A stretch of DNA of 64,000 nucleotides from Sphingobacterium puteale (GCF_003627955.1 NZ_RBWS01000013.1:124001-188000), one strand, 5' to 3'. Positions 1-64,000 are shown, numbered from the stretch's first letter. Program-made: numbers and translations. Notes: generated from the sequence alone by a model not told the origin.

Positions 1-1149
1 AAATGAAATAACTGCTGTCGCCCGACCAAAAGAAACTTTATGGAAGTAACATTGTCCAATCCGTTTTTTTATAACAACCAAGTAAATGCTGACATTTCCG
101 ACATCTTTTGGAGGATAGTCGAATAACCCTTTTCCATGGGTTTTACTCACATAATAATTGAGCAACATCACCTGTTCAGCCTGGTTGTCCTGACGGATCT
201 GATGGAGGAGCCGCTGTATATCAGACTGATACTGTTCAGGCCAGGGGAATGCATGAAAAGTAGACGTTGCGACAAGCGTTTCCTGTTGTGCTATTTTAAA
301 TTTTTCTTCTTTCGCCAGTTTAGCCTTTGCAAGATCAGCTTGGACGGCCGCTTCAGTCGCCATATTTTTTTCGTACACGGCCTGCAATTCCTCCATAAAG
401 TAACGGTAGAGTTTTTCTATTGCTGTTTGCATAACCACACAATGATCGTATAACTGTGAGGCTGTTATAGCGGAAATCTCCAGATCTTTATTCTGATTGA
501 CAGCATTAAAGGAAGTATCCAATAAGCGGAAGCGCTCTTTCTCTTCATCGCCTTCACCTATAAAGACTTTTTTAAACATCGAGAAATGTGTGTCAAGGCT
601 TCTTATTCTACTGTCCAGACTGTGTACATTAGTTCCTTTCGCTTCCACCATCACTTGCAGCAATTTTAAATGGCTTTCCAGACTTTGATGAACCATAAAT
701 AATGCACGGAGATAGTTTGCCGTATCAGCAAATGTCTGTGCCGCCTGCAAAAATTCCGCAGAAGCGGCCTGCACCTTTTGATAATGCTTATCGGAGAGAT
801 CCAGTATTCCCCTTATCTCTTTCGGTTTACTGATTGCAGTAATGTTCTCACCGGAACTAAAAATCTCGTGCTTGGGTAAAGCCGCATAACAATAGAATAA
901 ACTTCCCATCTTGATCTTATTTTTCAGTTCAGGCGTAAAAATCAATTCAAATGAAATGCATTCTTGATCCAACAGACATAATTCCACAATAGGTTTTAAT
1001 ATCTTGTGCGAAAGTCCGCTCACAGGTTTAAGTGTCAAAACTAAGTGCTGGTATTCTTGATCCAAAAACTGATATTTAACGAGATAAACCCGGTCGAGAT
1101 CCATGCGCTGAGATAAACGATCGATAATCAATTGGTTATTAATTTCCAT
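1..1149 (-). CDS. HEPN-domain protein with a NTase-like N-terminus, 3'-partial
   Basis: An uninterrupted 383-codon frame starts at an ATG at 1149 and runs off the left edge with no stop. Residues about 145-235 resemble the HEPN fold of Bacteroidota HEPN proteins: a helix with ALFMVHQSLESHLKLL, then a VHSLD turn, then a long helical stretch. Residues about 15-100 resemble the nucleotidyltransferase-like part that often precedes it, but no G-S-x(n)-D-x-D motif is visible. The aromatic/Arg-rich helix usual after the acidic loop in these HEPN proteins reads FNAVNQNKDL, so it lacks the usual Arg. R183-x4-H188 does match a generic HEPN R-x4-6-H pattern. A charged, probably coiled-coil segment (about 240-285) leads to a C-terminal region I do not recognise. 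HEPN domains commonly act as RNases or protein scaffolds. Function here is unknown; the family call is moderately confident. Confidence 0.6.
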   Translation of the reverse strand, partial: MEINNQLIIDRLSQRMDLDRVYLVKYQFLDQEYQHLVLTLKPVSGLSHKILKPIVELCLLDQECISFELIFTPELKNKIKMGSLFYCYAALPKHEIFSSGENITAISKPKEIRGILDLSDKHYQKVQAASAEFLQAAQTFADTANYLRALFMVHQSLESHLKLLQVMVEAKGTNVHSLDSRIRSLDTHFSMFKKVFIGEGDEEKERFRLLDTSFNAVNQNKDLEISAITASQLYDHCVVMQTAIEKLYRYFMEELQAVYEKNMATEAAVQADLAKAKLAKEEKFKIAQQETLVATSTFHAFPWPEQYQSDIQRLLHQIRQDNQAEQVMLLNYYVSKTHGKGLFDYPPKDVGNVSIYLVVIKKRIGQCYFHKVSFGRATAVISF

Positions 1150-1976
1150 AATAATGACTTAATGAGTATAAAAACTTACAACATATAGCCTATTGAACAA
1201 CATATAGTTAAAACCTATTATTGTAAAAAAACAATAGCTATATTGGAAAAAAAACAGAAGTGACTACCAAGGTGATTAAATAGAAAATCAACAGGTAAAA
1301 TGCATTTGCGTTTGCACCTTGGTTTATTTTAGGAAAGGTCGGCAATCAACATAAAAAATCGTATCGAAATTTCTAATGCACTTGTGAAATATAGCTATCT
1401 GTTTGCCGACAAAGAGACAGATAAATATTGGTGCTACAGGTTATTCCAAAACACCATTACGATACAATAATATAGTTTATATATACAAATATATGAATTA
1501 AAAATATAATACCAATTATTTTTAGAGAATATTATTTTATTTCGAATCACAGGCGCCTAAGCGTCCGTGGGGTACTAAAAGTCTCCGGTACGCTATGCAC
1601 ATGGTACAGCAAGGTTTTCGTATTGATATGTATCTAGCTTGAACTACCTGATCAATACTTAATCGATACTACAACTATACTGCAAACACGTTTTATCCAG
1701 CCGGGGAGATCACCAATCCCGCTTGTTTAAATCGTAAAAATATTTACTAACTTATGCTTAGGTTAATCATGGGTAGCGCAGGAGAAAATTAAAGAACGGA
1801 AAGTTTACAGTATACGGTAAACGAATCATAAATAGCCATAAGCGAATCGTAAACCGTTATTCCATGTATTGCAAACGCATCGTATTTTAAGGTAAATTAA
1901 GGAGGGATAGGTATGCCAAAGCCAAAACAATACGCTGGATAGCACGTCATCATGGAGCAAATCATAACAAGGAAGT
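1150..1976. other. Long non-coding stretch, 827 bp
   Basis: No convincing gene on either strand. Most of it is very AT-rich (notably 1450-1545), interrupted by a GC-richer island at about 1550-1620. It separates the HEPN gene from the DKNYY lipoprotein gene, which are divergently transcribed, so it should contain both promoters. The only ordered element I see is the near-palindrome at 1803-1822. Confidence 0.6.
1803..1822. promoter_or_regulatory. 20-bp near-perfect palindrome, operator-like
   Basis: GTTTACAGTATACGGTAAAC reads the same on both strands except for one mismatched pair. It is followed by two CGAATC words at 1822-1827 and 1843-1848, 21 bp apart, and by another GTAAAC word near 1849. 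It lies about 155 bp upstream of the lipoprotein gene. A dimeric regulator site is plausible; no regulator gene is adjacent. Confidence 0.35.
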
Positions 1977-3068
1977 ATGAAATATATTTTTAAGATGGGA
2001 ATGATCAGTGCCTGCATCGGCTTATTATTTTCCTGCAAAAAGCAGGTGAGTCCGTTGTCCGAAGATTACTATAAAAAAGGAGAAACGATTTACTTTATTC
2101 CGGGCGGCAATGGTTTTGAGCGCAGTTCGAGAAAGATGGAGGCCGATATCAGCAGTTTTTCTGTCATTAAAAATGTCTATGCGCGCGACAAAAATACGAT
2201 CTATTTTATGGGTTGCCCGCAACAGCTCGTAGACGCAAAGACCTTTAAACTCAAAGAAAATATACCGGTGGATCAACATCATGTCTTTCATTTCACGGGC
2301 TCTCCATCAGCAACAGGCGCATGTAGCAAACAACAGCTTACCGTCGTGAAGGGCGCGGATCCCGAAACATACACCACGCTCTATGATCAACTTCAGTCGC
2401 TCTCCAAAGACAAAACACAATATTTCTACCAATCCTTACCCATAGACGTCGATTATAAAACATTCGAAATTTTGAATGAAAATTTTGTAAAAGATAAAAA
2501 CCGGCTCTACGTTGTCACACAGAAAGGTATTAATCCGCTCCAGTATACAACAGAACATGTTAAGGTTGTCAACAGTGAATATCTTATTTTGGATGGCAAA
2601 AAACTGCTGTATTACGAACCTTACCAAGGCATAGGTGTACTCGAAGTGGCTTTGCCCACGGTCAATAAAATCAGATTGTTGGACAGAAAATCAATTATTA
2701 TTGATCAATTGGTTATCATTCTGGGAAAGCGTTTTCCCTTCTTAGATGTAGATGCCGAAAGCTTCAAAATATTGGAAGGAATTGGTGGGAATTCGTTCTG
2801 GTCCGGCGACAAAAATCACATTTATTATAACGGACAGCTCCTATCTGAAGCTGACCCAAAAACCTTTGAAGTGCTAAAACGTGCCGTTGCTAAAGATGCC
2901 AAGCAGATTTTCGTCGGCAATAAAATCTTTGAAGGTCCCGAGGTCAAAAGCTTCAGAAGTGTAGATAAAGCAAAAGTAAATCACGATTTTGAGGATGATC
3001 TGGGCAACAAGTACTGGTACCGGCCCAAGGAGGGAGGTGCAGAACTTATTCCGGTGAAGAAGAAATAA
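1977..3068 (+). CDS. DKNYY-family lipoprotein
   Basis: The 363-aa product begins with a lipoprotein signal peptide whose lipobox is LLFSC near residue 20, so it should be lipid-anchored and exported. The mature part carries the repeated DKNYY pattern: DKNTIYFMG, KDKTQYFYQ, KDKNRLYVV, GDKNHIYYNG and a weaker KDAKQIFVG, each separated by a D-x-x-TF-x-x-L segment. This repeat family is of unknown function and is common in Bacteroidota surface or periplasmic proteins. The ATG at 1977 follows AAGGAAG, a good ribosome-binding site. It is a single gene with a convergent Fic gene downstream. Confidence 0.85.
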   Translation: MKYIFKMGMISACIGLLFSCKKQVSPLSEDYYKKGETIYFIPGGNGFERSSRKMEADISSFSVIKNVYARDKNTIYFMGCPQQLVDAKTFKLKENIPVDQHHVFHFTGSPSATGACSKQQLTVVKGADPETYTTLYDQLQSLSKDKTQYFYQSLPIDVDYKTFEILNENFVKDKNRLYVVTQKGINPLQYTTEHVKVVNSEYLILDGKKLLYYEPYQGIGVLEVALPTVNKIRLLDRKSIIIDQLVIILGKRFPFLDVDAESFKILEGIGGNSFWSGDKNHIYYNGQLLSEADPKTFEVLKRAVAKDAKQIFVGNKIFEGPEVKSFRSVDKAKVNHDFEDDLGNKYWYRPKEGGAELIPVKKK

Positions 3069-3105
3069 TGATATCGCTTGATGCTATTATTTTAAAATCG
3101 GTCGT

Positions 3106-4206
3106 CTAACTAAGTATAAGTTCATAACGTACTGATCTTCCAAGCCCAATTTGTTCAACTATACCATGCTCTTGCAGGTATTGCAGGTCCCTTGTCGCAG
3201 TAGCTTTTGAGGTCTTCGTAATGGACATATACTTTTTTGCGGTCATACCACCGACAAATCTTTCAATCCCTTGTTCGAGCATGCGATTCATAACCTTCAT
3301 TTGCCGCTCATTCAATAAATCCCGGTTACGATCAAAAAACTTTGCTTTTATTACTTTAAACTCAATCAGTTCTTTTGCTTCTTTTTGAGATTCTAAAATA
3401 ACTTGGGTAAAGTAGCCTATCCAGCCTGTGATATCCAAGCTAGCCTGAGCAATTTTTAGATTTTCATAATAAGTCTGCTTATTTTTTTCAATCGTCTTTG
3501 ATATCGACAACAAGACAGGCGCCTGTAGCGTATTAGATAAAGTGTATTCTGCCAGCGCTCTTCCGATCCGTCCATTCCCATCTTCAAAAGGATGAATAGA
3601 TTCAAAATACAAATGGACAATAGCTGTCTTGATAAGGGCACCGATAATATACTCCGACTCTTTAATTTCATAGGATTTAAACCAGTGAACCAGTTGCTCC
3701 ATCTCTTTCGGAACAACAACAGATGGGGGAGCTTCATAATGGACAACTTCTTTACCATATGAGCCGGAAATTATCTGCATAGGTTCATCACCTGTACGCC
3801 ATACTCCCGCATTAATTTTCGGAAATCCTGCCATAAGTATGGCATGCCACTGCTGGATCAAATCGACGCTTAATTCTTTTACCGCACTCTCCCGTACGGT
3901 TGTCATCAATTTCGCAACACCAGTAACTCTTTGGTCATGAACGACTACGTCGTCTTTAATGCCAAGATTTCTTTTGATGGAGGACATTACGTCCTCTCTG
4001 CTCATATATTCGCCCTCGATCTCTGAAGTTTTCATTGCCTCAGCGATCAGAATCTCCATAAACGCTTCCTGTTTTAGTTCCGCATTTAATCCTGTTAACA
4101 AACCATTTAGCTCTCCCATTTCTTTAGCAAATGCAACAGCTATAGGTAGAATATCTTCGATACTATAGCTGAAATGGGGCCATTCTTTATATTGCCAATT
4201 ATACAT
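3106..4206 (-). CDS. Fic-family protein with C-terminal winged helix
   Basis: Fic enzymes transfer AMP or other nucleotide moieties to target hydroxyl groups. The 366-aa protein has the full catalytic loop H205-PFEDGNGRIGR. It also has an N-terminal inhibitory helix of the T-x-x-x-E-G type (T60 to G65), so it should be a self-inhibited Fic with the inhibitory helix ahead of the Fic core. Residues about 305-366 look like a winged-helix DNA-binding domain (SITKTSKATATRDLQYL is the likely recognition helix region). The gene stands alone. Its promoter sits between two copies of the same inverted repeat, which suggests autoregulation by its own DNA-binding domain. The target is unknown. Confidence 0.93.
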   Translation of the reverse strand: MYNWQYKEWPHFSYSIEDILPIAVAFAKEMGELNGLLTGLNAELKQEAFMEILIAEAMKTSEIEGEYMSREDVMSSIKRNLGIKDDVVVHDQRVTGVAKLMTTVRESAVKELSVDLIQQWHAILMAGFPKINAGVWRTGDEPMQIISGSYGKEVVHYEAPPSVVVPKEMEQLVHWFKSYEIKESEYIIGALIKTAIVHLYFESIHPFEDGNGRIGRALAEYTLSNTLQAPVLLSISKTIEKNKQTYYENLKIAQASLDITGWIGYFTQVILESQKEAKELIEFKVIKAKFFDRNRDLLNERQMKVMNRMLEQGIERFVGGMTAKKYMSITKTSKATATRDLQYLQEHGIVEQIGLGRSVRYELILS

Positions 4207-4207
4207 T

Positions 4208-4236
4208 TGAGCCGATTTTAAACCCTAATCGGATCA
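4208..4236. promoter_or_regulatory. Fic operator copy 1 (proximal inverted repeat)
   Basis: TGAGCCGATT at 4208-4217 and AATCGGATCA at 4227-4236 form an inverted repeat with a 9-bp spacer. It has one arm mismatch relative to copy 2. It starts 2 bp upstream of the fic start codon and covers the predicted transcription start, so occupancy should block transcription. Confidence 0.65.
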
Positions 4237-4267
4237 AATATAAGAAAATTTTGAGCCGATTAGCCAA
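4235..4267 (-). promoter_or_regulatory. Promoter of the fic gene
   Basis: On the minus strand there is TATATTTG (complement of 4235-4242), an exact match to the Bacteroidota -7 element TAnnTTTG. It is preceded after 21 bp by TTGG (complement of 4264-4267), close to the -33 element TTTG. The promoter lies between the two operator copies and overlaps both. Confidence 0.6.
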
Positions 4268-4280
4268 TTTAATCGGCTCA
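4252..4280. promoter_or_regulatory. Fic operator copy 2 (distal inverted repeat)
   Basis: TGAGCCGATT at 4252-4261 and AATCGGCTCA at 4271-4280 are perfect 10-bp inverted arms with a 9-bp spacer. The geometry is identical to copy 1. The centres are 44 bp apart, close to four helical turns. The -33 element of the fic promoter lies in the spacer. Confidence 0.65.
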
Positions 4281-4517
4281 TCGAAAAAATAATACAGGAA
4301 CAAACGAGCTTAACATGGCTGTCCAGCAACCAATCAAGTCGCTTTGTAATCACTGAATTCGGCTATTTTTCCAAAGGCAATTTTCGTCTACTTTAGCCTC
4401 AGGATCCCTGTATTTAACATGGATCCTGTCATAAAGCGTTGCATTGGCATAATGAGTATATACGAAACTTTTCTTTGCTCTTTTAACAGCAAACGCTTTC
4501 AATTAAAAAGAAAAAAG

Positions 4518-5981
4518 ATGATCAAATCAATATTAGTAGGTTTAATAACCATTCTTTGTATGACGGCCTGTGCACAAGAGTCCACCATAAATTCATCGCT
4601 AAAATCTATCCATTGGATTCCGATGCAGACCCAGGACAAACAATTTGTCTATGTGGACAGCTCGCTACGGAAGCAGCTGACACAAAAATTCTATGGAGCC
4701 GAACCTTTCACTTCCGCTGGCTATGCTATCGTCTCAAATGAGAAGAACCAGCAGGCTTTAATTAATTCAAAGGGGGATTTTATCGAAAATTATTCTGATA
4801 CTGATCTTGGGTTACAACCACTAGGCCGAGTGACGCTGCTTATGAAACGTCGGGAGCATGAGAAAAAACTGCCTTTCTGGAACTGGGACTGGAGTATCAT
4901 GGGTGGTGGCATAAAAAAAACAGCGACCTATGTTAAGGTAGAAATCCGTGTGCTAGAAACCGACCAGATTCTGTTGGACAAAGATGTTCCCTATGACGAA
5001 AACGAATACAGTTCGGCTGTATACGATCTGGATGATAAACATTTCGTCCTAAATGGGAATCTTTATGAACTAAAAAATCAGCATCTAAAAAAGCTTAATA
5101 CAAAAATTGATATGATTTTGGAAAATGGCCGATATATTCCTCCTGCTGAAAATCGTTTTGAGATCTACGATATTCAACAGAACCGGCCTATTTTTTCCAA
5201 TCTGGTCGGTGTCGATAAAATAGACTTGCTTTGGAATGGCCAGCCTTTACAGCTGGATTCCATCAATCAGGATCGCTATAAACCAACAGTGCCTAAATTG
5301 TTAAAAGACAACAGCACAGGTGCCATCTATGTTTTTCCGGAATATGAGAAAGCTTTGCCAAAACAAATCAAACAGGCTACTGCAGCACAGTTGGATTTTC
5401 TAAAAGAAGTTTCTCTCGTGTATTCTGTCAACAATTCACCTTACTTTATTTTGGGGAGATTTAATTATGACCATGAGGTCTGGGCTTATGACTGGTTATA
5501 TCTTGACAAGGATGGCAATTTATTGGATAAAATCAACGTCAAGGATTTCTTTATTTTGGACCAGGTAGGTTATCTGGTCTGGCCTGATAAGCATATGTTG
5601 TTTACGAAGAATACCCTTGAAAAAGATTGGAAAACGGGAAAAATAAAATACGTCTATCAAACTGAGGCATTATACCTCATCAACATCAAAAAAGGAGAGC
5701 AGGATCCAACCATGGGCCTCTGGAATGCCGAGACCAAAAAATGGGATTTACCGCCAAATTTTCAGCATATTGATATCTTGGATGGCAAACAACAAATCTT
5801 TTCCTTACAGATGCAAAAAGATGGGCCTTTTACCTTGTACGATAATAAAACAAAAAAGCAGATCGGAAGCAAAAGTTATGACACGATCAGCTCAAATGGA
5901 CTGGTACGGGAAAAAGATGCGGAAAATAAAGATAATTACTATTACATAGATATTTATACCGGAAAAGCGTACCGCGAGTAA
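4518..5981 (+). CDS. Putative lipoprotein, WG-repeat-like
   Basis: The frame is open from 4419, but the convincing start is the ATG at 4518. It follows an A/G-rich stretch and gives a lipoprotein signal peptide with lipobox MTAC, about 487 aa. The mature protein resembles WG-repeat or KWG proteins: short units such as FVYVDSSLRKQL and QALINSKGDFIENY, then a long beta-rich region with many aromatic and charged residues. No catalytic motif is seen. Cell-envelope location is likely; function unknown. It is flanked by a divergent fic gene and by a hairpin downstream. Confidence 0.7.
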   Translation: MIKSILVGLITILCMTACAQESTINSSLKSIHWIPMQTQDKQFVYVDSSLRKQLTQKFYGAEPFTSAGYAIVSNEKNQQALINSKGDFIENYSDTDLGLQPLGRVTLLMKRREHEKKLPFWNWDWSIMGGGIKKTATYVKVEIRVLETDQILLDKDVPYDENEYSSAVYDLDDKHFVLNGNLYELKNQHLKKLNTKIDMILENGRYIPPAENRFEIYDIQQNRPIFSNLVGVDKIDLLWNGQPLQLDSINQDRYKPTVPKLLKDNSTGAIYVFPEYEKALPKQIKQATAAQLDFLKEVSLVYSVNNSPYFILGRFNYDHEVWAYDWLYLDKDGNLLDKINVKDFFILDQVGYLVWPDKHMLFTKNTLEKDWKTGKIKYVYQTEALYLINIKKGEQDPTMGLWNAETKKWDLPPNFQHIDILDGKQQIFSLQMQKDGPFTLYDNKTKKQIGSKSYDTISSNGLVREKDAENKDNYYYIDIYTGKAYRE

Positions 5982-6016
5982 GAGCTGGGACGCGAACAGC
6001 ATCCGGTGATCGCCTG

Positions 6017-6053
6017 AAAAAAGCCCCGTTGTAATTTGATACACAAACGGGGG
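6017..6053 (-). terminator. Hairpin with a U-run only on the minus strand
   Basis: CCCCGTT (6024-6030) pairs with AACGGGG (6046-6052). An A-run lies upstream on the plus strand, so the complement reads as hairpin plus T-run. It would terminate minus-strand transcription, although the adjacent genes are on the plus strand. It may also act as a weak plus-strand terminator. Confidence 0.35.
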
Positions 6054-6154
6054 TCGAAATATGAAATAATTTAAAAATAAACTTGCAGGATTAATTCATA
6101 GCAGACAAAATATACTCTTTAAGATTTATTAACTTTAAAGGAACATACGGTTAC

Positions 6155-6162
6155 TAGTTTTG
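6155..6162 (+). promoter_or_regulatory. -7 element ahead of the sigma factor gene
   Basis: TAGTTTTG fits TAnnTTTG exactly, but no clear TTTG lies at the right -33 spacing. The element coincides with the TTG that would otherwise be the first start codon of the downstream frame. This argues that translation begins further in. Confidence 0.4.
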
Positions 6163-6708
6163 CCCAATCAAATTGATCCTGTGAGCGAAATATTAATAGC
6201 ATTATTAAAGAAAGGTGACCATTTTGCAATGGAAAAGATTTTTAATCTGTATTGGGAAACCATTTTTGATGCGGCTTTTAAAAAAATCGGTGAAGAGAAT
6301 GTAGCTCAGGATATCACGCAGGAAATTTTTATCTCTCTTTGGGAAAATCGTGAACGGATCGCCCTCTCAGGTGGTCTCCCAGCCTATCTACACGGGGCTT
6401 TAAAATTCAAGGTAATCAATTATTTCAGAAATAATACGGTTAAAAATGGGCATCAAGCGGAATTCGCTACACTAATGAACCAACAATATGCAGACGCAGC
6501 CGACGATCAAATCATCCTACAAGATGCCCAACAAAAAGTTGAAGAAGCTTTAATGCAACTTCCGGAACGTATGCGGCAAGTTGTTTTGATGAGCCGAAAG
6601 CAGGAAAAATCAATCAAAGAGATCGCGGCTGAGTTGAATATCTCCGTGCAAACTGTAAAAAACCAGATTACCTCAGCGATGAAATTGCTCAAAAAAAGCC
6701 TTTCATAG
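6160..6708 (+). CDS. ECF-type RNA polymerase sigma factor
   Basis: The 182-aa frame shows sigma region 2 (GDHFAMEKIFNLYWE, then AQDITQEIFISLWE) and region 4 with a helix-turn-helix (KEIAAELNISVQTVKNQI). This is the Bacteroidota ECF family that usually partners FecR-type anti-sigma factors. There is no ATG before region 2. The first start is TTG at 6160 and GTG at 6181 is in frame. The TTG overlaps a likely -7 box, so 6181 may be the real start. It is followed within about 100 bp by fecR and then susCD, and should direct RNA polymerase to that cluster. Confidence 0.92.
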   Translation: MPNQIDPVSEILIALLKKGDHFAMEKIFNLYWETIFDAAFKKIGEENVAQDITQEIFISLWENRERIALSGGLPAYLHGALKFKVINYFRNNTVKNGHQAEFATLMNQQYADAADDQIILQDAQQKVEEALMQLPERMRQVVLMSRKQEKSIKEIAAELNISVQTVKNQITSAMKLLKKSLS

Positions 6709-6809
6709 CTTTTGCCTGACTCACTGATTTTCAGTTAACAAAAAATTAATATATCCCTAATATTTTCTACTAGTACCATTTGCCATTTGAAGTGACATGT
6801 ATTCAAATG

Positions 6810-7754
6810 ATGGAAGAAAAAGCAAAGCAACTACTGCAAAAATATTTAAATGGGGAAGCCAATGCAGCCGAGATCAAACAGGTTGAAGATTGGTATGCTC
6901 AACTGGATAATACGAACAATAAGGTTTCGGAAGAGCGCAAAACTGTGCTCCGCGAAAAATTGTTAGCTAATATTCAGTCTGCCATTTCAGAAAAACAAAT
7001 CAAAAAGCATTTCTTCTCGCGCTATCCGATTCTGAAAATAGCAGCAGCGGTTTTAATCATAGTGTCCGCAAGCTTCCTTGTTGGACGACTGAACGAACAG
7101 ACTGTTTCTGCCGTTTCCCAAATCGTGACAACAACGCAGGCTGGGGAACGTAAAAAAATTACATTAGTGGATGGTTCGGAGATTATTCTAGAGCCTTCGT
7201 CCAAAATTAGTTACCCAAGTAAATTCAACGGCAACATACGCGAAATTGAGCTTGCCGAAGGTGAAGCGTTTTTTACGATTGCACATGATGAAAAGCATCC
7301 TTTCCATGTACAGTTAGCTTCCGACCTAGCAGTAAAAGTGCTAGGAACCTCATTTCGAATTAAAACATACCAAGCTTCCCAAAACATAGAGGTTCTCGTT
7401 GCAACAGGTAAAGTTGCAGTACAACGGGGAGATAAAGTCCTGGGCTTGCTGACCAAAAACCAGAGTTTGCGCTACAGCACACAGACCGAACAAGCATCCT
7501 GTAGTTTAACAAAAGATACCACGCCAGTGACAATCGAATTTAATGGGACTTCGTTACAAGGAGTGATACAACAATTGGAATATGTCTACAACATTGAAAT
7601 CGTACTGAAAGACAAAGCACTTTCCACCTTAAAAACTACAGCTACCTTCAATAGCACACAAAAACCAGAGGAGATTTTGGGTATTCTCTGTAGCCTACAC
7701 CATATTAAATATAGTGCGACCGAAAACCACAAGATATTTAAAATCCATAAATAA
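6810..7754 (+). CDS. FecR-family anti-sigma factor
   Basis: The frame is open from a TTG at 6780, but the double ATG at 6807/6810 is the natural start (about 314 aa). The cytoplasmic N-terminal part (1-70) should bind the sigma factor. One membrane segment lies at about residues 74-92 (ILKIAAAVLIIVSASFLVG). The periplasmic FecR domain follows (TTQAGERKKITLVDGS onward), and a C-terminal domain of the type that contacts the STN domain of a SusC partner ends the protein. Position between sigma and SusC genes fits a trans-envelope relay: transporter to anti-sigma to sigma. Confidence 0.93.
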   Translation: MEEKAKQLLQKYLNGEANAAEIKQVEDWYAQLDNTNNKVSEERKTVLREKLLANIQSAISEKQIKKHFFSRYPILKIAAAVLIIVSASFLVGRLNEQTVSAVSQIVTTTQAGERKKITLVDGSEIILEPSSKISYPSKFNGNIREIELAEGEAFFTIAHDEKHPFHVQLASDLAVKVLGTSFRIKTYQASQNIEVLVATGKVAVQRGDKVLGLLTKNQSLRYSTQTEQASCSLTKDTTPVTIEFNGTSLQGVIQQLEYVYNIEIVLKDKALSTLKTTATFNSTQKPEEILGILCSLHHIKYSATENHKIFKIHK

Positions 7755-7788
7755 TGTATAAAAATAACCGCAAAAAATCTTGGTCACC

Positions 7789-10700
7789 ATGCGTAATTCA
7801 TTACCTAATTATTACAAAAAAATGAAAACACCTCCACTCAAAAGAGAACTCTCTTTTTATCGGATCCTGAAGTATCCGTGCCTAACATTTTCAATTACCT
7901 CCATATTCTGCAGTTCTCTGATGGCATCTCCAGGAATGGCTCAAAAATTGGATAGAAGCAGAATAAACATTAAAATAAGCAAGGGACAACAACTTGATGC
8001 TATCCTGCATAAAATGGAGAATCTTTCAGGGCTAAGTTTTGTTTACAATCCGGACCTTCTGCAAGAACACAATACTGTTGTCAATGGAAATTTCAAAACG
8101 GAATCTGTACGTTCGTTGTTGAATAAACTTGGAATCAGTGCGGTAGAAAAAGATGGTCATATTATACTTACCGCACAAGCAAACATCAAAGCAGATCGTG
8201 TCATTACCGGCGTTGTTAGGGATACCCTCGGTAGCGCTATTGCCGGTGTATCTGTAAAAGTGGTCGGAACCCAAGTTGGTACAACGACTGATGCCAAAGG
8301 TTCTTTCCGTATTGAAGCAGGGGCACAGGCGACACTTTCGTTTTCCATGATTGGTTTCCGCTCAAAAGAGGTGGTTGTGGGCGACAATGAAGTTATTAAT
8401 GTAACCTTAAGCGAGGAACGTTCGACATTATCTGAAGTTGTCGTTGTTGGTTACGGAACACAGAAAAAAGAAACATTAACTGGTGCCGTAAGTGTGGTAT
8501 CACTTGATAAATTATCCTCACGGTCAGTAAACAGTGTTGGCGAAGTGCTCGCAGGAAAATCTCCCGGAGTGATTGTGACCAACGAAGGTGGTGATCCAAC
8601 TTCACCGCCACGTATAAATATTAGGGGCGCCGGAGGTATCAATGGCGAAAACGTACTTTATGTTATTGATGGTTCAATTTTCTTAGGTACCCCACAATTA
8701 AATCCCAACGACATCGAGTCTATTTCAGTGTTAAAGGATGCCTCTGCTGCGATCTATGGCGCTAGAGCTTCGGGTGGTGTAGTGCTCATCACAACGAAGA
8801 AAGGTAAGAAAGGACAGATGCAAATCAGTGTTGATGCTAAAATCGGCCAACAAAGTGCATGGCGCAAACTAAAACCTCTAAATGCCCAACAACGTGCGGA
8901 AGTAGCGGCCACCGCCGCAAAAAATGGTGGCACGGCCATCTTGCCTGCTTTCGACCCCGCAAAATATCCAGACGGACAGGTTACCAAAACCAACTGGATG
9001 GATGAAGTCTTTAGAAATGCAACTTTGCAGGACTACAATGCCGCTATCAATGGCGGAAATGATAAATCCAATTTTTACTTGAGTTTCAATTACCGCAATG
9101 CGGAAGGTATTGTGCTTAATACAAAAACACAACGTTACAATTTCAGGGTAAACTCAGAGCATCAGATAACCCCTTGGTTAAAAGTAGGGGAAAACATGTC
9201 CTATAGCAGTACCAATGGAAATGGCGCCAATACCAGCAGTGATTACACCGGGGCACTCCTTTCTGCAGTTTATTATCCGACCAATGGAACTCCTTATAAT
9301 CCTGATGGCAGTTTTGCAGGTCTACCAGGTCCTTTTCCAGGTGATTATGGGGATATTATTAATCCCGTTGCCGAACTGATGCGTATTGACATCAATCAAC
9401 CTGAAAATGTATTAGTCGTCAATCCCTATGCAAATATTCAATTGGCCAAAGGCTTAACATTCCGATCGAATTTAAGCATTACCAAAACTAACGCTAGATA
9501 TAAAAGCTTCACACCAAAACGTCCTGAAATAGGTAAACCGGTATTGAACAATAGCTTAGTTGAAAGGGCTAGCGACGCAAATGATATTCTCGCTGAACAA
9601 GTCCTAAATTACAAAACTTCGTTTGATGCCCACCAACTTGATTTGACCGGTGGGTATACTTTTCAAAAGACTAAAAGCACGCATCTGAATACCTCAGCGA
9701 GTGATTTTGATGACGAATCCAAACAATATAGGTACTTAGATAATGCGAATGAAGTGCAACCGCCCGAAAGCGGCTATACCTCAACAGCAATTTCATCGCT
9801 TTTTTTAAGAGCAAACTACAATTACGATGAAAAATACCTACTATCATTGATCGGAAGGCGGGACGGATCATCCATGTTAAAGGAAAAAAATAGATACAGG
9901 AACTACTACTCCGTTTCAGCAGGCTGGGCCCTTAACAAAGAAGAATTCCTCAGCTCAGTAGACTGGTTAAACGAATTAAAATTAAGGGGTAGTTATGGCG
10001 TTTTAGGCGGCTTGGCCAATCTAAGCCCATTGGACGTCAGCCCACTTCTAGTACGTACGACGAGTTATTTCGGAGCAAAACCAACGCTGCAGAATGGCTA
10101 TGCACAAAATGTCTTACCGAATGAGGATTTACGCTGGGCAGAAAGTAAACAAACCAATATAGGCTTGGACCTTGGCATTTTGAACGGTTTGAGTTTAGTC
10201 GCGGATTATTTTGTCAAGGAGACAAACAACATGATCTTAACACGAACGCTTCCGGGAACAGCTGGATTGAATACCCAGACCATTAATGGGGGACTTGTAA
10301 AGGATAAAGGTTTTGAATTAGGATTAACTTATAGCAGTGCGAAAAACAAGGACTTTTCGTACTCCATCAATGCGACACTAACCAAATTAACCAACAACGT
10401 TGAGGAATTGGCTCCAGGATTGAACAATATTGCCGTAGGTACCAACTTTAGAAATGAGTTGGCTCCCCTAACAATAACTGTCGGTCAACCACTTTATAGC
10501 TATTATGTCTTAAAGACGGATGGCATTTTTCAGAGCCAGGCAGAAGCTGATAATTACAAAAATGCCAATGGACAAAAAGTTCAGCCCAATGCAAAAGCCG
10601 GTGATTTTAAATTTGTAGACATCGATGGCAATGGCTCCATTGGTCCCGAAGATCGCTATTACGCTGGCAGCGCCTATCCTGATTTTTCCTATGGTCTAAG

Positions 10701-11166
10701 TTTCAATGCCAACTACAAAAATTTCGATTTCAATATTTTTGCTCAAGGTGTACAAGGCAACAAACTCTTCAATGCAGTCAAGAGAACGACGTACAGCGCC
10801 AGTGGCCCTTCGTACAATAAATTAGAAGGAATTCTTGATGCTTGGTCACCAGAAAACCCGAACGGAAAAGTGCCAATTATCTCGAGTTCAGACGCCAATG
10901 GTAACTTCAATGCCTCAGATTTCTATATCGAAAATGGTTCTTTTCTCCGCATCCGTAACGTTACTTTGGGTTATACCCTTCCAAAATCTTTGGCTGATAA
11001 ATTTAAACTTGGGAACGTACGAGTTTACGCCACTACAAACAACTTGTTCACGTTCACAAAATATACAGGATTCGACCCAGAGATTGGTATGGATAACAAT
11101 GGACTTGATGTTGGTCGTTACCCACAAGCCAGAAGCTTTATCTTCGGTTTAAATGTCAATTTTTAA
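7789..11166 (+). CDS. SusC/RagA TonB-linked outer-membrane transporter with STN domain
   Basis: About 1125 aa from the ATG at 7789 (an upstream TTG at 7780 and ATG at 7822 are alternatives). Order: signal peptide ending near SPGMAQ, STN signalling domain (INIKISKGQQLDAIL onward), carboxypeptidase-regulatory-like beta domain (VITGVVRDTLGSAIAGVSV), TonB-dependent plug (VVVVGYGTQKKETLTGAVS, then VLYVIDGS) and a C-terminal beta-barrel ending in a Phe (GLNVNF), typical for outer-membrane barrels. With SusD it should import an oligomeric ligand using TonB energy. The STN domain marks it as a signalling transporter matching the FecR and sigma genes upstream. Confidence 0.96.
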   Translation: MRNSLPNYYKKMKTPPLKRELSFYRILKYPCLTFSITSIFCSSLMASPGMAQKLDRSRINIKISKGQQLDAILHKMENLSGLSFVYNPDLLQEHNTVVNGNFKTESVRSLLNKLGISAVEKDGHIILTAQANIKADRVITGVVRDTLGSAIAGVSVKVVGTQVGTTTDAKGSFRIEAGAQATLSFSMIGFRSKEVVVGDNEVINVTLSEERSTLSEVVVVGYGTQKKETLTGAVSVVSLDKLSSRSVNSVGEVLAGKSPGVIVTNEGGDPTSPPRINIRGAGGINGENVLYVIDGSIFLGTPQLNPNDIESISVLKDASAAIYGARASGGVVLITTKKGKKGQMQISVDAKIGQQSAWRKLKPLNAQQRAEVAATAAKNGGTAILPAFDPAKYPDGQVTKTNWMDEVFRNATLQDYNAAINGGNDKSNFYLSFNYRNAEGIVLNTKTQRYNFRVNSEHQITPWLKVGENMSYSSTNGNGANTSSDYTGALLSAVYYPTNGTPYNPDGSFAGLPGPFPGDYGDIINPVAELMRIDINQPENVLVVNPYANIQLAKGLTFRSNLSITKTNARYKSFTPKRPEIGKPVLNNSLVERASDANDILAEQVLNYKTSFDAHQLDLTGGYTFQKTKSTHLNTSASDFDDESKQYRYLDNANEVQPPESGYTSTAISSLFLRANYNYDEKYLLSLIGRRDGSSMLKEKNRYRNYYSVSAGWALNKEEFLSSVDWLNELKLRGSYGVLGGLANLSPLDVSPLLVRTTSYFGAKPTLQNGYAQNVLPNEDLRWAESKQTNIGLDLGILNGLSLVADYFVKETNNMILTRTLPGTAGLNTQTINGGLVKDKGFELGLTYSSAKNKDFSYSINATLTKLTNNVEELAPGLNNIAVGTNFRNELAPLTITVGQPLYSYYVLKTDGIFQSQAEADNYKNANGQKVQPNAKAGDFKFVDIDGNGSIGPEDRYYAGSAYPDFSYGLSFNANYKNFDFNIFAQGVQGNKLFNAVKRTTYSASGPSYNKLEGILDAWSPENPNGKVPIISSSDANGNFNASDFYIENGSFLRIRNVTLGYTLPKSLADKFKLGNVRVYATTNNLFTFTKYTGFDPEIGMDNNGLDVGRYPQARSFIFGLNVNF

Positions 11167-11266
11167 TCTTAAAATAATGCCAACAGGATCTAAACAAAGG
11201 ATAGTTCAATCTATAGCCATTTGGTCTAGGCCCTTATCAATCATTAAAAAAGAAAATAAGCAAATG

Positions 11267-12787
11267 ATGAAAACGAATATAAAATACTTTGCAATAGCAG
11301 CAACAGCACTCTTTGCATCGTGTACGAAACAATTGGATATTTCTCCAGAAGGCGCCCCCTCTTCACAGAATTTTTGGAAAACAGAACAAGATGCGATCAA
11401 AGCAGAGGCCAGCATGTACGAAAAATACAATGAAGAGGATTACTATGGACGTGGGATGTTCTGGTTTATCAATGCAAGCGACGATATGGTCACAGGACGC
11501 AATAAACCTGAAGCAGATAATATTAAGAATTTTAACCGCAGCTACATTGGTGGTGGTTACACAGAAACACAATGGAGTATGCGCTATGCCATCATCAAAA
11601 GAGCAAACGACATTATTATCAATGTCCCGCGCATCTCAATGGATGAAAATCGGAAAAAGCAAATTATTGGCGATGCTTATTTTAATGCGGGCTTAGTTTA
11701 CTTTCAACTGGCAGCAAATTACGGAAACGACAAAGCTGGTGTGCCAATTGTCACACCAGAAACAGATGCCACAGTACCGGTCCCGCGTGCCAATAATGTC
11801 AACGAAAATTATGACTATATTATCTCTTTGTTTTTAAAAGCGGCCGAAAATCTACCCTATTTTTCAGATATGAGTTCATCTGATTATGGCAAAGGACACA
11901 AAACCGCAGCTTGGTCTTACCTATCAAAAGTCTATCTCTATAAAAAGGACTATACGAACGCAGCAAAATATGCGGATATGGTCATCAATTCAGGCAAACA
12001 TAATTTGCTACCGACCTTTGTCGATGTGTTTAAAGCAGCCAACAACTGGTCTCAAGAATATATCTGGTCTGTTGTCTGTACGCCGGATGGTGGTGGAACT
12101 GGCTGGGGAAGCAAGCTTCCGGGAGTTATGTTGACCAATAAAGCTTGGGGAATTTACAACGGCTGGGGGTACTATCTGCCTACCAAAGAACTGTACGATT
12201 CATTTGAGACGGGTGACTCGCGTCGCGAAGCAACGATCTTAAAACCTGGCGACAAATTCCAGTTCTTCGGTGCGGAACGTACTTTTACAAAAGATGGTGG
12301 TGCGACATCCAACTATCAATTCAAGAAGTACATGGAGCCTTTTTCATACAAAGATCCTATTCCAACACACGTCAACCCAAACGGTGATAATGGAACAACA
12401 GATTTAAATGTACCATTGATGCGTTATGCGGAAGTACTTTTAATTAAAGCTGAAGCAATCATAAATTTAAATGGCTCAGGTGCTGGTGATACTGAATTAA
12501 ATAAAATCAGAAAACGGGCTGGATTATTACCGAAAAGCGGAATGACATTAGTGGATTTAAAACGTGAACGCCGAAATGAACTTGCTGGCGAATGGGCGGA
12601 CCGTCACCGTGATCTGGTCAGATGGGGTGATGCACAAGCCACTTATGCCAAACCTTTACATGATTTCGATGGTACGGTTATCTGGCCAGCCAGAACCTTC
12701 AACCCACAGGTGCACGATGTTTGGGCGATACCACAACGTGAAATCGACAACAGCTCAGGTGTAATTAAACAAAATGCAGGATGGTAA
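11267..12787 (+). CDS. SusD/RagB nutrient-binding lipoprotein
   Basis: The frame is open from 11153, overlapping the susC stop. The start that yields a lipoprotein signal peptide (ATALFASC, Cys19) is the second of two ATGs at 11264/11267, giving 506 aa. The rest matches the SusD fold: helical TPR-like scaffold with DAYFNAGLVYFQLAANYG, and a C-terminal segment with LMRYAEVLLIKAEA and ERRNELAGEWADRHRDLVRW. It is a surface lipoprotein that caps the SusC barrel and binds ligand. It ends with a 7-nt overlap (ATGGTAA) with the phosphodiesterase-phosphatase gene, so the two are probably translationally coupled. Confidence 0.95.
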   Translation: MKTNIKYFAIAATALFASCTKQLDISPEGAPSSQNFWKTEQDAIKAEASMYEKYNEEDYYGRGMFWFINASDDMVTGRNKPEADNIKNFNRSYIGGGYTETQWSMRYAIIKRANDIIINVPRISMDENRKKQIIGDAYFNAGLVYFQLAANYGNDKAGVPIVTPETDATVPVPRANNVNENYDYIISLFLKAAENLPYFSDMSSSDYGKGHKTAAWSYLSKVYLYKKDYTNAAKYADMVINSGKHNLLPTFVDVFKAANNWSQEYIWSVVCTPDGGGTGWGSKLPGVMLTNKAWGIYNGWGYYLPTKELYDSFETGDSRREATILKPGDKFQFFGAERTFTKDGGATSNYQFKKYMEPFSYKDPIPTHVNPNGDNGTTDLNVPLMRYAEVLLIKAEAIINLNGSGAGDTELNKIRKRAGLLPKSGMTLVDLKRERRNELAGEWADRHRDLVRWGDAQATYAKPLHDFDGTVIWPARTFNPQVHDVWAIPQREIDNSSGVIKQNAGW

Positions 12788-14634
12788 AAAGCAATAAGTT
12801 AATTTGGTTATTATTTGCCAGTCTAAGTATTCAGTCAGTTTCCGCTCAGCAGAAACTGACTGCTAATGCAGGGCACAGCCATAACGATTACAAACAACAG
12901 ATTCCATTGCTGGCGGCCTACTACGCTGGTATGGGCTCTATCGAAGCTGATGTCTTCTATCGTAATGGAGAGCTCTACGTTGCACACGAAAGCAGTGAAA
13001 TCAAGCCCGGGAAGACCTTAAAAAAGCTTTACATCGAACCTCTAATTGCCTTCTTCAAAGAAAATGGCAACCGTCCATATGCCGATCCCAGTCAAAAGTT
13101 GCAATTGGTGATCGATATTAAGGAAAATTACGAACAGGTACTTTCTAACTTGTTGGAAAATCTAAAAGGATATGAGGCTGTATTTGATCAGCAGAAAAAT
13201 CCTTCAGCTATTAAGATTGTTATCAGTGGGAATATTCCTCCGGTCGAAAAATTTAATCATTATCCACAATTTATCTACTTCGACGGGAGGCCCGAAAAAG
13301 ATTACTCGCCTGAACAGTTGAAGCGCATTGGAATGATCAGTCAGAGTATTGCTCACTATTCGGTTTGGAACGGCAAAGGAACACCTACTCCACCTGATCT
13401 CGAAAAAATGAAAACCGTCATTGACAAAGCGCATAAAATGGGCAAACCTTTCCGCTTTTGGGCTACAAAAGATAGCCCTAACAGCTGGAAAGAATTGGCG
13501 CACATGGGTGTAGATTGGATCAATACGGACCAACCAACCGCATTAAAAAATTTCTATCTAAATAATGCCAAGGTTGAATACAGCAATCCACAGTCCTACA
13601 GTCCCTACATACCCAACTATAAAAGTGATGGTGCCACCACCAACATAAAAAATGTTATTTTGTTGATTGGAGACGGAATGGGCTTAGCCCAAATTCAAGC
13701 TGGTTTAAGCGCTAATTTTGGCCAATCAAATATCATCAATATGCAGCATATTGGTTTTTCCCGCACCGAAGCATCAAACTCTGATTTTACAGACTCCGCA
13801 GCCGGTGGAACAGCGATTGCTACTGGGCATAAAACCAACAACCGATATATTGGTGTGGATGAAAATGGTAAATTGATCGCCTCAATTCCCGATACTTTGG
13901 CCTCCCATGGTATCAAAAGTGGTATCATTAGCTCAGGAGACATTACCGATGCAACACCTGCAGCATTTTACGCACATCAAATGGACAGGACAATGTCGCA
14001 AGAAATTGCAGCGGACTTCCTCCACAGTCATGTCGATATCTTGGTAGGTTCCCATCAGGAAAGTTTTCTAAAGAATAAGAACGGTAAACTGATGCAAAAA
14101 TTGAATGAAAAAGGTTACCAACTACAGACCACATTGAGCGACTTCGAAAAAGCCACTTCGGGCAAACAATTGGTGCTTCTGGCGGATTCGGCGACAAGAA
14201 AAGTGCTAGACGGACGAGGAGACATGTTAAAAACCTCGCTTTTAAAAACCATACAATTGTTATCCAAAAATAAACATGGCTTCTTTATCATGGCTGAGGG
14301 TGCGCAGATCGATTATGGAGGACATGCAAATGACCTATCTTATGTTGTCACAGAACAACATGATTTTGATAGACTGGTGGGCGAAGCCTTAAAATTTGCA
14401 GACCAAGATGGTGAAACCCTAGTCATTGTGACAGCAGATCATGAAACGGGTGGACTATCCTTATTGGATGCCAATTATAGAAAAGGTTCAGTCAGAGGAA
14501 ATTTTAGCAGCGATGATCACACCAACATTATGGTTCCGGTCTTTGCTTACGGTCCCGGTTCACAGCATTTTATAGGTGTTTACAACAATACTGAAATTTT
14601 CAAAAAGATTCTGAAGGCTTATAGGCTGAACTAA
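12781..14634 (+). CDS. Secreted GDPD/PI-PLC-like phosphodiesterase fused to alkaline phosphatase
   Basis: The 617-aa protein has a Sec signal peptide (cleavage after VSA, near 22). Residues about 25-260 form a GDPD/PI-PLC-like TIM barrel: H32-S-H34-N35-D36, then E55-A-D57 and VAHE, the expected metal and catalytic pattern. Residues about 288-617 are a complete alkaline phosphatase: GDGMG (D298), catalytic S339 in TDSAAGGTA, EGAQIDYGGH (E506, D511, H515), TADHETGG (D553, H554) and H580. The likely sequence of reactions is phosphodiester to phosphomonoester to inorganic phosphate in the periplasm or outside. The overlap with susD ties it to the importer. The substrate is not known; glycerophosphodiesters or inositol phosphodiesters are candidates. 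Confidence 0.93.
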   Translation: MVKSNKLIWLLFASLSIQSVSAQQKLTANAGHSHNDYKQQIPLLAAYYAGMGSIEADVFYRNGELYVAHESSEIKPGKTLKKLYIEPLIAFFKENGNRPYADPSQKLQLVIDIKENYEQVLSNLLENLKGYEAVFDQQKNPSAIKIVISGNIPPVEKFNHYPQFIYFDGRPEKDYSPEQLKRIGMISQSIAHYSVWNGKGTPTPPDLEKMKTVIDKAHKMGKPFRFWATKDSPNSWKELAHMGVDWINTDQPTALKNFYLNNAKVEYSNPQSYSPYIPNYKSDGATTNIKNVILLIGDGMGLAQIQAGLSANFGQSNIINMQHIGFSRTEASNSDFTDSAAGGTAIATGHKTNNRYIGVDENGKLIASIPDTLASHGIKSGIISSGDITDATPAAFYAHQMDRTMSQEIAADFLHSHVDILVGSHQESFLKNKNGKLMQKLNEKGYQLQTTLSDFEKATSGKQLVLLADSATRKVLDGRGDMLKTSLLKTIQLLSKNKHGFFIMAEGAQIDYGGHANDLSYVVTEQHDFDRLVGEALKFADQDGETLVIVTADHETGGLSLLDANYRKGSVRGNFSSDDHTNIMVPVFAYGPGSQHFIGVYNNTEIFKKILKAYRLN

Positions 14635-14706
14635 AAAAATACTGCTTACAGATCGGGTATCCGATCCCAACAGATTCCCATAGATAGTACTATGCTATCC
14701 GCAAAA

Positions 14707-14745
14707 TAAAATCCCCTGATTGTACAATCAGGGGATTTTATTTTT
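14707..14745. terminator. Terminator, 34-bp perfect palindrome
   Basis: The stretch 14707-14740 is identical on both strands (AATCCCCTGATTGT and its complement as arms) and is followed by a T-run. It ends the sigma-fecR-susCD-phosphatase unit. Because the palindrome includes A-run and T-run it would also work in reverse. Confidence 0.85.
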
Positions 14746-14853
14746 ATGGAACCACCAAAGCAGCTGAAATACCTCTCCTTCCCTCAAAATTCGATTTAGC
14801 TTATTGTTATTCGATTTTTTACTTATCTTGTAATCCGAACAAGAACAACCTTT

Positions 14854-16647
14854 ATGATACCACGACTCAAAAGAATCGCGATCTTATTTTTACTACTGGT
14901 CAGCGCTTCCATACCGCTTTTTGCTCAGGACAATGGAAAGGCGGATTGGTTTAAAGATGCCCGTTTTGGCATGTTTATCCACTGGGGCTTATACAGCGCT
15001 GCTGAAGGTATGTGGAAAGGTGAGCCTTTACGGTATATGAATAATTATGCGGAATGGTTACGCTACCGCAACCGCGTATCGAAAGAAGAATATGGCAGCT
15101 TGGCCAAGCGCTTTGACTGGAACAAGATAGATCCGGAAAAATGGGTGCTTCTGGCAAAGGAGGCCGGAATGAAATATATGATTATCACGACCAAACATCA
15201 TGATGGTGTGGCGCTATGGGATACCAAAGTAGGAACCTATAGTTTACCTAAACTGAGTAGCTCCAACCGCGATGTGATCAAAGAAATCGCAGCTGCCTGT
15301 AAAAAGCATGGTATAAAACTCGGCTTCTACTATTCACACTGGATCGACTGGGAACATCCCTATGGCTGGAATCATCAGCAAGAATTGTCCGGACATGTTA
15401 CGGATGCACAATATAATCAGTACTGGCAGGAAAAAGTAATACCCCAGCTTCGTGAACTCATGAGCAACTACGGTGATATTTCACTGATATGGTTTGACAT
15501 GTGGATCCCCTATCAAAAATCCATCATCAAAAAAGAACAGTTGCTTCAGGTCGTAAAATTAATCCGCGAGCTGCAACCGAACTGCCTGATCAATTCACGA
15601 CTGGGCCTTCCAACAGATGCTGAAAACGTAGATTTCGAAACCCTTGGCGACAATCAGTTTGGCAGCAAGTATATCGCTCACCCTTGGGAGACGCCGGGCA
15701 CGATCGCACACTCCTGGGGCTACAACGGTCAGGAAAACGAATGGAAATCTACAAGTCAGATCTTTCAGTCATTGATTTCAAACGTTAGTCTCAACGGTGG
15801 ATTCACCTTAAATATCGGTCCTCGTGCCGATGGTACTGTTCCTTACGAGAGCGTAAGCCGCTTACATGATGTAGGCTCTTGGTTAAATACCTATGGCAAA
15901 AGCATCTATGGTGCCACGGGTCTTTCTTTAAAAAACAACCATTTTGACTGGGGTTACCTGACCACAAAAACTGAACAAAATAAAACGGTGGTCTATGCGC
16001 ATGTATTTAACTGGCCTTTGGATCACAAACTTCGTATTACAGGTATCAAATCCAAACCGTCCAATATAGCAGTGATGAAAGGTAACAGTTCAACGACTTT
16101 GAACTATGAGCAGAAGCTGAGTTCAATCCATATTGACCTGCCTGTTGATCAACCGGATCATTATGTTTCGGAAGTAAAATTGACCTTCGATGGTCCCTTG
16201 GAACTGGACAAAAATACCGTCCCTGAATCTACTTTTGGTGGTTTTTCTCTAAAATCAACCAATAGCCTCAATAATGACCTGAAAATCGTACGTTATAACG
16301 GCAAAAATCCAACCCATGCTGTCCTCACGGGAAATACGAAGATCGACTGGGAAGTGACGGTTACGGAGGCCGGAACATATGCGATAGATTTCTCTGCGCA
16401 CAATCCCAATAAAGAAAATATTCCTTTCGAAATTAGCGTTGCTAACCAACAACTGAGGGGAAGTTTTGATCCTACAGATAAAATGGTTGTCGAGCCAAAT
16501 GAAAATAACTACACCGAAGAATTTATAGAAAAGCGTATCGGAACATTAAAATTTGATAAACCGGGGAAATATATCCTGACGTACAAAAGTCAACAGCGGC
16601 TTCCACTCTGGTTTAATTGGTTATGGCTGGAAAAAACAAAAAATTGA
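14854..16647 (+). CDS. GH29 alpha-L-fucosidase
   Basis: 597 aa with a signal peptide ending near LFAQ, so secreted or periplasmic. Residues about 28-350 form the GH29 catalytic barrel: WFKDARFGMFIHWG, the TTKHHDGVALW loop and LIWFD with D215 as the expected nucleophile. C-terminal beta domains (about 380-597) follow. It removes terminal alpha-L-fucose from glycans. The gene lies behind a terminator and is separate from the upstream cluster, followed by its own hairpin at 16679. Some GH29-like proteins have shifted specificity, so the precise sugar is inference. Confidence 0.9.
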   Translation: MIPRLKRIAILFLLLVSASIPLFAQDNGKADWFKDARFGMFIHWGLYSAAEGMWKGEPLRYMNNYAEWLRYRNRVSKEEYGSLAKRFDWNKIDPEKWVLLAKEAGMKYMIITTKHHDGVALWDTKVGTYSLPKLSSSNRDVIKEIAAACKKHGIKLGFYYSHWIDWEHPYGWNHQQELSGHVTDAQYNQYWQEKVIPQLRELMSNYGDISLIWFDMWIPYQKSIIKKEQLLQVVKLIRELQPNCLINSRLGLPTDAENVDFETLGDNQFGSKYIAHPWETPGTIAHSWGYNGQENEWKSTSQIFQSLISNVSLNGGFTLNIGPRADGTVPYESVSRLHDVGSWLNTYGKSIYGATGLSLKNNHFDWGYLTTKTEQNKTVVYAHVFNWPLDHKLRITGIKSKPSNIAVMKGNSSTTLNYEQKLSSIHIDLPVDQPDHYVSEVKLTFDGPLELDKNTVPESTFGGFSLKSTNSLNNDLKIVRYNGKNPTHAVLTGNTKIDWEVTVTEAGTYAIDFSAHNPNKENIPFEISVANQQLRGSFDPTDKMVVEPNENNYTEEFIEKRIGTLKFDKPGKYILTYKSQQRLPLWFNWLWLEKTKN

Positions 16648-17008
16648 GTTATTTAGATTAATAACTACTTAAAAAAGAGCTTATGATTTTTTGTATTCAT
16701 AAGCCTTTTTTACTATTCGAAAACTGTGTTTTATTTTTTTAATGTAACCTCCTTCAACAGTTTAAATCCATATTTTCAAATCATTTTTGATTGGATAATT
16801 TTACAAAGGATTTATTGAATACCCTCTGAAACCTTTTGCTCTTTACTGTGTTACACATAATAACCTACTCTGCAACTCGTTATGCAAAAATTACCTATTT
16901 TAATATTTTTTTATTATTTTGTGGTAAAAGTTACCAATTTTGTAAATTGAGGCCAGACAAGTGTCATATCTTATAAATGAGTAAATTGATCCTAAATATT
17001 GTTGGTTA
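16648..17008. other. Intergenic region with terminator and repeated TTACC boxes
   Basis: A terminator follows the fucosidase gene. The rest is AT-rich. Direct repeats TTACCTATTTT (16891) and TTACCAATTTT (16931) start exactly 40 bp apart, and GGTAA-AAG-TTACC (16923-16935) is a small palindrome. These lie 75-120 bp upstream of the histidine kinase start and could be regulator sites. Confidence 0.45.
16679..16711 (+). terminator. Terminator of the fucosidase gene
   Basis: GCTTATGA (16679-16686) pairs with TCATAAGC (16697-16704) and is followed by CTTTTTT. Confidence 0.75.
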
Positions 17009-18883
17009 ATGCATCTAGAACGGAACTCTTTATCTGCGCCTTCCGCTCAAACGCAAAGTTCGGGGTTGGAAGGATTGATTACAACGTTGGAAGACGGCAC
17101 CATTCTACATCTCAATGAACACGCATGCGAGCTTTTAGCGTTAGAGATTAAGGATGCAAAAGGCAAAAAATTACATCAATTAATTACATTTTATTCATCT
17201 GAGGACGTATCGCCTCTTACAGCAGAACAGACTCGCTTTCAGATCGCGCTCAAAAACAATCCTAACGACCAAGAAATAATCTTAGGAATTGCAACAGGGG
17301 ATATGTTTAAATGGTTTGTTTTCCATACCAGCCCTTTCTCCGAAGAAAGTAACACCGGCCTCCTAATATCTTTCATCGATATTTCAAAAGTTATCAATCA
17401 GAACCATGCCCTGAAAGATAAACAACAGCAGTTGCAACTGCTGGTTGCCTCCCTCAACGATCTGGTCTTTGAAGTAACCGATACCGGAGTGTTTAAAAAC
17501 TATTGGACCAATGATCCCGGTTTACTATTCTACCCACCGGAGGAATTTTTAAACAAAAGCCTGACCGAACTTTTCCCGGCAGATCTGGCTATACCAACGA
17601 TTCAACTGATCCAGAAATCTTTACGGTTAAACAGGGAATTTAAAATGGAGTTTCAGTCTCCTTCCGAACAACATATAGACAAATGGTATAGTCTACAGAT
17701 CAAACCTATTCATCGATCGCAAAACCGGATCGCATTGGTTGTCTCCGATATTACAAAGCAGATTGAATCAACCGAAAAAATCCGATTTAACGAACATAAA
17801 TTCAATCAGGCCTTCCATTTCTCTGGTTTGGGCATTGCCTTGACAAATCTAGATGGTTATTGCATTGAATCCAACCATACATTAACCAAGATTCTGGGGT
17901 ACACACAGGAAGAGTTGTCAACAATGAAATTCTCACACAACACCCATCCTGATGACGTCGAACGTGACATCGAGCTCAGGAGAAAACTTATTCGTGGTGA
18001 AATTGAAACGTTTACCATACAAAAACGTTACCGACACAAACTCGGTCATTATGTGTGGTGCTCAGTGACAATTGCAGCAGTCTTTGACAATGCCAATGCC
18101 CCCCTATTTTTGATCGTTCAGGTTCAGGATATTTCTGAATCAAAAAAAAATATCGAAATATTAAAGCGGCAAAAAATAGAATCTGATCTGGTTAAAATGG
18201 ACCTCGAAACCAAAGTCAGACAACTGGAAGAATTTACGAATATCCTTGCGCATAACTTAAAGGGACCGCTAAGTAATATGCCGATGCTCATCGATGAGCT
18301 TAAAGTCTCAACAGATGAAGCGGTAAAGGCTGATTTTCTGAACCTTTTGAAGATCAGCACGGAGCAACTTACCGAAACGTTACACGACTTGGGTGAGATA
18401 CTTGAATTGAGGTCGAATAAATCGCTCGTATTTGAAGACTGTGATTTTCTCCAAATATTTTATAAAGTAAAACAACAGTATATTGGAGAAATACAGCAAA
18501 AGAATGCCATTATTTCTGTCGAATTCAATGTGACCAATATCTACTATCCAAAAATTTATCTGGAAAGTATCCTTGGCAATCTCATCAGTAATTCACTTCG
18601 ATTTACAGCGAGCGATAAAGCGCCATGTATTGAAATCAGGACTTCCCTAGAGGAAAATGGAACATTATTGACCGTTAAGGATAATGGATTAGGTATCAAT
18701 CTACCTAAATACAAATCCCAGCTTTTTATGTTCAAAAAAGTTTTCCATCGCGGCTTTGAGAGTAAGGGTATTGGATTATTTCTCACGCGCTATCAGGTGG
18801 AGTCACTGGGGGGGAAAATAGATGTACAAAGTGAACCGAACGAAGGCAGTGTCTTTTCAGTCAAATTTTTAGAAAGAACGTAA
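17009..18883 (+). CDS. PAS-domain sensor histidine kinase
   Basis: The 624-aa protein has no clear membrane segment, so it should be cytoplasmic. About three PAS folds cover residues 20-390; the third (LGIALTNLDGYCIESNHTL) is the clearest, followed by a PAC-like stretch. The phosphoacceptor is H415 in FTNILAHNLKGPL. The ATPase domain shows the N-box NLISNSLRF, G1 box DNGLGI and G2 box KGIGLFL. It would autophosphorylate and pass phosphate to a receiver. Its stop codon overlaps the next start (TAATG), so it is coupled to the response regulator. The signal is unknown. Confidence 0.93.
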   Translation: MHLERNSLSAPSAQTQSSGLEGLITTLEDGTILHLNEHACELLALEIKDAKGKKLHQLITFYSSEDVSPLTAEQTRFQIALKNNPNDQEIILGIATGDMFKWFVFHTSPFSEESNTGLLISFIDISKVINQNHALKDKQQQLQLLVASLNDLVFEVTDTGVFKNYWTNDPGLLFYPPEEFLNKSLTELFPADLAIPTIQLIQKSLRLNREFKMEFQSPSEQHIDKWYSLQIKPIHRSQNRIALVVSDITKQIESTEKIRFNEHKFNQAFHFSGLGIALTNLDGYCIESNHTLTKILGYTQEELSTMKFSHNTHPDDVERDIELRRKLIRGEIETFTIQKRYRHKLGHYVWCSVTIAAVFDNANAPLFLIVQVQDISESKKNIEILKRQKIESDLVKMDLETKVRQLEEFTNILAHNLKGPLSNMPMLIDELKVSTDEAVKADFLNLLKISTEQLTETLHDLGEILELRSNKSLVFEDCDFLQIFYKVKQQYIGEIQQKNAIISVEFNVTNIYYPKIYLESILGNLISNSLRFTASDKAPCIEIRTSLEENGTLLTVKDNGLGINLPKYKSQLFMFKKVFHRGFESKGIGLFLTRYQVESLGGKIDVQSEPNEGSVFSVKFLERT

Positions 18884-19290
18884 TGAATCAGGAAAATAAA
18901 AGAAAAATCATCCTTATAGACGACAATGCGATCTTACGCACTATTTTTGGCTACATGCTACAGGGGTTTTCGGATTATCCAATTGAATTTTACCCTTTCA
19001 AAAATGCATTGGACGCGCTGGATTTTATGGAATCGCATGACATCAGTGCATCATCCGGGCCAGCCGTACTGTTTGTTGATATCAGCATGCCCTTTATGAC
19101 AGGCTGGGAACTGATGGACGTTTTAGAGGATAAAACCGATTTTATCAAGCAGACCAGGATATTTATCATAAGCTCTTCCACCAGCCAGAGCGACCAGGAA
19201 CAATTGGCAAATTATCCTTTTATAAGTGGCTTTATTTTGAAACCTTTTGGCAAAGAATTATTATATGAAATTCTGAGAGCGCCTCATTAA
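18883..19290 (+). CDS. Single-domain response regulator receiver
   Basis: 135 aa, consisting only of a receiver domain: acidic pair D13-D14, phosphoacceptor D66 in LFVDISMP, the conserved Ser region IISSSTSQ and the Lys of ILKPF. There is no output domain, so it acts through protein contact or as a phosphorelay intermediate. Start ATG overlaps the histidine kinase stop by one base. It is the obvious partner of that kinase. Confidence 0.93.
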   Translation: MNQENKRKIILIDDNAILRTIFGYMLQGFSDYPIEFYPFKNALDALDFMESHDISASSGPAVLFVDISMPFMTGWELMDVLEDKTDFIKQTRIFIISSSTSQSDQEQLANYPFISGFILKPFGKELLYEILRAPH

Positions 19291-19330
19291 AGATGATCGC
19301 TCCATCTCCAAAATGCTGGATAACAGCATT

Positions 19331-19351
19331 GAACAGACAATTAGTCTGTTC
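19331..19351 (+). terminator. First of two tandem hairpins after the response regulator
   Basis: GAACAGAC (19331-19338) and GTCTGTTC (19344-19351) are perfect arms with a 5-base loop. Only a short T-run follows, so it may act together with the next hairpin. Confidence 0.5.
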
Positions 19352-19361
19352 TTTAGAGGCA

Positions 19362-19403
19362 AAATAGGCATCAGTTAAAAGACTGATGCCTATTTCCTTT
19401 TTT
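19362..19403. terminator. Bidirectional terminator between response regulator and aminopeptidase genes
   Basis: AAATAGGCATCAGT (19362-19375) and ACTGATGCCTATTT (19382-19395) form a perfect 14-bp stem, then CCTTTTTT. It sits between convergent genes and serves both directions. Confidence 0.85.
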
Positions 19404-19413
19404 ATCTGCATTG

Positions 19414-21189
19414 TTAGATTGCCTTACATTTCTCTGCAAGCCAGTTCTTTTCTTCACTTGAAAGATGTGTTGATAACTGATCAAATACCCATTGATTGTA
19501 ATTATTCAGCCACGAAAGATGCCTTTTTTCCAAAAGAGATTTTTCAATCAAGTCCGTCGCAATATAACAGATTGTCAATGTCTCAAAATCCAGGAAGTCA
19601 CCGAATTCAGAGGATCCCGCTTTACGCGTCAATACCAGATTTTCGATACGGATGCCGTGTTTACCAACACGGTAAAGACCAGGTTCAATAGAGGTAATCA
19701 TGCCGGGTTCAACAGCAACATCTATTGCGGCAGCATTAAATGTCTGCGGCCCTTCATGGACATTCAGGAAAAATCCAACGCCATGCCCTGTGCCGTGCCC
19801 ATAGTTACGTAACGTTTCCCACAGTGGACGACGGGTAATGGCATCAATTTGATATCCCCGTGTACCTGCAGGAAAGATAGCCTGCGAACCTTCTATCGTG
19901 CCTTTCAATACCAAGGTATAATCCTCTTTTTCCTCTTGCGTAAGACCTCCCAGTGAAACAACACGTGTAACATCCGTTGTACCTGTTTTGTATTGGCCAC
20001 CGGAATCGACCAATAACAGCCCTTTGGGTCGCAAGGTATAGTTAGATTGCTCATTCGCCGAATAATGTGGCAATGCACCGTGGTCTAGATATCCTGCTAT
20101 GGTGGTGAAAGAAACATCAACAAATCCGTCTTGTTCCTCACGGAAGCCGCGCAGCTTATCAGCGATAGACAGCTCAGACAGCTCTTCGCTGGCAACATTT
20201 TCTTCCAGCCATTTAAAAAACTTCGTAAGTGCAACACCGTCTTTTACAAAAGTATGCCTGTTATTTTCAATTTCAACTTTATTCTTAATGGCTTTTAAGG
20301 TCGTAGAAGGATTTATTTTTTCTACGATTTTAATGCTATCAGGCACGCTGTCAAATACAGCAAAGCAAGTACGCTTCGGGTCGATTAAGATGGCCTTAGC
20401 CGATAATGTTTCAATCGTTTGATAGATGCTTTCGTATGCAGCTATTTCTACACCATAGCCTTTTAGTTCAGCAATTGTTTCGGTGCTCAACTTCGACAGC
20501 TCAATGTAGAGCGTTGCTGTATCCGCTGTAATCAATACGAATCCTAAAACAACTGGATTGCAGGGTACATCCTGGCCACGGATATTAAGTAACCAGGCGA
20601 GATCATCCAAGGAAGATATTAAATGTGCATCGGCACGATTTTTCTTCATTTCAGCCCGAACAGCCTCAATCTTCGCAACAGTAGACTGCCCTGTGGTGCT
20701 TTCTGGCAACAGGTAAGCCTGCTCCTTTGGTAAGTCCGGTCTGCCCTCCCATAAATCAGATAACAGATCGATATGACCGTCCACCTGAATATCCAGAGGC
20801 TCCAAAGCATTTTTGACAGACTGAGCCACCAAAAGTGAGGCTAGATTACCATCAAAAGCAACTTTTGCTCCTGCATTCAATTTCTCACCTAACCAATCCG
20901 CATATTCCGCCGCTGCCTGGACTTTCAGCTTAACCAATTCAAAACCGGTTCCTTCCAATTGTTCCACAGCCTGAACAAAATAACGGGAATCTGTCCAAAG
21001 GCCAGCAAAATCTTGCGTGATAGCCAAAGTACCTGCAGATCCTGTAAAACCTGAGGCCCAGGCAATACACTTGTAACGTTCCGGTAAATATTCACTGATA
21101 TGAGGATCTGATGACGGGATAATATATCCATCGATTCCTTGAATCTTCATAGCCTCACGAATAGCAGCTAATTTTTCGATATGCTTCAT
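19414..21189 (-). CDS. M24-family Xaa-Pro aminopeptidase
   Basis: 591 aa, cytoplasmic (no signal peptide). It removes an N-terminal residue preceding proline. Two N-terminal creatinase-like domains (about 1-300) precede the M24 pita-bread domain. Metal ligands are visible in LLVDSGGQYKTGTTDVTR (two Asp), GTGHGVGFFLNVHEGP (His) and SIEPGLYRVGKHGIRIENL (two Glu). The length fits the long eukaryotic-like aminopeptidase P form rather than the short enterobacterial one. Monocistronic, divergent from the PBP4 gene across about 170 bp that contains palindromes. Confidence 0.93.
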   Translation of the reverse strand: MKHIEKLAAIREAMKIQGIDGYIIPSSDPHISEYLPERYKCIAWASGFTGSAGTLAITQDFAGLWTDSRYFVQAVEQLEGTGFELVKLKVQAAAEYADWLGEKLNAGAKVAFDGNLASLLVAQSVKNALEPLDIQVDGHIDLLSDLWEGRPDLPKEQAYLLPESTTGQSTVAKIEAVRAEMKKNRADAHLISSLDDLAWLLNIRGQDVPCNPVVLGFVLITADTATLYIELSKLSTETIAELKGYGVEIAAYESIYQTIETLSAKAILIDPKRTCFAVFDSVPDSIKIVEKINPSTTLKAIKNKVEIENNRHTFVKDGVALTKFFKWLEENVASEELSELSIADKLRGFREEQDGFVDVSFTTIAGYLDHGALPHYSANEQSNYTLRPKGLLLVDSGGQYKTGTTDVTRVVSLGGLTQEEKEDYTLVLKGTIEGSQAIFPAGTRGYQIDAITRRPLWETLRNYGHGTGHGVGFFLNVHEGPQTFNAAAIDVAVEPGMITSIEPGLYRVGKHGIRIENLVLTRKAGSSEFGDFLDFETLTICYIATDLIEKSLLEKRHLSWLNNYNQWVFDQLSTHLSSEEKNWLAEKCKAI

Positions 21190-21210
21190 GTTGTCTATAC
21201 AATTTTATGC

Positions 21211-21244
21211 AAGTTAGGATTTTTTAGGGTCGAATACCTAACTT
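21211..21244. promoter_or_regulatory. Inverted repeat in a divergent promoter region
   Basis: AAGTTAGG (21211-21218) and CCTAACTT (21237-21244) are perfect arms 18 bp apart, centred between the divergent aminopeptidase and PBP4 genes. It could be an operator or a leader hairpin. Confidence 0.35.
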
Positions 21245-21272
21245 TAAGGCAAATAAAACAAACGAATTAAAT

Positions 21273-21284
21273 GCGTATATACGC
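21273..21284. promoter_or_regulatory. 12-bp perfect palindrome GCGTATATACGC
   Basis: Perfect palindrome about 75 bp upstream of the PBP4 start, 28 bp beyond the other inverted repeat. Operator-like; no regulator known. Confidence 0.3.
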
Positions 21285-21359
21285 TAGTTAAAATTATATA
21301 TACATTGGACCAACGGTGCAATATCAAAGAATCGTACAGTTCATTTTCAAAGAAATTAC

Positions 21360-22790
21360 ATGTTGATGAAAAAAATCGCCCTATATTCCATAACACTATC
21401 GACGTATGCATTTACCGCGGTGACAAGCTCCCTGTTTGCTCAGAATATCAGAACCGGGATCCAAGAAGCATTCAATCAATTTCAAAACCAAGAAAGCCTG
21501 AAGAACGCAATAAGTTCTTTGACAGTATTTGACGGAAAGACAGGCCAAACCATTTTTGCTGCCAACGAAAATATCGGGCTGGCTACAGCTTCAACGATGA
21601 AAGTCATTACAGCTGCTACTGCATTGGATTTTCTTGGCAAGAGCTATCAGTTTAAAACGACCTTATATTATACAGGTTCAATCGATGAAAACGGAGTCCT
21701 CAATGGAAATATCATTGTTTCGGGCACCGGTGACCCTACACTGGGGAGTGACCGTTATCCGGAGACCAATGCAGCTATTGTGTTAAACAAATGGATTACG
21801 GCCATTCAAAACGCAGGGATACGAAGCATCAATGGAGCAGTGATTGCCGATGACCGTCTATATAATGGCAACCAAATACCGGGGGGGTGGATCTGGACAG
21901 ACATGGGCAATTATTACGGCGCAGGCATTTCATCGCTCAACTGGCGCGAAAATGCTTTTGGTATAAATTTCAGTCCGAGCAATAAAGTGGGGGCAAAAGC
22001 CGAAATTATCCAAGACACGACCCGCGCTCCTTACCTGAACATTATCAACGAAACCACCACTGGTAAAGCTGGTACGGGGGACAATGTGTATGCCTATGCG
22101 GCACCTTATTCGACCAAAATATTTGTCCGTGGCAGCTATGGTCAGGATTTAAAGAAAACCATCGAACTCGCTTCCCCGGACCCTGCATATGATCTAGCCT
22201 TTCAATTGAATGAAGGTCTCAACAAACAGGGCATTGTTGCTATCCAACCGCCTGCAACAGGGGCGAAGATGGATTCGATAGACGTATCCCAAAAGCAAAC
22301 ACTGGATGTGCACCTATCGCCTACCATGGACAAAATTGTCTATTGGTTTAATCAAAAAAGTATCAATCTCTATGGGGAAGCCTTACTAAAGGCTATCGCC
22401 TATACCACCGCTGGAAAAACGGGCACTGACGATGGTGCCAATTATATCCAAAAATACTGGAACGCCAAGTTAGGGATTAAACCGGGCGAGATCAATAGCG
22501 TGGACGGTTCGGGGCTTTCGCCACAGAATAGAGTTACGACCCTGGCCATGAACAAAATCATGCAGTACGCGCAAAAGCAAAACTGGTATCCCGTATTCTA
22601 CGAAAGCCTGCCGACCTACAATGAGATGAAGATGAAAAGCGGAACAATTGCTGGTGCCTTAGGCTATACCGGCGTGCACACAGCAAAAAATGGACAGTCT
22701 TTTACCTATACCTTATTGGTCAATAATTATTCGGGATCAGGAGCAAATATGCGCAGGCAAATGTTTAAATTGCTGGACGTTTTGAAATAA
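21360..22790 (+). CDS. dacB: D-alanyl-D-alanine carboxypeptidase/endopeptidase (PBP4, S13)
   Basis: 476 aa with an exported N-terminus (signal ends near LFAQ). Active-site motifs of the S13 family: S78-T-M-K81, S-L-N in GAGISSLNW, and the K-S-G of MKSGTIAGALGYTG. The insert between motifs 1 and 2 is typical of class C low-molecular-weight PBPs. It trims and cross-link-cleaves peptidoglycan in the periplasm. Two start codons six bases apart (21360, 21366) are both possible. Confidence 0.93.
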   Translation: MLMKKIALYSITLSTYAFTAVTSSLFAQNIRTGIQEAFNQFQNQESLKNAISSLTVFDGKTGQTIFAANENIGLATASTMKVITAATALDFLGKSYQFKTTLYYTGSIDENGVLNGNIIVSGTGDPTLGSDRYPETNAAIVLNKWITAIQNAGIRSINGAVIADDRLYNGNQIPGGWIWTDMGNYYGAGISSLNWRENAFGINFSPSNKVGAKAEIIQDTTRAPYLNIINETTTGKAGTGDNVYAYAAPYSTKIFVRGSYGQDLKKTIELASPDPAYDLAFQLNEGLNKQGIVAIQPPATGAKMDSIDVSQKQTLDVHLSPTMDKIVYWFNQKSINLYGEALLKAIAYTTAGKTGTDDGANYIQKYWNAKLGIKPGEINSVDGSGLSPQNRVTTLAMNKIMQYAQKQNWYPVFYESLPTYNEMKMKSGTIAGALGYTGVHTAKNGQSFTYTLLVNNYSGSGANMRRQMFKLLDVLK

Positions 22791-22828
22791 CATATTATTG
22801 TCTATTTATAATAAGATATTGGCAAATA

Positions 22829-22859
22829 TTTTCAAATATCAAAAAGAATGATAGATTTG
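22829..22859 (+). promoter_or_regulatory. Promoter of the malic enzyme gene
   Basis: TAGATTTG (22852-22859) matches TAnnTTTG, with TTTT 19 bp upstream as a partial -33 element. It lies 24 bp from the start codon. Confidence 0.55.
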
Positions 22860-22883
22860 TAGCCTTAAATTAATAAAATCGTA

Positions 22884-25166
22884 ATGAGTAACACTAATCG
22901 TAAACAGGCAGCGTTAAATTACCACTCAATGGGTAGACCTGGAAAAATAGCTGTTGTTCCGACAAAACCAACAAATTCGCAAAGAGACTTATCGTTAGCA
23001 TATTCTCCTGGCGTAGCGGAGCCATGTTTGGCTATTGCCGAGAATAAAGAAGATGCTTATAAATATACCGCAAAAGGGAACCTTGTTGCTGTTATCAGTA
23101 ACGGTACAGCTGTATTGGGCCTAGGTGATATCGGCGCTCAAGCAGGTAAACCTGTCATGGAAGGAAAAGGTTTATTGTTCAAAATTTTTGCTGACATTGA
23201 TGTCTTTGACATCGAAGTGGACACCAAAAATGTTGACGAGTTCGTTAAAATTGTAAAAGCATTGGAACCTACTTTCGGAGGTATCAACCTGGAAGATATC
23301 AAGGCTCCTGAATGTTTTGAAATTGAGCGCCGCCTGAAAGAGGAAATGAATATTCCGGTCATGCACGATGACCAACACGGTACAGCAATCATTTCCGGTG
23401 CAGCACTGATCAATGCCTGTGAAATTATCGGAAAAGATATCTCCAAAGTAAAAATCGTCGTCAATGGTGCCGGTGCTGCTGCAATGTCCTGCACAGCAAT
23501 GTATATTTCCGTAGGCGCAAGCAAAGAAAACATTGTGATGCTTGACAGTAAAGGCGTCATTCGTACGGATAGAGAAAATCTGGACAGCATGAAAGCACAG
23601 TACGCTACAGATCGTGATATCCACACCCTAGCAGATGCTGTCAAAGACTCCGATGTGTTTATTGGTTTATCTGCAGCGGATGTCATGTCTCCAGAGATGT
23701 TGTTATCAATGGCTGCTAACCCGATTGTTTTGGCGATGGCCAATCCAAATCCAGAAATTGCCTACGATCTGGCAATGGCTACCCGTAGCGATATTATCAT
23801 GGGTACTGGGCGTTCGGATTATCCAAATCAGGTGAACAACGTATTGGGCTTCCCTTACATCTTCCGTGGTGCTTTGGATGTCCGCGCGACAGCAATTAAT
23901 GAGGAAATGAAAATTGCCGCAGTACGTGCTATTGCTGACCTGGCAAAACAACCCGTTCCTGAAGAAGTCAACCAAGCGTACAATACCAACAATTTAAAAT
24001 TTTCGGAAGAGTATATCATTCCTAAACCTACCGATCCTCGTCTGATTACGGAGGTTTCTATGGCTGTAGCAAAAGCAGCAATTGAGTCCGGTGTTGCAAA
24101 AACAGCAATCGAAGATTGGGATAAATACCGCGATGCATTGCGTAAGCGCCTAGGTAAAGATGATGCGATCATGCGAAACCTCACGATGGCCGCTAAAAGA
24201 GACCCAAAACGTGTTGTCTTTGCTGAAGCAGATAATTACAAAACATTACGTGCTGCTCAAATCGTAAAAGAAGAAGGTATTGCAATACCGATCCTATTAG
24301 GTAAGAAAGAGAAAATCCAACGCTTGATCCAAGAGTATGCTTTTGAATTGGACGGTGTGGAAATCATTGATCCAGTGGCTGAGGTTGACAGTGAATCAGA
24401 GCGTTCGAAAAAATTCATCGAGCACCTTTACACCAAAAGACAACGTAGAGGAATCACCCGTTACGATGCGCGCAAACTGATGTTTGACCGCAACTACTTT
24501 GGGGCTTCTTTGGTTGAGTTTGGCGAGGCAGATACCTTGATTTCTGGTATGACCAAAAACTATGCAAACACCATCCGCCCGGCATTGCATGTCATCGGTG
24601 CCAAACCGGGCAGCCGAGTTGCAGGTATGTATATGATGTTAACCAAAAAAGGTCCTATTTTCATGGGGGATACTACCGTGAATGAGGATCCTACTGCACA
24701 GGAGCTGGCTGATATCACCTTACTTTTGGACAAAGCGGTTAAACGCATGAATATCCAACCACGCATTGCTTTGTTGTCTTACTCTAATTTTGGCTCCAGT
24801 GAAGGAAAGACTCCTACCAAAGTGAGGGCAGCAGCACAGATCATTCATGAGCAGCACCCTGACATCATTGCTGATGGCGACCTGCAAGCTAATTTCGCCT
24901 TAAATAGCGATATGTTGACCGACAATTTCCCATTCAGCTGTCTAAATGGACAATCAGCAAACACACTTGTGTTCCCGAACCTGGAATCCGGTAATATCGC
25001 CTATAAGCTATTACAGGAAGTCGGTGAAGCGGAAGCTGTAGGTCCAATTCTTTTGGGGATGAACAAACCGATCCATGTACTACAATTGGATAGCTCTGTA
25101 CGCGAAATCGTCAATATGGTAACCATTGCCGTAGTTGATGTTCAAGCACATCTCAAAAATTTATAG
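22884..25166 (+). CDS. maeB: NADP-dependent malic enzyme with C-terminal phosphotransacetylase-like domain
   Basis: 760 aa. Malic enzyme domain (about 1-425): YSPGVAEPCLAIAENK, the MHDDQHGTAII metal-site segment and the NAD(P)-binding VVNGAGAAAMSC. Phosphate acetyltransferase-like domain (about 430-760): RVVFAEADNYKTLRAA through VGPILLGMNKPIHVLQ. It oxidatively decarboxylates malate to pyruvate and supplies NADPH. The C-terminal part is usually regulatory (acetyl-CoA sensing) rather than catalytic. It stands as its own unit, with ruvA 33 bp downstream behind its own promoter. Confidence 0.96.
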   Translation: MSNTNRKQAALNYHSMGRPGKIAVVPTKPTNSQRDLSLAYSPGVAEPCLAIAENKEDAYKYTAKGNLVAVISNGTAVLGLGDIGAQAGKPVMEGKGLLFKIFADIDVFDIEVDTKNVDEFVKIVKALEPTFGGINLEDIKAPECFEIERRLKEEMNIPVMHDDQHGTAIISGAALINACEIIGKDISKVKIVVNGAGAAAMSCTAMYISVGASKENIVMLDSKGVIRTDRENLDSMKAQYATDRDIHTLADAVKDSDVFIGLSAADVMSPEMLLSMAANPIVLAMANPNPEIAYDLAMATRSDIIMGTGRSDYPNQVNNVLGFPYIFRGALDVRATAINEEMKIAAVRAIADLAKQPVPEEVNQAYNTNNLKFSEEYIIPKPTDPRLITEVSMAVAKAAIESGVAKTAIEDWDKYRDALRKRLGKDDAIMRNLTMAAKRDPKRVVFAEADNYKTLRAAQIVKEEGIAIPILLGKKEKIQRLIQEYAFELDGVEIIDPVAEVDSESERSKKFIEHLYTKRQRRGITRYDARKLMFDRNYFGASLVEFGEADTLISGMTKNYANTIRPALHVIGAKPGSRVAGMYMMLTKKGPIFMGDTTVNEDPTAQELADITLLLDKAVKRMNIQPRIALLSYSNFGSSEGKTPTKVRAAAQIIHEQHPDIIADGDLQANFALNSDMLTDNFPFSCLNGQSANTLVFPNLESGNIAYKLLQEVGEAEAVGPILLGMNKPIHVLQLDSSVREIVNMVTIAVVDVQAHLKNL

Positions 25167-25192
25167 AATCGCTTAAAATCTTCCTATATTCG
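25160..25192 (+). promoter_or_regulatory. Promoter of ruvA
   Basis: TATATTCG (25185-25192) is one base from TAnnTTTG, with TTTA 21 bp upstream. It overlaps the end of the malic enzyme gene and is 8 bp from the ruvA start. Confidence 0.45.
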
Positions 25193-25199
25193 TAGTACT

Positions 25200-25781
25200 A
25201 TGTACGAATATTTCAATGGAAAATTAGCATATAAAGCCCCCACTCATGTTGTTATCGATGTGAGTGGGATTGGTTATTATGTTCACATCTCTCTTTATAC
25301 CTTTTCCCAAATCAAGGATCAGGAAAACTGTAAATTATTTATTTCACTGCAAGTTCGGGAAGATTCCCATACGCTATATGGTTTTGCCACGGAGAGTGAG
25401 AAAAAACTGTTCGAGAACCTGATCTCCGTTTCAGGTATCGGCCCTAATACGGGCCGGATGATCTTATCGTCCAATACACCCGATGAAATACAATCCGCCA
25501 TTGTCAATGGTCAGGTTGCCTTAATTCAAAAAATTAAAGGAATCGGTCCCAAAACAGCACAGCGTCTGATCCTTGAACTTCAGGATAAATTGAAAAAACA
25601 GGGCGTGGAAGCACTTTCAACTACGATTCAATCGCAATCCATACCGGACGAAGCTTTATCTGCCCTGGTCATGTTAGGCTTCAATAAAGCTGCGGCCGAA
25701 AAAGTATTGAATACGATTCTAAAAACAGAAGCCAACCTCTCTGTGGAGGATATGATCAAATTAGCGCTAAAGAGGCTTTAA
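25200..25781 (+). CDS. ruvA: Holliday junction DNA helicase subunit RuvA
   Basis: 193 aa, normal for the family. N-terminal OB fold (MYEYFNGKLAYKAPTHVVID), then two helix-hairpin-helix motifs (ISVSGIGPNTGRMIL and IKGIGPKTAQRLILEL), then the C-terminal RuvB-contact domain (ALSALVMLGFNKAAAEKVL). It binds the junction as a tetramer and loads RuvB. It does not lie next to ruvB or ruvC here. Confidence 0.97.
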   Translation: MYEYFNGKLAYKAPTHVVIDVSGIGYYVHISLYTFSQIKDQENCKLFISLQVREDSHTLYGFATESEKKLFENLISVSGIGPNTGRMILSSNTPDEIQSAIVNGQVALIQKIKGIGPKTAQRLILELQDKLKKQGVEALSTTIQSQSIPDEALSALVMLGFNKAAAEKVLNTILKTEANLSVEDMIKLALKRL

Positions 25782-25999
25782 AAAACGGCGGGCTCAATTC
25801 GCTTAACAAAAAGAGGCATACAGGTTTGGCTCAAATAAAGTTTCATCTGCTGTACTTCAATTTCAGGATTGCTAGGATGTATCTTTATAAATGCCATAAG
25901 ATTTATAGGGACTTTTATAGGGACTTCATTCGGATCAAAGCGTATAATATTCTTATCAATCTCGTATAAAAAACATGTTAAACGAGAGCTAATCTGCAT
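25778..25999 (-). CDS. Possible small protein, unrecognised
   Basis: A 73-codon frame begins with ATG at 25999, just inside an upstream TTG. It has mixed hydrophobic and charged composition with motifs such as EIDKNIIRFDPNEVPIKV. It overlaps the ruvA stop by a few bases on the opposite strand. No family, no good ribosome-binding site. It could be chance. Confidence 0.2.
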   Translation of the reverse strand: MQISSRLTCFLYEIDKNIIRFDPNEVPIKVPINLMAFIKIHPSNPEIEVQQMKLYLSQTCMPLFVKRIEPAVF

Positions 26000-26315
26000 T
26001 TTGTTCAATCATTGAATCGAACCGTTTGCTTTTTAATAAGCTGGGCCGTCCAATACTGTAAGCTCAGATAAAATTACGGATGAGATAAACTTTATTCGAC
26101 AATAAATATGCATCCAAATGGGATAAATCACCAGTATCCTCAGCGGGCAATGCAAACGATTGTTTTAATTAAAAACACAGTAAATCAAATCACTACAAAA
26201 CACAAAGAAGAGTATCCTATCCTATTTCAACACGCTATTTGTTACATTAAGCCTTTGCTAAATCGTATTTATTCCTTTATTTTTAGGGCTTCTTATTTCA
26301 GTTATAATCGCACTC
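25782..26315. other. Intergenic region of about 530 bp between ruvA and the GH20 gene
   Basis: No strong gene. A weak minus-strand frame (25778-25999) is listed separately. No clear terminator follows ruvA. The remainder is AT-rich and should carry the GH20 promoter. Confidence 0.4.
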
Positions 26316-28172
26316 ATGAAAAAACTATTTTCACTTGCGCTTGCTTTAAGTATAGGAGCAGCAGTATTTGCGCAGGAAAAAAAAGATGTCACATTGAATA
26401 TTGTGCCTCTACCGCAACATGTCCAGATCAAAAATGGCTCATTCAAAACCAATGCGAACACAAGAATTGCTTTTGATAGTGAAGAGGACAAAAAAGTTGC
26501 CGCTTTATTTCAGGATTTTTTAAAAAGCAACTACAATCTCAATTTATCGCTGGTAAAGTCGGCAGGTAAAAACTGTATTTATTTTTCTTCTAAAAGTGCA
26601 AAATCAACCAATACGGAAGCCTATGATCTCAACATCGCTTCTGACCAAATTACGGTCAGTGGAAAAGCAGCCGGCCTATTTTATGGTATGCAGTCGTTGA
26701 TTCAATTGCTTCCGGTCGATAAAAAAGCAAGTATCGAAATTCCGCAAGCATCCATTCAGGATGAACCTCGTTTTGCTTACCGCGGATTGCATCTTGATGT
26801 TGGCCGTCACTTCTTCCCCGTAGAATTTGTCAAGAAGTATATTGATATTTTGGCATCCTACAAACTGAATACTTTTCATTGGCACCTGACAGATGATCAA
26901 GGCTGGCGTATTGAAATTAAATCCCATCCCAAACTGACACAGATAGGTGGCTATCGTAACCAGACATTATTGGGTAACTATAAAACTGACGGTGACTACG
27001 ACAATACCCCTTATGGTGGTTTCTATACCCAAGACCAGATCAAAGAAGTCGTTGCTTATGCAAAAACGAAGTATGTTACTGTCATTCCTGAAATAGAGAT
27101 GCCAGGGCATGCTTTGGCGGCGCTTTCTGCTTACCCAGAGCTAGGTTGTGGTGATCACCCTGGGCCATACACAGCAGCGCAGACCTGGGGTGTATTTGAT
27201 GATGTTTTCTGTGCTGGCAAAGAAGAGACATTCAAACTATTGGAAGATGTTATCGACGAAGTCATTCCATTGTTCCCAAGCGAATACATTCACATCGGTG
27301 GTGATGAGTGTCCTAAGACCAAATGGAAGACTTGTCCACATTGTCAGAAAAGAATCAAGGATAATAACCTCAAAGACGAACATGAATTGCAGAGCTATTT
27401 TATTCAACGTATGGAAAAATACATTAATAGCAAAGGCAAACGTATCATTGGCTGGGATGAGATCTTAGAGGGTGGATTAGCACCAAATGCGACTGTTATG
27501 AGCTGGAGAGGAGACCAAGGAGCCATCGAAGCGGCAAACCAAGGACATGACGTCATTATCACAGCCAACAGTTATGGACTTTACTTTGACCACAAACAAG
27601 GTGCTGATCAAAATAGAGAGCCATTGAGCATCGGTGGACTTTCGACATTGCATAAAGTATATGCTGCCGACCCTATGCCTACCAAAATTTCGGAAAACAA
27701 CAAGAAACACGTTTTGGGTGTACAAGCGAATATCTGGACAGAATATATCGGTTCTTCCAATAAAGTAGAGTTCACCATCCTACCGCGTGTACTGGCTCTT
27801 TCGGAAATTGCCTGGACACAACCGGAGAATAAAAACTGGAAGAATTTTTCCGAACAACGTGCGGCACGCCAATTGGCAAAGCTCGATCAGACAAACACAT
27901 TCTATCGTGTACCTGAGGCATATGGTATCACTGACACGACGATATATGCATCAGAATATACCATCCGGGATTTAAAGCCATCTGTAGAAGGTGCCAAAAT
28001 CTATTATACCCTGGACAATTATGACCCTTCAGAATTGGATCTTGAATATACCGGGCCGGTCAAGGTGACGGTTCCAAACAGTAAAGAACGGGTATTCAAA
28101 GCCGTAGTTGTAACGCCTTCCGGAAAAAGAAGCAATTACATTAGGGTAAACATTATCAATACAAAGAAATAA
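26316..28172 (+). CDS. GH20 beta-N-acetylhexosaminidase
   Basis: 618 aa with a signal peptide ending near AVFAQ. An N-terminal GH20b domain (about 25-150) precedes the catalytic barrel (FAYRGLHLDVGRHFF onward). The catalytic Asp-Glu pair is D330-E331 in HIGGDECPK. A C-terminal chitobiase-like domain (about 530-618, IYYTLDNYDPSELDLEYTG) follows. It releases terminal GlcNAc or GalNAc from chitin oligomers, peptidoglycan or glycans in the periplasm or outside. Alone in its transcription unit; ends at a hairpin. Confidence 0.96.
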   Translation: MKKLFSLALALSIGAAVFAQEKKDVTLNIVPLPQHVQIKNGSFKTNANTRIAFDSEEDKKVAALFQDFLKSNYNLNLSLVKSAGKNCIYFSSKSAKSTNTEAYDLNIASDQITVSGKAAGLFYGMQSLIQLLPVDKKASIEIPQASIQDEPRFAYRGLHLDVGRHFFPVEFVKKYIDILASYKLNTFHWHLTDDQGWRIEIKSHPKLTQIGGYRNQTLLGNYKTDGDYDNTPYGGFYTQDQIKEVVAYAKTKYVTVIPEIEMPGHALAALSAYPELGCGDHPGPYTAAQTWGVFDDVFCAGKEETFKLLEDVIDEVIPLFPSEYIHIGGDECPKTKWKTCPHCQKRIKDNNLKDEHELQSYFIQRMEKYINSKGKRIIGWDEILEGGLAPNATVMSWRGDQGAIEAANQGHDVIITANSYGLYFDHKQGADQNREPLSIGGLSTLHKVYAADPMPTKISENNKKHVLGVQANIWTEYIGSSNKVEFTILPRVLALSEIAWTQPENKNWKNFSEQRAARQLAKLDQTNTFYRVPEAYGITDTTIYASEYTIRDLKPSVEGAKIYYTLDNYDPSELDLEYTGPVKVTVPNSKERVFKAVVVTPSGKRSNYIRVNIINTKK

Positions 28173-28192
28173 TATCATTTCGTCCATGCGAA

Positions 28193-28236
28193 AGCGCTAA
28201 TATTCTGTTAACTTTGAACAGATATCAGCGCTTTTT
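28193..28236 (+). terminator. Terminator of the GH20 gene
   Basis: AGCGCT (28193-28198) pairs with AGCGCT (28227-28232); further pairing ATAT/CTGTT with AACAG/ATAT extends the stem. TTTTT follows. TAACTTTG (28209-28216) in the loop also fits a -7 box for the next gene. Confidence 0.65.
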
Positions 28237-28279
28237 AATTGACGTGTGGTATCACTACAAGAATTTAAAAAGAATTTCT

Positions 28280-28756
28280 ATGGCTGAGGATCTGTTAATT
28301 GCCAAAGGCAGCAAAGAAGAACAATATCAAAACTTACTTCCACAGATAGGTGGATTGCTACAGGGAGAAAATAATCAGATTGCAAACCTTTCCAATATTG
28401 CGGCAGCATTAAAGGAACAATTCAATTTTTTTTGGGTTGGTTTTTATCTCGTAGACGGTGCTGAAGAACTTGTTCTTGGTCCCTTCCAAGGACCTGTTGC
28501 CTGTACACGCATAAAAAAAGGAAGGGGTGTATGCGGGGGAGCCTGGGCACAGGAAAAAACACTTATTGTACCCGATGTGGAGCAATTTCCCGGGCACATT
28601 GCCTGCAGTTCGCTGTCACGCTCTGAAATCGTATTACCTATTTACAAAAAGGGGGAAATTATCGGTGTACTTGATGTGGACAGCAGTGAATTGGATAGCT
28701 TCGACGAAATTGACGAAAAGTACCTTACCCAAATCTTGCAGTTGTTGGATAAATAA
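28280..28756 (+). CDS. Free methionine-(R)-sulfoxide reductase (GAF domain)
   Basis: The frame is open from a TTG at 28214, but ATG at 28280 gives a compact 158-aa GAF protein. Features of the fRMsr family: FFWVGFYLVDG, then GPFQGPVACTRI, GRGVCGGAW and HIACSSLSRSEIVLP, which supply the conserved cysteines. The end (GVLDVDSSELDSFDEID) is also typical. It reduces free Met-R-sulfoxide in the cytoplasm, using thioredoxin. Convergent with the WD40 gene. Confidence 0.93.
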   Translation: MAEDLLIAKGSKEEQYQNLLPQIGGLLQGENNQIANLSNIAAALKEQFNFFWVGFYLVDGAEELVLGPFQGPVACTRIKKGRGVCGGAWAQEKTLIVPDVEQFPGHIACSSLSRSEIVLPIYKKGEIIGVLDVDSSELDSFDEIDEKYLTQILQLLDK

Positions 28757-28860
28757 CACGTTAAGCATTATGAGCAAAAAGGTATATTTCAAAAACCTAA
28801 TAATCCAAAGTCGAATCATTCATACAAATGATTTCTACGGGAGCACTCACGGTCTTTATC

Positions 28861-29760
28861 TTATTGTAATTCCCAAATTTTAACAAGCTTGTCGTCACTG
28901 ACACTAAAGAAATATTGGCCGTCTTCGGACCAGATTCCTGCATTGACGGACAGATGATGGCCATCCTGCATTTTGTCGCGGCTCATGTTCTTCAAAAGCG
29001 CAAAATCGGCGTTAGACCAGAATTTCAGTGACTTATCGCGGCTTACTGTTGCAAAAAATGGTTCAAAAGGGTGTGGATAGATCCCATACACTGTGAACAA
29101 GTGTGGTACAAAGGAAAAGTTATTGCTCAGTTGATTGACATCCGAAATAATAAGCTGTGCATCGCGTCCACCGCTTAACAGTTTATTTTGAAGAAAAGCC
29201 AAAGAGGTTGTGGGCAGACTATGCAACTTCATCCGTTCGATAACATGAAAGTCCTCGCTAGCCAACAAATATACCCAGCCATCTTTATCGCCCAGAGCAA
29301 TCTTGGTTTCATCGGCATCCACTGCAATACTTCGTACTGTCGTTTGGGATAGCTCTACGTCATAGATACGCTTGTATGTGGCGAGGTTGATTACATAAAG
29401 TCGTCCTTCTTCCCCTACGGCGAGCAACTCATTCTTTTGCCGGATATAGGAAAGTGCAAAGATAGCTCTATTGCCGAGCTGCAAACTCGCCACGAGTTTC
29501 TGTTCCTGTACATCCACGAAAAGCAACTTTCCCTCCCGCAGCGCAATCGTCAGTATCGCAGTTCCAGGAATCAATTTTAAAGCATACACGGAGGAGGTCA
29601 CCGCACACAGAATACGCTTAAAACCATTCTTTTCAATATCCCATTCCACCACGCCCTTATCGTTGCCACCCGTAAAAAAAGTATGCGGATAATATCCCTT
29701 CTCTACACAAAAAATTGGGTTTTGATGTCCCGATAATGTTGCTCTTAATTTAATATTCAT
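28861..29760 (-). CDS. WD40 beta-propeller protein
   Basis: 299 aa without signal peptide or membrane segment. Several WD40 blades can be seen: LSGHQNPIFCVEKG with GGNDKGVVEWDIE, ALGDKDGWVYLL, LSGGRDAQLIISDV, ATVSRDKSLKFW and FFSVSDDKLVKIWEL. About seven blades would close the propeller. Likely a cytoplasmic scaffold; no partner known. It follows the his genes on the same strand, but a minus-strand terminator separates it. Confidence 0.88.
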   Translation of the reverse strand: MNIKLRATLSGHQNPIFCVEKGYYPHTFFTGGNDKGVVEWDIEKNGFKRILCAVTSSVYALKLIPGTAILTIALREGKLLFVDVQEQKLVASLQLGNRAIFALSYIRQKNELLAVGEEGRLYVINLATYKRIYDVELSQTTVRSIAVDADETKIALGDKDGWVYLLASEDFHVIERMKLHSLPTTSLAFLQNKLLSGGRDAQLIISDVNQLSNNFSFVPHLFTVYGIYPHPFEPFFATVSRDKSLKFWSNADFALLKNMSRDKMQDGHHLSVNAGIWSEDGQYFFSVSDDKLVKIWELQ

Positions 29761-29870
29761 AGTTATCTATTCAAATTCTCCGGATGATTACCGAAGTGGC
29801 CCTGCTTGCAAATGAAATTCGCTTCCTCATCAATTTAAATTTACCAACTCCAAATAAACAGCCGGAAAAC

Positions 29871-29914
29871 AATAAAAAAGAAGTGCAGCATATTCACAAA
29901 TATACTGCACTTCT
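29871..29914 (-). terminator. Terminator of the his gene cluster
   Basis: On the minus strand AGAAGTGCAG and CTGCACTTCT (29905-29914 and 29879-29888) form a 10-bp stem followed by TTTTTT. It ends transcription from hisIE before the WD40 gene. Confidence 0.75.
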
Positions 29915-30040
29915 AAGACTATTTTGTCATATTACCTTAAAGCCTCGCCCAATTACCGATTTCCATAAAATTTCTTTGCGTGTATATTCGAATTCGGCAC
30001 ATATACTATTCAGTCACAAAGGCTTTCTTGGGGAACAGCG

Positions 30041-30625
30041 TTATTGATGTCTGCTTTCAAGATTTTTAGCGATTGTTTCCAACGAAAATCCCTTCTCACG
30101 CAACAATACGATCAAATGGAACAATAGGTCAGAAGTCTCATTGATAAAGTCTGTTTCAGTTTCAGTTAATGCGGCAATAACCGTTTCTACAGCTTCCTCG
30201 CCTACCTTTTGGGCGATCTTATTAATTCCTCTGGACCGCAAACGGTTAACATAGGATTCGTCAGAAGGATTTTCGTAACGATGATTGACGATACGTTCGA
30301 GCTCCAGTATAAAATTCTGATTGAATTCTGTGCTGAAACAGCTCCGGCTTCCCGTATGACAAGTGGGTCCCATAGGATCAGCCTTAATCAATACGGTATC
30401 TTTATCGCAATCAATATGGATACTCTTTACGTTTAAAAAGTTTCCACTCTCCTCTCCTTTAGTCCAGAGACGGTTTTTGCTACGAGAAAAAAAAGTCACG
30501 CGCTTCTCTGCCTGTGTCTTTTGCCAAGCCTCCTCATTCATGTAGCCTAACATCAACACTTCCAGGGTTTGGGCGTCTTGCACAATCACTGGAACAAGTC
30601 CGTCACTTTTTGCGAAATCTAACAT
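30041..30625 (-). CDS. hisIE: Bifunctional phosphoribosyl-AMP cyclohydrolase / phosphoribosyl-ATP pyrophosphatase
   Basis: 194 aa, histidine pathway steps 2 and 3. HisI domain about 1-105: FFSRSKNRLWTKGEESGN, the DCDKDTV metal segment and CHTGSRSCF zinc cysteines. HisE domain about 110-194: NRLRSRGINKIAQKVGEEAVE and TSDLLFHLIVLL. It is the last gene of the his run. A 14-bp tandem repeat lies directly upstream of its start codon. Confidence 0.97.
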   Translation of the reverse strand: MLDFAKSDGLVPVIVQDAQTLEVLMLGYMNEEAWQKTQAEKRVTFFSRSKNRLWTKGEESGNFLNVKSIHIDCDKDTVLIKADPMGPTCHTGSRSCFSTEFNQNFILELERIVNHRYENPSDESYVNRLRSRGINKIAQKVGEEAVETVIAALTETETDFINETSDLLFHLIVLLREKGFSLETIAKNLESRHQ

Positions 30626-30629
30626 TGTA

Positions 30630-30667
30630 TTAGTATCTAGTATTTAGTATCTAGTATTGAGACTCTG
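30630..30667. repeat. Tandem 14-bp repeat upstream of hisIE
   Basis: Two exact copies of TTAGTATCTAGTAT (30630-30643, 30644-30657) are followed by TGAGACTCTGG. The block begins a few bases from the hisIE start. The same architecture recurs upstream of hisH at 32901-32939. Confidence 0.75.
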
Positions 30668-30734
30668 GTAGCGCAAGCCCAAGGCTTACTCACTATCTAT
30701 CTTCTCCTCTTTTAATTCTTTATTCTTTGATCCA

Positions 30735-30768
30735 TATTTCTGGATCTTTGCGCTTTATTTCTGGATCT
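30735..30768. repeat. Direct repeat of 13 bp in the hisF-hisIE gap
   Basis: TATTTCTGGATCT occurs at 30735-30747 and 30756-30768, a spacing of exactly 21 bp, just after the hisF stop. Confidence 0.6.
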
Positions 30769-30778
30769 CTACCCGCAA

Positions 30779-31531
30779 TTATCTTACGACAATACCATGT
30801 TGGTGTAAAGTCTGCTTAAGGTCCGGAATCAATATTTCGCCATAGTGGAATACAGAAGCGGCTAACGCGGCATCCACATTGGCCTGTTGAAATACATCGA
30901 TGAAATGCTGTTGATTACCGGCCCCGCCAGATGCGATCAACGGAATATGAATACGATCGTTAATGGCCTTTAAGAATTTATTGTCAAAACCGTTTTTCGT
31001 GCCATCGTGATCCATTGATGTCAACAGGATTTCTCCGGCTCCACGTTCTTGCGCTTCACGGATCCAATCCAGGGTATTGATCTCCGTTTTGATACGCCCC
31101 CCACTTAAATGGACAAAATCCTCTCCTTCGATCGACCTTGTATCGACAGCGACAACCACAAACTGAGCTCCAAAAGCTGCAGCCATCTGATTGATCAACT
31201 CCGGATTTCGTACCGCAGCAGAGTTGATCGAAATCTTGTCCGCACCAGCATTCAATAAGATATCCGCATCGCTGATTTCATTGATACCGCCACCGATTGT
31301 AAAAGGGATATTTACCTGACGAGCTACCGCTTTTACCAGATCTATCGTTGTCTTGCGACCTTCATGTGTAGCTGTAATATCTAAAAACACAAGTTCATCA
31401 GCTCCTTGCTGGGAGTATTCATAGGCGAGTTCAACAGGATCACCCGCATCACGCAAATCAACAAAGTTGACCCCTTTTACCGTACGTCCATCTTTAACAT
31501 CCAAGCAAGGAATTATCCGTTTTGCCAGCAT
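30779..31531 (-). CDS. hisF: Imidazole glycerol phosphate synthase cyclase subunit
   Basis: 250 aa, a TIM barrel. Starts [23 protein letters not shown] with the catalytic Asp; the second catalytic Asp is in VVAVDTRS. Phosphate-binding loops IGGGI and ASGGAG are visible. Together with HisH it forms imidazole glycerol phosphate and AICAR. It starts one base after the hisA stop, so coupled. Confidence 0.98.
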
Positions 31532-31532
31532 G

Positions 31533-32285
31533 TTAAAATCGGATTAATGATTTGAGATTCCAGTCTTTGACTTCATCAATTGAGATACGATTCTCATAGA
31601 TCGCCTTGCCTACAACAACGGATTCTACACCACCCAGCTCCTGAAGCTTTTGAATATCATCCATAGAGCTGATACCCCCCGAAGCAATCAGCTTGATGAT
31701 CGGAGAATGATCCAGCAATTTTTGATACAACTCCACGCCTGCGCCACCTAATTTACCGTCTTTACTGATATCGGTACAAAGGAACCTAAAAAATCCCAAA
31801 GCCAAGCATTTATCAATATACTCGATCAATTTAATTGGCGAACTTTCTAACCAGCCGGAGTATTTAATGACTTCGTCCAATACATCAATTGCAATGACAA
31901 TATGATCTGCGTATTTAACTTTCCCTTCATTTAGGGTTGCCAGTTCTTCCAAAAAAGAAGGATTTGTGATCGCTTGCGTACCCACGATGACACGATATAC
32001 ACCGGCATCAACCAATTCCTTTACTTTATCAATGCTTCTGACTCCACCGCCATACTGAATTTTCATATCGGTCTTTTGGATGATATCAAATAAATAGGCC
32101 TGATTGCTAAAATCACCTTTTGCGCCATTTAAATCTATGATATGAACCAATTCTGTACCATTCGCATGGTAGTTCTCGATCTGCTCCTCTAAACTAATCG
32201 CATAAGTTGTAACGTCGTTGTAGTTACCCTCTCTTAAACGGACAACTTTTTTGTCCAAAACGTCAATTGCTGGAATGATATACAT
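31533..32285 (-). CDS. hisA: Phosphoribosylformimino-5-aminoimidazole carboxamide ribotide isomerase
   Basis: 250 aa, half-barrel duplication like HisF: starts [20 protein letters not shown] (catalytic Asp), with phosphate loops QYGGGVRSI and ASGGISS, and the catalytic second Asp in CTDISKDG. It opens the ring of ProFAR to PRFAR. Between hisH and hisF in a tightly packed run. Confidence 0.97.
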
Positions 32286-32297
32286 AATCGAATATTT

Positions 32298-32897
32298 TTA
32301 GTCTAATTGAATAGTTGAAAAATTGAGCAACAACTGCTCACCTGCTTTTCCCGACTTCTCCGGGTGAAATTGTACGCCAAAGAAATTATCTTTGGAAATT
32401 GCTGCTGAAAATGGCAACCCATAGTCACATTTAGCGGCCGTAAATATCGTATCATATTCAATATAATACGAATGGACGAAATAAAAATAAGTCTGATCCG
32501 CTATATTCGCAAATAAAGGATTATTTGCTTGCACCGAAACGCTATTCCAGCCCATATGAGGCACTTTGCCGGCTACTCTGGTTTCAAAATGTAACGTTTT
32601 CAACGGGAACAATTTCAACAGATCGGCATCACCTTCCTCCGAATAATCGGTCAACAACTGCATCCCAACACAGATTCCCAGTACAGGTTTACGCAGTGCT
32701 TTAATATAAGGCACTAATCCCGATTCCCGTAATTTATTCATGGCTGCCCCCGCATGGCCTACTCCGGGAATAATAATCCGATCGTAGAGATCCATCTCTT
32801 CCGCCGTATTGATCATGCCGTAGGTCAGTCCCACGCGATCTAGCGCAGCAGTCAGGGAAAAAATATTCCCGGCGCCGTAATTAATAATTCCTATCAT
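32298..32897 (-). CDS. hisH: Imidazole glycerol phosphate synthase glutaminase subunit
   Basis: 199 aa class I glutamine amidotransferase: oxyanion region GVGHAGAAM, nucleophile Cys in GICVGMQLL, and the His-Glu pair in GVQFHPEKS. It feeds ammonia to HisF. Its start is directly next to a 14-bp tandem repeat that fills part of a 123-bp gap after hisB. Confidence 0.97.
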   Translation of the reverse strand: MIGIINYGAGNIFSLTAALDRVGLTYGMINTAEEMDLYDRIIIPGVGHAGAAMNKLRESGLVPYIKALRKPVLGICVGMQLLTDYSEEGDADLLKLFPLKTLHFETRVAGKVPHMGWNSVSVQANNPLFANIADQTYFYFVHSYYIEYDTIFTAAKCDYGLPFSAAISKDNFFGVQFHPEKSGKAGEQLLLNFSTIQLD

Positions 32898-32900
32898 TTT

Positions 32901-32939
32901 TGAGATTTGAGTATTGAGATTTGAGTATTAAGACTTTGG
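32901..32939. repeat. Tandem 14-bp repeat upstream of hisH
   Basis: Two exact copies of TGAGATTTGAGTAT (32901-32914, 32915-32928) are followed by TAAGACTTTGG. Unit length, copy number, tail and position next to a start codon match the block upstream of hisIE (units agree at 9 of 14 positions, tails at 9 of 11). Confidence 0.75.
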
Positions 32940-33020
32940 CTCCACAAGTTTATGCATCATGCGGTCATCGCTCATCTTTACTCATGTATCCCATGGGTTC
33001 TCTTTATTAATTAAACAAAA

Positions 33021-34160
33021 CTACAAAACACCTTTGGTGCTTGGTAGCTGCATATGATCCGCATCCCTCCGTACCGCTTTCTTAATCGATTTGGCAAAGG
33101 CTTTAAAAATTGCTTCGATCTTATGGTGCTCATTATCCCCCTCTGCTTTGATATTTAGATTTGATTTGGAGGCGTCAGAAAATGATTTAAAAAAATGGAA
33201 GAACATCTCTGTTGGCATGTCACCTATTTTCTCACGTTTAAATTCTGCATCCCATACGATCCAATTGCGTCCACCAAAATCCAGTGCAACCTGTGCCAGG
33301 CAATCATCCATTGGTAAGGTGTACGAGTAACGCTCAATACCACGCTTGTCTCCCAATACCTTCAAAAATACCTCACCCAAAGCTATCCCTGTATCTTCAA
33401 TCGTATGATGCTCGTCTATATGAAGATCGCCTTTCGCTTTGATCGTTAAGTCCAATGCACCATGTCGGGCTATTTGATCCAACATATGATCAAAGAAGGG
33501 CAATCCTGTTTCGATTTCCGATTTACCGGAGCCATCCAAGTTTAACTGAATAAAAATATCCGTTTCGTTAGTTTTACGATGATGTTCGGCAGTGCGCGTT
33601 CCCAATTTCAGAAATTCATAAACTGTTTTCCAGTCCATTGTTTCTAAAGCTACGACTGTAGGATCAATGTCAACGTTCTCTAAAGCCCCCAATTGATCAT
33701 TGGCACGCAGCCATATTGCTCTGGCCCCAAGATTTTGAGCGAGCTTCACATCATTGACTCGGTCACCGATAACGAACGATTCACTTAAATTATATTTTGA
33801 CGGATCGAAATATTCACCGAGCATACCAATCCCCGGTTTACGAGTGTCGGCATTTTCATGCGGAAAAGTTTTATCTATATGTTCTTTGGCAAATACTACA
33901 CCCTCTGCTGCAAACGTATCAATTACAAAATGATGGACGGGCCAGAAGTTCTCTTCCGGATGGGAAGATGTTCCCAGGCCATCTTGGTTTGAAACCAAGA
34001 TCAATTCAAAATCCAGTTCCTTCGCGATACGTGGCAGGTACTGCAAGGCGCCCGGATAGAATTTTAATTTTGCAAAAGAATCGATCTGCTCATCTTCTGG
34101 TTCCAAAATTAATGTTCCATCACGGTCTATAAACAGTACACGTTTTAAGTTATCAGGCAT
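33021..34160 (-). CDS. hisB: Bifunctional histidinol-phosphatase / imidazoleglycerol-phosphate dehydratase
   Basis: 379 aa. N-terminal HAD phosphatase (about 1-165): FIDRDGTLI with the nucleophile Asp, LVSNQDGLG, and [14 protein letters not shown]-terminal IGPD (about 185-379): [31 protein letters not shown] and [15 protein letters not shown], the manganese-binding His/Glu sets. Performs the dehydratase and phosphatase steps that flank HisC. hisC ends 5 bases upstream. Confidence 0.97.
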
Positions 34161-34164
34161 AGTA

Positions 34165-35223
34165 TTATTTATTGATTTGATTAAGTTTTTCTAATAAAGT
34201 TCTGTTTTCAACAGGTGTCCCGACAGTGATCCGCAAACAGCCCTCACAAAGTTCGACTTTTGACCGATCTCTGACGATGATCCCATACTGAACCAGATAG
34301 TCATAAACTTCTCTCGGCTGTTCCATCTTGACCAGGATAAAATTGGCATCAGAAGGAGTAATATACTGTACATAGTCCAGTTCGAGTAGTTCACGTACCA
34401 GTTTCTCACGTTCCGAAACAGTCTCTTTGATCCAGTCATTGACTTGATCCACATTATTCAGGGCCTCTAACACGATATCTTGTGTTGCCTGATTAATGTT
34501 ATAAGGTGGTTTAATTTTATTGTAAACTGCTATAATTTCTTTGCTCGCAAATGCCATGCCCAATCGCAACGCTGCAAGCCCCCAGGCTTTGGACAAAGTC
34601 TGCAATACCACCAAGTTAGGGTATTCAGCCAATTCCTGTGTAAATGATTTTACTGCTGAAAAATTGATATAAGCTTCATCGACGACGACAAGCCCCTTAA
34701 AATTATTCAATACCGTTTCGATGTCCTGACGACGGATAGAATTTCCGGTCGGATTATTTGGCGAACAGATAAAAATCAGCTTGGTATGTGCATCTATGGC
34801 ATTCGCTATTCCATCCAGATCCAACTGGTATTCTGCGGTAAGGTTTACTTTTTTGAAAGCGACATCATTGATATTCGCCGATACCTCATACATACCATAG
34901 GTCGGCGGAACGAGGATAACATTGTCCACACCGGGTGTACAAAATGCGCGGTACAAAATATCAATCGCCTCATCGCTTCCATTGCCTAAAAAAATATTTT
35001 CCGCAGGAACACCTTTTATTGTTGAAAGTTTTGCTTTGACTTGATGTTGGAGTGGGTCTGGATATCGGTTGTAATCATGGTTAAGTGGGGATCCAAAAGG
35101 ATTTTCATTGGCATCAATCAATATGGATGCCTCCCCTTTAAATTCATCTCTTGCGGACGAATATGGTACGAGCTTCTTAATATTTTCCCGTAATAGGTTG
35201 TTTAAGTTGAATGGATTATCCAT
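34165..35223 (-). CDS. hisC: Histidinol-phosphate aminotransferase
   Basis: 352 aa, PLP fold type I. Visible: [11 protein letters not shown] at the N-terminus, [33 protein letters not shown] and the PLP lysine segment [16 protein letters not shown]. First gene of the his run in this window; hisG and hisD, which often precede it, are not here. About 115 bp separate it from rnz. Confidence 0.97.
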
Positions 35224-35332
35224 TATAAAAAAATTAGAGCCGTAAACTTAGATAAATTGTTTATCAAATGCAATATAATAAGCAATTTAAAAGCATTTGG
35301 TCATAGAAATGTGGTATAAAATTCACAAAAAA

Positions 35333-36244
35333 CTAAACTAAAAACCACTTCCCTTCGATCGAAAGTTCGGTATTGGGGAATACTGTTCGAGCTTCTTCCA
35401 ACAAGGGTGCCAAATCCCGGTACCGTGCGGAGTAATGACCGAGCAATAATTTTTTTGCATGGGTTTCTTTGGCAATTTCTCCGGCTTCCAATGCCGTTGT
35501 GTGGAAAGTTTCTTTTGCACGGTCGACCATATCATGTAAAAATGTAGATTCATGGTACATGAGATCGGCATGCTGAACATAGGGAAGATAACCCTCTGTG
35601 CGTACCGTATCTGAACAATATACGTAACTTCTGGATTTGGGTGCGGGCAGGCTCAATTGATCCGCTGGGTAAACATCCCCTTTTTCGTCCACATAATCCA
35701 TCCCTTTCTTGATAGCGGGATAGTATACTGTGGGAATATTCAACGCTTGAACCACATCACCAAGCAAGGTCCTGGCCCGTGGTCCCTCATCAAAGCGAAA
35801 ACCTGTGCAGGCAATACGATGTGTTAAAGGAAACGCGCTCACTTTCATGGTCCGGTTTTCAAAAATAATACCGGGTCCGTCAGGTGAAATCGGATGAAAA
35901 ATAAGATTATAGCGCAAGACTGTCTCCGAATGCAGAAATTGGACATCCAGAATCTCTTTTAAGGCAGCCGGTCCGTATAAATGAAGATCACTTTTGCGGC
36001 CAACAAGATGCATCGAAGAGAGCAGTCCCACTAAACCTAAATAGTGATCTCCATGTAAGTGACTAATAAAAATATGTCCTATACGATTGCTTTTAATTCC
36101 ATAACGGCTGAGCTGCATTTGCGTCCCCTCCCCACAGTCTATTAAAAACAATTGTTCATTAAAGTTCAGCACTTGGCTAGTCGGATGGCGATCAAACATC
36201 GGTGTCGCGGAACTATTTCCTAATATCAGAACTTCAAACTTCAT
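35333..36244 (-). CDS. rnz: Ribonuclease Z
   Basis: The frame extends to a TTG at 36256, but ATG at 36244 gives the standard N-terminus MKFEVLILGNSSATPM (303 aa) and begins one base after the STAS stop. Metallo-beta-lactamase fold: SHLHGDHYLGL, later YCSDTVRTEGY, MYHESTF, HTTALEAG and LLLGHYSARY. It cleaves the 3' trailer of tRNA precursors. Translational coupling to the STAS gene is likely. Confidence 0.97.
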   Translation of the reverse strand: MKFEVLILGNSSATPMFDRHPTSQVLNFNEQLFLIDCGEGTQMQLSRYGIKSNRIGHIFISHLHGDHYLGLVGLLSSMHLVGRKSDLHLYGPAALKEILDVQFLHSETVLRYNLIFHPISPDGPGIIFENRTMKVSAFPLTHRIACTGFRFDEGPRARTLLGDVVQALNIPTVYYPAIKKGMDYVDEKGDVYPADQLSLPAPKSRSYVYCSDTVRTEGYLPYVQHADLMYHESTFLHDMVDRAKETFHTTALEAGEIAKETHAKKLLLGHYSARYRDLAPLLEEARTVFPNTELSIEGKWFLV

Positions 36245-36245
36245 A

Positions 36246-36626
36246 TTAATCCTCAATTGTCCCCCGGTATTCAGATTCCAGTTCGTGCGCGAAGATCAAA
36301 TCTTCCGCAACCTTCAGTGATGGAGCGATCTTTATCGATTTATCCAGGTGCGACACGCGAACCATATCCATTAATTTAGGACAAAGATTGACCAAAATAA
36401 ATACACCACCAACAGACTGACATAGGCGGTGCGCCAATATGCCCAAACGGATCCCAACTTCATCCGTCTTTTGAACATGAATCATATCCAGGACAATGTT
36501 GCGTTGGCCAATAGTATTGCGCAACAGAAACTCACCCTTGAGTTTCGCTGCATTATCCGCATCTATCACTTCGACATGAGGCTCTATGACAATATAGCGA
36601 TCGTGTTTATCAATAGTATACTTCAT
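36246..36626 (-). CDS. STAS-domain protein (anti-sigma-antagonist-like)
   Basis: 126 aa, one STAS fold. The loop that carries the phosphoacceptor serine in SpoIIAA (usually D-S-S-G) reads T54-D-E-V-G58, so both serines are missing. Control by serine phosphorylation is therefore unlikely. No anti-sigma kinase is adjacent. One base separates it from rnz, and about 35 bp from purC. Role unknown; partner-binding protein is the best guess. Confidence 0.85.
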   Translation of the reverse strand: MKYTIDKHDRYIVIEPHVEVIDADNAAKLKGEFLLRNTIGQRNIVLDMIHVQKTDEVGIRLGILAHRLCQSVGGVFILVNLCPKLMDMVRVSHLDKSIKIAPSLKVAEDLIFAHELESEYRGTIED

Positions 36627-36659
36627 AAGTTTATTTCCTTAGTTTGAGGATACAATGTA

Positions 36660-37610
36660 CTAATAATTTAGCTCTTTTAAGGCTTTTGTCACATTTCTTT
36701 CCACGCGTTCCAGTACATTTTCCTGATCAGGATAAACAAATTTTTCGCCCACGATGTGCTCGTATAGCTCAATATAGCGTTCGGAAATTGAAGCAATGAT
36801 CTCATCTGTCATCTCTGGGACCACCTGTCCATCTTTACCCTGAAATCCATTATCTATCAACCATTTACGAACAAACTCTTTTGACAATTGCTTTTGTGCT
36901 TCCCCTTTGTCCTGACGTTCTTGATATCCGTCAGCATAAAAATAACGGGAAGAATCCGGAGTATGAATCTCGTCGATAAGGACTATTTTACCGTCTTTTT
37001 TACCAAATTCATACTTAGTATCCACTAGGATCAGCCCTCTTTGTGCTGCAATTTCGGTTCCGCGTTGAAACAAAGCTCTGGTATATTTCTCCAATTGCAC
37101 GTAATCCTCCTCACTTACAATCCCTTTTTTCAAGATATCCGCGCGGGAAATATCCTCATCGTGACCTACTGCTGCTTTGGTCGTCGGTGTGATAATCGGT
37201 TCAGGCAATTTATCATTCTCCTTCAATCCCTCAGGAAGAGACTCGCCACAAACTTCCCGTTTACCTGCAGCATATTCACGCCAGGCATGTCCTGATAGGT
37301 AACCGCGGATAACCATTTCAACTTTAAACGGTTCGCACATTTGACCTATGGTCACACTAGGATCCGGTACAGATACGACCCAATTCGGGATAATATCGGA
37401 TGTCGCTTTCAAAAATTTAGCCGCAATTTGATTTAACACCTGTCCTTTGTAGGGAATAGGACGAGGAAGTACCACATCAAATGCCGAAATACGGTCAGAA
37501 GCCACCATAGCCAAGTAGGTATCTGCAATCGTATACACGTCTCGTACTTTTCCTCTGTAAAAAGCAGTCTGGTTTTCGAAATTGAAATTTGTTTCTTTTA
37601 TAGCGTTCAT
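36660..37610 (-). CDS. purC: Phosphoribosylaminoimidazole-succinocarboxamide synthase
   Basis: The frame is open from 37628, but the ATG at 37610 ([14 protein letters not shown]) gives a 316-aa protein of the long SAICAR synthetase type. Motifs: [23 protein letters not shown] (here [15 protein letters not shown]), [13 protein letters not shown]-like segment and [12 protein letters not shown]. Catalyses the ATP-dependent joining of CAIR and aspartate in purine synthesis. Confidence 0.97.
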
Positions 37611-37830
37611 GTTCAAAGTAAAATTCAAATAAATAATTATTGATCAGTCTTTGTTTTCATAGCCATGTCTGAAAACAAGACTCGATTGTTCATCCATGGC
37701 CTTTCCTAAAGGCCTAAATGAACCAGTTTATTGTGTCTTTTAAAGACGATATGAATATCCCTAACTCCTCTTGGTCCGTACTGGGCTTCTGATCGGGGAT
37801 ATTACAATTGATCTTTTTTGCAACGAACGA

Positions 37831-38796
37831 CTAAATGTCGCCGTATGCTTCCAAAATGCGTCGCACCAATTTATGACGAACCACATCGCCACCACTAAGG
37901 TGGATAATATCAATACCTTCAATATTTTCCAGCAAACGGATCGATGTCGAAAGGCCCGATTGATTCTTTTTAGGGAGATCGACCTGTGTCATATCACCCG
38001 TAACAATGAATTTTGCGGTCGGCCCCATACGGGTCAAAAACATCTTTAACTGCATATCCGTTGCATTTTGGGCTTCATCCAAAATGACAAAACAATTATC
38101 CAATGTGCGTCCCCGCATAAATGCCAGTGGCGCAACCTCGATGGTACGGTTTTCCAAATATCCTTTTAATTTCTCGGCCGGAATCATATCGTCCAATGCA
38201 TCGTAAAGAGGCCTTAAATAGGGATCTACCTTTTCTTTCAGGTCTCCGGGTAAAAAACCGAGGTTTTCTCCAGCTTCTACCGCTGGTCTTGTCAGGATAA
38301 TACGTTTGATTTCTTTATTTCGAAGTGCCCGGACAGCAAGTGCAACAGCCGTATAGGTCTTTCCTGTTCCTGCCGGACCAATGGCAAATAAGATATCATT
38401 TTTCGAAATACTATCGACCATCCGTCGCTGATTGGCTGTCCGCGCACGGACAATCAAACCATTGGGGCCATAAACTATGGGCTCAGACCCAAAGGCAGCT
38501 TGCTTGGCAGCAATTTCCTTTTCCTGTTGCACAGCAGAACCTGCACTTGCCCCAAGGAGATTTTCAAAATCCAACAAGGTAATGTTGTTAAATTTCTCAA
38601 AGTGAGCCATGACTTCCTTAAACGATTGCTCAAACAGCTCCAACTCCTTCGCATCACCTAACACTTTCATTTCACTTCCACGAGCCACAATCCGCAGTTT
38701 TGGGAATTGCTTCTTTAAATAATCAAAGTGCTCATTGTCTGCTCCCCATAATACGGGTAAATTCAGACCATCTAATGCAATTAGTAATTCGTTCAA
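37831..38796 (-). CDS. PhoH-family ATPase
   Basis: 321 aa. N-terminal segment (about 1-110) of the KH-like type, then the P-loop NTPase core: Walker A GPAGTGKTYTA, LTRPAVEAGENLGFLPGDL and Walker B VILDEAQNATDMQLKMFLTRMG, with VTGDMTQVDLP after it. Cytoplasmic; PhoH proteins are linked to RNA metabolism but the substrate is unresolved. First gene of the minus-strand block. Confidence 0.95.
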   Translation of the reverse strand: MNELLIALDGLNLPVLWGADNEHFDYLKKQFPKLRIVARGSEMKVLGDAKELELFEQSFKEVMAHFEKFNNITLLDFENLLGASAGSAVQQEKEIAAKQAAFGSEPIVYGPNGLIVRARTANQRRMVDSISKNDILFAIGPAGTGKTYTAVALAVRALRNKEIKRIILTRPAVEAGENLGFLPGDLKEKVDPYLRPLYDALDDMIPAEKLKGYLENRTIEVAPLAFMRGRTLDNCFVILDEAQNATDMQLKMFLTRMGPTAKFIVTGDMTQVDLPKKNQSGLSTSIRLLENIEGIDIIHLSGGDVVRHKLVRRILEAYGDI

Positions 38797-39219
38797 ATTT
38801 TATCCTATTTTAGAATTAATTAGACTGTAGCTACCACGCAATAGCTCTTATGCGTAATACTATTCAAAATTAACGTATTCTAATGAGAAAATAGACCATA
38901 CCAAAGAGATTTTTGCAAAAAGAAAACCAAATTATTTTTTTTGTATTTTACACCTGAGTTTTGCTTTTAAAAGTGGATCTTCAGGGTGCGAAAACCGATT
39001 CTTTTTTATATTAATCGAAGCTATGTTTGTGTGTATCAACCGGAAAAAGATATATTCAAAATAAGTTCTTCAATTAGCTTTACAAATCAGCTGATAAATA
39101 GTAATTTTGCTCTCTATTTAAATAGATTTTTTAGCATCAGAACAAATAAGCAACAGAAGATCTATTTCTATTCATTCAAAAAGGGAATTCGACAGCAATT
39201 CGGTCTACTTTAGATTATA
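38797..39219. other. Divergent intergenic region, 423 bp
   Basis: AT-rich between phoH-like (-) and SAM hydrolase (+) genes, so it must hold promoters in both directions. A 75-codon plus frame from a GTG at 38986 has low-complexity, Ile/Asn/Ser-rich composition and is not convincing. No RNA gene or repeat seen. Confidence 0.4.
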
Positions 39220-40008
39220 ATGGCAGTAATTACGTTAACGACAGATCTAGGACATAAGGATTTTTATCAAGCTGCGCTAAAAGGAAGCCTTTTAACGCAG
39301 TTGTCTGATGTTAATATTGTCGATATCACCCACGAGATCCCAGCATTCAACATTCCGCGCGCAGCCTTTGTACTTGGCAACGCCTATCATTATTTCCCCA
39401 AGGGAACTGTACATATCATCGGTATCAACACCTTGTTTCATGAAGAATCCAAATACATCGGCATGAAATACAAGGACCATTATTTTGTCGGCGCGGACAA
39501 TGGTATTTTCAGTTTGCTGTTAAATGGAAATGAGCCCCAGGAATTGTATGAACTCAATCTGATGCAGGACCTGCGATACCTCCATTTCCCGCTCGCTGAC
39601 ATTCTTTCAAAATCAGCCTGTCATATTGCAAAAGGAGGGAAACTGAAAGATGTGGGCACGCCAATGCATCAACTGATAGAAAAAGTTACATTACAGCCGA
39701 TCTTTGATAAGGATATGATACGGGGCAATGTCATTTACGTTGACGCCTTTGGCAATGCCATTACCAATATTTCAAAAGACCTGTTCAATAAAGTCCAAAA
39801 AGGGCGAAATTTTGTCTTGTATTTCAAGCGCAACGAAACGATCACCAACCTTTCCTGGCATTACAATGAGGTCGGCGAAGGCGAAAAATTATGTCTCTTT
39901 GGAATCAGTAATTATTTGGAAATTGCCATCAACAAGGGCAACGCGAGCCAGCTTTTGGGACTTCACGATGACGATTCCAATGTCATCCGTATCGAATTTA
40001 AAGATTAA
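39220..40008 (+). CDS. SAM hydroxide adenosyltransferase (DUF62)
   Basis: 262 aa of the SAM chlorinase/fluorinase superfamily: TLTTDLGHKDFYQAALKG at the N-terminus with the SAM-binding Asp, DITHEIPAFNIPRAAFVL, the VGADNGIFSLL loop and DAFGNAITNIS in the C-terminal beta-barrel. Most bacterial members hydrolyse SAM to adenosine and methionine rather than halogenating; that is the expected activity here. Cytoplasmic. Confidence 0.92.
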   Translation: MAVITLTTDLGHKDFYQAALKGSLLTQLSDVNIVDITHEIPAFNIPRAAFVLGNAYHYFPKGTVHIIGINTLFHEESKYIGMKYKDHYFVGADNGIFSLLLNGNEPQELYELNLMQDLRYLHFPLADILSKSACHIAKGGKLKDVGTPMHQLIEKVTLQPIFDKDMIRGNVIYVDAFGNAITNISKDLFNKVQKGRNFVLYFKRNETITNLSWHYNEVGEGEKLCLFGISNYLEIAINKGNASQLLGLHDDDSNVIRIEFKD

Positions 40009-40144
40009 TTTCATAAATTCATTCTTAGAAATTATTTGCGCACATGGGTCAAGCTCCAAGACAGGGGTAGCGCTTGTAGCAGTTATGCTGCCAAGGCAAA
40101 GCAATTTCAGCAAACTTAATATGGGATTGATTGGTTCATTGTTT

Positions 40145-40696
40145 ATGAAGTCTTTAAAATACACGCTACTGTCCTTTCTTTTATTATTTAACCTCGGGTA
40201 TTTGATAGCGCAGGAAAATGCAGATTCCAGTGCTTTTGAAGTACAGCGCAAACGTGTCAATAACCTGCTTGAGGCAAGACAGCAGAAATTCGGCGCTTAC
40301 GATACGAGCCTCACTCAGAAAACAGGGCTTTTTGGACTGTTTAAATCCAAGGACGATATGCAGAAAAGCATCGATATCCTCAAAGATGTCGTGATCACGG
40401 ATAACAACATCTTTTTGGAAACCCAGCAGCTACTCAAAATCAAAGATTTCGAAAAGAACAAATTTCGGCAGATGGCCACGGAATACGATAAGCAGATCTC
40501 ATCCTATATAGGTACAATTAATAAACTTCAGCTTGAAAATGAAAGACTCAGGGCACAATTGGACAAATCAGCCGGAAACGGACTGTCCGGCAATATATGG
40601 CTTTACATGGCCTTGCTCGTCATCATGGCGCTAGCACTCTTATTGTATCGTAGCCGTACACGAAAATCACTCCCAATCCCTAAAAATACGGACTAG
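40145..40696 (+). CDS. Exported coiled-coil protein with C-terminal membrane anchor
   Basis: The open frame starts earlier inside the previous gene, but the ATG at 40145 yields a signal peptide (MKSLKYTLLSFLLLFNLG) and about 183 aa. The middle (about 30-140) is charged and helical, with a coiled-coil segment near KLQLENERLRAQLDK. A single membrane segment (about 150-170, IWLYMALLVIMALALLLY) and a basic tail end the protein. No family recognised; function unknown. Confidence 0.7.
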   Translation: MKSLKYTLLSFLLLFNLGYLIAQENADSSAFEVQRKRVNNLLEARQQKFGAYDTSLTQKTGLFGLFKSKDDMQKSIDILKDVVITDNNIFLETQQLLKIKDFEKNKFRQMATEYDKQISSYIGTINKLQLENERLRAQLDKSAGNGLSGNIWLYMALLVIMALALLLYRSRTRKSLPIPKNTD

Positions 40697-40818
40697 GGCT
40701 TTGTGTTTTTGGGCATGTAGCGATGACATGTACCGCGCGAATTGATCAAATGATAACTAAACCTGTCAAAAGCCAAAAAATTGACCAAAGTATGATAGCA
40801 AAATATTTTTAATCTCTT

Positions 40819-40826
40819 TACATTTG
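40819..40826 (+). promoter_or_regulatory. -7 element of the ABC exporter gene
   Basis: TACATTTG fits TAnnTTTG exactly, 31 bp from the start codon. A convincing -33 box was not found. Confidence 0.4.
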
Positions 40827-40857
40827 TCCTCGCAACAAAACATTGAAGTAGCGGATT

Positions 40858-42693
40858 ATGGCAAGAGGTTTCAATAGTGGTAATAAACAAGAAGAAGATC
40901 TACCAAAACCAAAGTTAAATAAGGAGCTCCTATTACGGGCTTCGAAAATAATGACCTATTTAAGGCCTTATCGGGTTAAGTTTGGAATCGGAATGTTATT
41001 TTTGGTATTATCCAGTCTTTCCATGCTAGCTTTCCCTGCACTCTTGGGTGCGATGATTGATGCCGCCCAAGGCAAGCAAAAATACACCTGGCTGCCCCCT
41101 GAAGTGTATTACATTGGAGGAATAGCCTTTATCATTCTATCTTTTACGTCCGTCGTTTCTTTTTTTCGAATCCGTATCTTCGTCGAGATCGCTGAACGCG
41201 CTTTGTCCAAAATTCGTAAAGATACCTATCATAAGCTTATCTCCTTGCCGATTGAATTTTTCGCCAATCGTCGCGTGGGAGAATTAAATAGCAGACTTTC
41301 CGCAGATCTATCCCAGATCCAGGACACCTTGACCACTACATTGGCTGAAATTTTAAGACAATTGATCAGCCTTTGTTTTGGGGTATTTCTGCTCGTTTGG
41401 GTATCGCCCAAATTGGCCTTGATGAATCTCTGCATATTACCTGTCATTGTGGTTGCCGCAATTGTCTTCGGAAAATTTATTCGTGAATTATCCAGACAGG
41501 CGCAGGATAAGATGGCGGAATCAAATAGCATAGTTCAAGAAACTTTATTAGGCATTAGCAATGTTAAAGCTTTTGTGAACGAATACTTTGAATTCAACCG
41601 TTACAGTAATCAGATGGATTCTGTTGTCAAATTAGCGGTCAAGGGAGCAACATTTCGAGGAGCCTTTGCTTCGTTTATCATATTCTGTATTTTCGGTGCT
41701 GTTATCGCCGTTATTTGGTATGGTGCCGCATTGGTTTCTATCCATGAGATGTCTGTCGGTGATCTAACAACATATATCCTTTATTCGATGTTTGTTGCCG
41801 GATCTATGGGGAGTTTCCCTGAATTATACGCAAACATACAGCGTTCACTCGGTGCCAGCGAAAGGATCCTGGAAATTCTTGATGAACCACAGGAGGATAT
41901 CAAAGTTGAACCGAGCTGCAAGGAGATCAGTAAAAAGATAAGTGGAAATCTCCGTTTTGATCATGTGGCATTCGCGTACCCTAGCCGTCCTGATATTGAA
42001 ATTCTCAAAGACATTAACTTTACCGCCAATGCTGGCGATAAAATCGCCATCGTGGGCCCTAGCGGCACCGGCAAATCAACCATAGCCTCTTTAATACTAC
42101 AGTTCTATACCAGCAATAAGGGAGAAGTACTTTATGATGGCAAGCCAGCCTCGGACTTTGAGCTGTGCGATATACGTAACCAAGTGGCCATAGTACCGCA
42201 AGACGTACTGTTATTCGGCGGAACGATCCGCGAGAATATCGCCTATGGTAAATTAGACGCTACGGAAAATGAAATAACAGAAGCTGCCAAACGCGCCAAC
42301 GCCCATCAATTTATATTAAATTTCCCTGAAGAGTATGATACCGTAGTCGGAGAACGTGGTGTAAAACTCTCCGGAGGGCAACGTCAACGTATCGCCATCG
42401 CCAGGGCTTTACTTAAAGACCCAGCGATTCTGATTCTGGATGAAGCAACGTCCTCATTGGACTCCGAGTCAGAACGTCAGGTACAAGATGCCCTAGAAGA
42501 ATTAATGCGTGGCCGCACATCCATCATCATTGCTCACCGTTTATCGACGATAGTCGATGCAGACAAAATTATCGTGGTCGAAAATGGCATCGTCTCGGAA
42601 AGCGGAACACATTTCGAATTATTACAGAAAGAAACCGGACTCTACCGCCACCTCTATACCCTGCAATCCAAACAGCAAAAAGTAGATATGTAA
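40858..42693 (+). CDS. ABC exporter, fused membrane and ATPase domains (MsbA-like)
   Basis: 611 aa. Six-helix membrane domain (about 30-340), then the ATPase: Walker A GPSGTGKST, Q-loop VPQDVLLFGGTIRENI, signature LSGGQRQRIAIARALL, Walker B ILILDEATSSLD and switch His in IIIAHRLSTI. Works as a homodimer exporting lipids, drugs or peptides; MsbA-type lipid A flipping is one option but cannot be decided from sequence. Confidence 0.92.
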   Translation: MARGFNSGNKQEEDLPKPKLNKELLLRASKIMTYLRPYRVKFGIGMLFLVLSSLSMLAFPALLGAMIDAAQGKQKYTWLPPEVYYIGGIAFIILSFTSVVSFFRIRIFVEIAERALSKIRKDTYHKLISLPIEFFANRRVGELNSRLSADLSQIQDTLTTTLAEILRQLISLCFGVFLLVWVSPKLALMNLCILPVIVVAAIVFGKFIRELSRQAQDKMAESNSIVQETLLGISNVKAFVNEYFEFNRYSNQMDSVVKLAVKGATFRGAFASFIIFCIFGAVIAVIWYGAALVSIHEMSVGDLTTYILYSMFVAGSMGSFPELYANIQRSLGASERILEILDEPQEDIKVEPSCKEISKKISGNLRFDHVAFAYPSRPDIEILKDINFTANAGDKIAIVGPSGTGKSTIASLILQFYTSNKGEVLYDGKPASDFELCDIRNQVAIVPQDVLLFGGTIRENIAYGKLDATENEITEAAKRANAHQFILNFPEEYDTVVGERGVKLSGGQRQRIAIARALLKDPAILILDEATSSLDSESERQVQDALEELMRGRTSIIIAHRLSTIVDADKIIVVENGIVSESGTHFELLQKETGLYRHLYTLQSKQQKVDM

Positions 42694-42796
42694 AATTTTG
42701 TTAATTATTGATTCTTTTTAAACAAATTGTCCCAGTGATTGTTCATTTGGTATCATACTTGATTATCATTTGAATACACAATAAAATAGAAGAATT

Positions 42797-43195
42797 ATGA
42801 AAAATAGCAAAAATGGATTAGTGGCATTTGCTTTGGTAGGATTGGCTGCGGGAGCTGCTGCATGGTATCTTTTAGGAACAGATGACGGGAAAAAGCAATT
42901 AGATCGTGCAAATGATGGCATCAAAAGCTTAACTAAGTCATTGAAAGATCTTTCGAAAAAAGAAGCTAGAAAAGCCCAAAAGTTAGCCAATAGAGCTTCA
43001 GCTGAGCTGGACAACTTAAAATCAAAAGCACAGGCAGCTTTCAGCAAAGCGACGGACGATGCAGATGCATTGAAAAATAAGGCAAAAGAAGCAGGCAGAG
43101 AAGCTTTGGACCACGCCAACAATGCGGCACAAAATTTAGCAAATAAAATCGACAACACAACCGATGCTGCTAAATCAAAAATTTCTAATGCATAA
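42797..43195 (+). CDS. YtxH-domain protein
   Basis: 132 aa. N-terminal hydrophobic segment with glycines (LVAFALVGLAAGAAAWYLLG) then GTDDGKKQLDRA, the YtxH signature, and a long Lys/Ala-rich amphipathic helix that resembles apolipophorin- or LEA-like stress proteins. Likely an envelope or stress-associated protein. Codon and residue composition are skewed to Ala/Lys. Alone between the ABC exporter and ccmB. Confidence 0.85.
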   Translation: MKNSKNGLVAFALVGLAAGAAAWYLLGTDDGKKQLDRANDGIKSLTKSLKDLSKKEARKAQKLANRASAELDNLKSKAQAAFSKATDDADALKNKAKEAGREALDHANNAAQNLANKIDNTTDAAKSKISNA

Positions 43196-43226
43196 GTAAA
43201 AAAAACGTTTTTTTAAGAATTGGTGG

Positions 43227-43258
43227 TTTAACCGCATTCGGTGGTTAAAATACATTTG
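43227..43258 (+). promoter_or_regulatory. Promoter of the ccmB operon
   Basis: TACATTTG (43251-43258) matches TAnnTTTG; TTTA lies 20 bp upstream as -33. A second overlapping match, TATCTTTG, is at 43259-43266. The GGTTTAACC palindrome just upstream could add control. Confidence 0.55.
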
Positions 43259-43272
43259 TATCTTTGCGGAAT

Positions 43273-43932
43273 ATGACTTTACTGCAACAGGTAAAAACTT
43301 TAATTCTTAAAGACATCATTCTGGAATGGCGATCAAAATACGCCATCAACGGAATCCTACTATATGTCGTATCTACTGTATTTGTTTGTTATCAAGCATT
43401 CAAGTCAGTAGATACCACAGTTTGGAACGCATTGTTCTGGATTATCATGTTATTTGCATCCATCAATGCCATCAACAAGAGCTTCGTTCAGGAAAATCCC
43501 AACCGACAACTCTATTATTACTCCTTAGTTGACCCACGGGCAATTATCCTTGCCAAAGTCATTTACAACATGTTATTGATGACTATCCTGGCCTCCATTG
43601 CTTATTTCGTTTATTCGATCATATTTCAAAATCCTCTCGGGGACCCCACGCTATATTTCATTTCGGTCATTTTGGGCAGCATCAGTTTCGCCAGTGTATT
43701 TACCATGATTTCGGGCATAAGTTCGAAAGCCGGCAATAACAGCACGCTAATGGCCATTTTAAGTTTTCCGGCAATTATACCGCTGTTGATCGTACTGATC
43801 AAACTCTCCCGCAATGCAATAGAAGGCATGGAAAGAGCAGCAAGTATGAGAGAAATAATTGTATTACTCGCAATTAATGTAATCACGATCACTATTTCTT
43901 TATTGTTATTTCCGTACCTTTGGCGAGATTAA
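43273..43932 (+). CDS. ccmB: Heme exporter membrane protein CcmB
   Basis: 219 aa from ATG 43273 (a TTG at 43264 is also in frame). Six membrane segments; the N-terminal KDIILEWRSKYAINGILLY and the NKSFVQENPNRQLYYYSLVDPR loop are typical of CcmB. It is the membrane part of the heme-chaperone release ABC complex in system I cytochrome c maturation. Directly upstream of ccmC. Confidence 0.95.
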   Translation: MTLLQQVKTLILKDIILEWRSKYAINGILLYVVSTVFVCYQAFKSVDTTVWNALFWIIMLFASINAINKSFVQENPNRQLYYYSLVDPRAIILAKVIYNMLLMTILASIAYFVYSIIFQNPLGDPTLYFISVILGSISFASVFTMISGISSKAGNNSTLMAILSFPAIIPLLIVLIKLSRNAIEGMERAASMREIIVLLAINVITITISLLLFPYLWRD

Positions 43933-43967
43933 ATTTTAGGATTGAAACACATTAAATTCAATTTACC

Positions 43968-44636
43968 ATGAGAAAAAAATGGTGGAAAATATTAGCTGTT
44001 CTGATTATCTGCGCAGTCATTATCAATGGTCTTTTGGGCCCTGTCCCCCGCCTATTTATCCTTCACGAAAGTATCCGTAATGTCTATTTCCATGTTCCGA
44101 TGTGGTCTGCAATGATTGTGATGTACCTGATTTCTGTTATTTATAGTGTCAAATACCTTAATACAGGTAAAGCAGAATACGATTTAATGGCCATAGAAGC
44201 CGTAAATACAGGTATTACCTTTTGTTTTTTTGGCCTGGCAACGGGAATGCTTTGGGCCAACATTACCTGGGGAGAACCTTGGCCAAATGACCCCAAGTTA
44301 AACGGTTCGGCAATCGCGACATTAATGTACTTAGCCTATCTCGTACTCCGCAATGCGCTCGAAGAAGAGCAGAAACGGGCAAAAATATCTGCTGTCTATA
44401 ATATCTTTGCATTTCCGATCATTATTGTATTGCTTTATATTCTTCCAAAAATGACAGATTCTCTTCATCCCGGAAGCGGTGGCAATGCTACCTTTGGCCA
44501 GCTACAAATGAGCAACGAGCTCCGTCCGACATTCTATGCCGCCATGATCGGATGGCCAATGATTGCTTTTTGGATCTGTTCAATGCGTTACAGAGTACGT
44601 CTATTGGAAAGAAAAGAGCTGCAAATCGATTCTTAA
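43968..44636 (+). CDS. ccmC: Heme exporter membrane protein CcmC
   Basis: 222 aa with about six membrane segments. The tryptophan-rich WWD-type motif WGEPWPNDP lies on a periplasmic loop, and YFHVPMWSAM holds an expected heme-ligand His. CcmC presents heme to CcmE. It is 35 bp after ccmB. Confidence 0.95.
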   Translation: MRKKWWKILAVLIICAVIINGLLGPVPRLFILHESIRNVYFHVPMWSAMIVMYLISVIYSVKYLNTGKAEYDLMAIEAVNTGITFCFFGLATGMLWANITWGEPWPNDPKLNGSAIATLMYLAYLVLRNALEEEQKRAKISAVYNIFAFPIIIVLLYILPKMTDSLHPGSGGNATFGQLQMSNELRPTFYAAMIGWPMIAFWICSMRYRVRLLERKELQIDS

Positions 44637-44849
44637 AAAGAACAGAAACAGGCTATAACCTCCTTAAAAATGGGCATTACGACAATAATAAGTCCTAAGC
44701 TCATGAAATAAAACGGAAAACAAGCATAAGCCATTTGTTACTAATGTTTATAGCGGATCAAATGGCGATAACACTGATCAAAAATAAAGTTCTGATGAAA
44801 CAGGAGAGTTACCCGAGTACTCATCAGTTATTAAAAGACAAATAATAGA
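44637..44849. other. 213-bp gap within the ccm cluster, possible structured leader
   Basis: No gene. CTGATGA (44792-44798) can pair with TCATCAG (44821-44827) around a 22-base loop, and CATTTG/CAAATG flank 44740-44766. It is an unusual gap between ccmC and the tiny ccmD. Confidence 0.35.
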
Positions 44850-45059
44850 ATGAAAAAAATAACATTGTCAATTGCATTATTAATCTTATCAACTGTAAGC
44901 GCCTTCGCTCAGGATGACGTTGATATGGCAACAGGATTACGTAGTGAAGGCAAAATCTATGTGGTTGTGCTCGTGATGCTGGTCATTTTTTTAGGTTTGG
45001 CCTTCTTTCTTTTCTTGCTCGACCGCCGCATTACGAAATTGGAAAAAAAGAATAAATAG
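44850..45059 (+). CDS. CcmD-family small membrane protein
   Basis: 69 aa. An N-terminal signal-like segment ends near SAFAQ; one membrane segment (YVVVLVMLVIFLGLAFFLF) follows and a basic tail (DRRITKLEKKNK). This fits the CcmD-like proteins found with CcmB/C in Bacteroidota. It would stabilise the CcmABC complex. Followed after 20 bp by a membrane protein gene. Confidence 0.8.
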   Translation: MKKITLSIALLILSTVSAFAQDDVDMATGLRSEGKIYVVVLVMLVIFLGLAFFLFLLDRRITKLEKKNK

Positions 45060-45079
45060 TCAGCTATCTATTGCATACC

Positions 45080-46063
45080 ATGATTATAAGTCAGTTCAGA
45101 AATTATACACCAGTAAATATCCTTTTTTTATCCTTCGTGGGTTTTGTATTATGCCTCGGCATATTCCTACACCTTCCGGATAAACTGGATTCTGTTATTT
45201 TTGAACCGGCTCTTGGTAATCTATTGGGGGAAAACAATTTAATCAATCTATCTCCGGCAACCAATGTCTTTATCACACTCATTCTGACCATTTTTCAGGC
45301 AACCATACTCAACCGGATCACAAGTCACTTTAACTTGCTCGGAAAACCTAGTTTTCTGGTTGCTTTGATGTACATGACATTGGCCAGTTTATTTTTACCT
45401 TTTCTGGTCCTGTCTCCCACGCTCATCTGTAACTTTATTTCAATATGGATGCTCAGTAAATTGCTTTCCTTATATCGTCAGACCGATGTGAAAGCGGAAA
45501 TGTTTGACCTGGGTATGATTGTCGGTATCGGAAGTCTCATCTACTTCCCTTTTTTGAGCATGTTTTTCCTGTTATGGATAAGTCTTCTTATTTTTAGGCC
45601 ATTTAATTGGCGTGAGTGGATCACACCATTATTGGGACTGGCTACAATCTATTTTATATTGGCAGTAATCTACTTATGGGTAGGAAAAATGGAACTATTT
45701 TACACCATATGGTTACCCTTTACCTATAAGTTTCCAACAGCCATTCGTATTCAACTAGTTGACTACCTCGTATTGGTTCCAGTACTTTTTACCCTGATCC
45801 TTTTCCTGTTGATCCTCAAGGATAATTTTTTCAAAAGTATCGTGCACATCCGGAAATCTTTCCAATTGTTGTTTTTCATGTTATGCCTGGCCGTGGCTTC
45901 TTTCTATTGGAACAAGAAGCTAACAGAAGCTCATTTTTTACTCTGTGCCCCTCCAATCGCCATTTATATGGCCTATTACTTCACGTATGCCAAAAAGAAA
46001 TGGTTTTTTGAAGTCGTTTACGCCATTATTGTATTAACGATAATCTACTTCCAATTTTTCTAA
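45080..46063 (+). CDS. Polytopic membrane protein, DUF6427-like
   Basis: 327 aa from the ATG at 45080 (a TTG at 45071 is in frame). About nine to ten hydrophobic segments, e.g. ILFLSFVGFVLCLGIFL and FLSMFFLLWISLLIF, and the PFNWREW loop that I associate with DUF6427 proteins. Role unknown. It is next to the ccm genes and likely cotranscribed, but that alone does not assign it to cytochrome maturation. Confidence 0.65.
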   Translation: MIISQFRNYTPVNILFLSFVGFVLCLGIFLHLPDKLDSVIFEPALGNLLGENNLINLSPATNVFITLILTIFQATILNRITSHFNLLGKPSFLVALMYMTLASLFLPFLVLSPTLICNFISIWMLSKLLSLYRQTDVKAEMFDLGMIVGIGSLIYFPFLSMFFLLWISLLIFRPFNWREWITPLLGLATIYFILAVIYLWVGKMELFYTIWLPFTYKFPTAIRIQLVDYLVLVPVLFTLILFLLILKDNFFKSIVHIRKSFQLLFFMLCLAVASFYWNKKLTEAHFLLCAPPIAIYMAYYFTYAKKKWFFEVVYAIIVLTIIYFQFF

Positions 46064-46129
46064 ACAATTGTACAACAAGCGTTTAACCTTTTTTAACAAA
46101 ATCGGCTTAACAAGCTCACAAAAATTGAA

Positions 46130-46137
46130 TAGTTTTG
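46130..46137 (+). promoter_or_regulatory. -7 element before the outer-membrane barrel gene
   Basis: TAGTTTTG fits TAnnTTTG, about 100 bp upstream of the start at 46240. The -33 region is weak. Confidence 0.4.
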
Positions 46138-46239
46138 TATGCGAATAAAAGCAAAGAACATTTAATTACAGGAGTCAAAAAACTCAAAGATTTCACAAAA
46201 ACTAAATAAACATTAGTTTCTCAATTTTATAGGTTGACC

Positions 46240-47565
46240 ATGCAGAAACGCTTTATAAGCTCTCTAAGAAATAAATCCCTCCAACTGTTGTTAGCAGGTG
46301 GAATTTTAGCTAGTTCTACTACCGCATTTGCCCAAAAAACAACATCAGCTTCGCCATATTCTCAACTGGGAATAGGTCAAATCCGTGAAGATTTATTGCC
46401 TCAGTACAGAGCTATGGGGGGAATTAATACAGGTATCCGTACATTTGACGGAGTATACAATACCAACCCGAGCAATCCTGCGTCTTACTCTGCAGCACGC
46501 GTGAGTGTTTTTGATGCCGGTCTATATGGCAACTATACGCAACTCAAATCCACTACCAGAGCGGACAACACCGCTGATTTTGCTTTTAGCCATATCACGA
46601 TGACTTTTCCAATGAAAAAGTTCGGCGGTATCAGTATGGGTATATTGCCATTCTCGGATGTTGGTTACCGAACAAGTTCGCCGGAGGGTATTAATTCCGA
46701 AATCTATAACAAGGTATTTACTGGTGAAGGCGGTCTGACAAAAGCTTACGCCGGATGGGGTGTACGTGTTTACAAAGGGTTGAGCATCGGTGCGAATATG
46801 TCGTACCTATTCGGAACCTTAAATGACTATAGCCGTGTTGAATTTCCGGTCACCTCCGGAGCTTTAAACCCCCAACGCCAGAATAAGCGTGAAATCCAAG
46901 GTATTATCTTTGATTACGGTTTACAATATGAACAGCCTCTAGGAAAAGAGCATGTATTGAGCTTCGGTTATTCAGGATCACTGAACAACGATATCAAGGA
47001 ACGCACAACAATTATCGACACAAGGACCGCTCCATCATCTGATCCAGACAATCAAAATATTCCGATCGATACGACCTACATGTCCGATCGTATCAGCCGA
47101 CATTTAACCCTTCCCTTAAAACACAATGTGGGGGTTACACTTGCTCGAAATGGCAAATGGCTAGTCGGGGCAGATTTCAAATATGCAGACTGGTCGAGAT
47201 TTCAGGTCAGAAGTGGTGAAAATAGACTCCGCAAAAATTATGGTGTAGCTCTTGGTGGACAATTGACTCCGGACAGATCGTCTCTTAACTATTTAAAACA
47301 GGTAGACTATCGTCTTGGATTCAGATACAACAAAACACAGTATTTTCAGGCCGGTGAAAACATCAATGATATGGCTGTAACTGTAGGTGTGGGATTACCA
47401 TTAGCTAGAACGCTGTATTTAGGTGCATTTTCAAAAGTCAATTTATCGGCAGAATTCGGACAGATGGGAAAAGCAGCCAATGGTCTCCTACGGGAACGTT
47501 ATATCAACTTCAATATTGGCTTTACACTCAATGACCGCTGGTTTAGAAGAAACCCAATTGATTAG
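46240..47565 (+). CDS. Outer-membrane beta-barrel protein
   Basis: About 441 aa. Signal peptide ending near TTAFAQ, then a beta-rich body with alternating hydrophobic strands (YSQLGIGQIREDLLPQYRAM, NPASYSAARVSVFD, NMSYLFGTLND). It resembles FadL/OmpP1-type barrels, ending in aromatic strand residues. Its stop is 4 bases from the lptC start, so the pair is coupled; involvement in outer-membrane lipid or LPS handling is a guess from context. Confidence 0.75.
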   Translation: MQKRFISSLRNKSLQLLLAGGILASSTTAFAQKTTSASPYSQLGIGQIREDLLPQYRAMGGINTGIRTFDGVYNTNPSNPASYSAARVSVFDAGLYGNYTQLKSTTRADNTADFAFSHITMTFPMKKFGGISMGILPFSDVGYRTSSPEGINSEIYNKVFTGEGGLTKAYAGWGVRVYKGLSIGANMSYLFGTLNDYSRVEFPVTSGALNPQRQNKREIQGIIFDYGLQYEQPLGKEHVLSFGYSGSLNNDIKERTTIIDTRTAPSSDPDNQNIPIDTTYMSDRISRHLTLPLKHNVGVTLARNGKWLVGADFKYADWSRFQVRSGENRLRKNYGVALGGQLTPDRSSLNYLKQVDYRLGFRYNKTQYFQAGENINDMAVTVGVGLPLARTLYLGAFSKVNLSAEFGQMGKAANGLLRERYINFNIGFTLNDRWFRRNPID

Positions 47566-47569
47566 CATA

Positions 47570-48193
47570 ATGGTACGCAAAGTATTCGCAAGTTCCATAT
47601 TTCAAAATATATCGCCCCTGGTAATTCTATTTTTGCTAGGGGCGCTCTTATTGACCTCCTGTGAGCCGGACCTAAAGGAAGTTGACCGGATCGCTAATCT
47701 AAAAAAAGAGGAAGCCGTGGATATCTCACGTCATGTGGATATCATCTATAGTGATTCAACCCGGGTCAAAGCCAACCTCACGGCCCCCGAAATGCGGATC
47801 AGACACGATAGCACTGAAATCTATGAATTTCCAAAGAGCATAAAAATCATATTCTATGATGAAAACCTCAAGGAAACCCAACGTATTACTTCTGACCATG
47901 CCGTCCGGAGAGAAAAAGAAAAAACAACGATCTTTACCAAAAATGTGGTCGTGACCATGGCTGATGGATCTATTCTGAAAACGGAGGAAATCGTCTATGA
48001 CGAAGGTGCAAAAGATCCTAATAGGACTTTTTACAACAACCTTCCTGTTCAGGCTTTCTTCAAGGATCAACGTGGCAACTTACAGGGTTCTTCTTTTAGT
48101 TCGGACAAGGATCTGCTCCATGCCAACATACAGAATGCGACCGGTGTTGTCATTATCAAGGACAATAGTCTATTTCCATCGATAGGGAGATAG
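47570..48193 (+). CDS. lptC: LPS export lipoprotein LptC
   Basis: 207 aa from ATG at 47570 (the frame is open upstream, inside the previous gene). Lipobox LLTSC, then the beta-jellyroll of LptC: VDIIYSDSTRVKANLTAPEM, FYDENLKETQRITSDHAVR, VVVTMADGSILKTEEIVYD. It bridges the LptBFG complex to LptA in the periplasm. The lipoprotein form is usual in Bacteroidota. Confidence 0.9.
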   Translation: MVRKVFASSIFQNISPLVILFLLGALLLTSCEPDLKEVDRIANLKKEEAVDISRHVDIIYSDSTRVKANLTAPEMRIRHDSTEIYEFPKSIKIIFYDENLKETQRITSDHAVRREKEKTTIFTKNVVVTMADGSILKTEEIVYDEGAKDPNRTFYNNLPVQAFFKDQRGNLQGSSFSSDKDLLHANIQNATGVVIIKDNSLFPSIGR

Positions 48194-48482
48194 CTCGTAT
48201 GTGCAAGTCCCACAGGCACGCGAAGTGGTCTGAGCAATTAAAGCCCCGGAAAATACAAGTAACTCAACAACAGAACCCTTGCGGCCTATTGGCATCGCCT
48301 GATTGAGAGATTTTCAATAAAAAAACAGCAGCATACAAATAGTTTTCAAATTTGTTTTATTACATTCAGGAAAATATTCCGTTTTTTTTTATAAAAATTG
48401 TATCTTGCACCGCATTTTGCTATGCTATGCATAAATTAACGAAATACAAGTATTTACACAATATAAACACAATAAGCAGACT

Positions 48483-50588
48483 ATGGGATTAATGGGCTTT
48501 TTGCGTAACAAAGCTGGTGTCATATTGACCGCAGCGATGGCTATCGCAATTTTAGCATTTTTACTAGGCGATGTCGTTCGAGGAGGAGCCCCTTTTTGGG
48601 CGAGACATCAAAATCGTGTAGGGGAAGTCAACGGAACAGAAATTGAGTATCCTGCGTTCAACCAACAAGTGGAACAGGCCGAAGAAATGTTCAAACAACA
48701 AATGGGCGGTGCAGTTACTCCTCAAATGAGAACTTATGCCGTACAACAGGTTTGGAATCAATTCCTATCCAGAGAGATCTTGAAAAAAGAGATTGAAAAA
48801 ATCGGTTTGACAGTAGGTAAAGATGAATTAAATGATCTAGTAAAAGGACCAAATCCTTCTCCTCAGATCGTACAAGCATTTACCAATCCGCAAACAGGAC
48901 AGTTTGACCATGGCCAATTGATGACTTTTATAAGTCAAATGAATACATCCGGTAACCAAGCAGTGGCCCAGCAATGGGAGGTTCTACTTGAAGGTGTAAG
49001 AGACGAACGCCTAAGCAGCAAGTATGGCGAATTGCTTTCGAACAGTGTTTACGTAACTTCATTGGAAGCTAACGAAGAATATCAGGAACGCAATAAATTG
49101 GCCAATTTCAAATACATCCTTTTAGACTATGCTTCTGTAAAAGATGCTGAAGCGAAAGTGACCGATGCGGATTTCCAGGAATACTACAATGAGCATAAAA
49201 ATATGTTCAAAACACAAGAGGAAACACGTGCGATCCAATACGTTACTGTAGATGCAAAACCTCTTGCTAAAGATTCATTAGCTGTCAAAGAAGCGATCGA
49301 CAAGTTAAAACAAGATCTTATTGTTGCGAAGGATGATTCACTATTTGCTTCCATCAATTCGGACAATAAATATCCATTCACCTATGTGAAAAAAGGCCAA
49401 TTGAGTCCATCCTTGGATTCTGTAGTCTTCAACGTAGCTGCAGGTACTACAGTAGGTCCGTTCTTGAGCAACAATGCTTACGAAATTGCAAAAGTAGTTT
49501 CAACAGTCGTAGGACCGGATTCAGTAAAAGCTTCGCACATTCTATTGGATGCTACCGCCGAAGGTGGTGTGGACAAAGCATTGGCAAAAGCGGATTCTAT
49601 CAAAGGCTTAATCCAAAAAGGCGATAACTTTGCAGCATTAGCTGTCCAGTTCAGCAGTGATCCGGGCAGTAAAACAAATGGTGGTGAGCTAGGTACTTTT
49701 ACAAGAGGCCGCATGGTACCTGAATTTGAAAAAGCAGTATTTGAAGGCAAAACCGGAGACATTAAAGTGGTAAAATCCCAGTTTGGCGTACATATTATCA
49801 AAATCGAAAAACAGATCGGTACAGCGAAATACGCGAAAGTTGCGATCATCGACAAGGTAATCAACAGTGGTAAAGAAACCCTAAACAATGCGCATAGCAA
49901 AGCGACAGCATTCTTATCTGCAGCTACTGCACAAAACTTTGCACAAGAGGCTAAAAAACTTGGTTTGGAAGCGCGCACAGCATCACGTGTTACAGCAATG
50001 GACAATGTGCTTGATGGTACTGAAGCGCCACGTGATTTGATAAAATGGGCTTTTGAAGCTAAAAAAGGTGATATTTCCGACAAAGTCTTTGAAACCGAAA
50101 CTTCTTATATCTTAGCGAGCCTAGTGGATGTACAACCCAAAGGGGTGCTTTCTTTGGACGCGGTGAAAAAAGACATTGAGCCTGCAGTTAAAAATAAGGT
50201 TAAAGCGAAAGTATTAAAAGAAAGATTTGCAAAAGCTTTGGCTGGAGCTTCTTCCATTGACCAAGTGGCTCAAAAAGTGGGCAAATCGGCGATCCATGTG
50301 GAGAATGTGGTATTTGCCAACCCTGTTATTCCGGGTGTAGCCTTGGAAAATGCAGTAGTAGGTACTGTATTTGGACTTCAACCAAACAAACCTTCGAAAG
50401 CTATTGAAGGGAACACAGGTGTGTATGTCGTGCAGGTGAATGGTTTCACAAACCCATCAGCGATCTCTGACATCAACGGACAAAAGAAACAAATGCTTGC
50501 CGCTAAGGCACAACGCGCTTGGGGATCTATTTTCCGCGCATTGCAAGACAAAGCTGAAATCATTGACAATAGAGTGAAATTCTTTTAG
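48483..50588 (+). CDS. ppiD: PpiD-like periplasmic folding chaperone / peptidylprolyl isomerase
   Basis: 701 aa. An N-terminal anchor (residues about 12-32, GVILTAAMAIAILAFLLG), a SurA-N-like chaperone region (about 40-330), a parvulin rotamase domain (about 345-455: VKASHILLDATAEGG, GDNFAALAVQFSSDPGSK, NGGELGTFTRGRMVPEFE) and a C-terminal second parvulin-like part. Folds envelope proteins at the periplasmic side. Ends at a strong terminator. Confidence 0.94.
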   Translation: MGLMGFLRNKAGVILTAAMAIAILAFLLGDVVRGGAPFWARHQNRVGEVNGTEIEYPAFNQQVEQAEEMFKQQMGGAVTPQMRTYAVQQVWNQFLSREILKKEIEKIGLTVGKDELNDLVKGPNPSPQIVQAFTNPQTGQFDHGQLMTFISQMNTSGNQAVAQQWEVLLEGVRDERLSSKYGELLSNSVYVTSLEANEEYQERNKLANFKYILLDYASVKDAEAKVTDADFQEYYNEHKNMFKTQEETRAIQYVTVDAKPLAKDSLAVKEAIDKLKQDLIVAKDDSLFASINSDNKYPFTYVKKGQLSPSLDSVVFNVAAGTTVGPFLSNNAYEIAKVVSTVVGPDSVKASHILLDATAEGGVDKALAKADSIKGLIQKGDNFAALAVQFSSDPGSKTNGGELGTFTRGRMVPEFEKAVFEGKTGDIKVVKSQFGVHIIKIEKQIGTAKYAKVAIIDKVINSGKETLNNAHSKATAFLSAATAQNFAQEAKKLGLEARTASRVTAMDNVLDGTEAPRDLIKWAFEAKKGDISDKVFETETSYILASLVDVQPKGVLSLDAVKKDIEPAVKNKVKAKVLKERFAKALAGASSIDQVAQKVGKSAIHVENVVFANPVIPGVALENAVVGTVFGLQPNKPSKAIEGNTGVYVVQVNGFTNPSAISDINGQKKQMLAAKAQRAWGSIFRALQDKAEIIDNRVKFF

Positions 50589-50610
50589 AAGATTTTTAAG
50601 TAAATTTGTA

Positions 50611-50639
50611 GCCGGACGAATTATCGTCCGGCTTTTTTT
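50611..50639 (+). terminator. Terminator after the ppiD gene
   Basis: GCCGGACG (50611-50618) pairs with CGTCCGGC (50625-50632), then TTTTTTT. Confidence 0.88.
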
Positions 50640-50651
50640 GATAAAATAACT

Positions 50652-51197
50652 ATGGAAATTCAAACAAATATTGTCAATAAAGTTGCGCAAAGTGGATTGA
50701 TGACCGTTGATCTGGCGGATTATCATCCGAAGACCGACAACGTCCTATATGATATCAAGGATAATTTGTTCCATGGTCTGATGTTACGGGAAAAAGATTT
50801 CCGCGAGTTCATCAAAACACATGACTGGTCACTGTATACTAACAAACATGTTGCCATCACCTGTACCGCTGATGCTATTGTACCCACATGGGCCTATATG
50901 CTGCTGGCAAATAAGCTAGAACCTCATGCCGCTACTGTTATCTTCGGAGATTTAGATGAGCTCGTACGCATACAGTATGCCGCCGCTATTGACCAAATTG
51001 ACATGGAGCAGTTTCGCGATCAACGGGTGGTCGTGAAGGGCTGTGGAGACACCTTCATTCCGGAATCGTCATTTGTTCAGTTCACGGTAAAACTTAGCAA
51101 AGTAGCTAAAAGTATTATGTACGGGGAACCCTGTTCCACAGTTCCAGTTTTTAAAAGAAGTCCTCAAGCGCCAAAAGCAGCTGACAAACAAGTATAA
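50652..51197 (+). CDS. DUF2480-family protein
   Basis: 181 aa, soluble. Matches DUF2480: IVNKVAQSGLMTVDLADY, LFHGLMLREKDFREFIKTHDW, ADAIVPTWAYMLLANKLEP, VVVKGCGDTFIPESSFVQ. A conserved Cys/Asp pair (KGCGD) and His residues may bind metal. It is a Bacteroidota family without an assigned activity. It starts 12 bp after the ppiD terminator. Confidence 0.93.
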   Translation: MEIQTNIVNKVAQSGLMTVDLADYHPKTDNVLYDIKDNLFHGLMLREKDFREFIKTHDWSLYTNKHVAITCTADAIVPTWAYMLLANKLEPHAATVIFGDLDELVRIQYAAAIDQIDMEQFRDQRVVVKGCGDTFIPESSFVQFTVKLSKVAKSIMYGEPCSTVPVFKRSPQAPKAADKQV

Positions 51198-51292
51198 GCA
51201 GCTGGCTCATGTGGGTTTCATCACCTTAAAAAGACAATTTATTCTGATGAAATTAACATTTCTTTTCAAACAATTTTCGTAAACTTACGTAC

Positions 51293-52078
51293 ATGAAACT
51301 TATATCGACATTGCTCCTATACTTATCAGTTTTTGTAAGTACAGTTTTCGCTCAGGATTTACCCCATTTAAAGGAATCGGCATTTAAAGGTGGAGAGAAA
51401 TTAAAGTACAAACTCCGCTATGGTATAATTTCCGCAGCAACGGGAACGTTGACTGTCGGTGATACAAAAGACGGATTTGGGAATCCTTCCTTTCATCTGT
51501 ATGCCGCTGGTAAAACAGCTGGAGCATTTGCCATTTATACCGTAAGAAACGAATATAATTCGTATATCAATAGTAAGACATTCTTACCTTACTATTATAC
51601 GGAAAACATCCGTGAAGGTGGTTACAGAAGGAACGATAAAGTACGTTTCAATCAGGATACACATACAGTGGTCGGTAATAAGGGAACATTTACATCCAAG
51701 GTGGATCAAACCTTTGATTTGCTGTCCTCCTACTACTTTGCCCGTAATTTGGACTTAAGTTCGGTAAAGCCCGGGGAATCCTTTAAACTGACCTATTTCC
51801 TGAATGACGAAATTGCCACACTGGGCATTCAGTATATCGGAATCGAAAAAATAAAAACCGAATTGGGTACATTGGAGTGCCTTAAATTCAGTCCCGAAAT
51901 TAAACCGGGGCGTATCTTTAAAAAAAATAGCAAGCTATACCTTTGGGTAACCAACGATGGTAACCGCATTCCTGTGAAGGCCAATGTCGATATATTAATT
52001 GGCTCTGTCACTTTAGAACTCCTGGAAGCAAGCGGACTAAAATATAAATTGGGCCAAAAAGCAAGCTACTCAAAATAA
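51293..52078 (+). CDS. DUF3108-domain exported protein
   Basis: 261 aa with a signal peptide ending near TVFAQ. Beta-rich DUF3108 fold: FKGGEKLKYKLRYGIISAATG, then GGYRRNDKVRFNQ and SSYYFARNLDL, ending in a VTNDGNRIPVKANVDI region. Likely periplasmic or outer-membrane-associated; function unknown. It is six bases upstream of the DUF3109 gene. Confidence 0.9.
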   Translation: MKLISTLLLYLSVFVSTVFAQDLPHLKESAFKGGEKLKYKLRYGIISAATGTLTVGDTKDGFGNPSFHLYAAGKTAGAFAIYTVRNEYNSYINSKTFLPYYYTENIREGGYRRNDKVRFNQDTHTVVGNKGTFTSKVDQTFDLLSSYYFARNLDLSSVKPGESFKLTYFLNDEIATLGIQYIGIEKIKTELGTLECLKFSPEIKPGRIFKKNSKLYLWVTNDGNRIPVKANVDILIGSVTLELLEASGLKYKLGQKASYSK

Positions 52079-52083
52079 ATAGA

Positions 52084-52647
52084 ATGATTGAAGTAGGAAA
52101 TGTGTTGGTACACGAAGATCTGATCAATAATGACTTTGTGTGCAATCTATCAAAATGTAAAGGTATATGCTGTATCGAAGGAGATTCGGGAGCACCTTTG
52201 CTGGAAAGCGAAAAGGCAGTATTGGAAGAGATATATCCCAAGGTAAAGCCATATATGACCGAGAAAGGTATCAAGGCTATCGAAGAACAAGGCAAATACG
52301 TCGTCGATGTAGATGGTGATCTAACCACAACATGTGTTGATGGCAACAAAGAATGTGCGTACGTCACCTGGGAAAATGGTATTACCAAATGTGCTATAGA
52401 GAAGGCTTATGAATTAGGAGAAGTTCACTGGCGGAAACCAGTCTCCTGTCACCTCTATCCTATCCGGACGACGCATTATCCAGAATTTGACGTACTTCAT
52501 TACGACCGCTGGCATATCTGTAAAGATGCCTGTAGTTTTGGAAAGGAACTTCAGGTGCCAGTCTATAAATTTCTAAAGGATCCCCTGATCCGCACCTATG
52601 GCGAAGAATGGTACAAAAATCTTGAGCGGGCAGTCGACGAGTTGTAA
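52084..52647 (+). CDS. DUF3109-family cysteine-rich protein
   Basis: 187 aa. Cys pattern CNLSKCKGICC, CVDGNKECAY, TKCAIEKA, VSCHLYPIR and ICKDACSFG fits a metal- or iron-sulfur-binding YkgJ-like fold. Cytoplasmic. Bacteroidota family of unknown function; order DUF3108-DUF3109-polyprenyl synthase suggests cotranscription. Confidence 0.92.
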   Translation: MIEVGNVLVHEDLINNDFVCNLSKCKGICCIEGDSGAPLLESEKAVLEEIYPKVKPYMTEKGIKAIEEQGKYVVDVDGDLTTTCVDGNKECAYVTWENGITKCAIEKAYELGEVHWRKPVSCHLYPIRTTHYPEFDVLHYDRWHICKDACSFGKELQVPVYKFLKDPLIRTYGEEWYKNLERAVDEL

Positions 52648-52697
52648 CAAAATCACTATCTTTAAGCTTTAACTTTTTTGGTATTTCATTCCAATTC

Positions 52698-53669
52698 ATG
52701 TCAAAATTAACAGAGATCCAACGCCCTATTATCCACGAACTTGAGGCTTTTGAAAAGAAATTCAAAGCATCGATGAAAAGCTCCGTTCCATTGTTGGACC
52801 GTATCACGCAATATCTGATCAAACGCAAAGGCAAACAAATGCGGCCAATGTTTGTCTTTTTCTCAGCGGGCATCTGCAATGGGATTAATGAATCGACTTA
52901 CCGGGGCGCCGCTTTGGTTGAATTATTACATACAGCTTCACTGGTGCATGATGATGTTGTTGATAACTCGTATGAACGTAGGGGCTTCTTTTCCATCAAT
53001 GCACTCTGGAAAAATAAGATCGCGGTGCTGGTAGGTGATTTCTTGCTTTCAAGAGGTTTGTTGCTTTCTGTAAAACATCAGGATTATCACCTGTTAAAAA
53101 TTGTTTCAGAAGCAGTTGACCAAATGAGTGAAGGTGAATTACTTCAGATCGAAAAGGCCCGCAAACTGGATATCGAAGAATCCATTTACTTTGAAGTCAT
53201 ACGGAAAAAAACAGCTTCGTTAATCGCATCCTGTTGTGCCTGCGGCTCGGCTTCATCCAATGCAGATCCAGAGACGGTGAACAAACTCCATCAATTTGGC
53301 GAAAAAATTGGCATTGCATTTCAGATTAAAGATGACTTGTTTGATTTTGGATTAGATGATGTAGGAAAACCGCTCGGCAATGATATCAGAGAGAAAAAGA
53401 TGACTTTACCCTTGATTCATGCCTTAAATCAGACAAGTTCCAGCGAAAAGCGGAGGATCATCAATCTGGTTCGAAACCATAATGAAGATCCGAAAAAGGT
53501 TGCTGAAGTGATTGATTTTGTACGCAACAGCGGTGGGCTGGAATACGCAACGCACAAAATGCTGGAATACCAACAAGATGCTTTTCGGATCCTGGAGGAT
53601 TTCCCTGATAACGAATACAAAGAAGGATTATTACAATTGGTAAAATATACAACAGAAAGAAAAAAATAA
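52698..53669 (+). CDS. Long-chain polyprenyl diphosphate synthase
   Basis: 323 aa, all-helical isoprenyl synthase. First Asp-rich motif in LVHDDVVDNSYERRG, second in QIKDDLFDF; KRKGKQMRPMFVF binds the allylic substrate. Small residues (Ala, Ser) at positions -5 and -4 before the first motif favour a long product, so the quinone side chain (menaquinone) is likely. The stop overlaps the next start by one base (TAATG). Confidence 0.92.
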   Translation: MSKLTEIQRPIIHELEAFEKKFKASMKSSVPLLDRITQYLIKRKGKQMRPMFVFFSAGICNGINESTYRGAALVELLHTASLVHDDVVDNSYERRGFFSINALWKNKIAVLVGDFLLSRGLLLSVKHQDYHLLKIVSEAVDQMSEGELLQIEKARKLDIEESIYFEVIRKKTASLIASCCACGSASSNADPETVNKLHQFGEKIGIAFQIKDDLFDFGLDDVGKPLGNDIREKKMTLPLIHALNQTSSSEKRRIINLVRNHNEDPKKVAEVIDFVRNSGGLEYATHKMLEYQQDAFRILEDFPDNEYKEGLLQLVKYTTERKK

Positions 53670-54721
53670 TGAGTCACGAATTAATGTTTTTTGGAGGTTT
53701 TTTAATCTTCATTGCACTGATGCTAGCCATTGACCTTGGATTATTCTCCAAGGGTGATAAGCCTGTTAGCTTAAAGACTGCAGCAATTATGAGCGCAGTA
53801 TGGGTATTGTTCTCTTTAGGCTTCTATTGGCTACTACGCCATTATGGATTTGAATTGCATAATATCCATGATTTAAATCATCTACAAGAAGTCATCACCA
53901 AACATCACCACGAGATCAAAATTATTCCCGGCGATCTGGCGGCAAGTTTAGACGTCTATAATAAAAACTTGGGTTTGGAATATTTGACAGGTTATGTGGT
54001 TGAATATGCACTTTCTGTGGATAATATTTTCGTAATGGTACTCCTGTTCACTTCATTTGGAATTCCTGAACGCTATTATCATAAAGTTTTGGTCTGGGGT
54101 ATTTTGGGTGCAATCATTATGCGGTTCTTATTTATTTTCCTAGGGGCAACCCTGATCGCTAAATTTGGCTGGATTCTATATGTCTTTGGTGCTTTCCTAG
54201 TCTTCACTGGTGTCAAAATGTTTATCAACCGCAATCAAGAGGAAGAAGTCGATCCGCAAAACCACCCTGTTGTCAAATTTGCCTCTAAATATTTTAAGGT
54301 AACACCAAAATTGGATGGTGGTCATTTTTTCCATATCGAGAATGGTGTAAAATACATGACCCCCTTATTCTTGGTCTTATTAGTAATTGAATTCACTGAT
54401 CTTATTTTCGCAGTGGATTCTATCCCTGCCATTTTCTCGGTGACCAAAGATCCGTATGTGGTGTTCTTCTCAAATATCTTCGCCATCCTGGGATTACGCT
54501 CCATGTTCTTCTTATTGGTCAATATTATTCATAAATTCCAATATTTAAAAGTTGGTCTGGCATTTTTATTAGTCTTTATTGGTTTGAAGATGTTATTGCA
54601 TCACTGGCTGGCAGAAGTTGGCTTTACAACGACACATTCTCTGATTGTGATCATCAGTATACTTGCCTTAAGCATTATTGCTTCGCTGCTCTTTCCTAAG
54701 CACAAAGAAATTGCAGAATAA
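53669..54721 (+). CDS. TerC/Alx-family membrane protein
   Basis: 350 aa with about eight to nine membrane segments. Conserved acidic membrane motifs EYALSVDNIFVMVLLF and IEFTDLIFAVDSIPAI mark TerC/Alx proteins; these are involved in manganese export or in loading metal onto exported proteins. There is no yybP-ykoY riboswitch, as the gene overlaps the upstream synthase gene. A terminator pair follows. Confidence 0.93.
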   Translation: MSHELMFFGGFLIFIALMLAIDLGLFSKGDKPVSLKTAAIMSAVWVLFSLGFYWLLRHYGFELHNIHDLNHLQEVITKHHHEIKIIPGDLAASLDVYNKNLGLEYLTGYVVEYALSVDNIFVMVLLFTSFGIPERYYHKVLVWGILGAIIMRFLFIFLGATLIAKFGWILYVFGAFLVFTGVKMFINRNQEEEVDPQNHPVVKFASKYFKVTPKLDGGHFFHIENGVKYMTPLFLVLLVIEFTDLIFAVDSIPAIFSVTKDPYVVFFSNIFAILGLRSMFFLLVNIIHKFQYLKVGLAFLLVFIGLKMLLHHWLAEVGFTTTHSLIVIISILALSIIASLLFPKHKEIAE

Positions 54722-54731
54722 ACATACAAAC

Positions 54732-54764
54732 AAAGGGTCGTAAAAATTACGGCCCTTTGCTTTT
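54732..54764 (+). terminator. Terminator after the TerC gene
   Basis: AAAGGGTCGTAA and TTACGGCCCTTT form a 12-bp stem (one G-T pair), then GCTTTT. A second shorter hairpin, GGCTG/CAGCC with a T-run, lies at about 54812-54833. Confidence 0.75.
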
Positions 54765-54920
54765 CAATAGTTTAAGCCTAGTTTTTACGCCTATAAGCCA
54801 ACCTAAAAAAGGGCTGAATAACAGCCTCTTTTTAAGAACAATTATTTTACAGAGGAATTTACCTTACTAAATTTAATTTATTTAATTTAGCACCACTTTA
54901 AATTAACAAAATACGAACAA

Positions 54921-56108
54921 ATGAATTGGAATAAATCGATTGTACTAGCCGCGTCTCTTTTTGCAGCTTCATTCCAAGTACAAGCACAGGACAATTTGAT
55001 CAATGCCTTAAAAGCAAATCAAAATGACAATAGCAAATCTGGGTTTACATTTACAGAAGTTATCAATTTAGGTAACACCTCGATCAAGGATCAAGGTTCT
55101 TCAGGTACATGTTGGTCTTATTCAGGAAACTCGTTTTTAGAATCCGAGATGATCCGTATGGGTAAAAAACCTGTGGAGATCTCTCAGATATATACAGCAC
55201 GTAATACGTATTTAGATAAAGCACGTACTTATGTACGTCTTCATGGCGGATTATCTCTGGGCGAAGGCGGTCAATTCCACGATGTGCTGAATTCATTCCG
55301 CAAATATGGTACGATGCCCCAATCGGCCTATACTGGTCTACACTATGGCAGCACACGCAATAACTTTGGTGAAATGACCTCTATGCTTGACGCAATGTTA
55401 GGTTCGATTGTAAAAGGTAAAACTTTGACTCCGAACTGGGAAAAAGCCTATACGGCAGCAATGGACTCTTACTTAGGTGAAGTTCCTGAAAAATTCGATT
55501 ACAACGGTAAATCATATACGCCACGTACATTCGCAGACCAGGTCATTGGTATCAATCCAGATGATTATGTTGGCATTGCCTCAGTTACTGACCACCCTTA
55601 TTACAGCCAATTTGTTCTTTTAATTCCCGACAACTGGTCATTTGACCGTTTTTATAACGTCAAAATGAACGATTTAACGGACATCATCGATAATGCTTTA
55701 CAAAAAGGGTATACTGTTGCATGGGCAACTGACGTGTCAGAAAAAGGATTCTCCTGGAAAAACGGCGTTGCTTATGTACCGGAAAAACCATTCGAACAAA
55801 TGAGCGAGCAAGAAAAAGCCAGCATGTTTGTAGGCCCTAAACCAGAAATGAAAATTACGCCAGAGGAGCGCCAGAAAGCTTTCGACAATTGGCAAACAAC
55901 AGATGATCACGGTATGCATATCGTAGGTCTGGTGAAAGATCAAACCGGAAAAGAATACTATATCGTTAAAAACTCCTGGGGAACATCCAATGACTACAAA
56001 GGATATCTGTATGCTTCCAAAGAATTTGTACGCTATAAAACAACATCTTTACTGTTACATAAAGATGGTCTGACCAAAGATTTAAAATCAAAGATAAATA
56101 TCAAATAA
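54921..56108 (+). CDS. C1-family cysteine peptidase (bleomycin hydrolase-like)
   Basis: 395 aa with a signal peptide ending near VQAQD, so exported, unlike cytoplasmic PepC. Catalytic Cys64 in QGSSGTCWSYSGN; the His aligned to the THAM of bleomycin hydrolase is H330 in TDDHGMHIVG; Asn351 is in VKNSWGT. Aminopeptidase activity on peptides is likely in the periplasm. Own unit with a terminator. Confidence 0.92.
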   Translation: MNWNKSIVLAASLFAASFQVQAQDNLINALKANQNDNSKSGFTFTEVINLGNTSIKDQGSSGTCWSYSGNSFLESEMIRMGKKPVEISQIYTARNTYLDKARTYVRLHGGLSLGEGGQFHDVLNSFRKYGTMPQSAYTGLHYGSTRNNFGEMTSMLDAMLGSIVKGKTLTPNWEKAYTAAMDSYLGEVPEKFDYNGKSYTPRTFADQVIGINPDDYVGIASVTDHPYYSQFVLLIPDNWSFDRFYNVKMNDLTDIIDNALQKGYTVAWATDVSEKGFSWKNGVAYVPEKPFEQMSEQEKASMFVGPKPEMKITPEERQKAFDNWQTTDDHGMHIVGLVKDQTGKEYYIVKNSWGTSNDYKGYLYASKEFVRYKTTSLLLHKDGLTKDLKSKINIK

Positions 56109-56127
56109 GCGATTTAAAGACCCTTTA

Positions 56128-56168
56128 AAACACCTCTGAAATTAATCTTTCAGAGGTGTTTTTGTTTT
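56128..56168 (+). terminator. Terminator after the C1 peptidase gene
   Basis: AAACACCTCTGAA (56128-56140) pairs with TTCAGAGGTGTTT (56149-56161), then TTGTTTT. Confidence 0.85.
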
Positions 56169-56221
56169 CAGATTAATTTGATAACTTAAACATAAATTAT
56201 AAATCTAGTTGTTCAGTGAGT

Positions 56222-57460
56222 ATGAGAAGTATAATCACATTATGCCTTGCAATTTTATTTGGGAACTTAGCACAGTCCCAGACCAAAGGGGTGAAATTTG
56301 TAGAAGGATTAAGTTGGAAACAGGTCAAAGAAAGAGCGAAGGCAGAAAATAAGTTTATCTTCGTAGAACTTTTTGCAACCTGGTGTGGCCCCTGCCAATA
56401 CATGAGTAATGAAATTTTCCCTTTGGAACAGGTTGGTGAGCCCATCAATCAAAATTTTATCAGTATCCGGGTTCAGATGGACTCCACCGAAGCGGACAAT
56501 GCTGCTGTCAAGAAATGGTACGCTGATGCCCGTGCTATTTCCAGTGAGTACAATATCCAGTCCTTTCCAACCTTTTTGATCTTCAATCCAAACGGGGAAG
56601 CGGTACACCGCATTGTTGGTGCGAGCGATGCCCCTGAGTTTGTCGAACATGTATCGGATGGACTGTATCCGGAAACACAGTATTATACCCTATTAAAAAA
56701 ATTCGAAAAAAGGCCTCAGGATATCTACACGGCCAAACAGATGTTAAAAGCGGCAAACATTGCTTATGATGAGAATACCGCCCGTAAAGCAGAGAATACT
56801 TTAGCCAACTCCTTGGGCACCGACGAGCTTTTTAAGAAAGAAAATGTACATATTCTATTGGCTGCTGCCAAGTTTACAAATTCAAAAGCTTTTAACTTGA
56901 TTCGCAACAATAAGGAAAAAATAGATATTCTGCTGGAATCTCCGGGAATCGCCAACCGTACACTGGCAAACGTCGTAGTCAATGAGCTTTTTCAAATTAA
57001 AATAGACGCCAAACACGAGCCTAACTGGGATAGTTACCAAAGCGAGCTATCCGCAAAATATCCGGACATAGACTTTGTCCCAATGTTTAAAAAGATCAGG
57101 GCACACTATTATCTTCAGGTCAAGAACTATGTGGCCATGAAAAATACCATCAATGATTATCTATCGTCAGAGGATTTTACTGCCCATCAATTGAATACCT
57201 TTGCATGGACAATCTTTAATAACAGCAGCGATCCCGAATGTATCGACGCAGCGATCAGCTGGAGCAAAAAATCGATCATAGAGGATCCCAGTTCTGCATT
57301 CTTAGATACATATGCCAACCTACTGTATAAAAAAGGTGAAAAAGACAAGGCGATCAAGTGGCAAAATAAAGCCATAGAAATGGCCAGTGACGACGATCGA
57401 CCGATCTATCAGGAAACATTGGACAAAATGACCAAGGGGATAAAAACCTGGGAAAATTAA
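56222..57460 (+). CDS. Thioredoxin-fold protein with helical C-terminus (paralogue 1)
   Basis: 412 aa from ATG 56222 (a GTG at 56216 is in frame). Signal peptide ending near LAQSQ, then a thioredoxin domain with WCGPC in ELFATWCGPCQYMSN and the cis-Pro region QSFPTFLIF. From about 145 the protein is helical, with a TPR-like ending (FLDTYANLLYKKGEKDKAIKW). It should act as an exported disulfide oxidoreductase with a partner-binding tail. Substantially similar, over its full length, to the gene at 57719. Confidence 0.88.
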   Translation: MRSIITLCLAILFGNLAQSQTKGVKFVEGLSWKQVKERAKAENKFIFVELFATWCGPCQYMSNEIFPLEQVGEPINQNFISIRVQMDSTEADNAAVKKWYADARAISSEYNIQSFPTFLIFNPNGEAVHRIVGASDAPEFVEHVSDGLYPETQYYTLLKKFEKRPQDIYTAKQMLKAANIAYDENTARKAENTLANSLGTDELFKKENVHILLAAAKFTNSKAFNLIRNNKEKIDILLESPGIANRTLANVVVNELFQIKIDAKHEPNWDSYQSELSAKYPDIDFVPMFKKIRAHYYLQVKNYVAMKNTINDYLSSEDFTAHQLNTFAWTIFNNSSDPECIDAAISWSKKSIIEDPSSAFLDTYANLLYKKGEKDKAIKWQNKAIEMASDDDRPIYQETLDKMTKGIKTWEN

Positions 57461-57537
57461 AGCTCTCCTTCACGGATCCCCGCGTTTGACTTTTTAATGA
57501 ATATGCTTTAAATGCAATGGCCGGACCTCTAACATGT

Positions 57538-57588
57538 GGTCAATAAAATAAGGCAATGTCGCCGAGGCATTGCCTTATTTTATTGACC
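57538..57588. terminator. Terminator with a 21-bp perfect stem
   Basis: Arms 57538-57558 and 57568-57588 (GGTCAATAAAATAAGGCAAT and its complement) pair perfectly around a 9-base loop. It separates the two thioredoxin paralogues, so they are probably not cotranscribed. Confidence 0.85.
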
Positions 57589-57718
57589 AGGATTCTAATT
57601 CGACAGATGTATCCATCGATGTCTCAAAATAGTAAACTCCTTGATTAATTTTTTTTCACAATATTTTTCTTGATCGCAATTTTTATTCCGTAAATTAACA
57701 CCTAAATATCAACGGATT

Positions 57719-58957
57719 ATGAAAAAGTTAATTTTAATGTTACTTCTGATTCCATCGCTCCTATTTGCGCAGAGTGAAGGTGTAAAATTTGAGCATGGCC
57801 TCAATTGGAATCAGATAAAAGAAAAAGCGGCCAAAGAAAACAAATTTATTTTTGTGGATTGTTTCACCACATGGTGCGGTCCCTGTAAGTATATGGCAAG
57901 TACAATCTTTCCACAGGCAAAAGTGGGAGATTTCTTCAATGCTAAATTTATCAACGCCAAAATCCAGATGGATAAAACCAAGGACGACAGCGAGGAAATA
58001 AAATCCTGGTATGCAGAAGCAGATCGTTTTGCCAAAGATTATACAGTAAGAGCCTATCCTACATTCCTGATCTTCGATTCAAAAGGCAATCTTGTCCATC
58101 GGATTGTTGGTGGCGGAGAAGCAGATGCTTTTATCGCTAAAGCCCAAAAAGCGCTAGATCCAAACACCCAATATGAAACCCTATTGGCGAAATTCAATGC
58201 TGATCCACAAAATGCAACAATTGCAAAAGCCATGGCAGCAGCTGCAAAAGATGCCTATGATAAAGAAACACAGGCAAAAGCAGAAGGTATAGTACTATCC
58301 ACCCTATCGACAGACCAAATCTTTACAAAAGACAATGTGGAGTTATTGCTTTCTTCGGCGAGCATAAAGGATTCAAAAGCGTTTAACTTGATAAAAGATA
58401 ACCCCGCTAAATTTGATGCAGTCAGTGAAAAAGTCAAAGCAAATGATTTTCTGTCGAAACTACTGATTGGTGAGGCTGTCAATACCAAAATACAAGCAAA
58501 AGAAGCGGTAGATTTTGCGGCCATTGAAAAAGAACTGGCTCAAAAATATCCTACCATCAATACCGAAAAAGCGAGTTTGGAAATGCAGCCCCGTTATTTT
58601 GCTTACACGAAAAATTTTCCAGGACTAAGAGATAGCTTCAATAAATATATCGCAAAATATGGTTCAGCGATTACTGCAGGACAACTGAACGACATGGCCT
58701 GGTCAATTTTTGAAGGCTGTGATGACCCTGCCTGTTTAAAGGCCGCTGCAGAATGGAGCAAATTATCGCTTGAGAAAGAGAAAGATGCACCGATGTATTT
58801 AGATACCTTTGCAAACCTTCTTTACCGATTAGGAAACAAAGAGCAAGCCATTAAAACACAGGAAAAGGCGATCTCACTTCTTACAGATGCCACACAAAAA
58901 GAACAATATGTGGCAACTTTACAAAAAATGAAAAAAGGCGAAAAGACCTGGCAATAA
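57719..58957 (+). CDS. Thioredoxin-fold protein with helical C-terminus (paralogue 2)
   Basis: 412 aa, same length as the neighbour. Signal peptide ending near LLFAQ, thioredoxin domain with WCGPC in DCFTTWCGPCKYMA and cis-Pro RAYPTFLIF. The tail is helical and TPR-like (MYLDTFANLLYRLGNKEQAIKT). A second Cys pair CDDPACL near the C-terminus replaces SDPECI of paralogue 1. Alone in its unit, between two strong hairpins. Tandem duplication is evident. Confidence 0.88.
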   Translation: MKKLILMLLLIPSLLFAQSEGVKFEHGLNWNQIKEKAAKENKFIFVDCFTTWCGPCKYMASTIFPQAKVGDFFNAKFINAKIQMDKTKDDSEEIKSWYAEADRFAKDYTVRAYPTFLIFDSKGNLVHRIVGGGEADAFIAKAQKALDPNTQYETLLAKFNADPQNATIAKAMAAAAKDAYDKETQAKAEGIVLSTLSTDQIFTKDNVELLLSSASIKDSKAFNLIKDNPAKFDAVSEKVKANDFLSKLLIGEAVNTKIQAKEAVDFAAIEKELAQKYPTINTEKASLEMQPRYFAYTKNFPGLRDSFNKYIAKYGSAITAGQLNDMAWSIFEGCDDPACLKAAAEWSKLSLEKEKDAPMYLDTFANLLYRLGNKEQAIKTQEKAISLLTDATQKEQYVATLQKMKKGEKTWQ

Positions 58958-58973
58958 TATATCGTCTATAAAA

Positions 58974-59022
58974 AAAGGAAAGGCCCCGATCAATTTACAT
59001 TGATCGGGGCCTTTCCTTTAAC
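58974..59022. terminator. Bidirectional terminator with a 20-bp perfect stem
   Basis: AAAGGAAAGGCCCCGATCAA (58974-58993) pairs with 59000-59019 around a 6-base loop, between convergent genes. Confidence 0.9.
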
Positions 59023-59063
59023 CATATTCAGCGGTCACTTTCAAAGGAAAGAGTATTACTACC

Positions 59064-61187
59064 TTATTTTAGTTCTTTAATTCCCATATTCCAGAGCGCA
59101 AAAGCATACTTATCAACCGTACTATTGATCAACACCTCGGTAGATCGGCCGGCACCATGTCCTGCTTTGGTTTCAATACGGATCAACACTGGATTATCAC
59201 AGGCCTGTTTCGCCTGCAGCTCGGATGCAAACTTATAGGAGTGCGCAGGAACAACGCGGTCATCATGATCTCCGGTCAATACCATGGTTGCCGGATAACA
59301 AACACCTGCTTTCACATTGTGCACGGGTGAATAGGCTTTCAGATAGTCAAACATTTCTTTGCTGTCAGCAACCGTACCATAATCGTATGACCAGCCCGCA
59401 CCTGCCGTAAAAGTATGGTAACGCAACATATCCAACACACCAACCTCTGGTAGTGCTACCTTAGCTACTTTAGGGTCAATGGTCATTGTTGCTCCGACAA
59501 GTAAGCCACCATTGGAACCTCCCGACAATGCGGTGTATTCAGGTGAAGTATAACCATTTTCCTGTAAATAATGAGCCGCAGCGATAAAATCGTTAAACAC
59601 ATTCAGTTTATTGAGCTGTCTACCGCCATCATGCCATTTTTGACCATATTCACCACCACCACGTAAATTGGGAACAGCATACACACCTCCATTTGCCAGC
59701 CAGACCGCAACGGAAGTACTGAAAGCCGGAGTAAGGCTGATATTAAAACCACCATAACCATATACAATCGTTGGATTTTTTCCATTCAGGGCGATGCCTT
59801 TTTTATAGGTAATAATCATAGGTACCTTTGTTCCGTCCTTGGAGGTATAAAACACCTGCTTAGATTCATATTGATCACTGTCAAACTTGACATTCGGTTT
59901 GATATAAAGAGTCGATTGTCCCGAGTTGACATCAAACTTATAGCTTGATGAAGGCGTAATATAATTCGAGAAACCAAAGTAGATCTCTTTTTCCTTTTTC
60001 TTGCCCGAGAAACCACTTGCTGTTCCTACACCCGGCAATTCGATCTGTCTGATTTTTTTACCGGTATAGTCGTATTGGATGACAGCCGAGACGGCATCCT
60101 TCAGGTAATTTGCGAATAGATAACCACCACCGGTGCTGATCGAAAGTACATTTTCAGTTTCCGGAATCACATCTTTCCAGTTTTCCCTGGCCGGATTTTT
60201 CAGATCAACTTTGACTAATCTATTGTTGGCCGCCTTATAATTTGTTTCCAATAGAAAAGTATCCCCGACATTATCGACTACGCCCGTATTTGCATCAAAA
60301 TGATCCTGTAGGCAGATGATCTTGCTATTGGGTTTACTCAGATCTTGGTAATAAAGCTCATTACCCGAAGTTGTATTGGCGGCAGAGATAATCAAATAAC
60401 GCTGATCATCAGTTAATGAAGCGCCTACATAACGTCTCGGCGTTGCCGATCCGCCAAAAATCAGCTGATCCGTAGATTGCGCCGTTCTGAGCTTATGGTA
60501 ATATAATTTATGCTGATCCGTCTTCTCGGATAATTCCGATCCTTTGGGTTTATCATAGCTTGAATAGTAAAATCCGTCGTTTCCTTTCCAGGCGATGCCC
60601 GAGAATTTCACATCCACAAGTGTCTCCCCAACGGGAGCTTTATCCTTAGCATTTAACACAATCACCTTTCTCCAGTCTGAACCTCCCTCAGAGATCGAAT
60701 AAGCAACCAGACTTCCATCCTTTGAAAAAGAAACGTCAGCCAAAGAAGTAGATCCATCTTTTGAAAAGGTATTCGGATCAAGGAAAACCTCCTCTGTACC
60801 ATTCTCACCTTGTTTACGGTAAAGTACGGAATGCTGCTGAAGTCCATTATTTTTAAAGAAATAGGTATATGCACCCTCTTTGAAAGGAGTTCCTATTTTT
60901 TCATAATTCCAGATTTCCGTCAGCTGCTCTTTCAATTTTGTCCGGAAAGGAATGGTATTTAGATAATCAAAAGTGACTTTATTTTCGGCTTGGACCCAAC
61001 TTTTAGTTTCTGCTGACCGGTCGTCTTCCAACCAACGGTAGGGATCTGCTACTTTCTCGCCCCAGAATTCGTCAACAACAGAGCCTTTGCTCGTCGTTGG
61101 ATATTTCAACTGTTGTCCACACACAGTAGTTGCTGTACCAGCCATACCGATCACCATCAGGATAAGACCAATTTTTTTGTTTATCAT
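59064..61187 (-). CDS. S9A prolyl oligopeptidase
   Basis: 707 aa from the ATG at 61187 (an in-frame TTG at 61223 is less likely). A hydrophobic exported N-terminus ends near TVCGQ. Beta-propeller about 80-420. Catalytic domain: nucleophile Ser in SGGSNGGLL, Asp in GDHDDRVVP, His in KAGHGAGRS. It cleaves short peptides after proline, probably in the periplasm. Confidence 0.95.
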   Translation of the reverse strand: MINKKIGLILMVIGMAGTATTVCGQQLKYPTTSKGSVVDEFWGEKVADPYRWLEDDRSAETKSWVQAENKVTFDYLNTIPFRTKLKEQLTEIWNYEKIGTPFKEGAYTYFFKNNGLQQHSVLYRKQGENGTEEVFLDPNTFSKDGSTSLADVSFSKDGSLVAYSISEGGSDWRKVIVLNAKDKAPVGETLVDVKFSGIAWKGNDGFYYSSYDKPKGSELSEKTDQHKLYYHKLRTAQSTDQLIFGGSATPRRYVGASLTDDQRYLIISAANTTSGNELYYQDLSKPNSKIICLQDHFDANTGVVDNVGDTFLLETNYKAANNRLVKVDLKNPARENWKDVIPETENVLSISTGGGYLFANYLKDAVSAVIQYDYTGKKIRQIELPGVGTASGFSGKKKEKEIYFGFSNYITPSSSYKFDVNSGQSTLYIKPNVKFDSDQYESKQVFYTSKDGTKVPMIITYKKGIALNGKNPTIVYGYGGFNISLTPAFSTSVAVWLANGGVYAVPNLRGGGEYGQKWHDGGRQLNKLNVFNDFIAAAHYLQENGYTSPEYTALSGGSNGGLLVGATMTIDPKVAKVALPEVGVLDMLRYHTFTAGAGWSYDYGTVADSKEMFDYLKAYSPVHNVKAGVCYPATMVLTGDHDDRVVPAHSYKFASELQAKQACDNPVLIRIETKAGHGAGRSTEVLINSTVDKYAFALWNMGIKELK

Positions 61188-61402
61188 AAAAAACTTTATA
61201 CTTGTTTCACCCAAAAATAACAAATATAATTTCAGATTTCATAACGATAGCTTAAAGTAAGTATCATGATCAGGGCATCTTGAACAATAACTCTCGCCTT
61301 CAGACCAAAGGTCGGATCTTATCCTGATGAAATTTCCAGAATCCTTATTTTTACATCAGCTGAATTTTTTTTAGCTTTATTTAATCTCTTAAATATCCAA
61401 CA

Positions 61403-63571
61403 ATGCGCAAAAGAATCGCTTTCCTTTACTTGGCCATGTCCCTTTCTGCTTTCGGTGTGAGTCAAGCGCAACAGCTTTCGATAGATCAGCAATATCGTAC
61501 TACCTCGACCAAGGTCAACAACCTTGTCCATACCAAACTCGATGTCCGTTTTGACTATAAAAATCAATTTCTGAATGGGAAAGAATGGATTACGCTGCAG
61601 CCACATTTCTATCCAACAGACTCACTTCGCCTGGACGCCAAAGGCATGGATATCAAACAGATTGCACTGGTCAATGGGCAGCAGCTCGTTCCCCTAGAAT
61701 ATACTTACGACGATAATTCTCTTCTGATCAAACTGGACCGAAATTATCTTTCAAACGAAAAATATACGGTATACCTGGACTATACCGCCAAACCGAACCT
61801 ACTCAAAGTACAGGGAAGTGCAGCGATCAATGATGCGAAAGGACTTTATTTTATTAATCCCGACGAACGGACAGCGAATAAACCGCGACAAATCTGGACT
61901 CAGGGTGAAACAGAGGCGTCCTCGGCCTGGTTTCCAACCATTGACCGCCCCAACCAAAAGACGACAGCCGAAATTTCAATGACCGTACTGGATCATTATG
62001 TCAGTCTGTCCAATGGTGCTCTGGTCAACCAGCAAAAAAACAACGACGGAACACGTACCGATACCTGGAAAATAGACCTACCTCATGCGCCTTACCTCTT
62101 TATGATGGCCGTAGGAGATTTTAAGATTTACCGGGATAAATACAATAATATTCCTGTGGATTACTACCTGGAGCCGAAGTATGCCCCATATGCGAAAGAT
62201 ATCTTTGGTAAAACCCCTGCCATGATGGATTTCTATGGTAAAACCTTGGGCGTTCCCTATCCGTGGAACAAGTATGCACAGATCGTCTGTCGCGACTATG
62301 TCTCCGGCGCCATGGAAAACACCACGGCAACGCTGCATGGCGAACATGTACAAAAGACCAAAAGGGAACTTTTGGACGAAAATGAAGAAGGCACCATTGC
62401 CCATGAGCTGTTCCATCAATGGTTTGGTGATCTGGTTACCGCCGAATCCTGGTCCAACTTAACGATGAACGAATCTTTCGCAACCTTTGGCGAGATCATC
62501 TGGCATGAGCATGACGGTGGCAAAGAAAAAGGGGATAAATCAAGATTCGAAAAGCTACAGTCGTACCTCAAATCAACGCAGAACGGTAATAGCCCAGCAC
62601 TTGCACGTTACTATTACCACGACAAAGAAGATATGTTTGATCATATCAGCTATGCCAAAGGTTCGTTGATATTATACGCCTTAAAGGAACAGATGGGCGA
62701 TAAAGCGTTCTATCAATCACTCAAAAAATACTTAACGGAAAATTCTTTCAAAACCGGCGAGCCACAGCAATTACGTCTGGCCATGGAAGAAGTTACTGGT
62801 AAGGACTGGGCACCTTATTTCAATCAATGGTATTACAAAGGCGGCCATCCGATCCTCAACGTAACACACAAAAATGAGAACAACACACTTGTCCTCAACA
62901 TCGATCAAGCACAAGATTCCAGCGTTCAAACATTTCAATTACCACTCACGATTGACATCTATACCAAAGAAGGCAAAATCAGCAAAACGGTACAGCTCAA
63001 CAAACGTACGACACAGCTGACCATTCCCTTGGCAAGTCCCCCTGAATTTATTGATATCGATCCCCAAAAAACGCTTGTCGGCGAGATCCGGATCGACAAA
63101 AGCGATGCGGATTATCGTTATCAATATAAACATGCACCATCTTTTACCAACCGTTTTACCGCATTACTATTTGCAATGAAAAATCCGAAAACAACAGTTG
63201 GACAGGAGATACTGACAGCGGCCTTGGCTGATCCCGATGCAGATCTGGCAGCGATGGCCATTCAGGGCACAGATCCAACCGATCCTGCTGTTAGGAAATC
63301 AACGGTGAACATCATTGCTTCATTGGCTGAAAAATCCACAGCCTCGGTCGTACGCGCTTCTGCAATCCGCAAGCTGGGACAGATCAAAGATAAAAAGTAT
63401 AAAAACTTGCTGTTTAACGGAGTTAAAGATCAGTCTTATATGGTTATCGCCAGTTCACTCATGGCCATTAAGGATGCCTATCCTGATCAACTTCAGCAGG
63501 CAGCCAAGAACATAGACCCCGAAGCTTCGGAATATTTGAAATCCCTCCTGACAGATCTGTCCAAATTGTAA
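61403..63571 (+). CDS. M1-family aminopeptidase
   Basis: 722 aa with signal peptide ending near SQAQ. N-terminal beta domain about 30-235, GAMEN at 302-306, zinc site H334-ELF-H338 with E357 in NESFA. C-terminal region (about 570-722) has HEAT-like helices. It releases N-terminal residues from peptides in the periplasm. Divergent from the S9 gene across about 215 bp and followed by a terminator. Confidence 0.95.
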   Translation: MRKRIAFLYLAMSLSAFGVSQAQQLSIDQQYRTTSTKVNNLVHTKLDVRFDYKNQFLNGKEWITLQPHFYPTDSLRLDAKGMDIKQIALVNGQQLVPLEYTYDDNSLLIKLDRNYLSNEKYTVYLDYTAKPNLLKVQGSAAINDAKGLYFINPDERTANKPRQIWTQGETEASSAWFPTIDRPNQKTTAEISMTVLDHYVSLSNGALVNQQKNNDGTRTDTWKIDLPHAPYLFMMAVGDFKIYRDKYNNIPVDYYLEPKYAPYAKDIFGKTPAMMDFYGKTLGVPYPWNKYAQIVCRDYVSGAMENTTATLHGEHVQKTKRELLDENEEGTIAHELFHQWFGDLVTAESWSNLTMNESFATFGEIIWHEHDGGKEKGDKSRFEKLQSYLKSTQNGNSPALARYYYHDKEDMFDHISYAKGSLILYALKEQMGDKAFYQSLKKYLTENSFKTGEPQQLRLAMEEVTGKDWAPYFNQWYYKGGHPILNVTHKNENNTLVLNIDQAQDSSVQTFQLPLTIDIYTKEGKISKTVQLNKRTTQLTIPLASPPEFIDIDPQKTLVGEIRIDKSDADYRYQYKHAPSFTNRFTALLFAMKNPKTTVGQEILTAALADPDADLAAMAIQGTDPTDPAVRKSTVNIIASLAEKSTASVVRASAIRKLGQIKDKKYKNLLFNGVKDQSYMVIASSLMAIKDAYPDQLQQAAKNIDPEASEYLKSLLTDLSKL

Positions 63572-63582
63572 AAAATATATTG

Positions 63583-63617
63583 TGGAAGCGAATTTTGTAT
63601 TCGCTTCCATTTTCTTT
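63583..63617 (+). terminator. Terminator after the M1 gene
   Basis: TGGAAGCGAAT (63583-63593) pairs with ATTCGCTTCCA (63599-63609), then TTTTCTTT. It lies 13 bp before the lpxH start. Confidence 0.75.
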
Positions 63618-63629
63618 AGATTTGGGCAC

Positions 63630-64000
63630 ATGTCAACAAGAAAAAAAATCTATTTTGCCTCAGACTTCCACCTTGGATCCTATCCACTGGAGCGCTCCCG
63701 CGAAAGAGAACAGGCTATTATTCAGTGGCTCGACGAAATCAAGGTCGACGCAGCACAGCTCTACCTTGTTGGCGATATTTTCGATTTTTGGTTTGAATAT
63801 GCGACCGTGGTACCCAAAGGCTATATCCGCTTTCTGGGCAAACTGGCAGAAATTGCCGATCTGGGTATCCCGATCACTTTATTTAAGGGTAACCACGATA
63901 TGTGGATGTTTGATTACCTCAAAAAGGAATTAAATGCGCAGATCATTGACAATGAACTGGAGCTTGAACTTGGCAATAAACTTTTCTACATCCATCATGG
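63630..64000 (+). CDS. lpxH: UDP-2,3-diacylglucosamine diphosphatase, 3'-partial
   Basis: An ATG at 63630 opens a frame that continues past the right edge (123 codons seen). Calcineurin-like motifs: FASDFHLG (D12, H14), LVGDIFDFW, GNHDMWMF and IHHG at the visible end, which bind two metal ions. It makes lipid X in lipid A synthesis at the inner membrane. An alternative is a general metallophosphoesterase, but the GDIFDFW context favours LpxH. Confidence 0.92.
   Translation, partial: MSTRKKIYFASDFHLGSYPLERSREREQAIIQWLDEIKVDAAQLYLVGDIFDFWFEYATVVPKGYIRFLGKLAEIADLGIPITLFKGNHDMWMFDYLKKELNAQIIDNELELELGNKLFYIHH

Follow-up and report, generated by a model that had tools for sequence, protein, structure and literature searches.

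A plus-strand run of five genes lies in the stretch of Sphingobacterium puteale DNA analysed here (64,000 nucleotides, referred to as the window): an ECF sigma factor, a FecR-type regulator, a SusC transporter, a SusD lipoprotein and an enzyme in which a PI-PLC/GDPD-like domain is fused to an alkaline phosphatase. An alpha-L-fucosidase gene follows (Table 1). Open reading frames and Pfam and NCBIfam matches bear out the five-gene set and order of the original prediction. The closest named match of the fused enzyme is its counterpart in S. athyrii (93% identity).

Table 1. Features of the locus, with positions counted from the first letter of the window
Feature	Position	Strand	Basis or remark
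Conserved promoter element CTTTAAGATTTATTAACTTTAA	6117..6138	+	Upstream of sigma; nearly unchanged in seven Sphingobacterium loci, partly in Pedobacter
-7 box TAGTTTTG, TAnnTTTG type	6155..6162	+	Bacteroidota-type; kept in orthologues
ECF sigma factor, GTG start	6181..6708	+	TIGR02985 above cut-off; start from orthologue indels
FecR-type sigma regulator	6807..7754	+	PF04773 (4.8e-18), PF16344 (1.4e-15); start by conservation
SusC/RagA TonB-dependent transporter	7780..11166	+	TIGR04056 (2.9e-253, 843 bits)
STN-type signalling domain of SusC	7939..8175	+	Matches of an N-terminal profile in PDB and to Pfam STN/FecR_C
SusD-like surface lipoprotein, lipobox LFASC	11264..12787	+	PF07980 (8.3e-31); PF14322; lipobox from sequence
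Signal peptide, PI-PLC/GDPD-like domain and PhoA-type alkaline phosphatase, 617 aa, PhoA1 orthologue	12781..14634	+	PF00245 and PF13653
PI-PLC/GDPD-like TIM-barrel domain; H34, N35, E55, D57, H69	12868..13554	+	AlphaFold2 fold, invariant residues
Alkaline phosphatase domain; nucleophile S339	13639..14631	+	TAB5 likeness; invariant ligands
Intrinsic terminator hairpin, operon end	14703..14744	+	19-bp stem, -24.6 kcal/mol, z -7.0
Alpha-L-fucosidase (PF01120) gene	14854-16647		Beside the locus in Sphingobacterium loci, not in Pedobacter

Where do these genes begin? The -7 box overlaps a TTG that the ORF finder takes as the sigma start, but in the orthologues indels fall between the box and GTG 6181, and the coding region therefore most likely starts at this GTG. 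For fecR, the orthologue alignment points to the conserved ATG 6807 as the most likely start. SusC may in truth start a little further downstream than TTG 7780, and the lipobox places the start of susD at about 11264/11267, as read from the sequence. The start codon of the enzyme does overlap the susD stop, as had been claimed: its ATG (12781) sits in an ATGGTAA, an arrangement shared by most loci of Sphingobacterium and Pedobacter. The fucosidase had been set apart from the rest of the locus, and a strong hairpin indeed precedes it, recurring between enzyme and fucosidase in seven aligned relatives. Upstream of sigma, several Sphingobacterium loci conserve a gene for a 520-aa protein (4419-5981 in the window), in which a Pfam scan gave no domain.

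The fused enzyme and its two active sites

The enzyme is predicted by AlphaFold2 with a pLDDT of 92 (91.6 for the first domain). The model of this first domain is a TIM barrel that matches the GDPD 3no3 (Z 15.5, rmsd 2.9, 201 residues aligned) and the bacterial PI-PLC 5fyr (Z 15.2, rmsd 3.3, 207 residues aligned) equally well. It shares with this superfamily the two histidines and the E-x-D motif, but it differs from its members in a SHNDY motif and in an identity of about 10-20%. SHNDY resembles the SHNTY of eukaryotic PI-PLC. The full-length Pfam GDPD model (PF03009) matches 8 of 37 fused enzymes. The C-terminal domain is a PhoA-type phosphatase, with 43% identity to the TAB5 phosphatase 2iuc (TM 0.91, normalised to target length). 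It keeps the catalytic ligands of TAB5 and E. coli PhoA, which lack the N-terminal diesterase-like domain of the window enzyme.

Are the active sites intact? The phosphatase half has all that was claimed for it: the serine nucleophile S339 and the zinc and magnesium ligands D298, D390, T392, E506, D511, H515, D553, H554 and H580 are present and invariant in 18 close homologues, and R403 is in place too. The diesterase residues originally named (H32, H34, E55 and D57) are also invariant in these 18 sequences, and the residues listed as invariant among 37 fused enzymes include all of these from both sites but D390. That list nevertheless needs amending, as it omitted H69, and across the family the invariant histidine is H34 rather than H32: in 48 such domains, fused and unfused, the invariant columns are H34, N35, D36, E55, D57 and H69.

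A literature search for other reports of a PI-PLC/GDPD-like domain fused to a phosphatase found nothing relevant. The domain has other partners in the genomes surveyed. A second kind of diesterase-phosphatase fusion, of about 1100 aa, joins it to a beta-propeller-like region and a PF04185 phosphoesterase (L085:6634-9996, minus strand, and L094:9293-12586, plus strand). At L105:8218-9972 it follows a GH18 domain in one protein, and at L100 the N-terminal region that precedes it matches no Pfam family.

Linkage to SusCD and the STN-FecR-sigma relay

Does the enzyme travel with its transporter? The domain occurs in 44 of 395 Bacteroidota genomes drawn from across the phylum, in 58 of 94 Sphingobacterium genomes and in 88 of 399 genomes of a Flavobacterium-type genus draw. 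Forty neighbourhoods were annotated, the window genes serving to make the profiles. A SusD lies within 1.5 kb of 18 of the 24 fused enzymes, compared with 2 of the 16 unfused relatives (Fisher p 2e-4), and four further fused loci (L067, L086, L091 and L095) have SusCD within about 5 kb. Could this be chance? With 113 SusD matches in the 6.7 Mb of the window's own genome, about 8% of genes would be expected so close, and the observed 18/24 has a binomial p of about 1e-15, which rejects chance. In some Pedobacter (L029, L031, L034 and L067) SusCD and a second, plain alkaline phosphatase both precede the fused enzyme, making a two-phosphatase cluster.

In a SusD tree (a quick one, with long branches outside the partner clade, some loci entered twice and F. 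johnsoniae left out), a single clade with full support unites the enzyme partners from Sphingobacterium, Pedobacter, Flavobacterium and others, and every SusD in it is a partner. Most enzyme-linked SusDs fall in this clade, the window SusD among them, alongside partners that have the PUSII layout described below. A second SusD lineage, beside SusCs without STN, and an isolated SusD (L072) pair with fused enzymes outside the clade. The association of enzyme and SusD has thus formed, or re-formed, at least twice, and the pairing of the second lineage with the enzyme means that the ligand may differ between lineages.

The STN domain was predicted on SusC as the first element of a relay across the envelope through FecR to the ECF sigma. 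In the single SusC sequence it stays below the Pfam cut-off (E 0.075 and 0.0093), and a profile was needed to see it. Built from 21 homologous SusC N-termini, this profile matches the secretin/TonB N-domains of PilQ (E 2e-5) and, more weakly, the ferric-pseudobactin receptor (E 0.022) and the C-domains of FecR-like anti-sigma proteins; 16 of the 21 match Pfam STN with an E of at most 0.1. By these matches the domain is real but divergent. The transporter with its STN domain, FecR and sigma stand side by side, as in FecA/FecR/FecI-type systems, which supports the proposed architecture. The window differs from those systems in having a SusC in place of the siderophore receptor, and its signalling relay is a predicted one.

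The neighbourhood survey had been suggested as a check on whether SusCD, FecR and sigma always accompany the enzyme. For SusCD the check comes out in favour, most fused enzymes having it close by; FecR and sigma are not always there. Among the fused enzymes of the phylum draw that are linked to SusCD, roughly one in two has no FecR and a SusC that lacks STN. FecR is found only beside STN-bearing SusCs. The SusCs next to FecR are 1116-1207 aa long with an STN-type N-terminus, compared with 967-1022 aa and no STN for full-length SusCs without FecR. For two SusCs beside FecR (L072 and L101), the STN profile missed the domain, yet an N-terminal extension is recognisable.

Upstream of sigma, the DNA of seven Sphingobacterium loci aligns as a CTTTAAGATTTATTAACTTTAA block followed by TAGYTTTG, the -7 box. 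Allowing up to three mismatches, the element occurs once in its own genome. Its Flavobacterium counterpart has one strong match in most of eight genomes, the remaining matches being near background. A Pho box shared across a regulon was considered and finds no support in simple consensus scans of the window's genome and these eight: the window element is unique to the locus and the Flavobacterium one nearly single-copy, thus no shared Pho box was found. The elements TTTATTAACTTTAAAGGAACAT (window 6117-6138) and TTTATTAATGTAAACGTAACC (Flavobacterium L110-L114) look related across classes and stand at differing distances before the -7 box. An inverted repeat before fecR (CATTTGAA..TTCAAATG) folds no better than its shuffles.

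Orthology with PUSII and the proposed mechanism

Is the combination new, as the original prediction had it? It is not. Lidbury et al. 2020 (PMC8115612) named phosphate utilisation systems in Flavobacterium johnsoniae, and this combination is their PUSII: Fjoh_3252 (FecR), 3251 (PusC2), 3250 (PusD2) and 3249 (PhoA1, pf00245 plus pf13653). Its transcripts rise by 7 to 10 log2 units on Pi depletion, and its SusCD responds to phosphate depletion alone, limitation of nitrogen or iron giving no induction (PMC8115612). In PMC8812569, a P. putida phoX mutant regains activity on pNPP when given PhoA1Fj, which demonstrates phosphomonoester hydrolysis in vivo, and PhoA1 is found to have no essential role in scavenging from phosphomonoesters. 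The reading of the window is therefore right in substance and describes a published system.

The genome compared here is almost certainly F. johnsoniae UW101, an identity we infer from gene positions. The position of its fused enzyme, 3.88 Mb, is the one expected for locus tag 3249, and the strand fits falling locus tags, with SusD, an STN-bearing SusC, FecR and an ECF sigma upstream. The five genes have the same order as in the window, with identities of 49% (enzyme), 53% (SusD, by tblastn), 42% (SusC), 29% (FecR) and 30% (sigma). The window thus holds what marks PUSII, a PusC/PusD pair beside a PhoA with an extra pf13653 domain, plus FecR, together with a similar promoter layout. It differs from the F. 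johnsoniae locus in its promoter element, in its fucosidase neighbour and in the ATGGTAA overlap, where F. johnsoniae has a short susD-enzyme gap. The PUSI system of the same species, made up of PusCD1, an ECF sigma and two phosphodiesterases of the periplasm, resembles the window in coupling SusCD to phosphoester hydrolysis and is induced by low phosphate, but it has different enzymes and lacks a fused PhoA. Table 1 of PMC8115612 and Table 1 of PMC8812569 assign PF13653 to different PhoA proteins of F. johnsoniae. The genome sides with the table of 2020: the fused PhoA adjoins SusCD, and the other PhoA, at 3.80 Mb and 470 aa, fits Fjoh_3187.

What would such a system do? The cluster probably takes up molecules that contain phosphorus and removes their phosphate inside the cell envelope. 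On the cell surface SusD (PusD) would catch an organophosphate, which SusC (PusC) would bring in with TonB energy. In the periplasm the PI-PLC/GDPD-like domain would cleave the diester to a monoester, from which the fused alkaline phosphatase would free phosphate. The loaded SusC would also signal through its STN domain to FecR, freeing or activating the ECF sigma and raising expression of the locus. The locus is the Sphingobacterium orthologue of PUSII, and this explanation as a whole is very probable; ligand-sensed uptake of an organophosphate, followed by hydrolysis of diester and then monoester in the periplasm, is its most likely function. Import and dephosphorylation of a phosphoester had been proposed already, and the enzyme-SusCD linkage came out in favour of this. 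The ligand may be a phosphodiester, and the first domain is a putative diesterase.

The main rivals concern ligand, enzyme and control. SusCD pairs serve mostly glycans, and 113 SusD matches in one genome make it natural to ask whether the locus handles a fucosylated polymer decorated with phosphate or phosphodiesters, the enzyme stripping the phosphate so that the sugar becomes a carbon source and the fucosidase acting in the same pathway. The fucosidase is indeed the next gene in all eight Sphingobacterium loci read (window included). However, this is a glycan-active gene adjacent to the locus in Sphingobacterium only, past a strong and conserved terminator, and in Pedobacter and Flavobacterium the enzyme has no such neighbour; with the phosphate-only induction of the orthologous SusCD (PMC8115612) added, a glycan-utilisation locus is unlikely. 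It is also improbable that the N-terminal domain has lost its catalytic role and now acts in binding or in dimer contacts, which would leave the protein a plain alkaline phosphatase exported with the SusCD system. In favour of this reading, the literature consulted gives no diesterase assay for any member, few members match full-length PF03009, and some diesterase activity is inherent in PhoA enzymes, as PMC8812569 states. But the six residues invariant in all 48 domains are those usually seen where a PI-PLC/GDPD site is functional, and the domain is also fused to a phosphatase of another type (PF04185).

Does the locus then belong to the low-phosphate response in Sphingobacterium? Purely local control by the ligand, through a complete STN-FecR-sigma relay and outside that response, would fit a promoter element unique in its genome and a Flavobacterium element that is related but different and nearly single-copy. 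The strong induction of the F. johnsoniae orthologue by low phosphate argues against it, and the promoter scans are simple consensus scans only, which makes this option rather unlikely. The fullest form of the organophosphate-import reading, in which a two-step enzyme taking phosphodiester to phosphate is fed by a dedicated SusCD that senses its ligand through STN, FecR and sigma, with expression needing the ligand and not only low phosphate, is put forward tentatively, as a possibility somewhat short of even.

The PUSII of plant-associated Flavobacterium is thus common to Sphingobacterium and Pedobacter, its SusD and enzyme co-inherited, and is found across the Bacteroidota. The STN-FecR-sigma relay is an optional part of this one enzyme-linked system, and the locus offers a defined transporter-enzyme pair for asking what phosphate-linked SusCDs import.
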